Below, in pieces: positions 1-50,836 of a stretch of DNA of 50,836 nucleotides (positions are counted from its first letter, which is position 1; the number at the start of each line of letters is the position of its first letter). The stretch covers positions 1-50,836 of the forward strand of contig JAPLXV010000011.1 of assembly GCA_026395895.1 (NCBI GenBank). Reading direction: 5' to 3'. Under the pieces are notes generated by a model. It saw only the letters and a program-made list of their open reading frames with translations, searched no databases and was not told where the DNA came from. The DNA is from Candidatus Nomurabacteria bacterium (GTDB taxonomy: Bacteria > Patescibacteriota > Minisyncoccia > Phycocordibacterales > UBA9973). Position numbers and translations under genes: made by a program.

Positions 1-846
1 ACGGAAAAATCCACGATATAAATATGTTTTGAAACCAGTTTCTTTTGGTTTTGATTTTCTCATCATCACTTCCTGACATTGGTCAAAAAGTTTCTTTGTG
101 ATAATCGGTTCATGCTTGCCTTCATGAATTTCACCCCCATAACGCATGAGTCCGCAGAAAATGGGATTTCTAAGTATTTCGTGCATTACGGACACGGAAA
201 GTTCTTCACTTTTCATTGAGCGCAATCCAAGTTCTGTAACCATATCTCTAATTTGTCGGAGAGTATATTTACCACTTGCATATGCCTCGAACGCCTTCTT
301 GATGTATGGCGCGCGCTCGGGGTCGGGAATGATAATTTTCTTCTCGCTATCATTTAAATATCCCATCGGAGCGTTTCGAGGCCATATTCCTTCCTTTAAT
401 TTATTTCTATGCCCTCGCTTAATATTCTCCGACAAATTATCTACATAATACTTGGATTGCGAGAATGCGATTGAAAGCATGAACTTTCCCTGCGGTGTGG
501 GGTCAAACCAAAAAGTTGAAAATTTTAAGTCTTTGATCGTTCCGGTATCAACGAGATAGATGATTTTTCCTCCATCTACCGAGTTGCGAGCAAGTCTATC
601 TGGATGCCACGCCAAAATGCCAGATGCTTCACCTTTTTCCATTCGTTTCATCATCTCATTAAATACCGGACGACCTGGTATTTTGGCGGTCTGTTTTTCG
701 ACAAAGACATCTATGATTTCCAAACTTTCTTTTATCGCTAATTCTTTCAGTTCAGAAAGTTGATCTGAAATACTACGGACTTGTCTGTCTTTGTCGTCGG
801 TGGACTTGCGAGTATATATGAAAAACTTTTTGGTTTGATTATTCAT
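1..846 (-). CDS. Serine recombinase / resolvase-integrase family, partial (C-terminus beyond window edge)
   Basis: Reverse-strand frame open from ATG at 846 to window edge: MNNQTKKFFIYTRKSTDDKDRQVRSISDQLSELKELAIKESLEIIDVFVEKQTAKIPGRPVFNEMMKRMEKGEASGILAWHPDRLARNSVDGGKIIYLVD...; resolvase-type YTRKS nucleophile motif, LAWHPDRLARN motif, recombinase-domain region ending YLYRGFFR. Confidence 0.93.
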   Translation of the reverse strand, partial: MNNQTKKFFIYTRKSTDDKDRQVRSISDQLSELKELAIKESLEIIDVFVEKQTAKIPGRPVFNEMMKRMEKGEASGILAWHPDRLARNSVDGGKIIYLVDTGTIKDLKFSTFWFDPTPQGKFMLSIAFSQSKYYVDNLSENIKRGHRNKLKEGIWPRNAPMGYLNDSEKKIIIPDPERAPYIKKAFEAYASGKYTLRQIRDMVTELGLRSMKSEELSVSVMHEILRNPIFCGLMRYGGEIHEGKHEPIITKKLFDQCQEVMMRKSKPKETGFKTYLYRGFFR

Positions 847-852
847 AAAAAT

Positions 853-970
853 CCTAAAGGGCACCCCTGTGTACTCAATCTAGCTTGCGCCAAACTGACA
901 GTGATGCCCTTTAGGAATTACAATTTTAAAATTGCAACAAAAAAGGCGTAAGCTGTTCGATTGAGTACAC
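853..970. repeat. Overlapping inverted repeats in the leader of the serine recombinase (cctaaagggca 853-863 / tgccctttagg 905-915; gtgtactcaatc 869-880 / gattgagtacac 959-970)
   Basis: Perfect 11-bp and 12-bp inverted repeats read directly. Confidence 0.85.
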
Positions 971-1124
971 TTCAATATTACCATATTAATATTTGTATTT
1001 GCAACGAGGAGCCACACGGAGCATGGAAAATCCTGGCGGGGTTTGGGTTTGGCGGGAATTCAGCCCAATCATCGGCGCTTCGCGCCGACGCATTTTTGGG
1101 CGGGAATGCTCTAACCCAGAATTT

Positions 1125-1384
1125 GCGGTGTATGTTGGACAAAGTTCGAAACTATTTCGAGCTGAATCCAAATGATTAAAGCTAATGTGTACGCTCGACA
1201 TTTTTCTTAATTTTAATATTTCCACTACGCTCGACTAATGTGCTAATTCAAAACGGACTCGGAATCGACTAATGTGCTAATTCAAAACGGACTCGGAAAA
1301 TGGAAACAAATATTTTGGGGATTAGGATTTCCATTTTCCTCGGCTTTGGTTTTTTGGCGAGATTTCAAATTTTGCCCGCAGGAG
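1125..1384. repeat. Copy A of a ~205-bp inverted repeat (partner 9932-10136), with a 34-bp tandem duplication at 1231-1298
   Basis: Reverse complement of 9932-10136 matches essentially base for base apart from a ~21-nt insertion near 1189 and the 34-bp tandem duplication. Confidence 0.93.
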
Positions 1385-1486
1385 GGGTTTGGGGAGGAAT
1401 GCGGGCGAATATATGTAAAATTAAGTTATCAACATAATGAACTTGCTATTTAGGTAAGGATATGATATCCTTATTATATATAAATT

Positions 1487-1717
1487 ATGGATACAAAAAT
1501 AAGTCAAAACAAAAGAGAGAGGTTTAAGAGGTTAGCATCAACTCGCACGAGTGAGGTGCTTAAAAGGATTAAGATACTTTCCAATTGTGCTAACCGCAGT
1601 GCTTACGATTATAGCGAGGAAGAGATATCTAAAATATTTTCTGCTATAGATAAAGCGGTGAAAGATTCAAAGTCGAAATTTTATTTTCCAAATAAGAAGA
1701 TTAATTTTAAATTATAA
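1487..1717 (+). CDS. Small hypothetical protein (76 aa), first ORF of accessory cassette
   Basis: ORF, close spacing (4 nt) to downstream GHKL gene. Confidence 0.6.
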   Translation: MDTKISQNKRERFKRLASTRTSEVLKRIKILSNCANRSAYDYSEEEISKIFSAIDKAVKDSKSKFYFPNKKINFKL

Positions 1718-1721
1718 TTTT

Positions 1722-3413
1722 ATGCCCATACAAGGTAATATCGCTCCTAGGATAATTCAATCAATTTCTGGTTTATACACTGATTCTAATCGTGTGTTAC
1801 TTGAATTTATAGATAACTCAATTGATAATGCTGAACAATATTTTGATTTTTCAAACAATAAATATTCAAGGCCGATTGAAATTAAATTAGAGATATTAGG
1901 GAATAATTATAAAGATGGTTTTGTAACTATTACTGACAATTGTGAAGGAATAACCGATTTAGAAAAAATTGTTATGGATTTCGGTAATTCTAGAAAAAGA
2001 GGGCAAGCTGAAACAAATGGTGAGTTTGGTTTCGGTATGTGTTCCTTCTTGGCTTGTTGTGAAAAATTAGAAATACTGACTAAAACCAAGAAAGATTATG
2101 CTGAAAAAATTACAATATTAAAAGAACATTTTAATGTTGATAAACATGAAGATTTTTTATTTTCCAATATAGAAAAAGTAAAATCTTTTCCTTATAAATC
2201 AGGAACTATAATTAAATTAAGTGGGTTCACTAAAAATAGTTGGAAAGATTTAAATATTGATTTTATAAAAAATGAAATAGAAAAACACTTTGAAATGCTT
2301 CTTAATAGAATTAATCTTGAAATTAAATTAAAAAATAAAAGTAAAGAATATTTATGCCAACCATTTGATTACTCAATTCATGAAGGAAAAGAGCTTGATG
2401 AGTTAGTATATGAAATTCCTGGATTGTCACAAAAGATAGAAAAACCAATCCATATTTTTTTAAAGGTAATAAAAGGAAAAGATCTAAATAAAAGACCAGT
2501 ATTTATTATAAAAGGCAGAAGAATTAATGAAATAAATGCAATAAAAGAATTTAAGTCTGATTTTAAGAATGATATATGGAACCATCCGAACATAACTGGT
2601 TATGTGGATTTAATTGACTATATAAAGCCAAATATTTCTAGACTTGGTTTCCGCCCTGAATCTAAAGAGGAAATAAAGGTGTTGTTTGATATTTTAATAT
2701 CAAAAGAACAACAAATCTTAGATTTAATAAAAGATACCAACGAAGAAACACAAGAAAAACATTACCAACAATTGGAAGATATTTTAAGTAAGGCATTATC
2801 TAAAATTGCACGAATAGATGCAATGAATTTTAGAACAGAATATTTTACTGGCAATGATGTTAAATTACAAGACGGTGCTATTGGTGTCGGTGATTCAATT
2901 TCCCCTCCATTGTCTACCGATCCCAATAAACCTAATTCGGGGATTAAAGATAATGAAATAAGAGGAGATAATCCTAACGATGAATTAGGTGGCAATAAAA
3001 ACTTAAATAAAGAAGTCGATAATCCTTTTGACGACAAAGAACCGCAGGGGTCAGAAAGAAAGAAAAGTGGCTTTAATATTAAAATATCTGACCTAGAACC
3101 AAACATTGATTCTGATACAGGGAAACAAATTAAATCACGCTTGCTTGGGAATACAATAGAAATTTTTAGAAAACATCCTGAATTTGAAAATAGAGTAGAG
3201 CATTTTCGTGGAGGTGAGCCCAAAATCAGTCAAAGATTAATAACTTATTTGGCTGGCGAAATAACGGTTCATTATAAGGATAAATACTACATGAAATCTG
3301 GGCAACCTGCATATGATAAAAAAATGTTTGCAAGCTTAGTTGAATCCATTTATCTTTTTGAAGATCTATTAAAAGATGCAGTTGGTAAAAATTTATCATC
3401 ATGGAACAGTTAA
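1722..3413 (+). CDS. GHKL (HSP90/MORC-like) ATPase-domain protein
   Basis: N-box LLEFIDNSIDNA, G1 box TDNCEGI, G2-like NGEFGFGMCSF; long polar linker and conserved-looking C-terminal domain. Confidence 0.8.
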   Translation: MPIQGNIAPRIIQSISGLYTDSNRVLLEFIDNSIDNAEQYFDFSNNKYSRPIEIKLEILGNNYKDGFVTITDNCEGITDLEKIVMDFGNSRKRGQAETNGEFGFGMCSFLACCEKLEILTKTKKDYAEKITILKEHFNVDKHEDFLFSNIEKVKSFPYKSGTIIKLSGFTKNSWKDLNIDFIKNEIEKHFEMLLNRINLEIKLKNKSKEYLCQPFDYSIHEGKELDELVYEIPGLSQKIEKPIHIFLKVIKGKDLNKRPVFIIKGRRINEINAIKEFKSDFKNDIWNHPNITGYVDLIDYIKPNISRLGFRPESKEEIKVLFDILISKEQQILDLIKDTNEETQEKHYQQLEDILSKALSKIARIDAMNFRTEYFTGNDVKLQDGAIGVGDSISPPLSTDPNKPNSGIKDNEIRGDNPNDELGGNKNLNKEVDNPFDDKEPQGSERKKSGFNIKISDLEPNIDSDTGKQIKSRLLGNTIEIFRKHPEFENRVEHFRGGEPKISQRLITYLAGEITVHYKDKYYMKSGQPAYDKKMFASLVESIYLFEDLLKDAVGKNLSSWNS

Positions 3414-4273
3414 ATATACAAAAACTTATCGATGGTATTTCGCCTCTGTATAACTCATATAAACAGACAAGCAGAAATATTAGTGGAACAAAAGCTCTAC
3501 AAATTATGTGGGAGATCGGAGATCTTCTAAAGAAAGCAATAGAAGTGTCTGGCGTTGCACCCCATAATTTATACAGGCAAATATATGGAAAAGCTGAAGG
3601 CAAAGAAAATATCACTCAGAAAAGTTATATTACAAGAGAGTTTTTGGGAAGATCTTATCGTATACGGAATATATTTAAAAACAAAGAAAATATTCAAAAA
3701 GATCTACCAAATCTAAAAAGTTTTATTTCTTTTAGAGAGGCTATGCCTTTCTTTGATAATGAAAAATATATATTAAAAGGAGAGGAAAAAGAAAAATTAC
3801 TATCTCTGTTAAATAGCGACTTAAGCCCCACCTCAGTTTTAGATAAAATTAAATTACTACAAAGTGAAAAAATAGGCAGAAAAAATCCAAGAAATCAGAA
3901 ACTGGATGAATTACAGCCACAGAAAGAAATATTTATAAATTTTTATAATTACCTATTTTATCTTATAAAAAACAACGATTATGAATCTGTGAAAAAAGAG
4001 TTTAAAGATGTTGATATTTCGATATTAAAAACAATATCCTCAAACACAAGTGCTTTGGCACAGGAAGGGGTTAAATACATAGAAATACCTGAATCAACTC
4101 TCGATACTCAATGGATTACCTATCTCAATATCTTGAATAGCTTCTCTACACAAATTAATGCAAAAGAAAGAAGAAGGTTTAGAAGACTTATACCACCAGA
4201 AAGAATCGTAAAATTAGCAGAAATGATACAAGCCCTTACTTCAGAGGATTCTTTTAAAAATTTTAAGAAATAA
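3401..4273 (+). CDS. Hypothetical protein; N-terminal segment weakly reminiscent of DUF1016_N-type (IMWEIGDLL ... FLGRSYRIRNIF)
   Basis: 290-aa ORF; overlaps stop of the GHKL gene by 13 nt (translational coupling). Confidence 0.7.
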   Translation: MEQLNIQKLIDGISPLYNSYKQTSRNISGTKALQIMWEIGDLLKKAIEVSGVAPHNLYRQIYGKAEGKENITQKSYITREFLGRSYRIRNIFKNKENIQKDLPNLKSFISFREAMPFFDNEKYILKGEEKEKLLSLLNSDLSPTSVLDKIKLLQSEKIGRKNPRNQKLDELQPQKEIFINFYNYLFYLIKNNDYESVKKEFKDVDISILKTISSNTSALAQEGVKYIEIPESTLDTQWITYLNILNSFSTQINAKERRRFRRLIPPERIVKLAEMIQALTSEDSFKNFKK

Positions 4274-4278
4274 ACGAG

Positions 4279-5805
4279 ATGGATATTCCTAATTTTGAGT
4301 TAAAAGCACAAGAAAACGATTTTCTTAAAATTAGAATTGAATCTCTCAATTTATGTACTCGAACAAAAAATGCTTTATTAAATGCGAATATCCGAACTAT
4401 TGGTGGTATTGTTAGAAAAACAGAATTCTCACTTTTAGATATTCAAGGGCTTGGAAGAAGTAGCCTTAAAGAGATTCAAATAAAACTTAAGGATCCAAAT
4501 ATACTTTTTTTGGTTTCTAACAATCTCGAAGAAAGTCACGATGAAATATCTCAAGATTCGAACTCTAACTTGCCATCTTTTGAAAAATATACATTAAAAA
4601 TACTTCCAGAAATTTCATTTAAAAATAGTAATACATTTGTTTTTGAAAATAAAAGTAAAGAAAATGATTTTTATAAAACCAGAATTGAATCTTTAGATTT
4701 TTCTGCACGAACCCGAAATGCTTTATTGAGCGCAAGAGTTCTTACTGTTGGTGGAATTTTGAGAAAAACAGAGTCCTCTCTACTTGAGATACGAGGTTTT
4801 GGTCTAAGGGGAATTCAGGAAATAAAAATAAAATTATCAAAATATAGAGGACTAATGAGTTTCTCCTTAGATGCAACCTCTAAAGAACAAACAGTGGAAG
4901 ATAGAGTGAAAGAGCATAATAACAAAATAGAAGTTCAAACAATAGAAGAAAAATATTTTGAGAAACAAGAAGAAAAGGAATTTATTTATGGAACAAAAAT
5001 AACCTCCCTGGAGATTGATAGAAAAATTGAAACGATCTTATTAAGTAATAACATATTTACAGTTGGTGATTTATTGAGTGAAGATTTAGAAGATATAAAA
5101 AAGAAATATTTTTTAAATGGTGAAGATACGAATTTTTTTGTAGATATATTTAACTATTTAATATCTAGAAATAAGCAGATTGAAGAAGAACAGGAAAAAC
5201 TTAGGAAGAAAGAAATTGAATTAATTGGCCGCTTAAATTATCAACTAGATAAAAAAAGGAGTCTTACTTCAAATGAATATATAAAAATAACCTCCAGAAA
5301 TCTAGGCATTTTTAATTTATTTAGAAAAGGTTTAACATTAGAACAAATAGGTAAAGAAAATAATGTTACAAGGGAAAGAGTAAGACAGGTTATAAAAAGT
5401 ACTTTAGACAAAATTGGTCTTGATTATGAAGAAGAGAAATCAAAAATTTATCTAGAAAGAAACGAGGCAAAACCTAAAAAAATTATTAAAGAAAAAAAAT
5501 GGGGAGCTAAAAAATATGATTTTTGTGTGGTTTGTAATACTAAAGAATTCTCTCATTCTAGAAATGGTATTTGTGAAAGATGTAATGGGGCTTTTAGCGG
5601 AGAAACAAGAGAAAAAATAATTTTATCTCACAATAACAAATGTGACAATTGTAATATAATAAGGAGTGAAAGTATTGAAAAATATAAACATGATCTTTTT
5701 ATCACAAAAGAACAGAAAGTTTTTTGTAAGATGTGTTTTTTATGGAAAACAGGTAAAAAACTTGGAGATTCTAGAAAAAATAAGTGGAGAATGTTTTATA
5801 AGTAA
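4279..5805 (+). CDS. Tandem RNA polymerase alpha-CTD-like domains + sigma-70 region 4-like HTH + C-terminal Cys-pair (zinc-binding) module
   Basis: Two alpha-CTD-like repeats (IRIESLNLCTRTKNALLNANIRTIGGIVRKTEFSLLDIQGLGRSSLKEIQIKL; TRIESLDFSARTRNALLSARVLTVGGILRKTESSLLEIRGFGLRGIQEIKIKL), a third degenerate one, sigma4-like GLTLEQIGKENNVTRERVRQVIKSTLDKIG, Cys pairs CVVC/CERC/CDNC/CKMC. Confidence 0.85.
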   Translation: MDIPNFELKAQENDFLKIRIESLNLCTRTKNALLNANIRTIGGIVRKTEFSLLDIQGLGRSSLKEIQIKLKDPNILFLVSNNLEESHDEISQDSNSNLPSFEKYTLKILPEISFKNSNTFVFENKSKENDFYKTRIESLDFSARTRNALLSARVLTVGGILRKTESSLLEIRGFGLRGIQEIKIKLSKYRGLMSFSLDATSKEQTVEDRVKEHNNKIEVQTIEEKYFEKQEEKEFIYGTKITSLEIDRKIETILLSNNIFTVGDLLSEDLEDIKKKYFLNGEDTNFFVDIFNYLISRNKQIEEEQEKLRKKEIELIGRLNYQLDKKRSLTSNEYIKITSRNLGIFNLFRKGLTLEQIGKENNVTRERVRQVIKSTLDKIGLDYEEEKSKIYLERNEAKPKKIIKEKKWGAKKYDFCVVCNTKEFSHSRNGICERCNGAFSGETREKIILSHNNKCDNCNIIRSESIEKYKHDLFITKEQKVFCKMCFLWKTGKKLGDSRKNKWRMFYK

Positions 5806-5830
5806 AAAAATTAAAACGTTGCTATATGTA

Positions 5831-7363
5831 ATGAAATTAAGTAATATCTCTAATATGCCTGTATATATTAAATCTATAAAACTTAAAGAATTTGAGGGAG
5901 CATTAGATCAAACATTGAATTTTGAAGACGGCTTAAATATCATCAGTGGTGAAAACGGAACTGGTAAAACAACAGCCCTAAGAAAAATTAAAGAATATGC
6001 AAACAATAATAATCCTGACCTGGTTCTTTTTTCAGATAATCCAGCAATAACCCAACTAAACCAATTAGGAGTCTATGCCCTTAGCCCAAAAAGAAATTCA
6101 GAAAAGAAGACCGTAGAAAGTATTTTCTCAATCCTTCGTTCTACTAGTAAAACGATGGATATTCAACTTGAACAGCAAAAAAATAGAGCAATTAATGATA
6201 ATACTTTTGAGGCATATCCTTCATTTGGAGAATTATTTATTTTATATTTTGATGAAAAATGCAAAGATGGAGGAGAACAAATTGCTAAGATGAATGAAGT
6301 GACAACAGAGTTTAATGAGCTAATTCAAAAAGTTTTCCCTGAATACTCATTTGTTTCTAATTGGGATAACATCTCTGGAAAACCTGACATAAAACTTAAA
6401 ATAAGTAATCGCTCTGCTCTTAGCTTAGAAAAACTTAGTTGTGGGCAACAAGAAGTTTTGTCTTTAATATTTAATATTTATACCTCAAAAGGAAAATACC
6501 AGATTTACTTAATTGATGAACCTGAAATACATCTAAACTGGAATCTGGAAAAAGGTTTATTTCAATTTTTGGATTGGTTTTGCATAAATCATAATAAGCA
6601 AATTATTACAGTTACCCATTCCCGGACTATTTTTGAAGAACAATTTTACGCAAAAGCAAAATTTCTAGTTTGGGATGATTTAACCATAAAATATCAAAGC
6701 GATATTTCTGGTGCTCAGCGCGAAGCAATAGTGGGAGAACTTGCAGCTACAATAAATATTGTTGCTCCAACTTCTAAAACTTTCTTTGTTGAAGACAAGA
6801 TGCATGAATTCGTTATTGATACTCTTGCTCAAAAACTAGGTAAGACAGTTTCAACAGTTAAGTGTGGAAATTCTCCAAATGTAAAAAGCTTCTATGGACT
6901 ATCAAAGGATAAGAGTAGTGCGTGGAGAGAAAATGGTTATTATGTGATTGATGGAGATAACGAGGGAAATCCTTTTCCGGGAGAATCAAGATTTATTCAC
7001 TTGAACAAGTATTCTATTGATTCATATTTATTTAATTTGGATTTACTTTCTGAGGTAGTTGGGAAGACAATTGAAATTATACAAAAAGAAATATTATCCG
7101 TAATGCAAACAAAAAAACTAAACATTTTTTCAAAAGGAAAGAACGCGAAATTTGGGCATGCCTTGATTGATAAAATGACATTTGATTATATAACTGAAGT
7201 CCATTTATCACTTTTAGATTGCACGGAAATTCTAGAAGGTTTTGCTCAACTACAAAATAAATCTTCACAAGATTTGTTTGCTGAATATATTGAAAAGGCA
7301 AACCAAAAAGGAATATTAAGTAATATTTTTGACTTAGAACTTATTAATGCAATAAATGCTTAA
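5831..7363 (+). CDS. OLD-family-like ABC-type ATPase with C-terminal TOPRIM domain
   Basis: Walker A SGENGTGKTT, signature LSCGQQE, Walker B IYLIDEPEIHL, H-loop VTHS, TOPRIM-like FFVEDKMHE and VIDGDNEGNP. Supplied ORF opens at 5666, but homologous-looking protein begins at 5831/5855. Confidence 0.85.
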   Translation: MKLSNISNMPVYIKSIKLKEFEGALDQTLNFEDGLNIISGENGTGKTTALRKIKEYANNNNPDLVLFSDNPAITQLNQLGVYALSPKRNSEKKTVESIFSILRSTSKTMDIQLEQQKNRAINDNTFEAYPSFGELFILYFDEKCKDGGEQIAKMNEVTTEFNELIQKVFPEYSFVSNWDNISGKPDIKLKISNRSALSLEKLSCGQQEVLSLIFNIYTSKGKYQIYLIDEPEIHLNWNLEKGLFQFLDWFCINHNKQIITVTHSRTIFEEQFYAKAKFLVWDDLTIKYQSDISGAQREAIVGELAATINIVAPTSKTFFVEDKMHEFVIDTLAQKLGKTVSTVKCGNSPNVKSFYGLSKDKSSAWRENGYYVIDGDNEGNPFPGESRFIHLNKYSIDSYLFNLDLLSEVVGKTIEIIQKEILSVMQTKKLNIFSKGKNAKFGHALIDKMTFDYITEVHLSLLDCTEILEGFAQLQNKSSQDLFAEYIEKANQKGILSNIFDLELINAINA

Positions 7364-7400
7364 AATTTTTATAGACAATTTATTTTAATTTAATAAATCT

Positions 7401-8132
7401 ATGTCAGACGACGAAAATTCAATCCAAAACTTAATTCCTGAAAAAAACTCTATTCCATCAAGCCTCCAAGAGCCTACCGAGCCTGCCCTTGAAAACACAG
7501 CACATTCTGAACCCTCGGAAGCACTTCCTGAGGCCCCAGAAAGCTCACCAAACGACTTTTCAGTAAAAAGTATAGATATACCACCCTCTGATTCTATCCT
7601 TTTAGAACAAGAAAACGAGCCAAAAACTGAAGAAAAATCAATGGAAAATGAACCTGTTCCCGAGCTAATTTCTGAGCCAATTCAAGTTTCTGAACCTATC
7701 CAAGCGATTGAATCTTCGGATTCGACAAGCTTACCACAAGCAACGGCTCAAATCCCGCCAAATGAGCCGTTAGCTCTTGAACCCGAGCTAATCAAACAAG
7801 AGCCGGTTTCTTCTTTGGGCTCGAACGAAGTGAAGCAAGAAATTAAACTCGAATCAGTTTCTATTCAAACTCCTGTAATCATTCTACCTAAAAATTCAAT
7901 TCGTGAATTACTCAACAAAGCAAAAAATGCAATTCAATTCCGAAAAAGAAAAAAGTTGAATAAAGTTATGTCTTTGTTTTTAAAAAAATCCAAAATTACG
8001 AATGACGAAGTTGAAAAGTTTCTACACATCTCGGATGCTACAGCTACCAGATATTTATCTCAACTTAAAAAAGAAGGAAAAATAAAACAAAACGGAAAAA
8101 CTGGAAAAGGAGTTTCGTATTCTAAAATTTAA
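7401..8132 (+). CDS. Pro/Glu/Ser-rich disordered N-terminus with C-terminal winged-helix domain
   Basis: Low-complexity acidic N-terminal ~160 aa; C-term NKVMSLFLKKSKITNDEVEKFLHISDATATRYLSQLKKEGKIKQNGKTGKGVSYSKI. Confidence 0.7.
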   Translation: MSDDENSIQNLIPEKNSIPSSLQEPTEPALENTAHSEPSEALPEAPESSPNDFSVKSIDIPPSDSILLEQENEPKTEEKSMENEPVPELISEPIQVSEPIQAIESSDSTSLPQATAQIPPNEPLALEPELIKQEPVSSLGSNEVKQEIKLESVSIQTPVIILPKNSIRELLNKAKNAIQFRKRKKLNKVMSLFLKKSKITNDEVEKFLHISDATATRYLSQLKKEGKIKQNGKTGKGVSYSKI

Positions 8133-8138
8133 GGGAGT

Positions 8139-8168
8139 CCGCCGTCTCTTTTTTCTCACGGCGGTTTT
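8139..8168 (+). terminator. Putative intrinsic terminator after 7401-8132
   Basis: ccgccgt-ctcttttttctc-acggcgg followed by ttttg. Confidence 0.55.
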
Positions 8169-8212
8169 GTGCGCGAACGGGAGGGTGGGTCAAGCACATG
8201 TATTTTCCGCCT

Positions 8213-8487
8213 CGGGCATTTCCGCTAGGGTGTCCATGACTAAAGGACGAGTGCCGCCCAGCTGATGCAATACTAAAATCTAAAGGCGAAAGCCAAACAC
8301 AACAAACACGGATATGAATAAAGTAGAGTGGGGATGGCGAGGGCAGACTCCGACTTTGGTCGGAGAGCCCGACCCGGGGAGAGGAAACTTCCTCTCCCCA
8401 AGAAGTATGGGAACGGCTCATTTCTTGGTATTTGAGCCGTTCCCATACCTAGCATCTAGGCACTCGTAGCCCTAGCGGAAATGCCCG
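8213..8487. repeat. Hairpin-dense element enclosed by 18-bp perfect inverted repeats
   Basis: cgggcatttccgctaggg 8213-8230 / ccctagcggaaatgcccg 8470-8487; inside: ctccgac/gtcggag 8348-8365, ggggagagga/tcctctcccc ~8376-8399, gtatgggaacggctca/tgagccgttcccatac 8405-8448. Confidence 0.85.
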
Positions 8488-8508
8488 AAGATCCGCTATG
8501 AGGAAAAG

Positions 8509-9582
8509 TCAAGCATTTCGGTAGATTGTTTTGTGCTTCAACATCATCCAAATGATATTGACCATGTGTCTTTTGAGACAAACCAATGCTTGGTTCTTGC
8601 TCTTCCCCTCACTAATCTTTTTCTTGAAATATGTTCGAGCTTTGTCATTTCCCATTCTCGATATTTGTGACAGTGCCATTCTGTGAAATGCGCAATTCAG
8701 TCTTCTGTTTCCGCTTCGTGATTTAACATGACGATTTTTCTTGCCACTAGATCTTTCTCTTGGCGAACAGCCTGCATATTTAGAGAGTGCCCCGGGTGAA
8801 GTGAATCTGTTAATATCGCTAATCTCTCCGATGATGGTGCTTGCCACTACGAGTCCGCACCCACTTGCAGTCTGAATGGTGTAGCCACCAGCATCAAGCA
8901 GTATTTGCATATCTTTTTCTAATTCGTTCACTTCGTAATGAATATCAATCATTCTTCGTACTTTTCGTTTCAATGTTTTCAAGAGAAAAGTATCACACTT
9001 TGGTTTAGAAAGAGACCAGTATTTTAATGCTTTCAGTGTAAATGGATTTTTGTATTTTGTTTGATATTCCGTATTGTATATTCGATACAGAAGCATGTGC
9101 ACTTGATTCTTGAGCCGTGCTCTCTCAAGCACCAAATCTTCTCTGTCAATCGATATTTCCTTTAATTGCTTGGCTTTTTCACTTTCCTGCGATATTGTAT
9201 ATGCAAGGAGGCTGTCGATGGAATTCATCATGACTTTTGCCACCCCAAACGCATCCAGGGAATCGCTTTTCTCTGGATGCGTTGCATTTTGTCTCTGTCT
9301 GTCCACCAAAATACTCGGCACATGATATACCGGGTATTTTTCGTACAAGTATTCCGCTAAGCGCTCTCCATATCCTCGGACATCTTCGAGGCCAATGTAG
9401 GGTGAAAGAACACCACTGTGTTCTTTCACTTTCTCTTCCAATATTTTAAAATCATTCTTGTAATTACCGACCGTGATCTCAAAGAGCTTCTCTCCGTATG
9501 GAGAGACTCCGACTGCGGTATGGGTATCCTTGTGGACATCAATACCGACAAACAAGGTTCTCTGTTTTTCTTGTGTTGTCAT
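8509..9582 (-). CDS. IS110-family DEDD recombinase/transposase
   Basis: FVGIDVHKDTHTAVGV, YIGLEDVRGYGERLAEYL, KSDSLDAFGVAK and C-terminal Transposase_20-type region SGCGLVVASTIIGEI...PGALSKYAGCSPRERSSGKKN...GNRRLNCAFHRMA. Confidence 0.93.
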   Translation of the reverse strand: MTTQEKQRTLFVGIDVHKDTHTAVGVSPYGEKLFEITVGNYKNDFKILEEKVKEHSGVLSPYIGLEDVRGYGERLAEYLYEKYPVYHVPSILVDRQRQNATHPEKSDSLDAFGVAKVMMNSIDSLLAYTISQESEKAKQLKEISIDREDLVLERARLKNQVHMLLYRIYNTEYQTKYKNPFTLKALKYWSLSKPKCDTFLLKTLKRKVRRMIDIHYEVNELEKDMQILLDAGGYTIQTASGCGLVVASTIIGEISDINRFTSPGALSKYAGCSPRERSSGKKNRHVKSRSGNRRLNCAFHRMALSQISRMGNDKARTYFKKKISEGKSKNQALVCLKRHMVNIIWMMLKHKTIYRNA

Positions 9583-9642
9583 ATTTCTCTGTTAAAACTT
9601 GTAATCTCACTTTCGAGGGTGAGTGTGCAAGTCGGCTGAATC

Positions 9643-9832
9643 GCCAGTATGCGAGAGTCATGTTCCTTTCGGAGCGACTATCCGCTATCTGCTCATTGCC
9701 GTGCACAGAAGAGATGTGGAGCAATCCTCTGGTGGTCGTTTTCTGACCGAAGTCAAAGCGACAGCGAATGCCAATGCAATGCCACATCTCTTCTCTACAC
9801 TCTAATACAAGAGAGTATTCTCTCATACTGGC
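9643..9832 (-). ncRNA. Candidate IS110 bridge RNA in the transposase 5' non-coding region
   Basis: Nested long-range pairing: gccagtatg(c)gagag 9643-9657 / ctctcatactggc 9820-9832 and agaagagatgtgg 9707-9719 / ccacatctcttct 9782-9794, with an internal UUCG-capped hairpin on the minus strand. Confidence 0.5.
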
Positions 9833-9931
9833 TAATGCCGAGGGTGCAACCCTTAACTTTGCGTAATCACTAAAATATAAATATGGTATAATTTGCCCGA
9901 GACAATATTTTGAATTTTGATTTTGAGTTTT

Positions 9932-10136
9932 CTCCTGCGGGCAAAATTTGAAATCTCGCCAAAAAACCAAAGCCGAGGAAAATGGAAATCCTAATCCCCA
10001 AAATATTTGTTTCCATTTTCCGAGTCCGTTTTGAATTAGCACATTAGTCGAGCGTAGTGGAAATATTAAAATACATTAGCTTTAATCATTTGGATTCAGC
10101 TCGAAATAGTTTCGAACTTTGTCCAACATACACCGC
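9932..10136. repeat. Copy B of the ~205-bp inverted repeat, ending one base before the probable recG ATG
   Basis: See copy A 1125-1384. Confidence 0.93.
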
Positions 10137-12320
10137 ATGGGATTAGCTGACAGACTGGAAACAAAATTTCGTTTGGATGTAAATCAAAAAAAAGCTTTAA
10201 ACAAGTTAAATCTTTTTTCTGTGCATGATTTACTTTTTCACTTCCCTGTTCGATATAGCGATATGAGTGAAGTAAAACAAATAGCAGAATTGGTTGTCGG
10301 AGAAATAGCGACAGTCTGTGGAAAAATTTCAAAATTAAAAACTAAAAAAGGATTCCGTTCCAAAATCCCGATGGGCGAAGCAGAAATACAAGATCTATCA
10401 GGAAAAATAAAAATCACTTGGTTTTATCAGGCATATTTGGCAAAAATGATTCACGAAGGTGATAATATCAAACTTACTGGAAAAGTAACAGAGAGTAAAT
10501 ATGGCAGATATTTGGCAAACCCAGAATTTGAAAAAATTACAGAGATAGATTCTCCTGATAGTTTATTTAAGAAAAATGGCTCCGAAAACACTGGTTTTTC
10601 GTATCCTGTCTATCATGAAACCAGAGGCATAACTTCCAAATGGTTTTATCATGCCATAGAGAAAATATTAAGAGAAAAAACTTTAGATAATATAGAAGAT
10701 TATATTCCAGAAGATATTTTGAAAAAATATAATTTACCGACACTCAAAACATCTTTAATTTGGATTCATAAACCAAAAAATGCACGCGACGCAGAATCTG
10801 CCAGAAAAAGATTTGCTTTTGAAGAAGTTTTTTGTATTCAGCTAGAACGCCAGCATGACAAATTTGAATATAAAAAAAATAAATCTTTCCAAATTAAAAC
10901 AGAAAAAAAAGAAACTGAAGAATTTGTAAAACGTTTTCCTTTCACCCCGACTAATTCTCAAAAAAAATCTATCCAAACTATTTTAGAAGATATGGGAAAA
11001 AGTTTTCCAATGTCTAGATTGCTTGAAGGTGATGTCGGAAGCGGAAAAACTGCCGTAGCTGCCACTGCCGCATATACAGTGATAAACTCGGGGAAGGGCC
11101 GGCCTTCTCCAAAATCCGGAGAAAGTCGGCCCTTCCCCCTTAACCTACAAGTCGCTTATATGGCTCCAACTGAAATCCTAGCTGCTCAACATTTTGAGTC
11201 TTTTATACAGTATTTTAAACACTTACCAATCAATATAGGGCTCATTACTGGCTCTGGTTGTCGTAAATTCCCCTCTAAAGTGAATCCTGCTGGCTGGACC
11301 GACATTTCTCGCTCCCAACTTTTAAAATGGACAGCAGAGGGAATTATACCGATTCTGATAGGTACCCATGCTCTCATTCAAAAATCTGTAAAATTTAAAA
11401 ATTTGGCATTTGTGGTAATAGATGAACAACACAGATTTGGAACAGCTCAAAGAAGAAAATTAGTCCGCAAAGACAACATCGCTCCCCACTTACTTTCGAT
11501 GACAGCTACACCCATCCCTCGCACCCTTGCTCTCACCATTTACGGGGACTTAGATTTATCATTACTGGATGAAATGCCAGCCGGAAGAAAACAAATCATT
11601 ACGGAAATTATTACTCCAACCAAACGCGATGAAACTTATGAAAAAATCCGAGCAGAATTAAAAAATGGCAGACAACTTTATGTCATTTGCCCGAGAATCG
11701 AAGAGCCTGACCCAGCAAAAGAAATGGCTGTACAAGCTAAGTCAGCTATAGCTGAAGCCAAGCGTTTGAAAAAAGAAGTTTTTCGAGAATATGAAATCGG
11801 AGTACTTCATTCAAAAATGAGCAAAGAGAAAAAAGAAACAGTGATGAAAGATTTTGTAGATGGAAAAATAAATATTTTGTGTGCAACATCTGTGGTGGAA
11901 GTTGGAGTAAACGTTCAAAATGCAACTATCATCATTATTGAGGGAGCAGAAAGATTTGGTCTAGCCCAACTGCATCAACTCCGTGGGCGAGTAATTAGAA
12001 GTAATCATCAAGCATATTGTTATGTTTTTGCGGATGCTAAATCTCAAAAAACAACCGATAGGTTAAAAGCATTAAAAACTGCCAAAAATGGTTTTGAGTT
12101 AGCAGAATTAGATTTAACTCTACGTGGTTCTGGTGAACTCGGAGGCACAAAGCAATGGGGCATCTCAGACCTTGGGATGGAAGCAATAAAAAATATAAAA
12201 ATGGTAGAAGCCGCCCGCGCCGAAGCTATCCGCCTAATTTCCGAAGACCCTGAACTTAAAAAATATCCCCTATTAAAAAATAAAGTAAAAGAAAAAGCTG
12301 GAGAATTCCACTTCGAGTAA
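10137..12320 (+). CDS. recG: ATP-dependent DNA helicase RecG (start ATG 10137 or 10119)
   Basis: GDVGSGKT, MAPTEILAAQHF, DEQHRFGTAQRRKL, TATPIPRTLALTIYGDLDLS, VEVGVNVQNAT, GRVIRSNHQAYCYVF. Confidence 0.97.
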   Translation: MGLADRLETKFRLDVNQKKALNKLNLFSVHDLLFHFPVRYSDMSEVKQIAELVVGEIATVCGKISKLKTKKGFRSKIPMGEAEIQDLSGKIKITWFYQAYLAKMIHEGDNIKLTGKVTESKYGRYLANPEFEKITEIDSPDSLFKKNGSENTGFSYPVYHETRGITSKWFYHAIEKILREKTLDNIEDYIPEDILKKYNLPTLKTSLIWIHKPKNARDAESARKRFAFEEVFCIQLERQHDKFEYKKNKSFQIKTEKKETEEFVKRFPFTPTNSQKKSIQTILEDMGKSFPMSRLLEGDVGSGKTAVAATAAYTVINSGKGRPSPKSGESRPFPLNLQVAYMAPTEILAAQHFESFIQYFKHLPINIGLITGSGCRKFPSKVNPAGWTDISRSQLLKWTAEGIIPILIGTHALIQKSVKFKNLAFVVIDEQHRFGTAQRRKLVRKDNIAPHLLSMTATPIPRTLALTIYGDLDLSLLDEMPAGRKQIITEIITPTKRDETYEKIRAELKNGRQLYVICPRIEEPDPAKEMAVQAKSAIAEAKRLKKEVFREYEIGVLHSKMSKEKKETVMKDFVDGKINILCATSVVEVGVNVQNATIIIIEGAERFGLAQLHQLRGRVIRSNHQAYCYVFADAKSQKTTDRLKALKTAKNGFELAELDLTLRGSGELGGTKQWGISDLGMEAIKNIKMVEAARAEAIRLISEDPELKKYPLLKNKVKEKAGEFHFE

Positions 12321-12340
12321 AAAATTGTTAAAATAAAGAC

Positions 12341-12373
12341 TTATCACTTTTACACACCTGTAGAATATGATAA
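12341..12373. repeat. Direct repeat copy 1 with internal TTATCA/TGATAA dyad, upstream of the Cas2/PaaX-like gene
   Basis: ttatcacttttacacacctgtagaatatgataa. Confidence 0.75.
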
Positions 12374-12376
12374 GAT

Positions 12377-12862
12377 ATGATAATGAACTTTAAACCAACA
12401 ATTGGGGATCTTTTAATAGCAACTTTATTAAGTCATAGGAGTACTAAAAGTTTTTATTCCATATTAAGGAAAAGAGAATTTGAAAGATATAAAAAAGAAA
12501 GTATTTCAGTAGCTCTTTCTCGTTTAAAAAAGAATGGATATCTAGAAAAAAATAAAAATGTTTGGTCATTAACTAAAAAAGGTATCTCACGTAGCAAAAA
12601 AAATTATTTAACCTCTTATATTTCTTCTCCCTTTAAAGAAAACTCCCCAGTTAATACTATAATCTCTTTTGATATTCCAGGACCACATAGATCTACTAGA
12701 GACTGGCTAAGAAATCAAATAAAAATTTTTAACTACAAAATGTTGCAACAAAGTCTTTGGATAGGTCCTGGCCCATTACCCTCTTTATTTTTAAAAAGAC
12801 TTGAAGAATTCAAGATACGAAAAAACATAAAAATATTCTCCATAAAGAAAAAAGAAATTTAA
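12377..12862 (+). CDS. PaaX-like / Cas2-like C-terminal domain protein with N-terminal wHTH
   Basis: N-term wHTH (SVALSRLKKNGYLEKNKNVWSLTKKG), C-term IISFDIPGPHRSTRDWLRNQIKIFNYKMLQQSLWIGPGPLPSLFLKRLEEF. Confidence 0.7.
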   Translation: MIMNFKPTIGDLLIATLLSHRSTKSFYSILRKREFERYKKESISVALSRLKKNGYLEKNKNVWSLTKKGISRSKKNYLTSYISSPFKENSPVNTIISFDIPGPHRSTRDWLRNQIKIFNYKMLQQSLWIGPGPLPSLFLKRLEEFKIRKNIKIFSIKKKEI

Positions 12863-12869
12863 CTCTTGA

Positions 12870-12903
12870 TTATCAGTTTTCAACACCTGTGTAAAAATGA
12901 TAA
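12870..12903. repeat. Direct repeat copy 2, downstream of the Cas2/PaaX-like gene
   Basis: ttatcagttttcaacacctgtgtaaaaatgataa. Confidence 0.75.
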
Positions 12904-12921
12904 TGTGTTAAATTAACTATT

Positions 12922-14532
12922 TTATTTTTCTTCAATCAATCCTAATTTAATTAACCTTGAACGAATACCGCCGACTTGACGACCGGACAAGGCTGAAATG
13001 TTTCTTATAGATTTCCCACTTTTAAATTGTGACACAATTTCTTTTTCTTCTTCCTCTGTCCATTTTTTATAGGCATTTTGATGTTTGATGCGGATTTCTG
13101 CTAAACGACTTCCTGCCCCGCTTGGAGGCAAAGCCTCCAAGCGGGGCATTTTTTCTTCTTTCTCTTTTTTCTCTTTCCATTCACCACCTAAGGCAAGCAC
13201 AAAATTTTTATGCATTTTTTTTATTTCTTCTTCACTAATATTGCCAAAAGTTTTCTGCGCTTCTTTTGATTCATTTTGAAAAACACTGTCCTGTCTTAAA
13301 ATTTGCGGATGCACTTTGAGCGCATGTTCGTTGCATCCCAAAAGATACAATCCATCAAGTCGTCTTACGCGCGAAAGAGCAACGTAACCTTGTCCATATT
13401 CAAATACAGAAGACAAATCCATCACTGCAGCATCCATGCTCATTCCCTGACTTTTATGCACAGTCATCGCCCAAGCAAGACGAAGAGGAATCTGAGTAAT
13501 CTTCGCTTTGATCTTGCCGTTTTCTTCAATCGTCCAATCCATCGGGGTAATCACTATGTTTCTGCCATTTTTAGTCTTAATAATCGGATGTTTCGAAAAA
13601 GATTCAAAGTCTACTATTGTGCCAAGAGTGCCATTTACAAAGTGTTCTTTTTGATTATTTTTGGTACACATCACCACTGCTCCCTTTTTCAAAGTTAAAA
13701 TTTCAGGGGACAAACATCCTTTCTTAAGAGCAGTAACTAAAGGAATTGAACCAGTTGATTCCATATCAAATTTAAAACTTTCTCCTTTTATCTCTAAAAG
13801 TCTTTCATTGTTTACTCTATCTACATCTAAATTATGTGAGAAAAGTTTTGTAATATTTTCTGGAAATTTGTTCTGTTCAACATAACGAGATTTAATTTTA
13901 TCTTGGTGTTTATCTGACACAGCATCATGCCGTATTGCTAGTAAAAGTTCTAAAAAGCTTGCATCATCTTGACGATACTGTTCGCTGATATAACACACAA
14001 CTGGAGACAAACGTTTCCAAGCACTGGACTCATAAGCGAAACGTCCTTGTTTTTCTCCCAATAAACTTTCTTGTTTTTGTCCTATGTTATTTTTTTCAAT
14101 AGGTGGAAGTTGGAAAAAATCTCCAACCAATATCACTTGCATTCCGCCAAATGGTTCACTATTTTGTTTTATTTCTCGGCACACAGCATCCACCATAGAA
14201 AGTGTTTCTGCCCGAAGCATTGATATCTCGTCAATTATCAAAACTTTTGTCTTACGCACACGACGACAAACATATTCACTGCTCGCTATTCTATCTAAAT
14301 CATATTTGTTTAAAGTTTCTTTAATACCAATACCACTCCAAGAATGTATCGTCATGCCATTAACGTGCGTCGCAGCGATACCCGTGCTAGCAGTAATAGC
14401 ATGATTTATTTCATGTTCTCGCAAATAAGACACATATCTATTTATAGTATAAGTTTTACCAGCCCCCGGTTCTCCAGTAAGAAAAACATTCGCACCGGTC
14501 TTCATTATCCGTAACGCTTCATTTTGAGTCAT
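12922..14532 (-). CDS. Pif1/RecD-like AAA helicase with C-terminal HTH/SANT-like tail
   Basis: FLTGEPGAGKTYTINRYV, VLIIDEISML, ILVGDFFQLPP, AWAMTVHKSQGMSMDAAVMDL, YVALSRVRRLDGLYLLG. Confidence 0.93.
   Translation of the reverse strand: MTQNEALRIMKTGANVFLTGEPGAGKTYTINRYVSYLREHEINHAITASTGIAATHVNGMTIHSWSGIGIKETLNKYDLDRIASSEYVCRRVRKTKVLIIDEISMLRAETLSMVDAVCREIKQNSEPFGGMQVILVGDFFQLPPIEKNNIGQKQESLLGEKQGRFAYESSAWKRLSPVVCYISEQYRQDDASFLELLLAIRHDAVSDKHQDKIKSRYVEQNKFPENITKLFSHNLDVDRVNNERLLEIKGESFKFDMESTGSIPLVTALKKGCLSPEILTLKKGAVVMCTKNNQKEHFVNGTLGTIVDFESFSKHPIIKTKNGRNIVITPMDWTIEENGKIKAKITQIPLRLAWAMTVHKSQGMSMDAAVMDLSSVFEYGQGYVALSRVRRLDGLYLLGCNEHALKVHPQILRQDSVFQNESKEAQKTFGNISEEEIKKMHKNFVLALGGEWKEKKEKEEKMPRLEALPPSGAGSRLAEIRIKHQNAYKKWTEEEEKEIVSQFKSGKSIRNISALSGRQVGGIRSRLIKLGLIEEK
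13114..13148. repeat. 16-bp perfect palindrome within the Pif1-like CDS
   Basis: tgccccgcttggaggc-aaa-gcctccaagcggggca. Confidence 0.95.
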
Positions 14533-14572
14533 TAATTTATTATAATATAAATATTATAATTTCTAAAATTTG

Positions 14573-14646
14573 TCCGCCCTCTACGATTCGAACGTAGGAC
14601 CCTCTAGGTATAAGCTAGATGCTCTAACCAACTGAGCTAAGGGCGG
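14573..14646 (-). tRNA. tRNA-Ile (anticodon UAU)
   Basis: Manual cloverleaf: ccgccct TA gctc...gagc A tctag-cttatac-ctaga gggtc ctacg-ttcgaat-cgtag agggcgg A; no encoded CCA. Confidence 0.9.
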
Positions 14647-14691
14647 ATATAAATACATTATATTATTTCGCCAATAAAAACAAATTGATTT

Positions 14692-16614
14692 CTAACTTTT
14701 TATCTCCAATTTCGCTTCTTCTGTTTTCTTTGGCAGAATTCCATTAGCGATTATTATTTTGTTGTATTCTTCTTGTTCCAAAGTTTCAACCTCTATGAGT
14801 CTTTTGGCAATAGCCTCCAGTGCTTTTTTGTGTTCCTTCAAAACTTTTTCAGCAGATTTTATGCCATCATTTATAATTCTAGAAACTTCCGCATCAACTT
14901 TAGTGAAAACTGTTTCTGAAAATCCTTCTTCTCTAACCTCACCCCAAGCTAATTTACCACCTTCCCCTACCAAAGCAATCGGGCCAATTAAATCGGACAT
15001 TCCCCATCGAGTGACCATAGCTTTAGCTAAATTGGTAGCTACTTGTAAATCGCTTGATGGCCCAGTAGTAATATCACCAAAAATCATTTTTTCGGCAACG
15101 TATCCACCCAGAGACATAGCTATGTCATCTATAAATTCTTTTTTGGATTGAAGTCGTCTTTCTTCCAAAGGTAATTTCAAAGTGTATCCTCCAGCAGTTC
15201 CCCGAGCAATAATCGAAACTTTGTGAACTGGATCGGCATAAGGAAGCACAGATGCGACGAGGGCATGTCCGGCTTCGTGATAGGCAGTAATTTCTTTTTC
15301 CTTTTTAGAAAGCAAATGACTTTTTCTTTCCGGCCCGAGCATCACTTTTTCAATAGCTCGAATCAAATCAAATTGAAAAACTTTTTTGCGATTTTCTCGT
15401 GCTGCTAAAATTGCTCCTTCGTTCATTAAAGAATACAAATCAGCGCCAGAAAATCCGGGTGTTCTTTCTGCAATTAATTTTAAGTTAACATCTTCCGCTA
15501 GAGGTTTTAATCGCGCATGAATATCTAAAATTTCTTCGCGGTCTATTCTATCTGGTAAATCAAGCAAAACTTTTCTATCAAATCGTCCTGGACGAATAAG
15601 GGCTGGATCAAGCACATCTGGTCTGTTGGTAGCGGCCATCACAATTACTTTTTCATTCGGCTCAAAACCATCCATTTCCACAAGAATTTGGTTTAGTGTT
15701 TGTTCGCGTTCCTCATTACCTCCACCAAATCCACCTCCGCGAGTTCGCCCAATGGCATCAATTTCATCCATAAAGATAATAGCTGGAGCAGCTTTTTTAG
15801 CCATTTTAAAGAGGTCTCGAACACGAGAAGCTCCAACACCCACAAACATTTCTACGAATTCAGAGCCAGATAAATGAAAGAATGGCACACCTGCTTCCCC
15901 TGCTACCGCTCGTGCCAATAATGTTTTTCCTGTACCCGGAGCACCGGTCAAAATTACTCCTTTTGGAATTCTGGCTCCGATATCTAAAAACTTTTTTGGA
16001 TTTTTTAAAAAATCAACAATTTCTTTTAATTCTTCTTTGGCTTCTTTACATCCAGCCACATCTTTGAAAGTTACTTTATTATTCTTATCATTCGGATCAG
16101 TAATACGGGCCTTTGATTGACCAAAGGTAAATGCTTGCATCCCTGCTCCTTTCACTTGACGTGAAAGAAACCAAATAAAAAATAAAATAAAAATAATAGG
16201 CAAAAGAAAAGGTAATAAATTCATAAGCCAATACCCAAAACCGCTTTCATTTTTTATTTCTATGTTTGTTAGAGCTAAGGTCTCTGGTTTTACTCCATAA
16301 TTAAAAAGAGTTTGAGAAAGAGAGGATTCTGTTTCTTTTTTGGAAGTTTTTATTGTTTCATCTTTATAAGTAATTGTCAGTTTTTCTCCTTCAACTACAA
16401 TACCTTTAACTTCACCAGCCGTAACACTTTTTGCCAAATCGGAAATAGAAATTTCTGATGTACTAGTGGAAGGATTGGATATCATCAAATAAAGAGCCGT
16501 TAGGGTCATAAAAATCAAAATAGCCCCAAGCATACTGCCTGAAAACTTTGGGTTTTCTTTGACTTTTTTACCTTTATTTTTAAGTTCTTTTTGATTTAAA
16601 AAATTAAAATCCAT
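14692..16614 (-). CDS. ftsH: ATP-dependent zinc metalloprotease FtsH
   Basis: [26 protein letters not shown]-type [25 protein letters not shown]. Confidence 0.98.
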
Positions 16615-16655
16615 GATTCATTATCATAGCACAAAAAGACTAAAAATAAAATCAG

Positions 16656-17055
16656 TGGTGGAGATGGGGGGAAATGAGCCCCCGTGCAGAAGGTTTTTGT
16701 AAAGAAATCTACATATGTGGCGCGTTTTTGTTTTGGATTAAAAAATTATTAAACGAGCAAAATATTTTTTAATCGATTCCCTTTGTTTTGCTCCGACGTC
16801 AGGAAATCGTCGGAGCTATCCCGATAATATTATGCCTTACTCTTATATATCGGAAGTCTATAAGAGAGACACGAGCTTACGCTAAAGCGGAAACTCGAGC
16901 AAAAGCAAAATCCTTCACACCGAAGTATGGAGAAATTTTTGCAAATGCCTTAGAAGTCAATTTTGCAATTAACATTTGAACGAATTTTAACGAGATTACG
17001 TCCATGCTCGACATGCATCTTTACATTAGACCCACTGTCTATGCCTTGCATCCCC
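16656..17055 (-). ncRNA. ssrA: tmRNA (ssrA)
   Basis: 5' GGGGAUG pairs with 3' CAUCUCC-ACCA; TGCATGtCGAG motif; T-arm GGGGG-CTCATTT-CCCCC; tag ORF GCA AAA TTG ... GCT TTA GCG TAA (AKLTSKAFAKISPYFGVKDFAFARVSALA*); adjacent to smpB. Confidence 0.93.
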
Positions 17056-17066
17056 ATATTTTTTTA

Positions 17067-17513
17067 TCAACGTTCTTTGTACTCTCTTCTAATCTCGCGA
17101 TCAGTCTCACGTTTTTTTATAGTCTCACGCTTATCTGCTTTTTTCTTGCCTTTAACCAAAGCGATTTCCACTTTGATTTTTCTTCCTTTATTATACACTG
17201 AAATTGGCACAATTGTCAAACTTTTATTTTTCTCACTGCCCGTAAGTGTAGCAATTTCTTTTTTAGTCAATAATAATTTCTTATTTCGCAATGGATCATA
17301 ATCTTTTGGCATATTATTTACTTGGTAAGGTTGAACATTAGCACTTATCAAAAATACTTCCCCTCCCCGCACAACGACAAAGGCGCCATCTAAAGACATT
17401 TTCCCTCCCCTGACCGATTTTACTTCCACACCCAAAAGCTCAATACCTGCTTCGTATTTTTCTAGAATTTCATAATTGAAATATACTTTTCGGTTTTCCG
17501 CATAATGAGCCAT
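17067..17513 (-). CDS. smpB: SsrA-binding protein SmpB
   Basis: NRKVYFNYEILEKYEAGIELLGVEVKSVRGGKMSLDGAFV. Confidence 0.97.
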   Translation of the reverse strand: MAHYAENRKVYFNYEILEKYEAGIELLGVEVKSVRGGKMSLDGAFVVVRGGEVFLISANVQPYQVNNMPKDYDPLRNKKLLLTKKEIATLTGSEKNKSLTIVPISVYNKGRKIKVEIALVKGKKKADKRETIKKRETDREIRREYKER

Positions 17514-17568
17514 ATATACATATTAGCACATGCTTATAGTCTTATAAAAATTATGTTAATATAAAAAC

Positions 17569-17985
17569 ATGCCAATAAAACCTGAACTAAATGTTTCTGG
17601 ATATAGGGGTATTTGGGGAGAAACTTTAACAAATGAAATCGTGTTAAAATACACGCATGCTTTTGTTCTTTTCACAAAAGAAGAATCAAAAAAAGAAAAT
17701 CCAACTATTTTAATTGGTAGAGATGGAAGAGAAAGTGGTTTGGAAATTAAAAAAATAATATTAAAGGAATTAAAAAAATTAGAAGTCGAAGCAATTGACG
17801 GAGATGTGTTGCCTACCCCGACTGTTTTATTCTCAGTCCGTAAACATAATTATGATGGAGCTATTATTATTACCGCTTCACACAATCCAATAGAATATAA
17901 TGGTCTAAAGTTTGTTAATAAAGAAGGTCTTTTCACTATGGAAAAAGAAATAGAAAAAATAAATAGATATTATGAACATCCCTAA
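17569..17985 (+). CDS. Phosphomannomutase/phosphoglucomutase-type protein, N-terminal part (split ORF)
   Basis: GYRGIWGETL, ILIGRDGRESG, IIITASHNPIEYNGLKF. Confidence 0.9.
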   Translation: MPIKPELNVSGYRGIWGETLTNEIVLKYTHAFVLFTKEESKKENPTILIGRDGRESGLEIKKIILKELKKLEVEAIDGDVLPTPTVLFSVRKHNYDGAIIITASHNPIEYNGLKFVNKEGLFTMEKEIEKINRYYEHP

Positions 17986-18889
17986 TTTTACAAAAGAACA
18001 CGCAGATCAAATTTTAGCTAATATAAATGTAAAAGCGATTCGCGCTAGAGGTTTTAGGGTGGCTGTTGATATGATTAATGCTTCTGCTTCTGTAATGGAC
18101 CCATACCTTTTTGAAAAATTAGGGGTAGAATTAATTCCGATAAATAATATTCCAAATGGGAAATTTACTCATAAACCTGAGCCCCTTAAAGAGAATCTGG
18201 ATGATATAGCTAAATTAGTTATAAAATCAAAAGCAGACCTCGGTTTTGTACACGACCCAGACGCAGATAGACTGGTAGTAATTAATGAAAATGGAGAAGT
18301 AATTCTAGAAGAATATTCTTTAGCTCTAGCAGTAGAAAATATTTTATCAAAAAATCCCGGCAAACTAATTGTAATAAATTTATCTACTTCCAAAATGAGC
18401 GTAGACATTGCAAACAAATATAAAAGTAAGTGCATCCTCGCAAAAGTTGGTGAACCAAATGTGGTGAAAGAAATTATTTATCAAAAAGCCATTATTGGTG
18501 GTGAAGGAAATGGTGGAATAATCTATCCTACCATAAATACAGTACGAGATAGTTTCGTAGGTCTTTCTTTAATCTTGGAACTTTTGGCCGAAAGAAAACA
18601 AACTGTCAATGAGTGTGTTGCTACGCTACCAAAATATTTCATGAAAAAAGATAAGTGGTCAATAGTTGATAAAAATTTGAAAGATATTATTTTAAAATTA
18701 AAAACACATTTTAAAGAAGCTAAAACTACTGAAATAGATGGTATTCGTCTTGATTTTCCAGACGGTTCCTGGCTTCATTTACATCCTTCAAACACAGAAC
18801 CTATCGTTCGTCTTTTTGGCGAAACAAAAACACAAGAAAAAATCGAAGCTTTATTTAAAGAAGTTAAATTGACTTTAAACTCCAAATAA
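17972..18889 (+). CDS. Phosphomannomutase/phosphoglucomutase-type protein, C-terminal part (split ORF)
   Basis: GFVHDPDADRL metal loop, GGEGNGG, HPSNTEPIVRLFGET; starts 14 nt before stop of the upstream ORF in another frame. Confidence 0.9.
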   Translation: MNIPNFTKEHADQILANINVKAIRARGFRVAVDMINASASVMDPYLFEKLGVELIPINNIPNGKFTHKPEPLKENLDDIAKLVIKSKADLGFVHDPDADRLVVINENGEVILEEYSLALAVENILSKNPGKLIVINLSTSKMSVDIANKYKSKCILAKVGEPNVVKEIIYQKAIIGGEGNGGIIYPTINTVRDSFVGLSLILELLAERKQTVNECVATLPKYFMKKDKWSIVDKNLKDIILKLKTHFKEAKTTEIDGIRLDFPDGSWLHLHPSNTEPIVRLFGETKTQEKIEALFKEVKLTLNSK

Positions 18890-18910
18890 GTTAGTATTCA
18901 TATACATCAA

Positions 18911-19417
18911 TTGCGAGAAAGAATAAACAACCAAATACGAGCGAGTGAACTTCGTGTTATTGATAGTGAAGGTCAAAATCTCGGTGTTTTAAGTATAAAA
19001 GAGGCATTAGAACTAGCCCAAAACAAGGGTTTAGATCTGATTGAAATATCTCCAAGTGCTAATCCGCCTATCGCCAAGATAATGGATTTTGGTAAGTATC
19101 AATACGAGGTAAACAAGAAATTGAAGAAAGCTAAAGCTGGTTCTAAACCAACAGAAACAAAGTCTATTCAAATAAAAATAGGCACTGGAGACCACGACCT
19201 AGAGCTCAAGGCCAAAACTGCTTCAAAATGGTTAAAGGAAGGACATAGAATTAAAGTTGAACTTTTCCTTGCTGGACGTGCAAAGTATATGGATGAAAAA
19301 TTTTTAAGAGAAAGATTAGATAGAGTGCTTCATTTGATTACTGAAGAATATAAAATATCAGACGCATACAAAAAAGGTCCAAAAGGATTAATTACAACAA
19401 TAGAAAAAGCAAAATGA
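18911..19417 (+). CDS. infC: Translation initiation factor IF-3 (TTG start)
   Basis: NNQIRASELRVIDSEGQNLGVLSIKEAL, IAKIMDFGKYQYE. Confidence 0.96.
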   Translation: MRERINNQIRASELRVIDSEGQNLGVLSIKEALELAQNKGLDLIEISPSANPPIAKIMDFGKYQYEVNKKLKKAKAGSKPTETKSIQIKIGTGDHDLELKAKTASKWLKEGHRIKVELFLAGRAKYMDEKFLRERLDRVLHLITEEYKISDAYKKGPKGLITTIEKAK

Positions 19418-19608
19418 AAGGGATGAAAACAAACAAGTCATATACAAAAAGATTAAAACTTACAAAAAATGGAAAGGTTCTTTCGCGTAAACCGGGTTTT
19501 AATCATTTCAATGCTAAACAATCACGTACTCAGCAATTAGCCGGAAAGAAGGGTCAAAATTTTTTAATAAAAAACAAACCAAAGAGTCACTTATTACCAT
19601 TTAACTGA
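19414..19608 (+). CDS. rpmI: 50S ribosomal protein L35
   Basis: MKTNKSYTKRLKLTKNGKV...FNHFNAKQSRTQ; position between infC and rplT. Confidence 0.93.
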   Translation: MKGMKTNKSYTKRLKLTKNGKVLSRKPGFNHFNAKQSRTQQLAGKKGQNFLIKNKPKSHLLPFN

Positions 19609-19620
19609 AAATTAACGAGT

Positions 19621-19740
19621 GTAACGAATATAATTTTCGTTACCCTGTTAAATAATTTTTGCTAAAGCAAAAATTGTTCCAGTAGGAACATTTAACAAGG
19701 TGATGATTTTAATAATCGCTTCGCTCATTTAAAATCAATC
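19621..19740 (+). promoter_or_regulatory. Structured rpmI-rplT intergenic region (candidate L20 autoregulatory mRNA element)
   Basis: Hairpin 19621-19643; closing stem ccctgttaaat 19643-19653 / atttaacaagg 19690-19700 enclosing hairpins 19654-19675 and 19676-19689; gattttaa/ttaaaatc near rplT RBS. Confidence 0.6.
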
Positions 19741-20085
19741 ATGACTAGAGTAAAAAAGGGAGTACATGCATTAAAAAGACGCAGAAGCGTATTAAAACAA
19801 ACAAAAGGTTTTCGACATGGCCGAAGCACCAAAGAACGTCAAGCAAAAGAAGCACTTTTGCATTCTGGAAATTATTCTTTTGCTCATCGAAAAGATAAAA
19901 AATCACACAATCGAAAACTTTGGAATATAAAAATAAATGCCGGCGCTCGTGAACTAGGGATGTCTTATTCAAAATTTATCGGCGCACTTAAAGCTAAAAA
20001 TATATTACTAGACCGAAAAATTCTATCAGACTTAGCACAAAACGAGCCTTTAGTTTTTGCCAAAGTTTTAGAAAGCATCAAATAA
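19741..20085 (+). CDS. rplT: 50S ribosomal protein L20
   Basis: MTRVKKGVHALKRRRSVLKQTKGFRHGRST. Confidence 0.97.
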   Translation: MTRVKKGVHALKRRRSVLKQTKGFRHGRSTKERQAKEALLHSGNYSFAHRKDKKSHNRKLWNIKINAGARELGMSYSKFIGALKAKNILLDRKILSDLAQNEPLVFAKVLESIK

Positions 20086-20089
20086 TAAA

Positions 20090-20123
20090 AAACCCAGCTG
20101 TTCACGAGCAGCTGGGTTTTTTA
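20090..20123. terminator. Intrinsic terminator after rplT (bidirectional)
   Basis: aaaaacccagctg-ttcacgag-cagctgggtttttt. Confidence 0.9.
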
Positions 20124-20711
20124 TTTATCTATTTTATATTTTTTAACAACAGCAATTACATCGGCTACCATTTTCTTAGGATCATCGCTGATAACGATTT
20201 TATTATTAGGACGATGAGCTTTGGCAATTATATCCTTTAATTCAGTACTTGTCTCCCAAGGTCCTTCTAAAATACCTATAGCCTTGTTATCTTCAAAAGC
20301 GATAGTGAACTCATGAATGGTGCCAATGCGCCCACAACCGCATATAACAGCGTCAGAAGAACGAGTAAGGAGAAGGTCACGTCCCGGGTAGCCAAAACCG
20401 GTATAAATAATCAAATCCATATAATCAAGAGGAAGTTTATAAACTTTTACATGTTCTTCTTCTGAAGCTGCTGGAGAAAAACCAATTGATATTCCCCCCT
20501 TTTCTTTGGCTCCCATAGCTGCCCAAAAAGGAAAACCGGTAGTCGCTCCTGTTACTAAAATGGCTCCTTGTCGAGCTATTTCGCGTCCAAGTTCTTTTGC
20601 TATCTCTGATGTATTTAAACCACAATTACCTATATCAGCTGCTCCAGAAACGCATATTTTTATTTGATTGTGCCCATGCTTATTGTAAGGACTTGAAGAA
20701 TTAATATCCAT
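20121..20711 (-). CDS. SLOG/LOG-superfamily (TIGR00725-like) nucleotide-binding protein
   Basis: CVSGAADIG, GAILVTGATTGFPFWAAMGAKEKGG, AVICGCGRIGTIHEFTIAFEDNKAIGIL. Confidence 0.75.
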   Translation of the reverse strand: MDINSSSPYNKHGHNQIKICVSGAADIGNCGLNTSEIAKELGREIARQGAILVTGATTGFPFWAAMGAKEKGGISIGFSPAASEEEHVKVYKLPLDYMDLIIYTGFGYPGRDLLLTRSSDAVICGCGRIGTIHEFTIAFEDNKAIGILEGPWETSTELKDIIAKAHRPNNKIVISDDPKKMVADVIAVVKKYKIDK

Positions 20712-20744
20712 ATTTTTATTGTATGCTCTCTATTATTGCATTTT

Positions 20745-22109
20745 TTAGAGAGAAAGTAAAACACTCTCGCCCTGTAATGGTGCAGATGCATCTATCCCCA
20801 AATTATCTTTTATCCTCTGAACCAAAAACATTTCAGATTTCGGTTCACCCATAACTACAAAAACTTTCTTCACTACCTTTTGCATATCTTCAACAAAATG
20901 AAATAAACCATCCCCATCTTTATGTCCTGAATATCCTAAAATAACTTCAACTTTTGCTCGTACATTTACTTCTTCTCCTGAAATACGTAATTTTTTTACT
21001 CCTTCTTCAATTAAACGCCCCATACTGCCGGAAGATTGATACCCGGTAAGTAAAATAGTGTTGTTAGGGTCAGGTAAAAAATGCTGTTCATGGTGTACTA
21101 TACGCCCTCCTGAAGACATGCCTGAGCCAGCAATAACTATCTTTGGATTAGGTGCATCGTTAATTAGTCTAGAATCTTCTGACTGTAAAGTAGAATGAAG
21201 CCCAGGAAAATCAAATAAATATTTGTCTTTTGATAAAACTTTCTGGGCTGTTTCATTAAAATAATCCTTAAATTGTTTAAAAATTTCAGTCAAACGAATA
21301 GCCAGAGGAGAATCAAAAAAAATAGGCATTATCGGTATGCGTTTATTTCTAACCGAATCATCCAGTTCAAATAAAAGTTCTTGGGAACGTTCCAGAGAAA
21401 AGGTAGGGATGATGAGTGTTCCCTTTTTATTATAATTATCTTTAATTACTTTTTCTAAAAGATTTCTTCTGTCATCTCTGGATTCGTGATTTCTGTCACC
21501 ATAAACACTTTCCATTATTAAATAATCTGCATCAGTAATCTTTTCAGTATCAGGTAATAACGGTGATGGCGAATTACCCAAATCTCCAGTAAAAAGAATC
21601 TTCTTGCCATTGTAAATAAATTCAATCATGGCTGAACCTAAAATATGCCCGGCATCTTTAAAAGATACTTCTAGGTTGTCGGTGATTTTTATCTCTTCGT
21701 GATAATCAAAGGAAAGCCATAACAAAAAGGCTGCTTTGATGTTTTCTTCAGAATATATTTTTTCTAGATTAAATTGTCTATCTTTAGACAAAATACCAGC
21801 AGTATCTTCCAACATTGGGAGAGTAAGCGCACGAGTGGGTTTTGTAGAATAAATTTTCCCATGAAAACCTTCATAAATTAACTTCGGAATTCTTCCAATA
21901 TGGTCTATGTGAGAATGAGTAATAAAAAGAATATCAATTTCTTTTGGGTCATAAAGAAAAGGTGTCCAGTTAACATCATCTGCTAATTTTGATCCTTGGG
22001 TAAGACCACAATCAATCAAGATTTTTTTACCGTCAATCTCAAAAAGAAAATTCGCTCCTGTGACCGAACCTGTTCCTCCACAAAATGTTATTCTAGCGAT
22101 GCTTGGCAT
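20745..22109 (-). CDS. Metallo-beta-lactamase/beta-CASP RNase-type protein
   Basis: FITHSHIDHIGRIPKL, FTGDLGNSPSPLLP, SGMSSGGRIVHH, GYSGHKDGDGL. Confidence 0.92.
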   Translation of the reverse strand: MPSIARITFCGGTGSVTGANFLFEIDGKKILIDCGLTQGSKLADDVNWTPFLYDPKEIDILFITHSHIDHIGRIPKLIYEGFHGKIYSTKPTRALTLPMLEDTAGILSKDRQFNLEKIYSEENIKAAFLLWLSFDYHEEIKITDNLEVSFKDAGHILGSAMIEFIYNGKKILFTGDLGNSPSPLLPDTEKITDADYLIMESVYGDRNHESRDDRRNLLEKVIKDNYNKKGTLIIPTFSLERSQELLFELDDSVRNKRIPIMPIFFDSPLAIRLTEIFKQFKDYFNETAQKVLSKDKYLFDFPGLHSTLQSEDSRLINDAPNPKIVIAGSGMSSGGRIVHHEQHFLPDPNNTILLTGYQSSGSMGRLIEEGVKKLRISGEEVNVRAKVEVILGYSGHKDGDGLFHFVEDMQKVVKKVFVVMGEPKSEMFLVQRIKDNLGIDASAPLQGESVLLSL

Positions 22110-22113
22110 TGTT

Positions 22114-22509
22114 TTATTGTACTATATTTTTTTTAATAGACATAATTTTTATAAAATAAAATATAGCAAAAGTACCACCAGCCAAATCAAAAAAGATATC
22201 TGAAATAGTATCCAAGGTATTAAAAAGATTTCCTGTAATAGTCCTATCAATTATAATTTCAAACACTTCCCATAAAACACCAATCAACAAAACACCTAAG
22301 ATAAGGTAAAAAATTGATTTAAGAGAAATGTCTTTAATTTTTAAAAACCAAATAAGAGCCAAACCAAGCCACAATCCTCCTAAAAAATGCATCGGCATAT
22401 CAAAATACCATATAGAAGAATACCAGTAAAATCTCATTGCTAGATAATTTAACAAAAAGATAAGGAAAATTAGAGATAACAAACGTATTAAAAGTTTTTT
22501 GGAATCCAT
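22114..22509 (-). CDS. Multi-pass membrane protein (YjdF/VanZ-like)
   Basis: Hydrophobic helices; FDMPMHFLGGLWLG, WEVFEI, DTISDIFFDLAGG. Confidence 0.65.
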   Translation of the reverse strand: MDSKKLLIRLLSLIFLIFLLNYLAMRFYWYSSIWYFDMPMHFLGGLWLGLALIWFLKIKDISLKSIFYLILGVLLIGVLWEVFEIIIDRTITGNLFNTLDTISDIFFDLAGGTFAIFYFIKIMSIKKNIVQ

Positions 22510-22542
22510 ACTGATATTATAATCCTTTTTTCAAAAAAAATC

Positions 22543-22560
22543 CCTCCGACCCAGGTCGGA
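22543..22560. terminator. ctccgac/gtcggag hairpin flanked by A and T runs
   Basis: aaaaaaaatccctccgacccaggtcggagagaattttt. Confidence 0.6.
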
Positions 22561-22573
22561 GAGAATTTTTCTT

Positions 22574-22697
22574 AGGGTTATTTCCGATGTATTACCATAG
22601 CTTATAGCTAAGTGGGTACCAGACATCTAAGGCCAAGGCCGAATATGATCGAGGCTCCCATAAAATATTGTTCTAGGTAATAATCGGAAATAACCCT
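22574..22697. repeat. TIR-bounded ~124-bp element (MITE-like or structured RNA)
   Basis: agggttatttccgatgtattac 22574-22595 vs reverse complement of gtaataatcggaaataaccct 22677-22697. Confidence 0.75.
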
Positions 22698-22769
22698 ACT
22701 TAAAGTCTATGCCTTTTAAAAAAGTTAGCAACTGGACGAAACTATTTTTCTGTTTTTGAATTATTCAGG

Positions 22770-23852
22770 TTAAAGTTTAAGAGCTTTTACTAACTGTTTT
22801 ATGAGCCCAACTACTACAGGAGGAGCCAATAAACTATAAGATTCAACACCTTCGTCGTCTTTTATAATCCAAGGTTCTTCGCTAATGCTAGTTTTGCCAG
22901 TTTTTTCGTCATATTTGAATACATATTTAGGGGTTACCTCATAATCATCTATAATATTATCTTTCACACTATTAACAGGCACAGAATTCCTAAGAAGCAC
23001 TTTGGGTACTCCATGAAGCGACATTACTTTTCTAATCAACTTCTCATCTAAATCTAAACGTTCGCGAACACTTTCAATACCAGCGTTATCCCCTTCTTTT
23101 CCAACCATTCTCGCTCCACTGCATTCTGTGTTATCACAAATCAAGAAAAACTCTTTTGAATTTTTATCATAACCAATTTCTCTGGTCGGGAAAGTGGTCA
23201 AATTTCTCGGCGCCTGGCATTTTGGACAAACTACACGATTACGCATACGTTCATCAATTACTGATTCGGGGATATTAATGGCGACAAATATATCGGGATC
23301 AAGACGATAATCTGCTAAATCTCTAAAATATAATGAATACTGTACCTGATCCAAATCACGTGGAAAACCATCCAAAAAAATAACTTTCCTATCAAATTTA
23401 TCAATCTCTCTTTTTAAAAGAGTAAGGATAAATTCTGTCGGCAAAAGTACTTTCTGATTTTTCCATACTAAAGCATCAATGGAGTCTTCAATAGAGATAT
23501 AACCACGATAGTGATCTTCTAGATATTCAACGATTTCTTTTTTCTTTTCTGGATCATTGATATTTTTATAAGTTGTACGAACTAAATCCCCTACAGAAAT
23601 ATGTCCAATTTTATCTGCCCCAAAAATTTCTGACATTAGTTTTGTATAAGTCCCTTTACCAGAATTTTTCTTACCGAGGAAGTAAGCAATAAAGGTATTT
23701 TCTTCTAAATATTTTTTAATTTTATTAATTTCCACTCCTACTTTTGCTTCAAAATATTTTTTTCGTCCTTCTGGATCGTTAAGATTAAACCTCTCAGTAA
23801 GATTTGGCACCTTAGTTTGAATAATCGGAAAATTGGTTAATGGTCCTTTCAT
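22770..23852 (-). CDS. Adenylate kinase-like nucleoside monophosphate kinase (long form, zinc-lid type)
   Basis: GKKNSGKGTYTKLMSEIFG, ISVGDLVR, FLDGFPRDLDQVQ, CPKCQAP..CDNTEC. Confidence 0.88.
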   Translation of the reverse strand: MKGPLTNFPIIQTKVPNLTERFNLNDPEGRKKYFEAKVGVEINKIKKYLEENTFIAYFLGKKNSGKGTYTKLMSEIFGADKIGHISVGDLVRTTYKNINDPEKKKEIVEYLEDHYRGYISIEDSIDALVWKNQKVLLPTEFILTLLKREIDKFDRKVIFLDGFPRDLDQVQYSLYFRDLADYRLDPDIFVAINIPESVIDERMRNRVVCPKCQAPRNLTTFPTREIGYDKNSKEFFLICDNTECSGARMVGKEGDNAGIESVRERLDLDEKLIRKVMSLHGVPKVLLRNSVPVNSVKDNIIDDYEVTPKYVFKYDEKTGKTSISEEPWIIKDDEGVESYSLLAPPVVVGLIKQLVKALKL

Positions 23853-23941
23853 AGTAATATATAAATAAAAAATTTAGCTTTCGCTAATTAATTGTAATAT
23901 AAGAATTATAGCAGATTTTTAAAAAAATTCCAAATGTTGTT

Positions 23942-26704
23942 TTATTGCATGGTTGCATATCTAGACATAATTTCTGCTTCTACTTCTTCTCGATCACGTC
24001 CAAATTTCATATATGAAAGTTGTTTCAAATTATCTACAATATCGGGATTACCTTTTTCTGGAGCAAAAGTTTCAATGTTAAAAGGTTTGGTTGGTTGGCC
24101 TTTTACTAACATACTCATATAAGCATTGTAGTTGTCTAATTTTGTTATATCTTGAGCATTAAAGATTGGTTTAAATTTTGGTTCTAGAAAAGTAGCATCC
24201 TCAGTTCCAACACGAAAGACAGCCATTGAACCAACGTTACCAAAAACTGCATTTTTTATATTTTCCTCAAGTTGAGTAATATATTGATGAGCAATATTTA
24301 ATGATAATCTATATTTTCTAGCCTCAGACAAAATAGAAGCAATGGAATCGGTAGTGACATTCTGGAATTCATCAATATAAAGATAAAAATCATTCATTTT
24401 TTGACCAAACATATCTACTCGTGAAAGTGCGGCTATTTGTATCTTCCCTACCAATACTAAGCCAATCAAATTTGCATTGATATCGCCCAATCTACCTTTA
24501 GAAAGATTTACCAAAAGAATTTTTTTCTCATCCATAATTTTTCTAAAGTTAAAAACCGAATTTTGTTGGAGCACCACTGGACGCATAATATCGTTGGAAA
24601 TAAAGTTATCAAATTTGGATGAAATATAAGGAACAAAGTTTGCCAAAGACTGATCTCCTGTTGTTTGTTCGGCAGAAACCCAAAATTGTTTAATAATAGG
24701 ATTTTTACACTTGGCTAGTTTCATATCACGAAATTCTTTATCTGCCAAAACTCTGGTAATTTCCAACAAAGTTGAACCTGATTCTGGATCTTCCATTACT
24801 AGAAAAGCGCTATTGCGAAAATACTGCTCAAACATCGCTCCGCCACCGATTTTCATATCAAATAATTTATTAAAAATACCCATCATTTCATTCACTACAA
24901 AAGTCTTCTGTTCCGGATATTTTGGGTCATATTCAAGCATATTCAATCCCATTGGTCTGGCAGTATAAGCAGGATCAAAATAAATTACATCGTCAATACG
25001 TTCTTTTGGAATACGAGACAAAATGGTTTGAATATCTGTGCCATGCGGGTCAACGTAGCAACAACCATCGCCGTTTTTTATGTCCTGAGTAATCATATTG
25101 AGCATAATATTTGTTTTACCTGTTCCTGTTTGACCGATGACATAAAAATGTCTCATGCGATCCTCGCGAGCCAGGTGTATATTAGTATCTTTACCTCGAT
25201 ATCTATTAAATCCAAGTATAATTCCCTCTTGCCCCATTTCCATAGGAGCTGGAGCTATACCAGCTTTTGCTTCTTTCAGTTGTGGCTGACTCCCGATGCC
25301 AACTGGGAAGTGAAATACAGAAGAAAGCTCTTTTAAATTCATCGGCAAAATTTTATCACTAGAAAAAATGCGATACGAAAAATCATGAAAAAGTTTTTTC
25401 AAATCACTGCCATAAAATTTTTCAAAAACAAAAGAATTACTGGCTGTCTCAGTAAACTGATTGAAAGAAGATTCTATTTCTTGCAGTATTGCCTCAGCTC
25501 TTTCTTTAGTCGAAGCTGAAGTGATAACACGAATGTTCGCTTTCATTATAGTACTTTTCATTTTGTTCCCTATTTTTTCTACTGCTCCTTCATCTACTGC
25601 TTTTCTTCCTTTGATATATTTTTCTTCTGGTTTTTCTTCTTTTTTCTTTACGCCAAAAAGCAAATCTTTGGAAGCTTTTAAAAAGGCTTTATTAAACTTA
25701 TAAAAATTGTCCGCCGCGTGTTTAACTGACGTCCCGCTTTTAACATCATCTAAAATCAAATGAAATTCATTAATAAATTTTTCACCAGCTGGAGCTATTA
25801 CCAGTTGAATAGCTGCACCTTCCCCTTCTGTTTTTAATTTAGAAAAAACATTCAGTATGGCACCCATTGGGTCATGTTCTATTTGGTCATAAGTCTTTAT
25901 GGGAAGCACGGGACGTTCAGAAAAACTAGCATAAGCACCAGCCGATCCACCCTTTTCATTAAAAATATTATAATCGTCTGAAACCTCGCGAATTTTTGCA
26001 TCATGATAAAAAGAAAGTACTTGTTTTTCAAAAAGTGAAACGTGTTTATTGGGTATAGCAGCAAAAACTATTACCTCATCAGAAACATTACTAAGGGCTA
26101 CTTCCAAAGTAAAATAATTTTCTTTTTCATTATTTTTTCCTTCCGATATAGACTGCATTCCAGCATAAAATTGTTCCATTGCACCGATAAATTCTTTAAA
26201 GCTTTTTGATTTATCAGCTTCTTCTTGTGGCGGAGGAAGAGTGATTTCAAAAAGAGTCATGTGAAGAGATTTATAAAGTGGTGTCCCTTCCTTTAAATCA
26301 AAAACTACTCCCGTTTTTAAGTATTGAACTAATATTCGATGGAAATCATCATCTATGTGCGGGTCATTCATAACTTCTACAACAGATAATGCATTTCGAA
26401 TTCCTTTAGTTACCACCACTCCTAAAAGTTCTTCCATAATAGTATCGTGTGCTTCTGGTTTCAGTTTCAAGACAATGGCTTCTGCTTCGTTTTTCTTAAA
26501 AACACTATCTTTATGCAAAACATCTTCTAACGGTTTTTGTTTATATTCTCCAATGATATCTCTGACAGCATTTTCGTTCGCTTGTTCGTGGTGTCCAGTA
26601 TCTATCAATTCTTTTTCTCGTTTAGCCACGTGGGCACGCAAATAATCAAGCTCCTCTTCTGGAGTTTTAAACTTTGGCATTTCACTAAAAAATGATCCTT
26701 CCAT
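23942..26704 (-). CDS. Type IV secretion/TraD-TraG-HerA-like ATPase
   Basis: FYVIGQTGTGKTNIMLNMITQDI, CCYVDPHGTD, FYLYIDEFQNVTTDSIASILSEARKYRLSLNIAHQYITQL. Confidence 0.85.
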   Translation of the reverse strand: MEGSFFSEMPKFKTPEEELDYLRAHVAKREKELIDTGHHEQANENAVRDIIGEYKQKPLEDVLHKDSVFKKNEAEAIVLKLKPEAHDTIMEELLGVVVTKGIRNALSVVEVMNDPHIDDDFHRILVQYLKTGVVFDLKEGTPLYKSLHMTLFEITLPPPQEEADKSKSFKEFIGAMEQFYAGMQSISEGKNNEKENYFTLEVALSNVSDEVIVFAAIPNKHVSLFEKQVLSFYHDAKIREVSDDYNIFNEKGGSAGAYASFSERPVLPIKTYDQIEHDPMGAILNVFSKLKTEGEGAAIQLVIAPAGEKFINEFHLILDDVKSGTSVKHAADNFYKFNKAFLKASKDLLFGVKKKEEKPEEKYIKGRKAVDEGAVEKIGNKMKSTIMKANIRVITSASTKERAEAILQEIESSFNQFTETASNSFVFEKFYGSDLKKLFHDFSYRIFSSDKILPMNLKELSSVFHFPVGIGSQPQLKEAKAGIAPAPMEMGQEGIILGFNRYRGKDTNIHLAREDRMRHFYVIGQTGTGKTNIMLNMITQDIKNGDGCCYVDPHGTDIQTILSRIPKERIDDVIYFDPAYTARPMGLNMLEYDPKYPEQKTFVVNEMMGIFNKLFDMKIGGGAMFEQYFRNSAFLVMEDPESGSTLLEITRVLADKEFRDMKLAKCKNPIIKQFWVSAEQTTGDQSLANFVPYISSKFDNFISNDIMRPVVLQQNSVFNFRKIMDEKKILLVNLSKGRLGDINANLIGLVLVGKIQIAALSRVDMFGQKMNDFYLYIDEFQNVTTDSIASILSEARKYRLSLNIAHQYITQLEENIKNAVFGNVGSMAVFRVGTEDATFLEPKFKPIFNAQDITKLDNYNAYMSMLVKGQPTKPFNIETFAPEKGNPDIVDNLKQLSYMKFGRDREEVEAEIMSRYATMQ

Positions 26705-26742
26705 GGATTAATTATAACATACTAAAAAAGCTTTTGAATTTT

Positions 26743-26829
26743 ATTCCCCTCTTGAGGGGTGACTCGCTTGCGAGACGGGGTGGAAAATTCATCCACCTCC
26801 CCCTAAAGGGTACTCCTCAAGAGGAGAAT
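26743..26829. repeat. Compound palindromic repeat after the map stop codon
   Basis: attcccctcttgagg ... cctcaagaggagaat arms (14/15) with inner ctcgcttgcgag hairpin. Confidence 0.8.
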
Positions 26830-27600
26830 TTAAATTTTAGTGAGTATCTCCGGCTCGCCTTCGGTAATCAAAATGGTGTGTTCAAAATGGGCGCTTTTTT
26901 TGCCGTCGGCCGTGCGAAAAGTATAGCCATCTTTATCTAAAACCACATTTTTTGTCCCATTATTTAACATCGGTTCTATGGCTATGACCATTCCCGGCAC
27001 AAGTTTTGCTCCAGTATTTGCTTTGCCAAAATTTGGTACATAAGGGTCTTCGTGTATGTGTTTTCCAACTCCATGTCCAGATAAAACTTCTACAATGCCA
27101 TATCTGTGTGGACGAACAAAATTTTCTATACTATTACTAATATCCCCAATTCGATATCCTCCTTGCGCTGCGTTGATTCCTACATCTAAAGCTTTTTCTG
27201 TCACTTCAATAAGTTTTGCAGACGCTTTACTTATTTCACCTACCGGCACAGTAAGCGCCATATCTGTAAAAAGTCCATTATGCTTTAGTCCTAAATCAAG
27301 AGAAACAATGTCGCCTTCTTGCAAAATTTTATTTCTATTTGGAATTCCATGCACCACTTCGTTGTTTACTGAAACACAAATAGATGCTGGGTAAGCAAAA
27401 TCTGCTCCCTCCGGTTTGTAATTCAAAAATGCCGGTTCGTCGCCCATCTCTTTTATCAACTTGGCGGCGCAATCGTCTAAATCTTTAGTGGAAATTCCCG
27501 GTTTTACCATTTCTTTTACTTTGTACAAAACAGTAGCCAGTCTTTTGCCTCCTTCTCTTAGTATTTTAATTTCTTCTTTTGTTTTGATAATTATTGCCAT
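26830..27600 (-). CDS. map: Type I methionine aminopeptidase
   Basis: ICVSVNNEVVHGIP, VSLDLGLKHNGLFTDMALT, LSGHGVGKHIHEDPYVPNFG. Confidence 0.97.
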   Translation of the reverse strand: MAIIIKTKEEIKILREGGKRLATVLYKVKEMVKPGISTKDLDDCAAKLIKEMGDEPAFLNYKPEGADFAYPASICVSVNNEVVHGIPNRNKILQEGDIVSLDLGLKHNGLFTDMALTVPVGEISKASAKLIEVTEKALDVGINAAQGGYRIGDISNSIENFVRPHRYGIVEVLSGHGVGKHIHEDPYVPNFGKANTGAKLVPGMVIAIEPMLNNGTKNVVLDKDGYTFRTADGKKSAHFEHTILITEGEPEILTKI

Positions 27601-27605
27601 AAGTT

Positions 27606-28226
27606 TTATTTTAATAAAATAACTTTTTCTAATTCTTCCAAAGAATGAATCAAAAAATCTGGGTTTTCAGATTTCAATCTACTTTCTGAACTAAATCCCC
27701 AAGTAACTGCTCCAGTTTTTATCCCTAATTTTTTCCCTACTTCTATCTCATGATTAGAATCACCAATAAAAATAGTCTCACTTCTGTTAAGGTTATTGGC
27801 TTCCACTATTTCACGAGCTCCTTCTTCTTTATTATGAACTCCAAAAACAATCTCATCAAAAACGTTCTCAAGATCAAAATTTTTTATCTCAGGCAAAAGA
27901 GTGTCAGAATCATCTGAACTTATAATAAATAATTTTATTCCTGATTTTTTAAATTTTTTTATTAAATCACTGATACCTTCGTATTGTCTGGCTTCAGGAC
28001 TTTCTAAAATAGCTTTTCTATAGGCAGTTGATTCTTCCTCTACTGTTATGTTTGGTAAATACTTCCTGTAAAAAACTAGATATGGCTGACGCCACTCTTC
28101 TTGTAATTCTTCCACAGAAATTTCTTTAGCCCCAAATTGTTTAAATATTTTGTTAGCAATAACAAGATAGTCCAAAATACAATCTTTAACTACCCCAGAC
28201 CAATCAAAAATAATATTTTTTATCAT
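27606..28226 (-). CDS. HAD-family hydrolase
   Basis: IIFDWSGVV, IISSDDSDTL, IFIGDSNHEIEVGKKLGIKTGAV. Confidence 0.88.
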   Translation of the reverse strand: MIKNIIFDWSGVVKDCILDYLVIANKIFKQFGAKEISVEELQEEWRQPYLVFYRKYLPNITVEEESTAYRKAILESPEARQYEGISDLIKKFKKSGIKLFIISSDDSDTLLPEIKNFDLENVFDEIVFGVHNKEEGAREIVEANNLNRSETIFIGDSNHEIEVGKKLGIKTGAVTWGFSSESRLKSENPDFLIHSLEELEKVILLK

Positions 28227-28230
28227 AATT

Positions 28231-28860
28231 CTATTTTATTACTGTTCCTTGAAACTTCTCACCATTTAGATAATTGGCTAAATTACCTATTGGCTTGCCA
28301 TTCATTATAATGACCTCCATACCCTCTTTTTGGGCCATTTCGGAGGCTACAGGGTCAAATGGGGAGTTAAGGCCCGGATTCCATTCTTTTGGGATAATGG
28401 CTCTGTATTCAGGCCAAGAAATTTGCTCAAATTTCTTGGCATTTGGATTCATTTTGGGGTCAGAATCATAAACATAATCTGTGTTGGATAAATTAATTAC
28501 TTTCTTTGTATTATTTTTCTTAGCTAACGAAACTGCAACAAAATCTGTACTGTTGCCAGGATTTTCTGCTCCATAGACTCCGACATTTTTAGATTCCTTA
28601 AATAAAATACGAACTAATTCTGCATTTAGATTGAGAGCCTTAATACCAATCATATCTAAATCTACTGGCGTTGGATTAGAAAGTTCTTTAGCCACTGCTT
28701 GATATTTCCTACATATTTTCCCTCCACCTACAACGATAAAAAATCTTTTACCTTTTTCTACCTGAGATAAAATCAACTTTTTAAAATCTTTCAAAAAATC
28801 CACATCGATTTCTTCCGGAATGATTAACGAACCTCCGAGTGAGATAATTATTGTTTCCAT
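28231..28860 (-). CDS. pyrH: UMP kinase-like amino-acid-kinase-fold protein
   Basis: IISLGGSLI, VVGGGKICRKYQ, NLSNTDYVYDSDPKMNPNAK. Confidence 0.85.
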   Translation of the reverse strand: METIIISLGGSLIIPEEIDVDFLKDFKKLILSQVEKGKRFFIVVGGGKICRKYQAVAKELSNPTPVDLDMIGIKALNLNAELVRILFKESKNVGVYGAENPGNSTDFVAVSLAKKNNTKKVINLSNTDYVYDSDPKMNPNAKKFEQISWPEYRAIIPKEWNPGLNSPFDPVASEMAQKEGMEVIIMNGKPIGNLANYLNGEKFQGTVIK

Positions 28861-28880
28861 TTTCTATAAGCTAAAAGCTA

Positions 28881-29471
28881 TTAGCTAAAACCTAACTTTT
28901 TAATAATATCTTTAAAAACATCTTCCCTACTTTGTTCGCCATTAATAGTGTAAATTTCATAACCTTCTTTTCCTTTGAAATAATTCATTGAAGGAACAAC
29001 ATTATTATTAAATTCTTCAACTCTCTTTGCCATACCTTCTTTTGTATCATCGTGTCTGCCACGCAATAAATTACGTTTGATAGCTTCTTCGTCGCTAATT
29101 TTTATATAAATAATTTTTATTATGTCACGTTTAAAAAACTTCATCATTTCTTCAAGACTCTTTGATTGTTCTACTGTACGAGGGTATCCATCGGTCAGTA
29201 AATGTTTTATTGGAGTTAAAGAAGAAATCAAAACATTTATAAAAATAGTGTCAGTTAAAAAACGGGGTTGAAGAACTCCTTGTGTTATTGATTCTTTTAC
29301 CAAGGTTCCTGCATAACTTCCACTTTCTATAAGCTTCCTATATTCATTACCAGTAGATACATGAACGCATTCAAGACTATCTCTTTTTTTAAGAAAATCC
29401 ATAAGAAATTCAACCTGTGTTCCCTTGCCAGAACCTGCTAATCCAAAAAATACAAAAGTTTGTGCTTGCAT
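28881..29471 (-). CDS. adk: Adenylate kinase-like NMP kinase (short form)
   Basis: FFGLAGSGKGTQVEFLMDFL, VSTGNEYRKLI, LLTDGYPRTVEQ. Confidence 0.88.
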   Translation of the reverse strand: MQAQTFVFFGLAGSGKGTQVEFLMDFLKKRDSLECVHVSTGNEYRKLIESGSYAGTLVKESITQGVLQPRFLTDTIFINVLISSLTPIKHLLTDGYPRTVEQSKSLEEMMKFFKRDIIKIIYIKISDEEAIKRNLLRGRHDDTKEGMAKRVEEFNNNVVPSMNYFKGKEGYEIYTINGEQSREDVFKDIIKKLGFS

Positions 29472-29530
29472 AACTTAAGAATACAAAATTTAGGCTTAAA
29501 AAACAACCCCAGATATGCTATATTTAATTA

Positions 29531-30100
29531 ATGAAAAAAGAGATTATAACCATAAATGGAGGATTAGGAAGCGGAAAATCAAGCACGGCTGACCTTGTGG
29601 CAAAAGAACTTGGTTTCAAACGTTTTTCATCAGGAGACTTTTTCCGACAAGTTGGGCTTGAATTGGGATTATCTATAAACGAAATAAATATAAGAGCAGA
29701 AACTGATAAAAAAATAGATGAAATGACTGACCAAAAATTACGAGATTTAAATAATAAAAATAAAATTGTTATTGATTCGCGCACAGCTTATCATTGGATT
29801 CCAGAATCTTTTAAAGTATATCTGAACTTACCTCCAGAAATAGCAAAAGATAGGATTTTAAGTAGCTTGAAAGTAGAAAAATTAAGACAGCAAAGTGAAA
29901 ATATGTCTTCTGCTGAAGAGGTCTACAAAAAAATAACAGAACGTTTCGAAAGCGAACAAAAAAGATATTGGGATTTATATAAAATAAATAATACAGATAA
30001 AAAAAATTACGATCTGATAATTGATACAAACAAAAACAACCTTGAGCAGGTTGTTAAAATTATTGTTTTAGAATATAAAAAGTGGATAGCAGAAAACTAG
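29531..30100 (+). CDS. Cytidylate kinase-like NMP kinase
   Basis: ITINGGLGSGKSSTADLVAKELGF, RFSSGDFFR, VIDSRTAYH. Confidence 0.85.
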   Translation: MKKEIITINGGLGSGKSSTADLVAKELGFKRFSSGDFFRQVGLELGLSINEINIRAETDKKIDEMTDQKLRDLNNKNKIVIDSRTAYHWIPESFKVYLNLPPEIAKDRILSSLKVEKLRQQSENMSSAEEVYKKITERFESEQKRYWDLYKINNTDKKNYDLIIDTNKNNLEQVVKIIVLEYKKWIAEN

Positions 30101-30618
30101 TTTTTATTAAACACTGAGACAAATTTACCTTCCAAGACACGTTTAGCAACTTCATTTGAACTAAATATTTCTCCATTCATACAAACATAAACACCCGGTT
30201 TAAGTGTTTTAACTGAAGCTAAAGAATAACCTAAGTTGAATGGCGCATCAGAAGGAGAAAAACCAATCAATGGTATCATTGAACCAGTTAAAACAACAAC
30301 TTTATCTTTACTCTTCATATTGGCAGACAAAAATCGTGCTGTATCTGGCATAGTGTACGTACCATGAGTAATAATAATTTCTTTTGAGTGTGTTTTGTTT
30401 ATAATATTCAAAACTTTTCCTAAATCTTTATTATTTATAGAACGACTATCTTTCATACAGACCTCATGAAAAGAAAAAATGTCATTAATTTTTAAACTCT
30501 TTAAAAAACTAGGCACAGCACTTTTATCTGATGGAACAACTGTATCTTTTGTAACATCATAATAAGAGTCAATGGTACCACCAGTGATTATTATTTCTAT
30601 TTGCAATTTCTTAGTCAT
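30097..30618 (-). CDS. Asparaginase, N-terminal domain only
   Basis: IIITGGTIDSYYD, IIITHGTYTMPDTARFL, VVLTGSMIPLIG; 173 aa. Confidence 0.88.
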   Translation of the reverse strand: MTKKLQIEIIITGGTIDSYYDVTKDTVVPSDKSAVPSFLKSLKINDIFSFHEVCMKDSRSINNKDLGKVLNIINKTHSKEIIITHGTYTMPDTARFLSANMKSKDKVVVLTGSMIPLIGFSPSDAPFNLGYSLASVKTLKPGVYVCMNGEIFSSNEVAKRVLEGKFVSVFNKN

Positions 30619-30643
30619 ACTTTATATTTTACCACAAAATATT

Positions 30644-31930
30644 CTAGTATTCCCTCATCGAGATTTGAGCGTCTACTTTTTTGATGAGGTCTAGAACGAC
30701 GGAGACAACGATGAGAAGAGCTGTACCGCCGAGAGCTATTTCGGTGATGCCTGTGAGAGACCTTACAATCAAAGGCAAAACGGCAATGAAGCCTAGGAAG
30801 ACTGCGCCGAGCAATGTAATACGACTTAAGACTTTTGAAATATATTGAGAAGTAGATAAACCCGGACGAATACCCGGAATAAATGCGCCATTTTTTTGTA
30901 GATTGGTAGCCAATGCTTCAGGGTCAAAAGTAACTGCTGTATAAAAGTAAGTAAAGAGAAATACCAAAATAAAGTAAAGTACAGCATAAAGTACGCTAGT
31001 TTGTGAAAATGCCATCAATACTTTAGAAATCGAAAGCAAAACTGCATTGGAAGAACTAGCTAAAAAGTTCCCAATCATTTGTGGAAAAAGCAAAAGAGAA
31101 AGGGCAAAGATTATTGGAATAACTCCCGCTTGATTAACTCGAAGTGGTAAATAGGTCGAACCTCCACCATACATTTTCATTCCCCTTACTCGTTTAGCAT
31201 AAGTGACTGGAATAGGCCGCTCTGCTTCCGTCACCACCACCACTCCTGCAATAACCAAAGCACCGGCTGCTATAAACAATAACAACATCGGCATAACACT
31301 TGGATCAAATGTCGGATAAATATATTTAAATATAAGTTGACTTGCTTCTGTCGGAATTCTTGAAACGATACCGGCAAAAATTAATATGGAAACGCCATTC
31401 CCAATACCAAATTCAGACATAAGTTCACCAATCCACATTATCAACATTGCACCCGCAATAACAATAATTATATTGCTAATGCGATCAAAGGCCGTTAAGT
31501 TTACCAAAATTTTCTGACTCTCTAAAATAGCCAAAAGACTAAAACCTTGAATAGCCGCTAGCGGAATGGTGAGCATTCTTGAGTATTGAGTAAATTTCTT
31601 TCTACCTGCTTCACCTTCTTCGTGATAAATTCTTTTCAAAGCAGGAACCATAATAGTCAAAAGTTGCATGATGATTGAACTGGTAATATATGGCCCTACT
31701 CCGAGCATGATGATAGAAAGATTGGAAAGTCCACCACCAGAAAATATATTCAAGATGCCAAAAAATTGGTTATTAGTCAGAAAACGACTAAGTGCCAAGG
31801 TATCAATACCCGGTATTGGAATAGCTGAAAGTAATCTAAAAAGTACCAAGGCAAAAAGCACAAACAAAACTCTTTTTCGTAGAATAGTATCAGTCCAAAT
31901 CAATTTTATTTTGCCCCAAAAATTTTCCAT
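30644..31930 (-). CDS. secY: Preprotein translocase subunit SecY
   Basis: IPIPGIDTLALSRFL, GVGPYITSSIIMQLLT, GIGNGVSILIFAGIV. Confidence 0.98.
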   Translation of the reverse strand: MENFWGKIKLIWTDTILRKRVLFVLFALVLFRLLSAIPIPGIDTLALSRFLTNNQFFGILNIFSGGGLSNLSIIMLGVGPYITSSIIMQLLTIMVPALKRIYHEEGEAGRKKFTQYSRMLTIPLAAIQGFSLLAILESQKILVNLTAFDRISNIIIVIAGAMLIMWIGELMSEFGIGNGVSILIFAGIVSRIPTEASQLIFKYIYPTFDPSVMPMLLLFIAAGALVIAGVVVVTEAERPIPVTYAKRVRGMKMYGGGSTYLPLRVNQAGVIPIIFALSLLLFPQMIGNFLASSSNAVLLSISKVLMAFSQTSVLYAVLYFILVFLFTYFYTAVTFDPEALATNLQKNGAFIPGIRPGLSTSQYISKVLSRITLLGAVFLGFIAVLPLIVRSLTGITEIALGGTALLIVVSVVLDLIKKVDAQISMREY

Positions 31931-31956
31931 AATATTGTGTGGCGTTAAGCTCGTAG

Positions 31957-32268
31957 TTATTTTATCTTTATATGCCCTCCTTTGATAGCTAAACGCTTTC
32001 TAATTTCTGAAAAAGTTTCAACTTTTCCTTCTTTAGAAAGAGCTTTCTCCTTACTTACCAAAAATGGTTTGCGAACAGATTTAAATTGATAACCACGATT
32101 CTTTGGTAATTTCTTAATGATATCACGAAGTTCTGGGCGACGCTTGTTTCCCGCCCGAGCTGTCTGACCCTTGCCTCCTCGGCCAGAAGTCTTAGCATGT
32201 TTGCCTCCACGACCGACTAAGCGGTCTTTTTTATTTTTATGTTCTCTTTTTAAATTATGTATTTGCAT
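31957..32268 (-). CDS. rplO: 50S ribosomal protein L15 (start adjusted to MQIHNLKREH)
   Basis: VGRGGKHAKTSGRGGKGQTARAG. Confidence 0.95.
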   Translation of the reverse strand: MQIHNLKREHKNKKDRLVGRGGKHAKTSGRGGKGQTARAGNKRRPELRDIIKKLPKNRGYQFKSVRKPFLVSKEKALSKEGKVETFSEIRKRLAIKGGHIKIK

Positions 32269-32824
32269 TTGATTGGTCGCTAACTTCTGGTAATTTTTCT
32301 TTAACAACAGGTTCAATTACTACTTTTGTATATTTTGAGGAAATTTGAGAAAGTGCTTCCATCACTGCTTTAGAATTATTTAATTTATTTTTACTACCAG
32401 ATAAAATTTTACCAGTGATGTCTTTCATACCAGCCAATTTTGCAATATCACGAACGACTGTCCCCGCCACAAGTCCACGACCCTTGTTTGGCATAAGGAC
32501 AACTCTGCAACTTGAAAACTTCGCAGAAACTTCATGAGGAATAGACATCGTCTTGGTAAGTTTTAATTTAACCATATTCTTCTTTGCATTTCTCAAGGCT
32601 TTATTGATGGCAAGAGAAGTATCACCAGCTTTCCCAAGTCCAAGACCAATTGAACCTTTTTTATCTCCGGCTACTAATGCAACACTGAAAGAAAATCTGC
32701 GCCCTCCGGCTACCACACGAGTAACACGACGAATGCTTAAAATCTTCTGATCAAATTCAGGTTTTGGACGACTAAAAGATGATGATCGACGATTATTCTT
32801 TTTTTTATTTTCTTCTTCTGCCAT
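32255..32824 (-). CDS. rpsE: 30S ribosomal protein S5 (start adjusted to MAEEENKKK)
   Basis: GGRRFSFSVALVAGDKKGSIGLGLGKA. Confidence 0.96.
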   Translation of the reverse strand: MAEEENKKKNNRRSSSFSRPKPEFDQKILSIRRVTRVVAGGRRFSFSVALVAGDKKGSIGLGLGKAGDTSLAINKALRNAKKNMVKLKLTKTMSIPHEVSAKFSSCRVVLMPNKGRGLVAGTVVRDIAKLAGMKDITGKILSGSKNKLNNSKAVMEALSQISSKYTKVVIEPVVKEKLPEVSDQSNANT

Positions 32825-32828
32825 ATAT

Positions 32829-33170
32829 TTAAAACTTAAGCCCAGCTGCTCGGGCTTCATCAGCTACTAATTTTATACGCCCTGTATATTTAAATCCATT
32901 TCGGTCAAAAACAACTTTATCAATTTTTATTTTTTTACAAGCTTCAGCAATCATCTGACCTACTTGTTTGGCTCTCTCGGTTTTTGTTCCTTTAGTTATT
33001 TTAACATCACTCGTTTGGGTTAAGGTCTTTCCTTTTTTATCATCAATGATTTGCGCATAAATAAATTTATTGGAACGAAATACAGAAAGTCTTGGGCGTG
33101 CTGCAGTACCTGAGATTTTTGCTCGAATTTTTGCTTTTAACCTTATTCTTTTTTCGTCTTTCTTTTTCAT
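32829..33170 (-). CDS. rplR: 50S ribosomal protein L18
   Basis: RPRLSVFRSNKFIYAQIIDD, FDRNGFKYTGRIKLVADEARAAGLKF. Confidence 0.97.
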   Translation of the reverse strand: MKKKDEKRIRLKAKIRAKISGTAARPRLSVFRSNKFIYAQIIDDKKGKTLTQTSDVKITKGTKTERAKQVGQMIAEACKKIKIDKVVFDRNGFKYTGRIKLVADEARAAGLKF

Positions 33171-33178
33171 ATCATTTT

Positions 33179-33224
33179 GTCCCCAAGCTGGGCTTAAGGA
33201 ATCCTCTAAGCCCAGCTTGGGGAC
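33179..33224. repeat. 18-bp perfect palindrome between rplR and rplF
   Basis: gtccccaagctgggctta ... taagcccagcttggggac. Confidence 0.95.
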
Positions 33225-33227
33225 TTA

Positions 33228-33761
33228 TTATGCTGTTTTCTTACCCTGTTTTCTTCTAATAACTTCATCTTCATAGCGCATCCCTTTTCCTTTATATGGT
33301 TCTGGTTTTTTTAATGCACGAATGGCTGCTGTAAAACTACCAACTAATTCCTTATCTATACCGGAGATGGTGATATTGTTTTTCTCAGCAGTAGCAGTAA
33401 TGCCTTCTGGAATAGCAACAATAACTGGGTGAGAAAATCCTAAAGCAAAAACAAATTCTTTTCCTTTTACTTCAGATTTAAATCCAACTCCTTCTAAAAT
33501 TAATTTTTTCTGATATGGTGTTTCTACTCCTTTAATCATATTTTTTATAAGTGAAGCATAAGTACCCCACAAAGCTTTGGAAAATTTATCGTTTCTTTTT
33601 ATATTTAAAGTTATTATCTTCTCTCCTATATTAAAAGTAATATCATCACGAAAAGTTTTTGTCAGGGTTCCTTTTGGCCCTACTACTTTCAAAACATCGC
33701 CATTTTTTGTGACTTGCACTCCTTTCGGTATTTGTATTTCTTGTTTGCCTATTCTTGACAT
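33228..33761 (-). CDS. rplF: 50S ribosomal protein L6
   Basis: MSRIGKQEIQIPKGVQVTKNGDVLKVVGPKGTLT. Confidence 0.97.
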   Translation of the reverse strand: MSRIGKQEIQIPKGVQVTKNGDVLKVVGPKGTLTKTFRDDITFNIGEKIITLNIKRNDKFSKALWGTYASLIKNMIKGVETPYQKKLILEGVGFKSEVKGKEFVFALGFSHPVIVAIPEGITATAEKNNITISGIDKELVGSFTAAIRALKKPEPYKGKGMRYEDEVIRRKQGKKTA

Positions 33762-33794
33762 ATATTTTTATTATTTATAGTGAGCTTGTCGAAT

Positions 33795-34181
33795 CTACCA
33801 TAATCTAAATAACGCTTCTCCTCCGACCTGTTCTTTTCTGGCTTCTTTGCCTGATAAAATTCCTTTGGGTGTCGAAAGCACAAGAAGTCCAGAACCGTTG
33901 CGAATTGAATGAATATCTTTCATTTTAAAATAAACACGTCGGGATTGTTTAGAAACTCTTTCTGCTTCTGTAATTTTTGGTTTTTTGTCTACATAAACCA
34001 ATTCAACTTCTAATGTCGGAAAACCTTTTTTAACTTTTTTGGAAACTTGTTTCACATATCCTTCTTTTTTTAAACATTCGGCAATAGCATTTTTCATTTT
34101 AGAATACGGAAAAGAAACAGACTCCTTGCCTGCTAGGCTTCCATTTTTTAACATTATTATCATGTTTGAAATTGAATCCAT
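33795..34181 (-). CDS. rpsH: 30S ribosomal protein S8 (start adjusted)
   Basis: MDSISNMIIMLKNG...SGLLVLSTPKGILSGKEARKEQVGGEALFRLW. Confidence 0.95.
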   Translation of the reverse strand: MDSISNMIIMLKNGSLAGKESVSFPYSKMKNAIAECLKKEGYVKQVSKKVKKGFPTLEVELVYVDKKPKITEAERVSKQSRRVYFKMKDIHSIRNGSGLLVLSTPKGILSGKEARKEQVGGEALFRLW

Positions 34182-34188
34182 AAATTTT

Positions 34189-34374
34189 TTACCAGCTTGA
34201 TTTACGAACACCTGGAAGCATTCCTTCATTAGCTAATTCTCTAAAGCAAATACGACATATGCCAAAATCCCTCATGAAACCATTTCCTCGTCCACAACGA
34301 AAACATCGATTTTTCTGTCGACTAGAAAATTTCGGTTTCTTTGCTGCTCTAGCTTTTACTGATGTTTTAGCCAT
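34189..34374 (-). CDS. rpsN: 30S ribosomal protein S14, zinc-binding type
   Basis: [25 protein letters not shown]. Confidence 0.97.
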
Positions 34375-34541
34375 ATAAAATAAGGTCTATTTATAGGTGA
34401 TATCTTGTGTCTTTTCTTAAAAACCCCTCTTCTAATTCTCCCCAAAGGAGAGAATGGAATGAATTCTTAAGGAGAAACACAGATCAGACCTAACTCTCTA
34501 GACCATTACATACTAACAAAATAACCCTTAAGAGTCAATAA

Positions 34542-34693
34542 TTACTTCTTTTTCTCTTCTTCTTTTTTAAAAGGCACGCCGATTAGTTCAAAAAAGGTCT
34601 TACCTTCTTTTTTTTCTTTAGCTGAAGAAACAAGTGTAATTGCAAGACCAAAAACATCTTTTATGTCTTCGTCTGCTGTCTCTGGAAAGATAG
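34542..34693 (-). pseudogene. Truncated duplicate of rplE 3' end
   Basis: Encodes FPETADEDIKDVFGLAITLVSSAKEKKEGKTFFELIGVPFKKEEEKKK*, nearly identical to the L5 C-terminus at 35768-35920 with many silent nucleotide differences. Confidence 0.92.
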
Positions 34694-34864
34694 TATGTTA
34701 GTATGTTGCACCAAGTATTTTCATTTTTTATGAAGTTCTGCATACATTACTCTATTTGAAACCTTAGTCGCAAATATTCTCAATGTATGGATACTGGATT
34801 CGGTAGCGGAAAACCGTGATCTTCCGCATATTCACCTATTACCATAGTTAGTTTAACATAAAAA

Positions 34865-34896
34865 AATTCCTGCACAACAAATGTGTACAGGAATTA
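34865..34896 (-). terminator. Intrinsic terminator after the 34989-35579 gene
   Basis: On minus strand: aattcctgtacacatttgttgtgcaggaatttttttat. Confidence 0.8.
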
Positions 34897-34988
34897 ATAT
34901 TTTTAAAACCTCCTAAATTTTTTTAAAACGAAACAAGGACAAAATTCAAAGTATTAGAGTATAGAACATAGTGACAAATATCTGAGCA

Positions 34989-35579
34989 TTAACTTGCGAG
35001 AACGGCAGACGGATTGTAGGAAACGAAGTCGCCGCCAAGCCAGAAGCTACCCCAGTCCCACTCGCCACCGTCCCAAGACAGAAAACGAACATAGAGGTCG
35101 CCAACCGAAACGCGGTAAATAGTTCCCCAGAAGAAGATGTATCGGGTATTACCATTTTCATCCTTTTTCCATTCGTCAGGAATAGCTTTAGGATTCGCTA
35201 GTAGATAATCCAATACATTTGCGTTTAGAACTTTTTTATTTTTTAATTCTTCACGCAATTTATTTCCTTCAATACTACTTCCACTCTTTTGCTTCTTAGA
35301 AAGATAGAAGCTTACCTTTGAGGCATCAAATTTGATAATGCCACCCTTTTGGTGTTCTTCAACTTTCCATCCACTTGGAATGAATGGGTCTGAATCACAA
35401 TCAATAGCGTGTTCGACTGCTTTGATTTCATGGGTGCCTTTTAGCACTCCGTAAACCAACTTCATTAGATTTTCGTCTTTTGAAAGATTGGCTATATCTT
35501 TGGGCTCATATCCAACTTTGGATGCGGTGATTGCAATTTCATGCATAAGCCCAACACCGAATTCACTTGAATTTGCCAT
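34989..35579 (-). CDS. Hypothetical protein with W/G/D-rich C-terminus resembling a DGR-type variable (CLec-like) target
   Basis: C-term YIFFWGTIYRVSVGDLYVRFLSWDGGEWDWGSFWLGGDFVSYNPSAVLAS, GC-rich, 32 of last 41 codons end in C/T. Confidence 0.6.
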   Translation of the reverse strand: MANSSEFGVGLMHEIAITASKVGYEPKDIANLSKDENLMKLVYGVLKGTHEIKAVEHAIDCDSDPFIPSGWKVEEHQKGGIIKFDASKVSFYLSKKQKSGSSIEGNKLREELKNKKVLNANVLDYLLANPKAIPDEWKKDENGNTRYIFFWGTIYRVSVGDLYVRFLSWDGGEWDWGSFWLGGDFVSYNPSAVLAS

Positions 35580-35722
35580 TGGTTACTCCTTTTTTTGACT
35601 CATCTGTTTTCTTACAGACTCATCGGTTTCTAATTATGTCAAAGAGCCATTAGCCCTTATTAAATAAGCGTTTCTTATTTAACCCTACAAGTATAGCACT
35701 TTGTAGAAAAAAGTCAATAGCA

Positions 35723-35754
35723 AAAAAGACCTTTAAAATAAAGGTCTTTTTTGC
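35723..35754. terminator. Bidirectional intrinsic terminator between rplE and the inserted gene
   Basis: aaaaaagaccttta aaa taaaggtctttttt. Confidence 0.9.
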
Positions 35755-35767
35755 TAAAATTAGATTC

Positions 35768-36331
35768 TTATTTTTTCTTATCCTCCTCTTTTTTAAAGGG
35801 TATACCTATTAGTTCAAAAAATGTTTTACCTTCTTTTTTATTTTTAGCTGTAGAAACCAAAGTAATAGCAAGTCCAAAAACATCTTTGATATCTTCATCG
35901 GCTGTCTCTGGGAAAATGGTGTGTTCTTTGATACCTATGGTAAGGTTACCGATATTATCTACTGCCCCAGGATTAATACCACGAAAATCTTTAGTACGAG
36001 GAAGAGCTACATTTATAAGTTTTTCCAAGAAAGCATACATTCTTTTACCGCGTAATGTTGCAACAATACCAATCGGGTCACCCTGACGAACTTTGAAAGA
36101 TGCAATGGATTGTTTAGCGCCCCTTAAAGCTGCTTTTTGTCCAGTAATTTTTGCTAAACGTTCCCCTATGGCATCATTTTTATTTTTATCTTTCTTGATG
36201 GCAGTTCCTGTCCCGATATTCAAAACAACCTTCACCATTTTAGGCGTAGCCATCTTGTTTTTGTAATGAAACGTACTTTTCATTTTTTCAAAACTTTCTA
36301 TTTCTTTTTCTTTGACAGTTAAATGTTTCAT
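35768..36331 (-). CDS. rplE: 50S ribosomal protein L5
   Basis: KMVKVVLNIGTG, GQKAALRGAKQSIASFKVRQGDPIG, GLAITLVSTAKNKKEGKTFFELIGIPF. Confidence 0.97.
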   Translation of the reverse strand: MKHLTVKEKEIESFEKMKSTFHYKNKMATPKMVKVVLNIGTGTAIKKDKNKNDAIGERLAKITGQKAALRGAKQSIASFKVRQGDPIGIVATLRGKRMYAFLEKLINVALPRTKDFRGINPGAVDNIGNLTIGIKEHTIFPETADEDIKDVFGLAITLVSTAKNKKEGKTFFELIGIPFKKEEDKKK

Positions 36332-36336
36332 AAAAT

Positions 36337-36555
36337 TTAATCTACTTTTTTAACATTGGAAGCGTGTAAGGGCATCGCAATATCTATTTTGGACCCTTTT
36401 TCTCCAGATTTTTTAGGACGTTGATGTTTTTTCATCATGTTTACACCTTCTACAATAACCTTATTTTCTTGCACCAAAACTTTAACAATTTTACCTTTTT
36501 TGCCTTTATCTTTTCCTGCTATAACTATTATATTATCTCCTTTTTTTATTTTCAT
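36337..36555 (-). CDS. rplX: 50S ribosomal protein L24 (start adjusted to MKIKKGDN)
   Basis: MKIKKGDNIIVIAGKDKGKKGKIVKVL. Confidence 0.95.
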   Translation of the reverse strand: MKIKKGDNIIVIAGKDKGKKGKIVKVLVQENKVIVEGVNMMKKHQRPKKSGEKGSKIDIAMPLHASNVKKVD

Positions 36556-36564
36556 ATTTGTTGC

Positions 36565-36607
36565 CCCTATGCTGGGCTTAGGGGAATCCCCTAAGCCCAG
36601 CATAGGG
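36565..36607. repeat. 20-bp perfect palindrome between rplX and rplN
   Basis: ccctatgctgggcttagggg aat cccctaagcccagcataggg. Confidence 0.95.
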
Positions 36608-36612
36608 TCTTA

Positions 36613-36984
36613 TTATATTACCTCTGGTGCTAAAGAAATTATTTTCTGAAATCCTTTTTCAGCTAATTCTCTTGGCATTGGCCCGAATACACGTCCAGCT
36701 TTTGGATCAAGCTTTCCTTTTTCTAATAAAACTACTGCATTATCATCAAATCTAATGTAAGACCCATCTTTTCTTCTGTAGGCATTTCTGGTACGTACTA
36801 CCACTGCCTGATGGACATCTTTCTTCTTCACCATTTTTCTAGGACTAGCGATTTTTACGGAAATGATAACCAAATCGCCCAAAGTAGCATATCTCTTTTT
36901 AGAACTGCCTAAAATCTTAAACACCTTTCCTACGGTGCCTCCAGCATTATCTGTTATTTTTACTAATGTTTCTGTTTGAATCAT
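36613..36984 (-). CDS. rplN: 50S ribosomal protein L14
   Basis: MIQTETLVKITDNAGGTVGKVFKILG. Confidence 0.97.
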   Translation of the reverse strand: MIQTETLVKITDNAGGTVGKVFKILGSSKKRYATLGDLVIISVKIASPRKMVKKKDVHQAVVVRTRNAYRRKDGSYIRFDDNAVVLLEKGKLDPKAGRVFGPMPRELAEKGFQKIISLAPEVI

Positions 36985-36996
36985 GATATTGTTTTC

Positions 36997-37036
36997 AAGG
37001 ACGGCCCTTAAGAGAGTTTCCCCAAGGACCGCCCTT
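36997..37036. repeat. 40-nt repeat, inverted copy of 38809-38848 (38/40 identical)
   Basis: aaggacggcccttaagagagtttccccaaggaccgccctt. Confidence 0.95.
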
Positions 37037-37044
37037 GGAATCTA

Positions 37045-37308
37045 TTAATAAACCACTTTAAATCTTTTATCTTTTGAAATAGGTCTGGTTTCAGTGATTT
37101 CTACTTTGTCTCCTGTTTTATATTTATTCTCTTCATCATGCACCTTATATTTTTTATTTATTTTATAAAACTTCCCATATTTAGGATGCTTCACAAATCG
37201 TGAAACAGAAACAACTACAGTCTTGTCCATTTTGTCTGAAACAACAACACCACTCAAGGTATTACCTGCTTTTGTTTTAACATCTTCTTTTTTCACTTTT
37301 GTTTTCAT
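37045..37308 (-). CDS. rpsQ: 30S ribosomal protein S17
   Basis: [30 protein letters not shown]. Confidence 0.96.
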
Positions 37309-37317
37309 AAAAATTTT

Positions 37318-37527
37318 TTATTTTTTACTTGCCTGTCTTTTGGCATGGTTTATTTCTGTTAAAACTCTAGCTACTTGTTTTCTTAAAGATACTGACTCTT
37401 TTACATTTTTTGATTTTGAACCCTCTGCTTTAAATCGTAAAACTCTCATTTTTTCTTCCAAATCAAGAAGTTTCTTCTTTAACTCTTCTTTCTTCATTCC
37501 TTTTAAATTTTCTTCTTTTTTTGCCAT
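37318..37527 (-). CDS. rpmC: 50S ribosomal protein L29 (start adjusted)
   Basis: MKKEELKKKLLDLEEKMRVLRFKAEG, position in S10 operon. Confidence 0.9.
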   Translation of the reverse strand: MAKKEENLKGMKKEELKKKLLDLEEKMRVLRFKAEGSKSKNVKESVSLRKQVARVLTEINHAKRQASKK

Positions 37528-37531
37528 ATAA

Positions 37532-37960
37532 TTATATATTATGCTCTCTGGAAACAACTCTGGTTTTAACCGGAAGTTTTGTACCAGCTTTTCTTAATGC
37601 CTCATAAGCTACTGTTTTTTCTACTCCATCTACTTCAAATATAATACGTCCAGGATAAACATCAAAACAGTATCCTTGTGGATCTCCTTTTCCTTTTCCC
37701 ATTCCCATTTCTGCAGCTTTAGCGGTAAAAGGTCTGTCTGGAAAAATACGAACCCAATATTTACCAGCTTTGGTTAAAGTACGAGATATTACTTTTCTGG
37801 CAGATTCAATTTGGTTTGATTTAACACGTGCTTGAGTCAAAGCCTTCAGACCATAAGAACCAAAGGAAAGTTTTATACCACGAGTTTCTGGTGTCCTGGC
37901 TTTAGGATTTATACGGCCGACTTGCCATTTTCTAAATTTTACTTTTTTGGGGAATAACAT
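37532..37960 (-). CDS. rplP: 50S ribosomal protein L16
   Basis: MLFPKKVKFRKWQVGR, GKYWVRIFPDRPFTAKAAEMGMGKGKG. Confidence 0.97.
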   Translation of the reverse strand: MLFPKKVKFRKWQVGRINPKARTPETRGIKLSFGSYGLKALTQARVKSNQIESARKVISRTLTKAGKYWVRIFPDRPFTAKAAEMGMGKGKGDPQGYCFDVYPGRIIFEVDGVEKTVAYEALRKAGTKLPVKTRVVSREHNI

Positions 37961-37999
37961 GGCTAATTTTTAAAGAGCAAAGCGATTATAAAAATCGCC

Positions 38000-38104
38000 A
38001 TCCTGCTCCACTTTATTAATTACTTTTATAATATCATTATTCATAATTTTTTTAATTTATTTTCCCTTGCCACTATAAACTAATCAATAAAGTGGGGCTG
38101 GGAT
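38000..38104. repeat. Imperfect ~18-bp inverted repeat in rplP-rpsC gap
   Basis: atcctgctccactttatt 38000-38017 / aataaagtggggctgggat 38086-38104. Confidence 0.7.
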
Positions 38105-38120
38105 TCTGAAAAAATATATT

Positions 38121-38792
38121 TTACTTCGTTTCATTATTTTTTCGAAAAATTTTACCGCGATAAATCCAAACTTTTATACCTACATCTCCATAAGGTAAAT
38201 GTGCCTTTTCTCTCCTGAAATCAATGTCCGCGCGGAAAGTTTGAAGAGGGATAGAGCCACGCTTCAACTCTTCCGTGCGAGCAATTTCAGCTCCACCTAA
38301 ACGACCAGAAAGCACTATTCTAACACCTTGTACTCCATGAGCCATCATCACTTTTTCAACAATTTGCTTAATTACTCGGCGATAAGGCAATCTTTTTTCT
38401 AATCCTTCAGCAACCATATAGGCAACAATAGTGGCATCTGCTTCTGGGTTTGAAACTTCAACAATTTCAAGTTTGAAATCTTCCGATTTAGTAAGTTTTA
38501 ATTTTTCAATCTTTTTTAGAATATCATTTTTTAATTTCGTTACCCCTTCACCATTTCGGCCAATAATAAGACCGGGGCGAGAAGTTCTGATGACAAAACG
38601 AGTTGTTTTTTGATTTCTTTCAATTTCAATTGAAGAAATATACATTCCTCGTAATTTTTTTTCTAAATATTCACGAATCAGAACATCACCTTTCAAATGA
38701 TCACAATATTTTTTAGGGTCGGCAAACCAGTGAGATTTCCAATCTCTCAACATTATCAATCTATGCGCATATGGGTGAACTATTTTTGACAT
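38121..38792 (-). CDS. rpsC: 30S ribosomal protein S3
   Basis: RPGLIIGRNGEGVTKLKNDI, GRLGGAEIARTEELKRGSIPLQTFRADIDF. Confidence 0.97.
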   Translation of the reverse strand: MSKIVHPYAHRLIMLRDWKSHWFADPKKYCDHLKGDVLIREYLEKKLRGMYISSIEIERNQKTTRFVIRTSRPGLIIGRNGEGVTKLKNDILKKIEKLKLTKSEDFKLEIVEVSNPEADATIVAYMVAEGLEKRLPYRRVIKQIVEKVMMAHGVQGVRIVLSGRLGGAEIARTEELKRGSIPLQTFRADIDFRREKAHLPYGDVGIKVWIYRGKIFRKNNETK

Positions 38793-38796
38793 ATAA

Positions 38797-39219
38797 TTAT
38801 TTTTTCTTAAGGGCGGCCCTTGGGGAAACTCTCTTAAGGACCGTCCTTTTAAGAGAAGCTTTTCCTACCTCTTTTTTCTCTTTCTTAACAAGTTGTACTT
38901 TTTCAGCCAAAAGAATAGTGACATGGCTGGTACGCTTATTTATTCTGTGCCCTGTGCCCATAGCAGCTGGCATCATTCTTTTCATGACAATACCTTTATC
39001 TACTCGCAATTCTTTAATAAATAAATTTTCTTTTTCTATTCCCATTTGGGTAGCGTTAGCTACAGCTGAAAGCAAAAGTTTTTTAATCGGAAGTCCTGCG
39101 CGTTTGGCTAAAAAATCTAGCATAGCAATAGCCTCTTCTACTTTTTTTCCTTTAATCAGCCCAGCCACTAAGCGAACTTTTCTTGGAGCTTGTCTGTAAT
39201 TTTTTAAAAATGCCTTCAT
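38797..39219 (-). CDS. rplV: 50S ribosomal protein L22
   Basis: NYRQAPRKVRLVAGLIKGKKVEEAIAML. Confidence 0.97.
   Translation of the reverse strand: MKAFLKNYRQAPRKVRLVAGLIKGKKVEEAIAMLDFLAKRAGLPIKKLLLSAVANATQMGIEKENLFIKELRVDKGIVMKRMMPAAMGTGHRINKRTSHVTILLAEKVQLVKKEKKEVGKASLKRTVLKRVSPRAALKKK
38809..38848. repeat. 40-nt repeat within the 3' end of rplV (inverted copy of 36997-37036)
   Basis: aagggcggcccttggggaaactctcttaaggaccgtcctt. Confidence 0.95.
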
Positions 39220-39225
39220 AATTTT

Positions 39226-39570
39226 CTATTTTTTAGCGCTAGCTGCTGCTTCTGTGGCAGATTTAGCTTGGGTTATTTCGGCTTCCTTTTTCTTTTGTTC
39301 AAGTTCCTTTTGCATTTTTCCACCATGTTTTGTAAATTTCTTTGTTGGAGAAAATTCTCCTAATCTGTGTCCAACCATATCTTCAGTCACAAGAACTTCA
39401 ATATGAGTTTTGCCGTTATGCACACCAAAAGTGAAACCCACCATTTCCGGTGAAATTTGACAAGCTCTTTTCCATGTCTTTATCATGGGGGTCTGAAGCG
39501 GGTTTTTGCCAGCTATTTTTGCTAATAACCCTTCATCCACATATAGTCCTTTTTTGATTGATCTGGTCAT
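39226..39570 (-). CDS. rpsS: 30S ribosomal protein S19 (start adjusted)
   Basis: MTRSIKKGLYVDEGLL, MVGHRLGEFSPTKKFTKHGGK. Confidence 0.95.
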   Translation of the reverse strand: MTRSIKKGLYVDEGLLAKIAGKNPLQTPMIKTWKRACQISPEMVGFTFGVHNGKTHIEVLVTEDMVGHRLGEFSPTKKFTKHGGKMQKELEQKKKEAEITQAKSATEAAASAKK

Positions 39571-39710
39571 ATTAATATTAAAACGAGGCTCTACCAGAGC
39601 CTTAAACCATACTAGCAAATCACAAAATAAAGTCAACTTTTTAAAACGAACATTAAATTTATTGGCTCATTTAAAATCTAGTTGCAGAGTTTTGAATATG
39701 TTGTATAATA

Positions 39711-40559
39711 TTATTGCGCTTTCCTGGATTTACCAGTCTTACGACGAGAAACGATAAAGAGATTTGAATATTTTTTAGGAGTACGGGTTTTGCGTCCTCC
39801 AGTCACTTTACCCCACATAGTCTTTGGACGTTTGGTTCCACGACCTTGTCTGCCTTCTCCACCTCCGTATGGATGATCTACGGGGTTCATAGCTGTACCT
39901 CGGACAGTTGGTCGGATTCCCTTCCAGCGACTGCGTCCAGCTTTGCCATAATTTTCTAAATGATGCTCTTCGTTTGAAACTGTTCCTATAGACGCCCAAC
40001 AATTTTCATCAATTTTGCGAACTTCTGAAGAAGGCATTTTCAAATTTGTATAACCGTCAGCATTGGCTACTACTTGAGCAAAAATTCCTGCCGAACGGCC
40101 AATCTTGGCACCACCTCTCGGTTTAATTTCAACATTATAAACAAATGTTCCTACCGGAATATTTTTTAGCGGTAATCTGTTGCCAACTGTAAGTTCTGCT
40201 TTTTCCGAAACCATAAAAGACGTCCCTGGCTTTACAGATTTAGGAATTACTACATATCTTTTTTCTCCATCCTTATAAACTGCTAAACCAATAAAAGCAC
40301 TACGATTTGGATCGTATTCAATAGATTTTATTTTAGCCGGAACATCTTTTTTATTATAAAGAAAATCAACATCACGGAAAAGACGTTTGTGCCCACCTCC
40401 TTTGTGTCGCATAGTGATACGCCCAGCGCTGTTTCTCCCGACAGAACGTCTAAAACCATAAGTGAGAGATTTAGTTGGTTTGGTCTCGGTCAAAAACTCT
40501 CGATAATTAATATTGGTCATCTGCCTTCTTGATTTACTTGTTGGTTTATACTTTTTCAT
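39711..40559 (-). CDS. rplB: 50S ribosomal protein L2
   Basis: GRNSAGRITMRHKGGGHKRLFRDVDF, VRGTAMNPVDHPYGGGEGRQGRGT. Confidence 0.98.
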   Translation of the reverse strand: MKKYKPTSKSRRQMTNINYREFLTETKPTKSLTYGFRRSVGRNSAGRITMRHKGGGHKRLFRDVDFLYNKKDVPAKIKSIEYDPNRSAFIGLAVYKDGEKRYVVIPKSVKPGTSFMVSEKAELTVGNRLPLKNIPVGTFVYNVEIKPRGGAKIGRSAGIFAQVVANADGYTNLKMPSSEVRKIDENCWASIGTVSNEEHHLENYGKAGRSRWKGIRPTVRGTAMNPVDHPYGGGEGRQGRGTKRPKTMWGKVTGGRKTRTPKKYSNLFIVSRRKTGKSRKAQ

Positions 40560-40563
40560 CGTA

Positions 40564-40845
40564 TTATATAAATTCTATCTTATCTTCTTTCTTTAAATAA
40601 ACAACCGCTTTTTTCCCTCCCCCTCTTGTTCCTTTTTTACCTTTTGACATAATATTTTTATGTGGAACTGAAAGTATATTTATTCTTGTAGGTTTTACTT
40701 TATAAAGTGAAAAAATAGCTTTTTTTATTTCTTTTTTATTGGCAGACATTGCCACATTAAAAATATAAACATTCTGAGCAAACATATTACTTGCTTTTTC
40801 GGTTACTCTTGGATTTTTTATTGTTTTTAATATTATATCTCTCAT
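40564..40845 (-). CDS. rplW: 50S ribosomal protein L23
   Basis: PRVTEKASNMFAQNVYIFNVAMSANKKEIKKAI. Confidence 0.95.
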   Translation of the reverse strand: MRDIILKTIKNPRVTEKASNMFAQNVYIFNVAMSANKKEIKKAIFSLYKVKPTRINILSVPHKNIMSKGKKGTRGGGKKAVVYLKKEDKIEFI

Positions 40846-40879
40846 AAATTTTTGTCCCTAAGCCCAGCTTAGGGTCTAA

Positions 40880-41539
40880 TTACCCTCTTGACTCTAAAAA
40901 TTTTACACTCTCTTCTGGATTTTCTATTAAAAGATATTGATAACTTAAAACATCAAGCGGATTTAAATTTTTAACAAAAACTATTTCAAGCTGTGGTAGA
41001 TTTCTAAAACTCTTTTCTGTTTTCTCATTTCTTCCAAATAAAGCGGTCAAAACTCGGGGTTTTTTAGAACCAGCAAGTGGTTTAAAACCAGAAGCTTTGG
41101 AAAGATTTTTCATCACTTCCACTGCTTTTTGTGTTTTTGTTTCAGGTAACGAAAGTGAATCAACAAAAAGTATCTCGCCATCTTTCATTTTTTTAGAAAG
41201 AACAGAAAACAAAGCTTGAGCTCTCATTTTCTTTGAAATTTTTCTTTTGTAATTTTTTTCTGCAAGTGGTCCATGAGTAACGCCTCCACCAACCCAAATA
41301 GGACTGCGAGATGATCCGTGACGAGCACGTCCTGTTCCCTTTTGTTTCCAAGGTTTTTTGCCTCCACCACGAACTTCTCCGCGATCTTTGGTGTCAGCAG
41401 TGCCTGCACGTTTGTTTGAACGCATTCCTTCTACTACTTGATGCACCAAATCTGCACGCCATTTTACGCCAAAAACTTTTGGAGGCAAAATAATTGTTCC
41501 TGCTGAAGTTCCTTTTTGGTTGTATATTTTTGCTTCCAT
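40880..41539 (-). CDS. rplD: 50S ribosomal protein L4
   Basis: GTADTKDRGEVRGGGKKPWKQKGTGRARHGSSRSPIWVGGGVTHGP. Confidence 0.97.
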   Translation of the reverse strand: MEAKIYNQKGTSAGTIILPPKVFGVKWRADLVHQVVEGMRSNKRAGTADTKDRGEVRGGGKKPWKQKGTGRARHGSSRSPIWVGGGVTHGPLAEKNYKRKISKKMRAQALFSVLSKKMKDGEILFVDSLSLPETKTQKAVEVMKNLSKASGFKPLAGSKKPRVLTALFGRNEKTEKSFRNLPQLEIVFVKNLNPLDVLSYQYLLIENPEESVKFLESRG

Positions 41540-41543
41540 AAAA

Positions 41544-42158
41544 TTATCTTGAAATTATCTCAACTAAACTTCCACGTTTCCCAGCTATGGCTCCTTTAAC
41601 AAGCATAGTGTTGTTTTCTTTGTCTATAAATATAACTTTCAGATTTTTTTGGGTAATGCGGTCTCCTCCTGTCCTGCCTGCCATTCTCATTCCTTTTGGA
41701 ACGTGAGTACGCAAACCTCCACCGATAGAACCCGGCTCTCTTTCAGAATGTTTTTGACCGTGAGAACGAGGACCTCCGTGAAAACCATGACGCTTTACCA
41801 CACCCTGAAAACCTTTACCCTTAGAAACACTTGAAACCTGAAGTTTGTCGCCTAATGCAAAAACTGAAACATCAATTATATCTCCTTCTTTTGCCTCACT
41901 TTTATCTGTCGGTTTTAATCTAAATTCTTTAAGATTTTTATAAAAAGCTCCTTTCATCGCTCCGGCACTGGATTTTGTGACTCTTTCTTTTTTCTGAACA
42001 CCAAAACCTACTTGCACAGCATTATAACCATCCTTGGATTTTTCAAAAACTTTAGTAACAGTAATCGGTCCAGCAGAAACAACAGTCACTGGAAAAACCT
42101 GTCCCTCGGGAGAAAAATACTCGGTCATATTTTCTTTTTTTCCTAAAATGAATTTCAT
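41544..42158 (-). CDS. rplC: 50S ribosomal protein L3
   Basis: SVSKGKGFQGVVKRHGFHGGPRSHGQKHSEREPGSIGGG. Confidence 0.97.
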   Translation of the reverse strand: MKFILGKKENMTEYFSPEGQVFPVTVVSAGPITVTKVFEKSKDGYNAVQVGFGVQKKERVTKSSAGAMKGAFYKNLKEFRLKPTDKSEAKEGDIIDVSVFALGDKLQVSSVSKGKGFQGVVKRHGFHGGPRSHGQKHSEREPGSIGGGLRTHVPKGMRMAGRTGGDRITQKNLKVIFIDKENNTMLVKGAIAGKRGSLVEIISR

Positions 42159-42220
42159 AATTTTATTTACAGCTCGCCAGAGGCGGATTTTGAAAATATA
42201 TTCGTTTCACTCATTATTTT

Positions 42221-42685
42221 CTACAACATTTTTACATCGATATCCACTCCAGAAGGAAGAGATAAATTAGTAAGCGCTTCAACTGTTTTGGCGTTCGGGT
42301 TTATGATATCAATTAATCTTTTATGCACTCTTATTTCAAATTGTTCTCGCGTATTTTTGTAAATAAAAGATGCACGATTAACTGTATATTTTTTAATTTC
42401 TGTCGGTAATGGTACTGGTCCAACAATTTCTGCATCATAACGCATAGCGGTATCTATAATTTGTTTAACTGATGCATCCAAAATCTTGCTCTCGTAAGCA
42501 CGAACTCGAATGCGAAGCACCACCTTGGTATCTTCTTTTTCTTTTTTAGTGGAAACTTTGGGCACTTTAATTTTGGGTGCTTTTGTAGTTTTAACTACTG
42601 CAGTTTTCACCACTTTTCCCGCTTTCTGCGGGACCCCGCCAGGGGCGGTGGCGCCTTTTTTTGTTTTTGTTTCTTTAGTTGCCAT
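42221..42685 (-). CDS. rpsJ: 30S ribosomal protein S10 with basic N-terminal extension
   Basis: VVLRIRVRAYESKILDASVKQIIDTAMRYDAEIVGPVPLPTEIKKYTV; ~50-aa Lys/Thr-rich extension. Confidence 0.96.
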   Translation of the reverse strand: MATKETKTKKGATAPGGVPQKAGKVVKTAVVKTTKAPKIKVPKVSTKKEKEDTKVVLRIRVRAYESKILDASVKQIIDTAMRYDAEIVGPVPLPTEIKKYTVNRASFIYKNTREQFEIRVHKRLIDIINPNAKTVEALTNLSLPSGVDIDVKML

Positions 42686-42702
42686 GCAATTTAGATCTAA
42701 GA

Positions 42703-43896
<1,194 letters not shown>

Positions 43897-44059
43897 AATA
43901 TTTTTTTAATAATGAGAACTCAGTGTACGAGAACCAGTCACTAAGGCCTTATTACTAGTTATTTATGCTATTAATAATAAAAATGCAAAAACAAAAACTG
44001 CGAAAGTGCAGTTGTTAGTATAGTAGCAAATTGGTTTAAAAAGTCAAATAAAAACGATT

Positions 44060-44095
44060 AACCCCTTAGCTTTTTTCCTAAGGGGATTTTTCTTA
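44060..44095 (-). terminator. Intrinsic terminator downstream of 44093-44371
   Basis: aaccccttagcttttttcctaaggggattttt hairpin. Confidence 0.75.
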
Positions 44096-44371
44096 TAACT
44101 TCTTTAATTTTTCCAACAAAAAATCTATGTCTTCAACTTTTTGTATATATTCTCTTATTTCTTCAATAAATGCTTCTATCTCCGATACTTTTCTTCTGAC
44201 TCGATTTTTTGAACATTCGAGATTTTCTTCTAGAAAAAGTATTATCTTTTTCTTATCTCCTTTTCCTTGATGATCAGATATAAGACCATTAACAAGGTGA
44301 CGATACTTACTACCAGCAAATTGTGCTAATAATTTTTTTTTAAAAGTTTTAGAAACTTTTTTATTTGCCAT
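44093..44371 (-). CDS. Hypothetical protein (92 aa), Lys-rich coiled coil
   Basis: ORF with upstream aaggagc RBS-like sequence on minus strand. Confidence 0.7.
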   Translation of the reverse strand: MANKKVSKTFKKKLLAQFAGSKYRHLVNGLISDHQGKGDKKKIILFLEENLECSKNRVRRKVSEIEAFIEEIREYIQKVEDIDFLLEKLKKL

Positions 44372-44439
44372 GATTAGCTCCTTTGTTAGTGAAAGAATTA
44401 TTTTACTTTAAACTATCACTTTCTGTAGATTTGTCAAAC

Positions 44440-45045
44440 TTATTTTTCTGTTAACAAAGAAATTACATCTTCTGTAATTTCTGTTAGTTTTTCCACAACC
44501 CTTATTTTTTCATTATCAGGCAATTTATAATAAACCAAAATTGTCTGTCCATCTTCATTCTCGTATTTATCTAAAAATTCAGGTGGAATTTTGTTCTTTA
44601 AATTATTTAATTCTTCTTTTGCCTTAGAATCATTAATTATTTCTTCTATCTCATTTAAAAAATAAACAACATTGGAGTTTATGTTAACGCGAAGACGATT
44701 AGAGTTATAATATTTTAAAACTTTTTCATTCAGCTTACTAAGGTGGTCTCCTTTCCATTTTTCACGAGAGGAAGCATCTTCATGAAAACTATCGGTAAAA
44801 ATTGGTCCTGACACAAAAGACTGAAAAGCTTCTAGGGCATGCCTAATATATTCCCTGTCATCCCCACTTAAATCTTTTAATATCTCTCCCTTAATTTTGG
44901 TACTTCCAATAAATTCTGAATTTTCGTCTAAACCAAAATTTTTGAAATCTAAAGGATTTTTATATTCTTCTGCAAAAGAAGTTAATTCTTTTTTAATTTT
45001 TTCTTTCTCCTCAAGAGAGGATTTATTTAACTGATCAAAATCCAT
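44440..45045 (-). CDS. Hypothetical protein (201 aa)
   Basis: ORF downstream of fusA in same orientation. Confidence 0.75.
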   Translation of the reverse strand: MDFDQLNKSSLEEKEKIKKELTSFAEEYKNPLDFKNFGLDENSEFIGSTKIKGEILKDLSGDDREYIRHALEAFQSFVSGPIFTDSFHEDASSREKWKGDHLSKLNEKVLKYYNSNRLRVNINSNVVYFLNEIEEIINDSKAKEELNNLKNKIPPEFLDKYENEDGQTILVYYKLPDNEKIRVVEKLTEITEDVISLLTEK

Positions 45046-45066
45046 ATAGTTATTATACCAAAAATT

Positions 45067-47220
45067 CTATTTTCTTGCTGCAATGATAGTTTCAGCTACG
45101 TTGTTAGGCACAATATCGTAGCGTAAAAATTCCATAGTGAAAGAGGCACGGCCTTCGGTCATGGAACGAAGTCCGGTCATATATCCAAACATTTCAGAGA
45201 GTGGAACAACTGCCCGAAGAGCTTTATTCATTCCGCGGTCTTCCATTCCTTCTATAATTCCACGCTTGGAAGAAAGATTACCGGTAATATCTCCCATGAA
45301 TTTTTCCGGAGTAACCACTTCTACTTTCATCATCGGTTCTAGAATGACTGGCTTTGCTCGTCTACAAGCATCCTGTATTGCCATGGAAGCTGCAATTTTG
45401 AAAGCCATTTCATTTGAGTCAACTTCATGATAAGAACCATCCCAAAGTTCCACCGAAACATTAACCATCTTGAATCCTGCCAGTACTCCACGATCAAGAC
45501 CTTCTCTAAATCCTTTTTCACAAGGCGCAATATATTCTTGTGGAATGACACCTCCTTTAATGGTATTGATAAATTCAAAACCATTTGCTCTCTTTGTATT
45601 TTTAGGTAAATCTTCAACTTCTTCTTTAGTCATAGCTATCATCGGCTTAACTTTAATTTTAACGTGACCATAGTTTCCACGTCCCCCTGATTGCTTAATA
45701 TATTTCCCTTCTGCGTCTGAAGTACTAGTGATAGTCTCACGATAAGCTACTTGCGGTTTGCCCACATTAGCTTCAACAGTGAATTCGCGTTTCATACGAT
45801 CCACAATAATTTCAAGATGCAGTTCTCCCATTCCAGCAATAATTGTCTCCCCTGTTTCTTGGTCAGTTGAAACTTTAAAAGTAGGATCTTCTTGAGCAAG
45901 TCTATTCAAAGCCATTCCCATTTTTTCTTGGTCTGCTTTAGTTTTTGGTTCTATCCGCAATTGAATAACCGGTTCAGGAAAAATTATTCTATCTAATTCA
46001 ATAGGATGTTCTTCGTCGCAAATAGTGTCAGAAGTGATAGTATCTTTCAATCCAACCGCCGCTGCAATTTCTCCGGCAAAAACTTTTTTCATTTCTTCTC
46101 TGTCGTTGGCGTGCATTCTTAAAATTCTACCGATGCGTTCTTTGTTGCGAGTGCGAGGATTATAAATGTAAGAACCAGCAGATAGTGTTCCCGAATAAAC
46201 TCTGAAGAAAATAAGTTGGCCAACAAAAGGATCGGTGGCAACTTTAAAGGCTAAAGCCGAAAAAGGTTCCTCATCTTTGGCATGTCTGAAAATAAGTTCA
46301 TCATTATTGTCTGGATCTGTTCCTTCTATTGGCGGAATATCCAAAGGAGATGGTAAATAATCCACTACTCCATCCAGCACTAATTGCACACCTTTGTTTT
46401 TCAAAGCAGAGCCGGCATAAACTGGAAAAACTTCATTGGCAATCACTCCTTTTCTTAAAAGTTTTTTCAAAGTATCCATATCTGGAGTTTTTCCCTCTAA
46501 ATATCCATTCATCACTATGTCATCTTGTTCCACAATTTTTTCAATCAGTTCATGATGATATTTTTCCGCTTCAGCTTTTAAATTTTCTGGAATTTCCTTT
46601 TCCACAACCTTATTTCCCATTTCTCCTTCAAAATAAAATGCCTTCATAGTAAGCAAATCAATAACCCCTTCATGTTTTTCCTCTAGGCCGATAGGAATCT
46701 GCATACGAACTGCTTTTTTTGTCAGACGATCTAAAATCGTAGCGTAAGAATGTTCAAAATCAGCGCCGATTCTGTCTAATTTGTTTATAAAACAAATTCT
46801 AGGAACTTTTGCTTCATCAGCATAACGCCAATTTGTTTCTGATTGAGGTTCTACTCCAGCTACTCCATCGAAAACAACCACTGCACCATCCAGCACACGA
46901 AGAGATCTTTTTACTTCAACCGTAAAATCAATGTGCCCAGGAGTATCAATAATATTAAAACGATGTTTTTTATTTTTATCTTTTATATCAGCATAAGTTG
47001 GAGTCCAAAAACATGTAACAGCGGCAGAAGTAATAGTGATTCCACGTTCTCGTTCTTGTTCCATCCAGTCGGTCACGGTTTCACCATCATGCACTTCCCC
47101 TATTTTGTGCGAAACACCAGTATAAAAAAGCACCCGTTCTGTAGTGGTCGTTTTTCCCGCATCAATGTGCGCGATAATTCCAATATTTCTAACCTTTTCT
47201 AATGGATAATCTCGTTCCAT
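45067..47220 (-). CDS. fusA: Elongation factor G (start adjusted to [14 protein letters not shown])
   Basis: [34 protein letters not shown]. Confidence 0.98.
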
Positions 47221-47228
47221 ATATTTAA

Positions 47229-47699
47229 TTACCAAGCAAAGTGGGCAAAAGCTTTGTTAGCTTCAGCCATCTTATGAGTATCTTCTTTCTTTTTAATAGC
47301 AGCACCTTCGTTTTTGGAAGCGGCGATTAATTCATCCGCTAATTTTAAATGCATCGGACGTCCTTTGCCTTTACGAGCAGCATCACGAATCCATCGCATA
47401 GCCAAAGCAAGACGACGTTCAGGTCTGACTTCTCTTGGCACCTGATAGTTCGCCCCTCCGATTCTTTTTGAACGAACTTCAGTGAGCGGTCCAGCATTTT
47501 TCATTGCCAAATCAAAAATTTCAAGCGGATTTGGATTACCTGTTTTTTCTTTGATTATATCAAAAGCTTGGTACATTACTTTTCTGGCAGTTTCTTTTTT
47601 GCCAGACCACATAATGTAATTAATAAATTTTTCCAATTTTTGAGAATTGTAAATAAAATCTGGTTTAACTATGTTTTTATTGTTTATTTTTCTACGCAT
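47229..47699 (-). CDS. rpsG: 30S ribosomal protein S7
   Basis: [46 protein letters not shown]. Confidence 0.97.
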
Positions 47700-47703
47700 T
47701 TTT

Positions 47704-47751
47704 ACTTTATAACTTTATAACTTTATAACTTTATAACTTTATAACTTTCTA
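47704..47751. repeat. 8-bp tandem repeat (actttata x5 + degenerate copy) between rpsL and rpsG
   Basis: actttataactttataactttataactttataactttataactttcta. Confidence 0.97.
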
Positions 47752-48171
47752 CTTTTTACTAATCTTTGGTTTCTTGTTTCCATAAAGAGATCTACCTTGT
47801 CTGCGTTTTTCAACTCCTTGGGTATCTAAAACTCCACGCACAATGTGATATCGAACTCCAATCAAATCTTTCACACGTCCTCCGCGAAGCATCACTACAG
47901 AGTGTTCTTGAAGATTATGTCCTTCACCCGGAATATAAGCAGTCACTTCCATGCCGTTGGTTAAACGAACTCTGGCGATTTTTCGGAGAGCGGAGTTTGG
48001 TTTTTTAGGAGTAGTGGTTGAAACTTTAGTGCAAACACCCCGTTTAAATGGTGCAGGAAAAAAGACTGGCCTATTTTTTAGAACATTAAATCCTCGCGCC
48101 AAAGCAACCGTTTTTGATTTAGCGTGTGTCTTAACTCTATTTTTCTTTATTAATTGATTAATTGTTGGCAT
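47749..48171 (-). CDS. rpsL: 30S ribosomal protein S12 (start adjusted to MPTINQLI)
   Basis: [31 protein letters not shown]. Confidence 0.97.
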
Positions 48172-48252
48172 ACAATAGTCTTTTTGCAAAACAAAAGAGT
48201 CCGAAGACTCTCCAAATAATCTACTATATATTAAATAAAAATGCAAACTTGA

Positions 48253-48308
48253 CCTCACCCCCTTCCCCTCTCCTTATTAAGGAGAGGGGTGCCAAAGGCG
48301 GGGTGAGG
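48253..48308. repeat. Compound palindrome upstream of rpsL
   Basis: cctcacccc/ggggtgagg plus cccctctcctt/aaggagagggg. Confidence 0.9.
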
Positions 48309-48313
48309 TGAAT

Positions 48314-48925
48314 TTAAATTGCAAGCCCAGTAATAAGCTGAAATAAATAAGACAAAATTGGGAACAAGGAATCAGCGAAAAAAATAATAAAAACAAGAAT
48401 TAAAACCAATGAATATTGTTCTAAAAAGGCGACAACAGAATAAAGAGAATTTGGTAAAAGTGAAAAAAGTATTTTTGAACCATCAAGTGGTGGAATAGGT
48501 ATAAGATTAAATATGGCTAATCCTAAATTAATCAAAACAATTGAAGAAATCACCGAAACAAAACTTGTTGATACTATGCTGTTTAGAGAGAAACGTAAAA
48601 TGAGTCCAAAGAAAATAGCCAAAAAAAGATTCGCTAAAATTCCAGCTGCAGCCACGGCAATGGTTCCCCATTTTCTATTGGTAAGATTATTAGGATTATA
48701 TGGAACTGGTTTTGCCCAACCAAAAAGAAAAGAAGAATGAGTCAAAACAAGAAAGGCTGGTAAAATAATAGAACCAAAAAGATCTAAATGTTTTAGAGGA
48801 TTAAGGGTAAGACGGCCTGCATATAGAGCGGTTTTGTCGCCAAAACGCAAAGCCACAAAACCATGAGAAACTTCATGAATGACTACGGACATTATAAGTA
48901 TGGCGATAAAAAAGATTGTATCCAT
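48314..48925 (-). CDS. Site-2 protease family (M50) membrane metalloprotease
   Basis: VVIHEVSHGFVALRFGDKTA, NLIPIPPLDGSKIL. Confidence 0.92.
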   Translation of the reverse strand: MDTIFFIAILIMSVVIHEVSHGFVALRFGDKTALYAGRLTLNPLKHLDLFGSIILPAFLVLTHSSFLFGWAKPVPYNPNNLTNRKWGTIAVAAAGILANLFLAIFFGLILRFSLNSIVSTSFVSVISSIVLINLGLAIFNLIPIPPLDGSKILFSLLPNSLYSVVAFLEQYSLVLILVFIIFFADSLFPILSYLFQLITGLAI

Positions 48926-48979
48926 AAATTAAAAGGTTGCGAACCTCTTTTTTATATGATAGCATACAGAAACTACATT

Positions 48980-49222
48980 ATGAAAACATGTGCTATATCA
49001 AAAAAAGGTTCAATTGTCGGTGGCGGATATTCAAACAGAACCCGTGCTACTAAATTCAACCCAACCGGCAAAGTTCGAAAATACCCAAATCTTCAAAAAA
49101 AGAAAGTTTTCGTACCTGAATTAAATAAAAGTGTAAATATAGAAATCTCCACTCGTGGTATGCGCACCATGACCAAAAATGGCGTCTACAAAACTCTCAA
49201 AAAAGCTGGATTAATAAAATAA
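48980..49222 (+). CDS. rpmB: 50S ribosomal protein L28 (start adjusted)
   Basis: MKTCAISKKGSIVGGGYSNRTRATKFNPTGKVRKYPNLQKKKVFVPE. Confidence 0.93.
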   Translation: MKTCAISKKGSIVGGGYSNRTRATKFNPTGKVRKYPNLQKKKVFVPELNKSVNIEISTRGMRTMTKNGVYKTLKKAGLIK

Positions 49223-49247
49223 AAATCCCCTGATGGGGATTTTTATT
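49221..49247. terminator. Bidirectional terminator between rpmB and the DEAD-box gene
   Basis: aaaaatcccctgatggggatttttatttt. Confidence 0.85.
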
Positions 49248-50480
49248 TTATACAAATGTGAGTGCTATCCCCTTTTTGCCGGAACGACCGGTACGGCCGA
49301 TGCGATGTACGTAAGTGTCGTAGGTTTGTGGGACATCATAGTTGATAACGTGAGTTACGTCTGGGATATCAAGTCCGCGAGCAGCTACGTCAGTAGCTAT
49401 CAAAATATTTATTTTGTCTTTCTTAAATAAATCGAGAGTACGAATGCGTTCGCGACTTCTTTTATCGCCATGAATACAACCTACTTTAAAGCCCATATGC
49501 GAAAGCTCTTTGGTCAGAGAATCCACGCTATGTTTCATTTCTCGAAAAATCAAAACTTTATTTGAACCTTCTCTTTTTAAAATTTCGTACAGTTTTTCTA
49601 ATTTTTCTTCTTTACTTCTAGTGCGGATTATATCTTGATCGATATTTTTTGCTGTTTCGCCAGAAATGACAGAAACAAACACAGGATCTTTCAAAAACTC
49701 AGTAGTTAATTTTTTAACTTCTGAAGAAAGTGTAGCTGAAAAGAAAAGTGTTTGTCTATTTTCCTTTGGCACCTTTCCAAGAATAAAAACCATGTCGTCG
49801 TGAAATCCCATATCCAACATTCTATCCGCTTCATCAAGGACAACAGAACGGCAAGCGGATAAATCCAAAACTTTTCTCATTATTAAATCTTTGATTCTAC
49901 CGGGTGTGCCAATAACAAAAGACACTCCCCTTTTTATTTCTGTAATTTGTCTCATTATCGGAAGTCCTCCGACACAAGCTACAGAAAAAATTCCTAAACC
50001 AAACCCAAGTGCGCGAAAATCAGAATCTATTTGCAAAGCGAGTTCTCTGGTCGGAGCCATAATTAAAACTTTTTCCCCTCTGTGTTTAGAAATATATTCT
50101 ATCAGAGGTAAAAGAAAGGCCGCAGTTTTTCCCGTGCCAGTATTGGCCATACCAAAAACATCTTTGCCAGCAATGATAGAGGAAATGGCTTGGTCTTGAA
50201 TTGGTCTTGGGTCAATAAATCCTGCTCGTGCAATATTTTTGTGAATTTGTGGATGAAAAGGAAAATCCATAAAAGTATGCTTAGAAACATAAGGTTTTTC
50301 TTCTATGCGCTGACTCTTTTTAATAAAACGAGAAAAATCTATCCGCTCAGAAAAACCCCTCTTTTTAGGTCGATTATTATTTCTTTTAAATTTTTTCGCT
50401 CCACCAAAACTAGGTTTTGATTTAGAACTAAATTTAGGACGTCCAAATTTCTTCGGTCCTGTTATAGGATGTTTATACAT
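49248..50480 (-). CDS. DEAD/DEAH-box RNA helicase (start approximate)
   Basis: GMANTGTGKTAAFLLPL, MAPTRELALQ, VLDEADRMLDMGF, SATLSSE, HRIGRTGRSGKKG. Confidence 0.96.
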   Translation of the reverse strand: MYKHPITGPKKFGRPKFSSKSKPSFGGAKKFKRNNNRPKKRGFSERIDFSRFIKKSQRIEEKPYVSKHTFMDFPFHPQIHKNIARAGFIDPRPIQDQAISSIIAGKDVFGMANTGTGKTAAFLLPLIEYISKHRGEKVLIMAPTRELALQIDSDFRALGFGLGIFSVACVGGLPIMRQITEIKRGVSFVIGTPGRIKDLIMRKVLDLSACRSVVLDEADRMLDMGFHDDMVFILGKVPKENRQTLFFSATLSSEVKKLTTEFLKDPVFVSVISGETAKNIDQDIIRTRSKEEKLEKLYEILKREGSNKVLIFREMKHSVDSLTKELSHMGFKVGCIHGDKRSRERIRTLDLFKKDKINILIATDVAARGLDIPDVTHVINYDVPQTYDTYVHRIGRTGRSGKKGIALTFV

Positions 50481-50591
50481 ATATGGGTCACCCCCAATAT
50501 GTAGTAGTTGAGAATGATGTTTAAAGAATAGCATTTCTACTTTATTTTGTCAAATTTGTTTCGTCTCTTGTAAAAGTTATAATGAGGTGAC

Positions 50592-50836
50592 ATGAAAGCC
50601 TATTTAGATATTGTAAAAAATGTTCTGGAAAATGGGGAGAAGAAAACCGATCGCACTGGCACAGGTACTTTGACTGTAGCTGGAGCAATTTTCAAACATG
50701 ATATGAAAAATGGTTTTCCATTACTAACTACAAAAAAAGTACCATTTCGCCTTGTTGCTTCTGAATTAGAATTTTTTATTAAAGGCGTTACAGATAAAAA
50801 ATGGCTCCAAGATAGAAATAATCATATTTGGGACGA
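50592..50836 (+). CDS. thyA: Thymidylate synthase, N-terminal part (runs off window)
   Basis: MKAYLDIVKNVLENGEKKTDRTGTGTLTVAGAIFKHDMKNGFPLLTTKKVPFRLVASELEFFIKGVTDKKWLQDRNNHIWD. Confidence 0.95.
   Translation, partial: MKAYLDIVKNVLENGEKKTDRTGTGTLTVAGAIFKHDMKNGFPLLTTKKVPFRLVASELEFFIKGVTDKKWLQDRNNHIWD

Follow-up and report, generated by a model that had tools for sequence, protein, structure and literature searches.

Do the five closely packed genes at the start of this window work together as one defense machine, and which part of such a machine would be new? In the window, which is the whole stretch of 50,836 nt that was analyzed, from a Patescibacteria-type genome of 672 kb, ORF calling gave five ORFs (A to E), tightly packed and all on the + strand, in the block 1487-7363. 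Genes A and B are separated by 4 nt, B and C overlap by 13 nt, C and D are 5 nt apart, and E follows D after 25 nt, a gap that assumes the ATG at 5831 as the start of E, the longest frame of which opens at GTG 5666. The encoded proteins comprise 76 (A), 563 (B), 290 (C), 508 (D) and 510 (E, counted from ATG 5831) amino acid residues. The GC content of the block is 0.26-0.35; the IS region next to it has 0.42-0.44, and the remaining sequence ~0.35. The co-directional order, the gaps and the AT-rich composition that an earlier note on this DNA had described were confirmed, together with the two mobile neighbors that it had named. Upstream, a serine recombinase gene (1..864, - strand; frame cut by the window edge) matched the serine recombinase of related loci at E 1e-82. 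Downstream of the block lies a putative IS110-type transposase ORF (8509-9582, - strand), named from its own sequence. A related serine recombinase was found near A in seven loci (L007, L018, L025, L059, L060, L063 and L069); it is a mobility gene and stands outside the machine.

Inverted repeats that match perfectly (1124-1384 and 9932-10137; arms of 120, 65 and 55 nt) bracket the whole 8.5-kb block, and the right arm overlaps the start of a recG-like ORF (10119). In the left arm (1231-1298), a 34-nt unit occurs twice in tandem, of which the right arm appears to carry one copy. These repeats could be marks of recombination or insertion, or an effect of the assembly. Gene F (7401-8132), with a low-complexity region and a winged HTH, has a homolog directly 3' of gene D in locus L005; it was rejected as a system member given that homologs were present in 13 of the 60 genomes sampled from the order, and it is probably an ordinary gene of the lineage. 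A 196-aa ORF of unrecognized type (34989-35579, - strand) was also observed within the ribosomal protein gene cluster.

No methylase, helicase or restriction genes were recognized in the block by ORF lists and Pfam, and no STAS domain was found in A to F by Pfam and NCBIfam. The set of genes A to E as a whole matched no system in PADLOC, Pfam or NCBIfam, in agreement with the earlier note, which had not recognized it as a named system.

The GHKL ATPase and its partners

Gene B (1722..3413, + strand) encodes a GHKL (Bergerat-fold) ATPase, in which an Hsp90/MORC-like second domain is followed by a distinct C-terminal domain, as indicated by Pfam, the alignment and an AlphaFold model. The Pfam match was HATPase_c_3 (5.7e-11), and in the alignment of 14 homologs the N-box (28), G1 (72) and G2 (99) motifs were intact, with basic residues near 263. 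The AlphaFold model (mean pLDDT 73.8) gave Hsp90, MORC3/4 and SMCHD1 as the best PDB fold matches, over ~400 columns. Two features of MORC/paraMORC proteins, namely a GHKL domain with intact ATP-binding motifs and a second domain of the S5 type, were found in B, and the GHKL/MORC-like ATPase of the earlier note agrees with the Pfam and fold matches. No PADLOC hit was obtained for B, and a tblastn search of plasmids gave no match. The gene was present in 4 of the 247 genomes of the order.

When genome contigs were scanned with the B alignment, 15 loci were obtained. Genes A, B and C stood in this order in L005, L006, L007 (a contig that stops within C), L008, L009 and L012, and in L010 and L017 B-C was present but no A could be detected; the viral contig L025 also carries A-B-C. 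Type III mod and res genes lie behind A-B-C in L008, L009 and L012 and behind B-C in L010, and an MNT/HepT pair follows in L006. The A-B-C order is common to genomes labeled Patescibacteria, Thermodesulfovibrionales and Gastranaerophilales, and its presence in genomes labeled as several phyla excludes chance for A-B-C. A search based on C added one locus, L038, where (4635-7494) C is broken by stops, B is shortened and A is intact, i.e., a decaying copy. In L011, a B relative (10001) that lacks A and C is preceded by a DUF4325 STAS gene and by a short PIN-like ORF with no match (9385-9988).

Gene C (3401..4273, + strand) encodes a basic protein, the model of which was all-helical (pLDDT 85.5). 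It belongs to no Pfam family and had no PDB match, either by sequence or by fold (best E 1.2). The DUF1016-like partner proposed earlier was not borne out, since no DUF1016 was detected by Pfam, by PDB sequence or fold searches, or among seven to eight C homologs (E up to 5). The homologs of C lie directly 3' of B in 11 of 11 cases, a count that is biased because most of them were found through B. C was found in 2 of the 384 genomes of the class.

Gene D (4279..5805, + strand) encodes a protein with two RNAP alpha-CTD domains (Pfam RNA_pol_A_CTD, 3.4e-31, in two stretches) and a sigma-70 region 4 (Sigma70_r4, 7.6e-07), which agrees with the alpha-CTD/sigma4 fusion read earlier; to this was added a C-terminal region with four CxxC motifs that are likely zinc-binding. 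L036 and L037 were retrieved with D as the query, without recourse to A or B. Locus L036 reads A, a 207-aa protein, the GHKL gene and D, with Dcm (on the opposite strand) and Vsr behind them; the L037 contig begins inside the GHKL gene, and the reading frame ahead of D there matches the C-terminal end of the GHKL protein of L036. The D homolog of L005 contains alpha-CTD, Bac_DnaA_C and sigma r4 domains. Directly ahead of D lies either a GHKL gene or B-C in all four cases (the window, L005, L036 and L037), and sigma r4 and Bac_DnaA_C form the C-terminal part of the GHKL protein itself in L060 and L065. These two fusions and four adjacencies identify D as a dedicated GHKL partner, and the pairing of an RNAP-mimic protein with the GHKL ATPase, pointed out in the earlier note, is upheld by them. 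D is a probable DNA-targeting adaptor. Weak PADLOC matches of D to PglW and MzaA were also obtained; the PglW domain of BREX resembles alpha-CTD (PMC12839542), which is consistent with the former.

Gene E (5831..7363, + strand) encodes an ABC-type ATPase (Pfam AAA_15, 1.8e-16) with Walker A (40), signature (202) and Walker B (225) motifs, all intact. TOPRIM-like motifs (VED at 320, DGD at 374) follow, and the TOPRIM assignment is made from these motifs alone; the product is a probable nuclease effector. In PADLOC, E matched AriAB (6.7e-30), AriA (2.5e-21) and GajA (1.9e-14), and in the PDB it matched AriA (1.4e-07). Of the OLD-TOPRIM nuclease claimed earlier, the ATPase and the TOPRIM-like motifs therefore stand, whereas an OLD or Gabija identity was rejected given that the nearest named relatives are AriA/AriAB of PARIS. 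The C-terminal half searched separately gave no meaningful PDB match and no AriB, and no DUF4435 hit was found in Pfam. No E homologs were detected in 237 other genomes of the class, and tblastn gave no match in phages. E is also absent from L005, the closest relative, which has A-B-C-D only.

The earlier note had proposed co-occurrence in the same order elsewhere as a check on the cassette. The outcome was divided: A-B-C recurs and the D homologs keep their place, whereas E was found with A-D nowhere else, so that the exact five-gene set was seen only in this window among the loci examined. That all five genes form one machine is therefore a proposal, with the inclusion of E as its weakest link.

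Gene A and the exchange of the genes behind it

Gene A (1487..1717, + strand) encodes a basic protein (pI 10.0) with a conserved -FKL end, and it stands as an operon leader before at least six GHKL ATPase groups. No significant family was found for it in Pfam, PADLOC or NCBIfam, no HTH was recognizable, and searches of PDB sequences and PHROGs were both uninformative. No description of gene A, or of the A-B-C-D-E set, was found in open-licence papers. Gene A is the most novel part of the operon.

The A profile matched 20 of the 335 genomes of the class, and in 18 of these 20 a GHKL gene is next or next-but-one after A; the exceptions are L072 and L075, the latter a partial match of 36 residues. 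On plasmids, a GHKL gene lies behind A in 9 of the 11 loci examined (exceptions L084 and L086), the frequencies outside Patescibacteria being based on plasmids and one genome-contig scan. Besides B, the A-linked GHKL proteins fell into five groups by BLAST at 1e-8 (six groups in all), and the N-box, G1 and G2 residues were conserved across all of them. Profile comparison supported a link of groups 1, 2 and 3 with B, and of group 0 with group 1. The comparisons of B with groups 0 and 4 were not significant; group 4 stayed unlinked, and its GHKL nature thus rests on the conserved motifs and weak Pfam hits. Neighbors of the A-GHKL pair in many loci are Dcm, Vsr, a second DNA methylase type, DUF6339 or restriction nucleases, and in two loci Gabija. 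The latter are an Agrobacterium plasmid (L079:6983-12288) and a Dinoroseobacter plasmid (L077:6986-13727), with one extra gene in between in the second; the Gabija genes were matched as GajA (E ~1e-220) and GajB (~1e-178).

A putative promoter/operator (1443..1473, + strand) was located upstream of A, with TTGCTA (1443-1448), a 17-bp spacer and TATCCT (1466-1471). A 19-bp palindrome, TAAGGATAT-g-ATATCCTTA (1455-1473), overlaps the putative -10, and its 17-bp core AAGGATATgATATCCTT is also present upstream of A in L060. Of 34 loci, 11 carry the half-site AAGGRTA/TAYCCTT in the 100 nt that precede A; among control ORFs it was found for 13 of 323, and shuffled sequences gave an expectation of 0.9. 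This counts as moderate evidence, because the motif was chosen after the window had been seen and because several of these 11 loci are closely related, with perhaps five independent lineages among them.

When loci of different GHKL groups were compared, DNA similarity was found to span A, in some pairs together with up to 90 nt upstream, and to stop at the A stop codon or within ~30 nt after it. In L062 and L065, the A proteins are 97% identical and the GHKL proteins come from different groups. On the A tree, the six GHKL labels need 14 changes, as against a least possible 5, and one well-supported branch contains three GHKL groups; well-supported branches are few because A is short. The boundary of similarity and the label changes argue that A, often with its promoter, stays in place while the downstream genes get replaced, and in these sequence comparisons the unit of promoter and A behaves as a portable leader. 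Since near-identical A proteins precede unrelated ATPases, we infer a common target of A, the simplest candidates being its own promoter or a host factor. We tentatively propose that A represents an undescribed operon-leader family dedicated to GHKL-ATPase immune systems. Its members would be basic proteins of 70-80 aa, usually with an -FKL tail and their own promoter, and would control or license GHKL ATPases of no fewer than six groups unlinked by BLAST, in Patescibacteria, Deinococcota, Actinomycetota, Bacillota and Alphaproteobacteria; some phage copies could interfere.

Stand-alone A homologs were observed in phage contigs L028, L029 and L030 and in 13 phage records, including Synechococcus phages, and in L029 the homolog is fused to a peptidase-like protein. 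A role as decoys, or an unrelated use, is possible for these phage copies.

A proposed defense operon and its alternatives

With moderate confidence, the block is read as a mobile, serine-recombinase-linked defense operon of the GHKL-ATPase (MORC/paraMORC-like) kind, in which the ATPase would control a nuclease. The earlier note had suggested a multi-component immune or transcription-surveillance system; its defense side is backed by the type III R-M, Dcm/Vsr, methylase and Gabija neighbors of the related loci, whereas its DUF1016 component falls away and E accompanies A-D only here. In the proposed mechanism, A, traveling with its own promoter, would most likely control the expression or licensing of the downstream genes. 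B would be a GHKL dimer, driven by ATP, whose probable action is to clamp DNA or to toggle its partners between inactive and active states, with C as a helical partner specific to it. The RNA polymerase/sigma-derived domains and the likely zinc-binding part of D would place B-C on DNA, perhaps transcribed or replicating DNA of an invader. E, as the effector of B, would then supply the cutting activity, in the slot that is held in related loci by type III R-M, type II R-M with Vsr, or Gabija.

The place of E is where this reading can most readily be divided. ATPase-TOPRIM immune genes can work singly or in pairs, and A-B-C-D might form an ATPase/DNA-binding system with its restriction genes absent or at another site, and E a separate PARIS/OLD-like immune gene beside it. 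The composition of L005, the lack of a close E relative in the class and the D-E gap, which exceeds the other gaps in the block, all favor such a division; E is nevertheless co-directional and only 25 nt behind D, and the A-GHKL pair of the plasmids also precedes an ATPase-TOPRIM system (Gabija). We regard two independent neighbors as possible but rather doubtful. A different division, in which A-B-C-D serves chiefly for control and turns on a downstream effector when infection or DNA damage is sensed, in the manner of CapK-CapS, would account for the exchange of effectors behind a conserved promoter and A, the transcription domains of D and the palindrome at the -10, and exchangeable operon control has a precedent in CapKS (PMC13373217). 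It appears unlikely, given that neither a STAS domain nor a CapS-like repressor was found in the window, that the best matches of B are Hsp90 and MORC proteins and not kinases, and that A has no recognizable HTH. The genes might also be mobile-element cargo that serves selfish or housekeeping ends (replication, partition or control of transposition) and has no part in immunity; a serine recombinase adjoins the block here and A in seven other loci, DnaA_C and sigma domains are present, and A homologs occur in cyanophages. The recurrence of restriction, Vsr and Gabija neighbors across unrelated hosts makes this very improbable.

If the defense reading holds, the shared leader and the sigma/DnaA/alpha-CTD partner would provide handles on how these ATPases find foreign DNA and are triggered on it. 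Gene A would serve as a marker for finding further such systems, and A together with the D-type partner would link R-M, Gabija and PARIS-like effectors. Patescibacteria are described in PMC6509639 as having small genomes in which CRISPR is rare, which would make a defense operon in this group relevant.

Comparison with known systems

GHKL ATPases in R-M operons, including those of type III, were described in 2008 by Iyer, Abhiman and Aravind (PMC2292703), and for this reason "categorically new" would be too strong a term for the block; the mechanism of such GHKL/MORC ATPases in bacterial restriction operons, known since then, has scarcely been worked out. Like the MORC and paraMORC1-5 families of that study, B combines a GHKL ATPase with a second alpha/beta domain, a patchy, mobile distribution and an association with type III R-M, DNA methylases and Vsr. 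Unlike them, the block lacks methylase and helicase genes but carries C, D and E, the R-M genes being found in the relatives L008, L009, L010 and L012. The text of PMC2292703 makes no mention of sigma, DnaA or a "small protein".

Among ATPase-nuclease systems, PARIS (AriA/AriB, or fused AriAB) is close to E, which is an AriA-type ABC ATPase with TOPRIM-like motifs and has AriAB as its top PADLOC match and AriA as its top PDB match; the match to E is however partial (residues 152-413), and four extra genes surround E. Gabija (GajA/GajB) likewise contains an ATPase-TOPRIM nuclease and follows the A-GHKL pairs of the plasmids, but no GajB UvrD-like helicase gene adjoins E in the ORF lists, and GajA matches E only at the level given above. 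In MZA (mzaABCDE), too, a MutL-type GHKL protein is accompanied by one of sigma type, and both D and the fused L065 protein match MzaA weakly, whereas B and C had no PADLOC hit and no Z1 or AIPR gene is present in the window. The A-linked GHKL protein of the Arthrobacter plasmid L082 is PDC-M33A (3.5e-82), of the PADLOC phage-defense candidate PDC-M33, although it belongs to another group than B, which does not match PDC-M33. In CapK-CapS and VapKSC (PMC13373217), a GHKL protein heads exchangeable immune operons, and the B relative of L011 adjoins a DUF4325 STAS gene and a PIN-like ORF; the window itself has no STAS gene, and B resembles MORC/Hsp90 and not an anti-sigma kinase.
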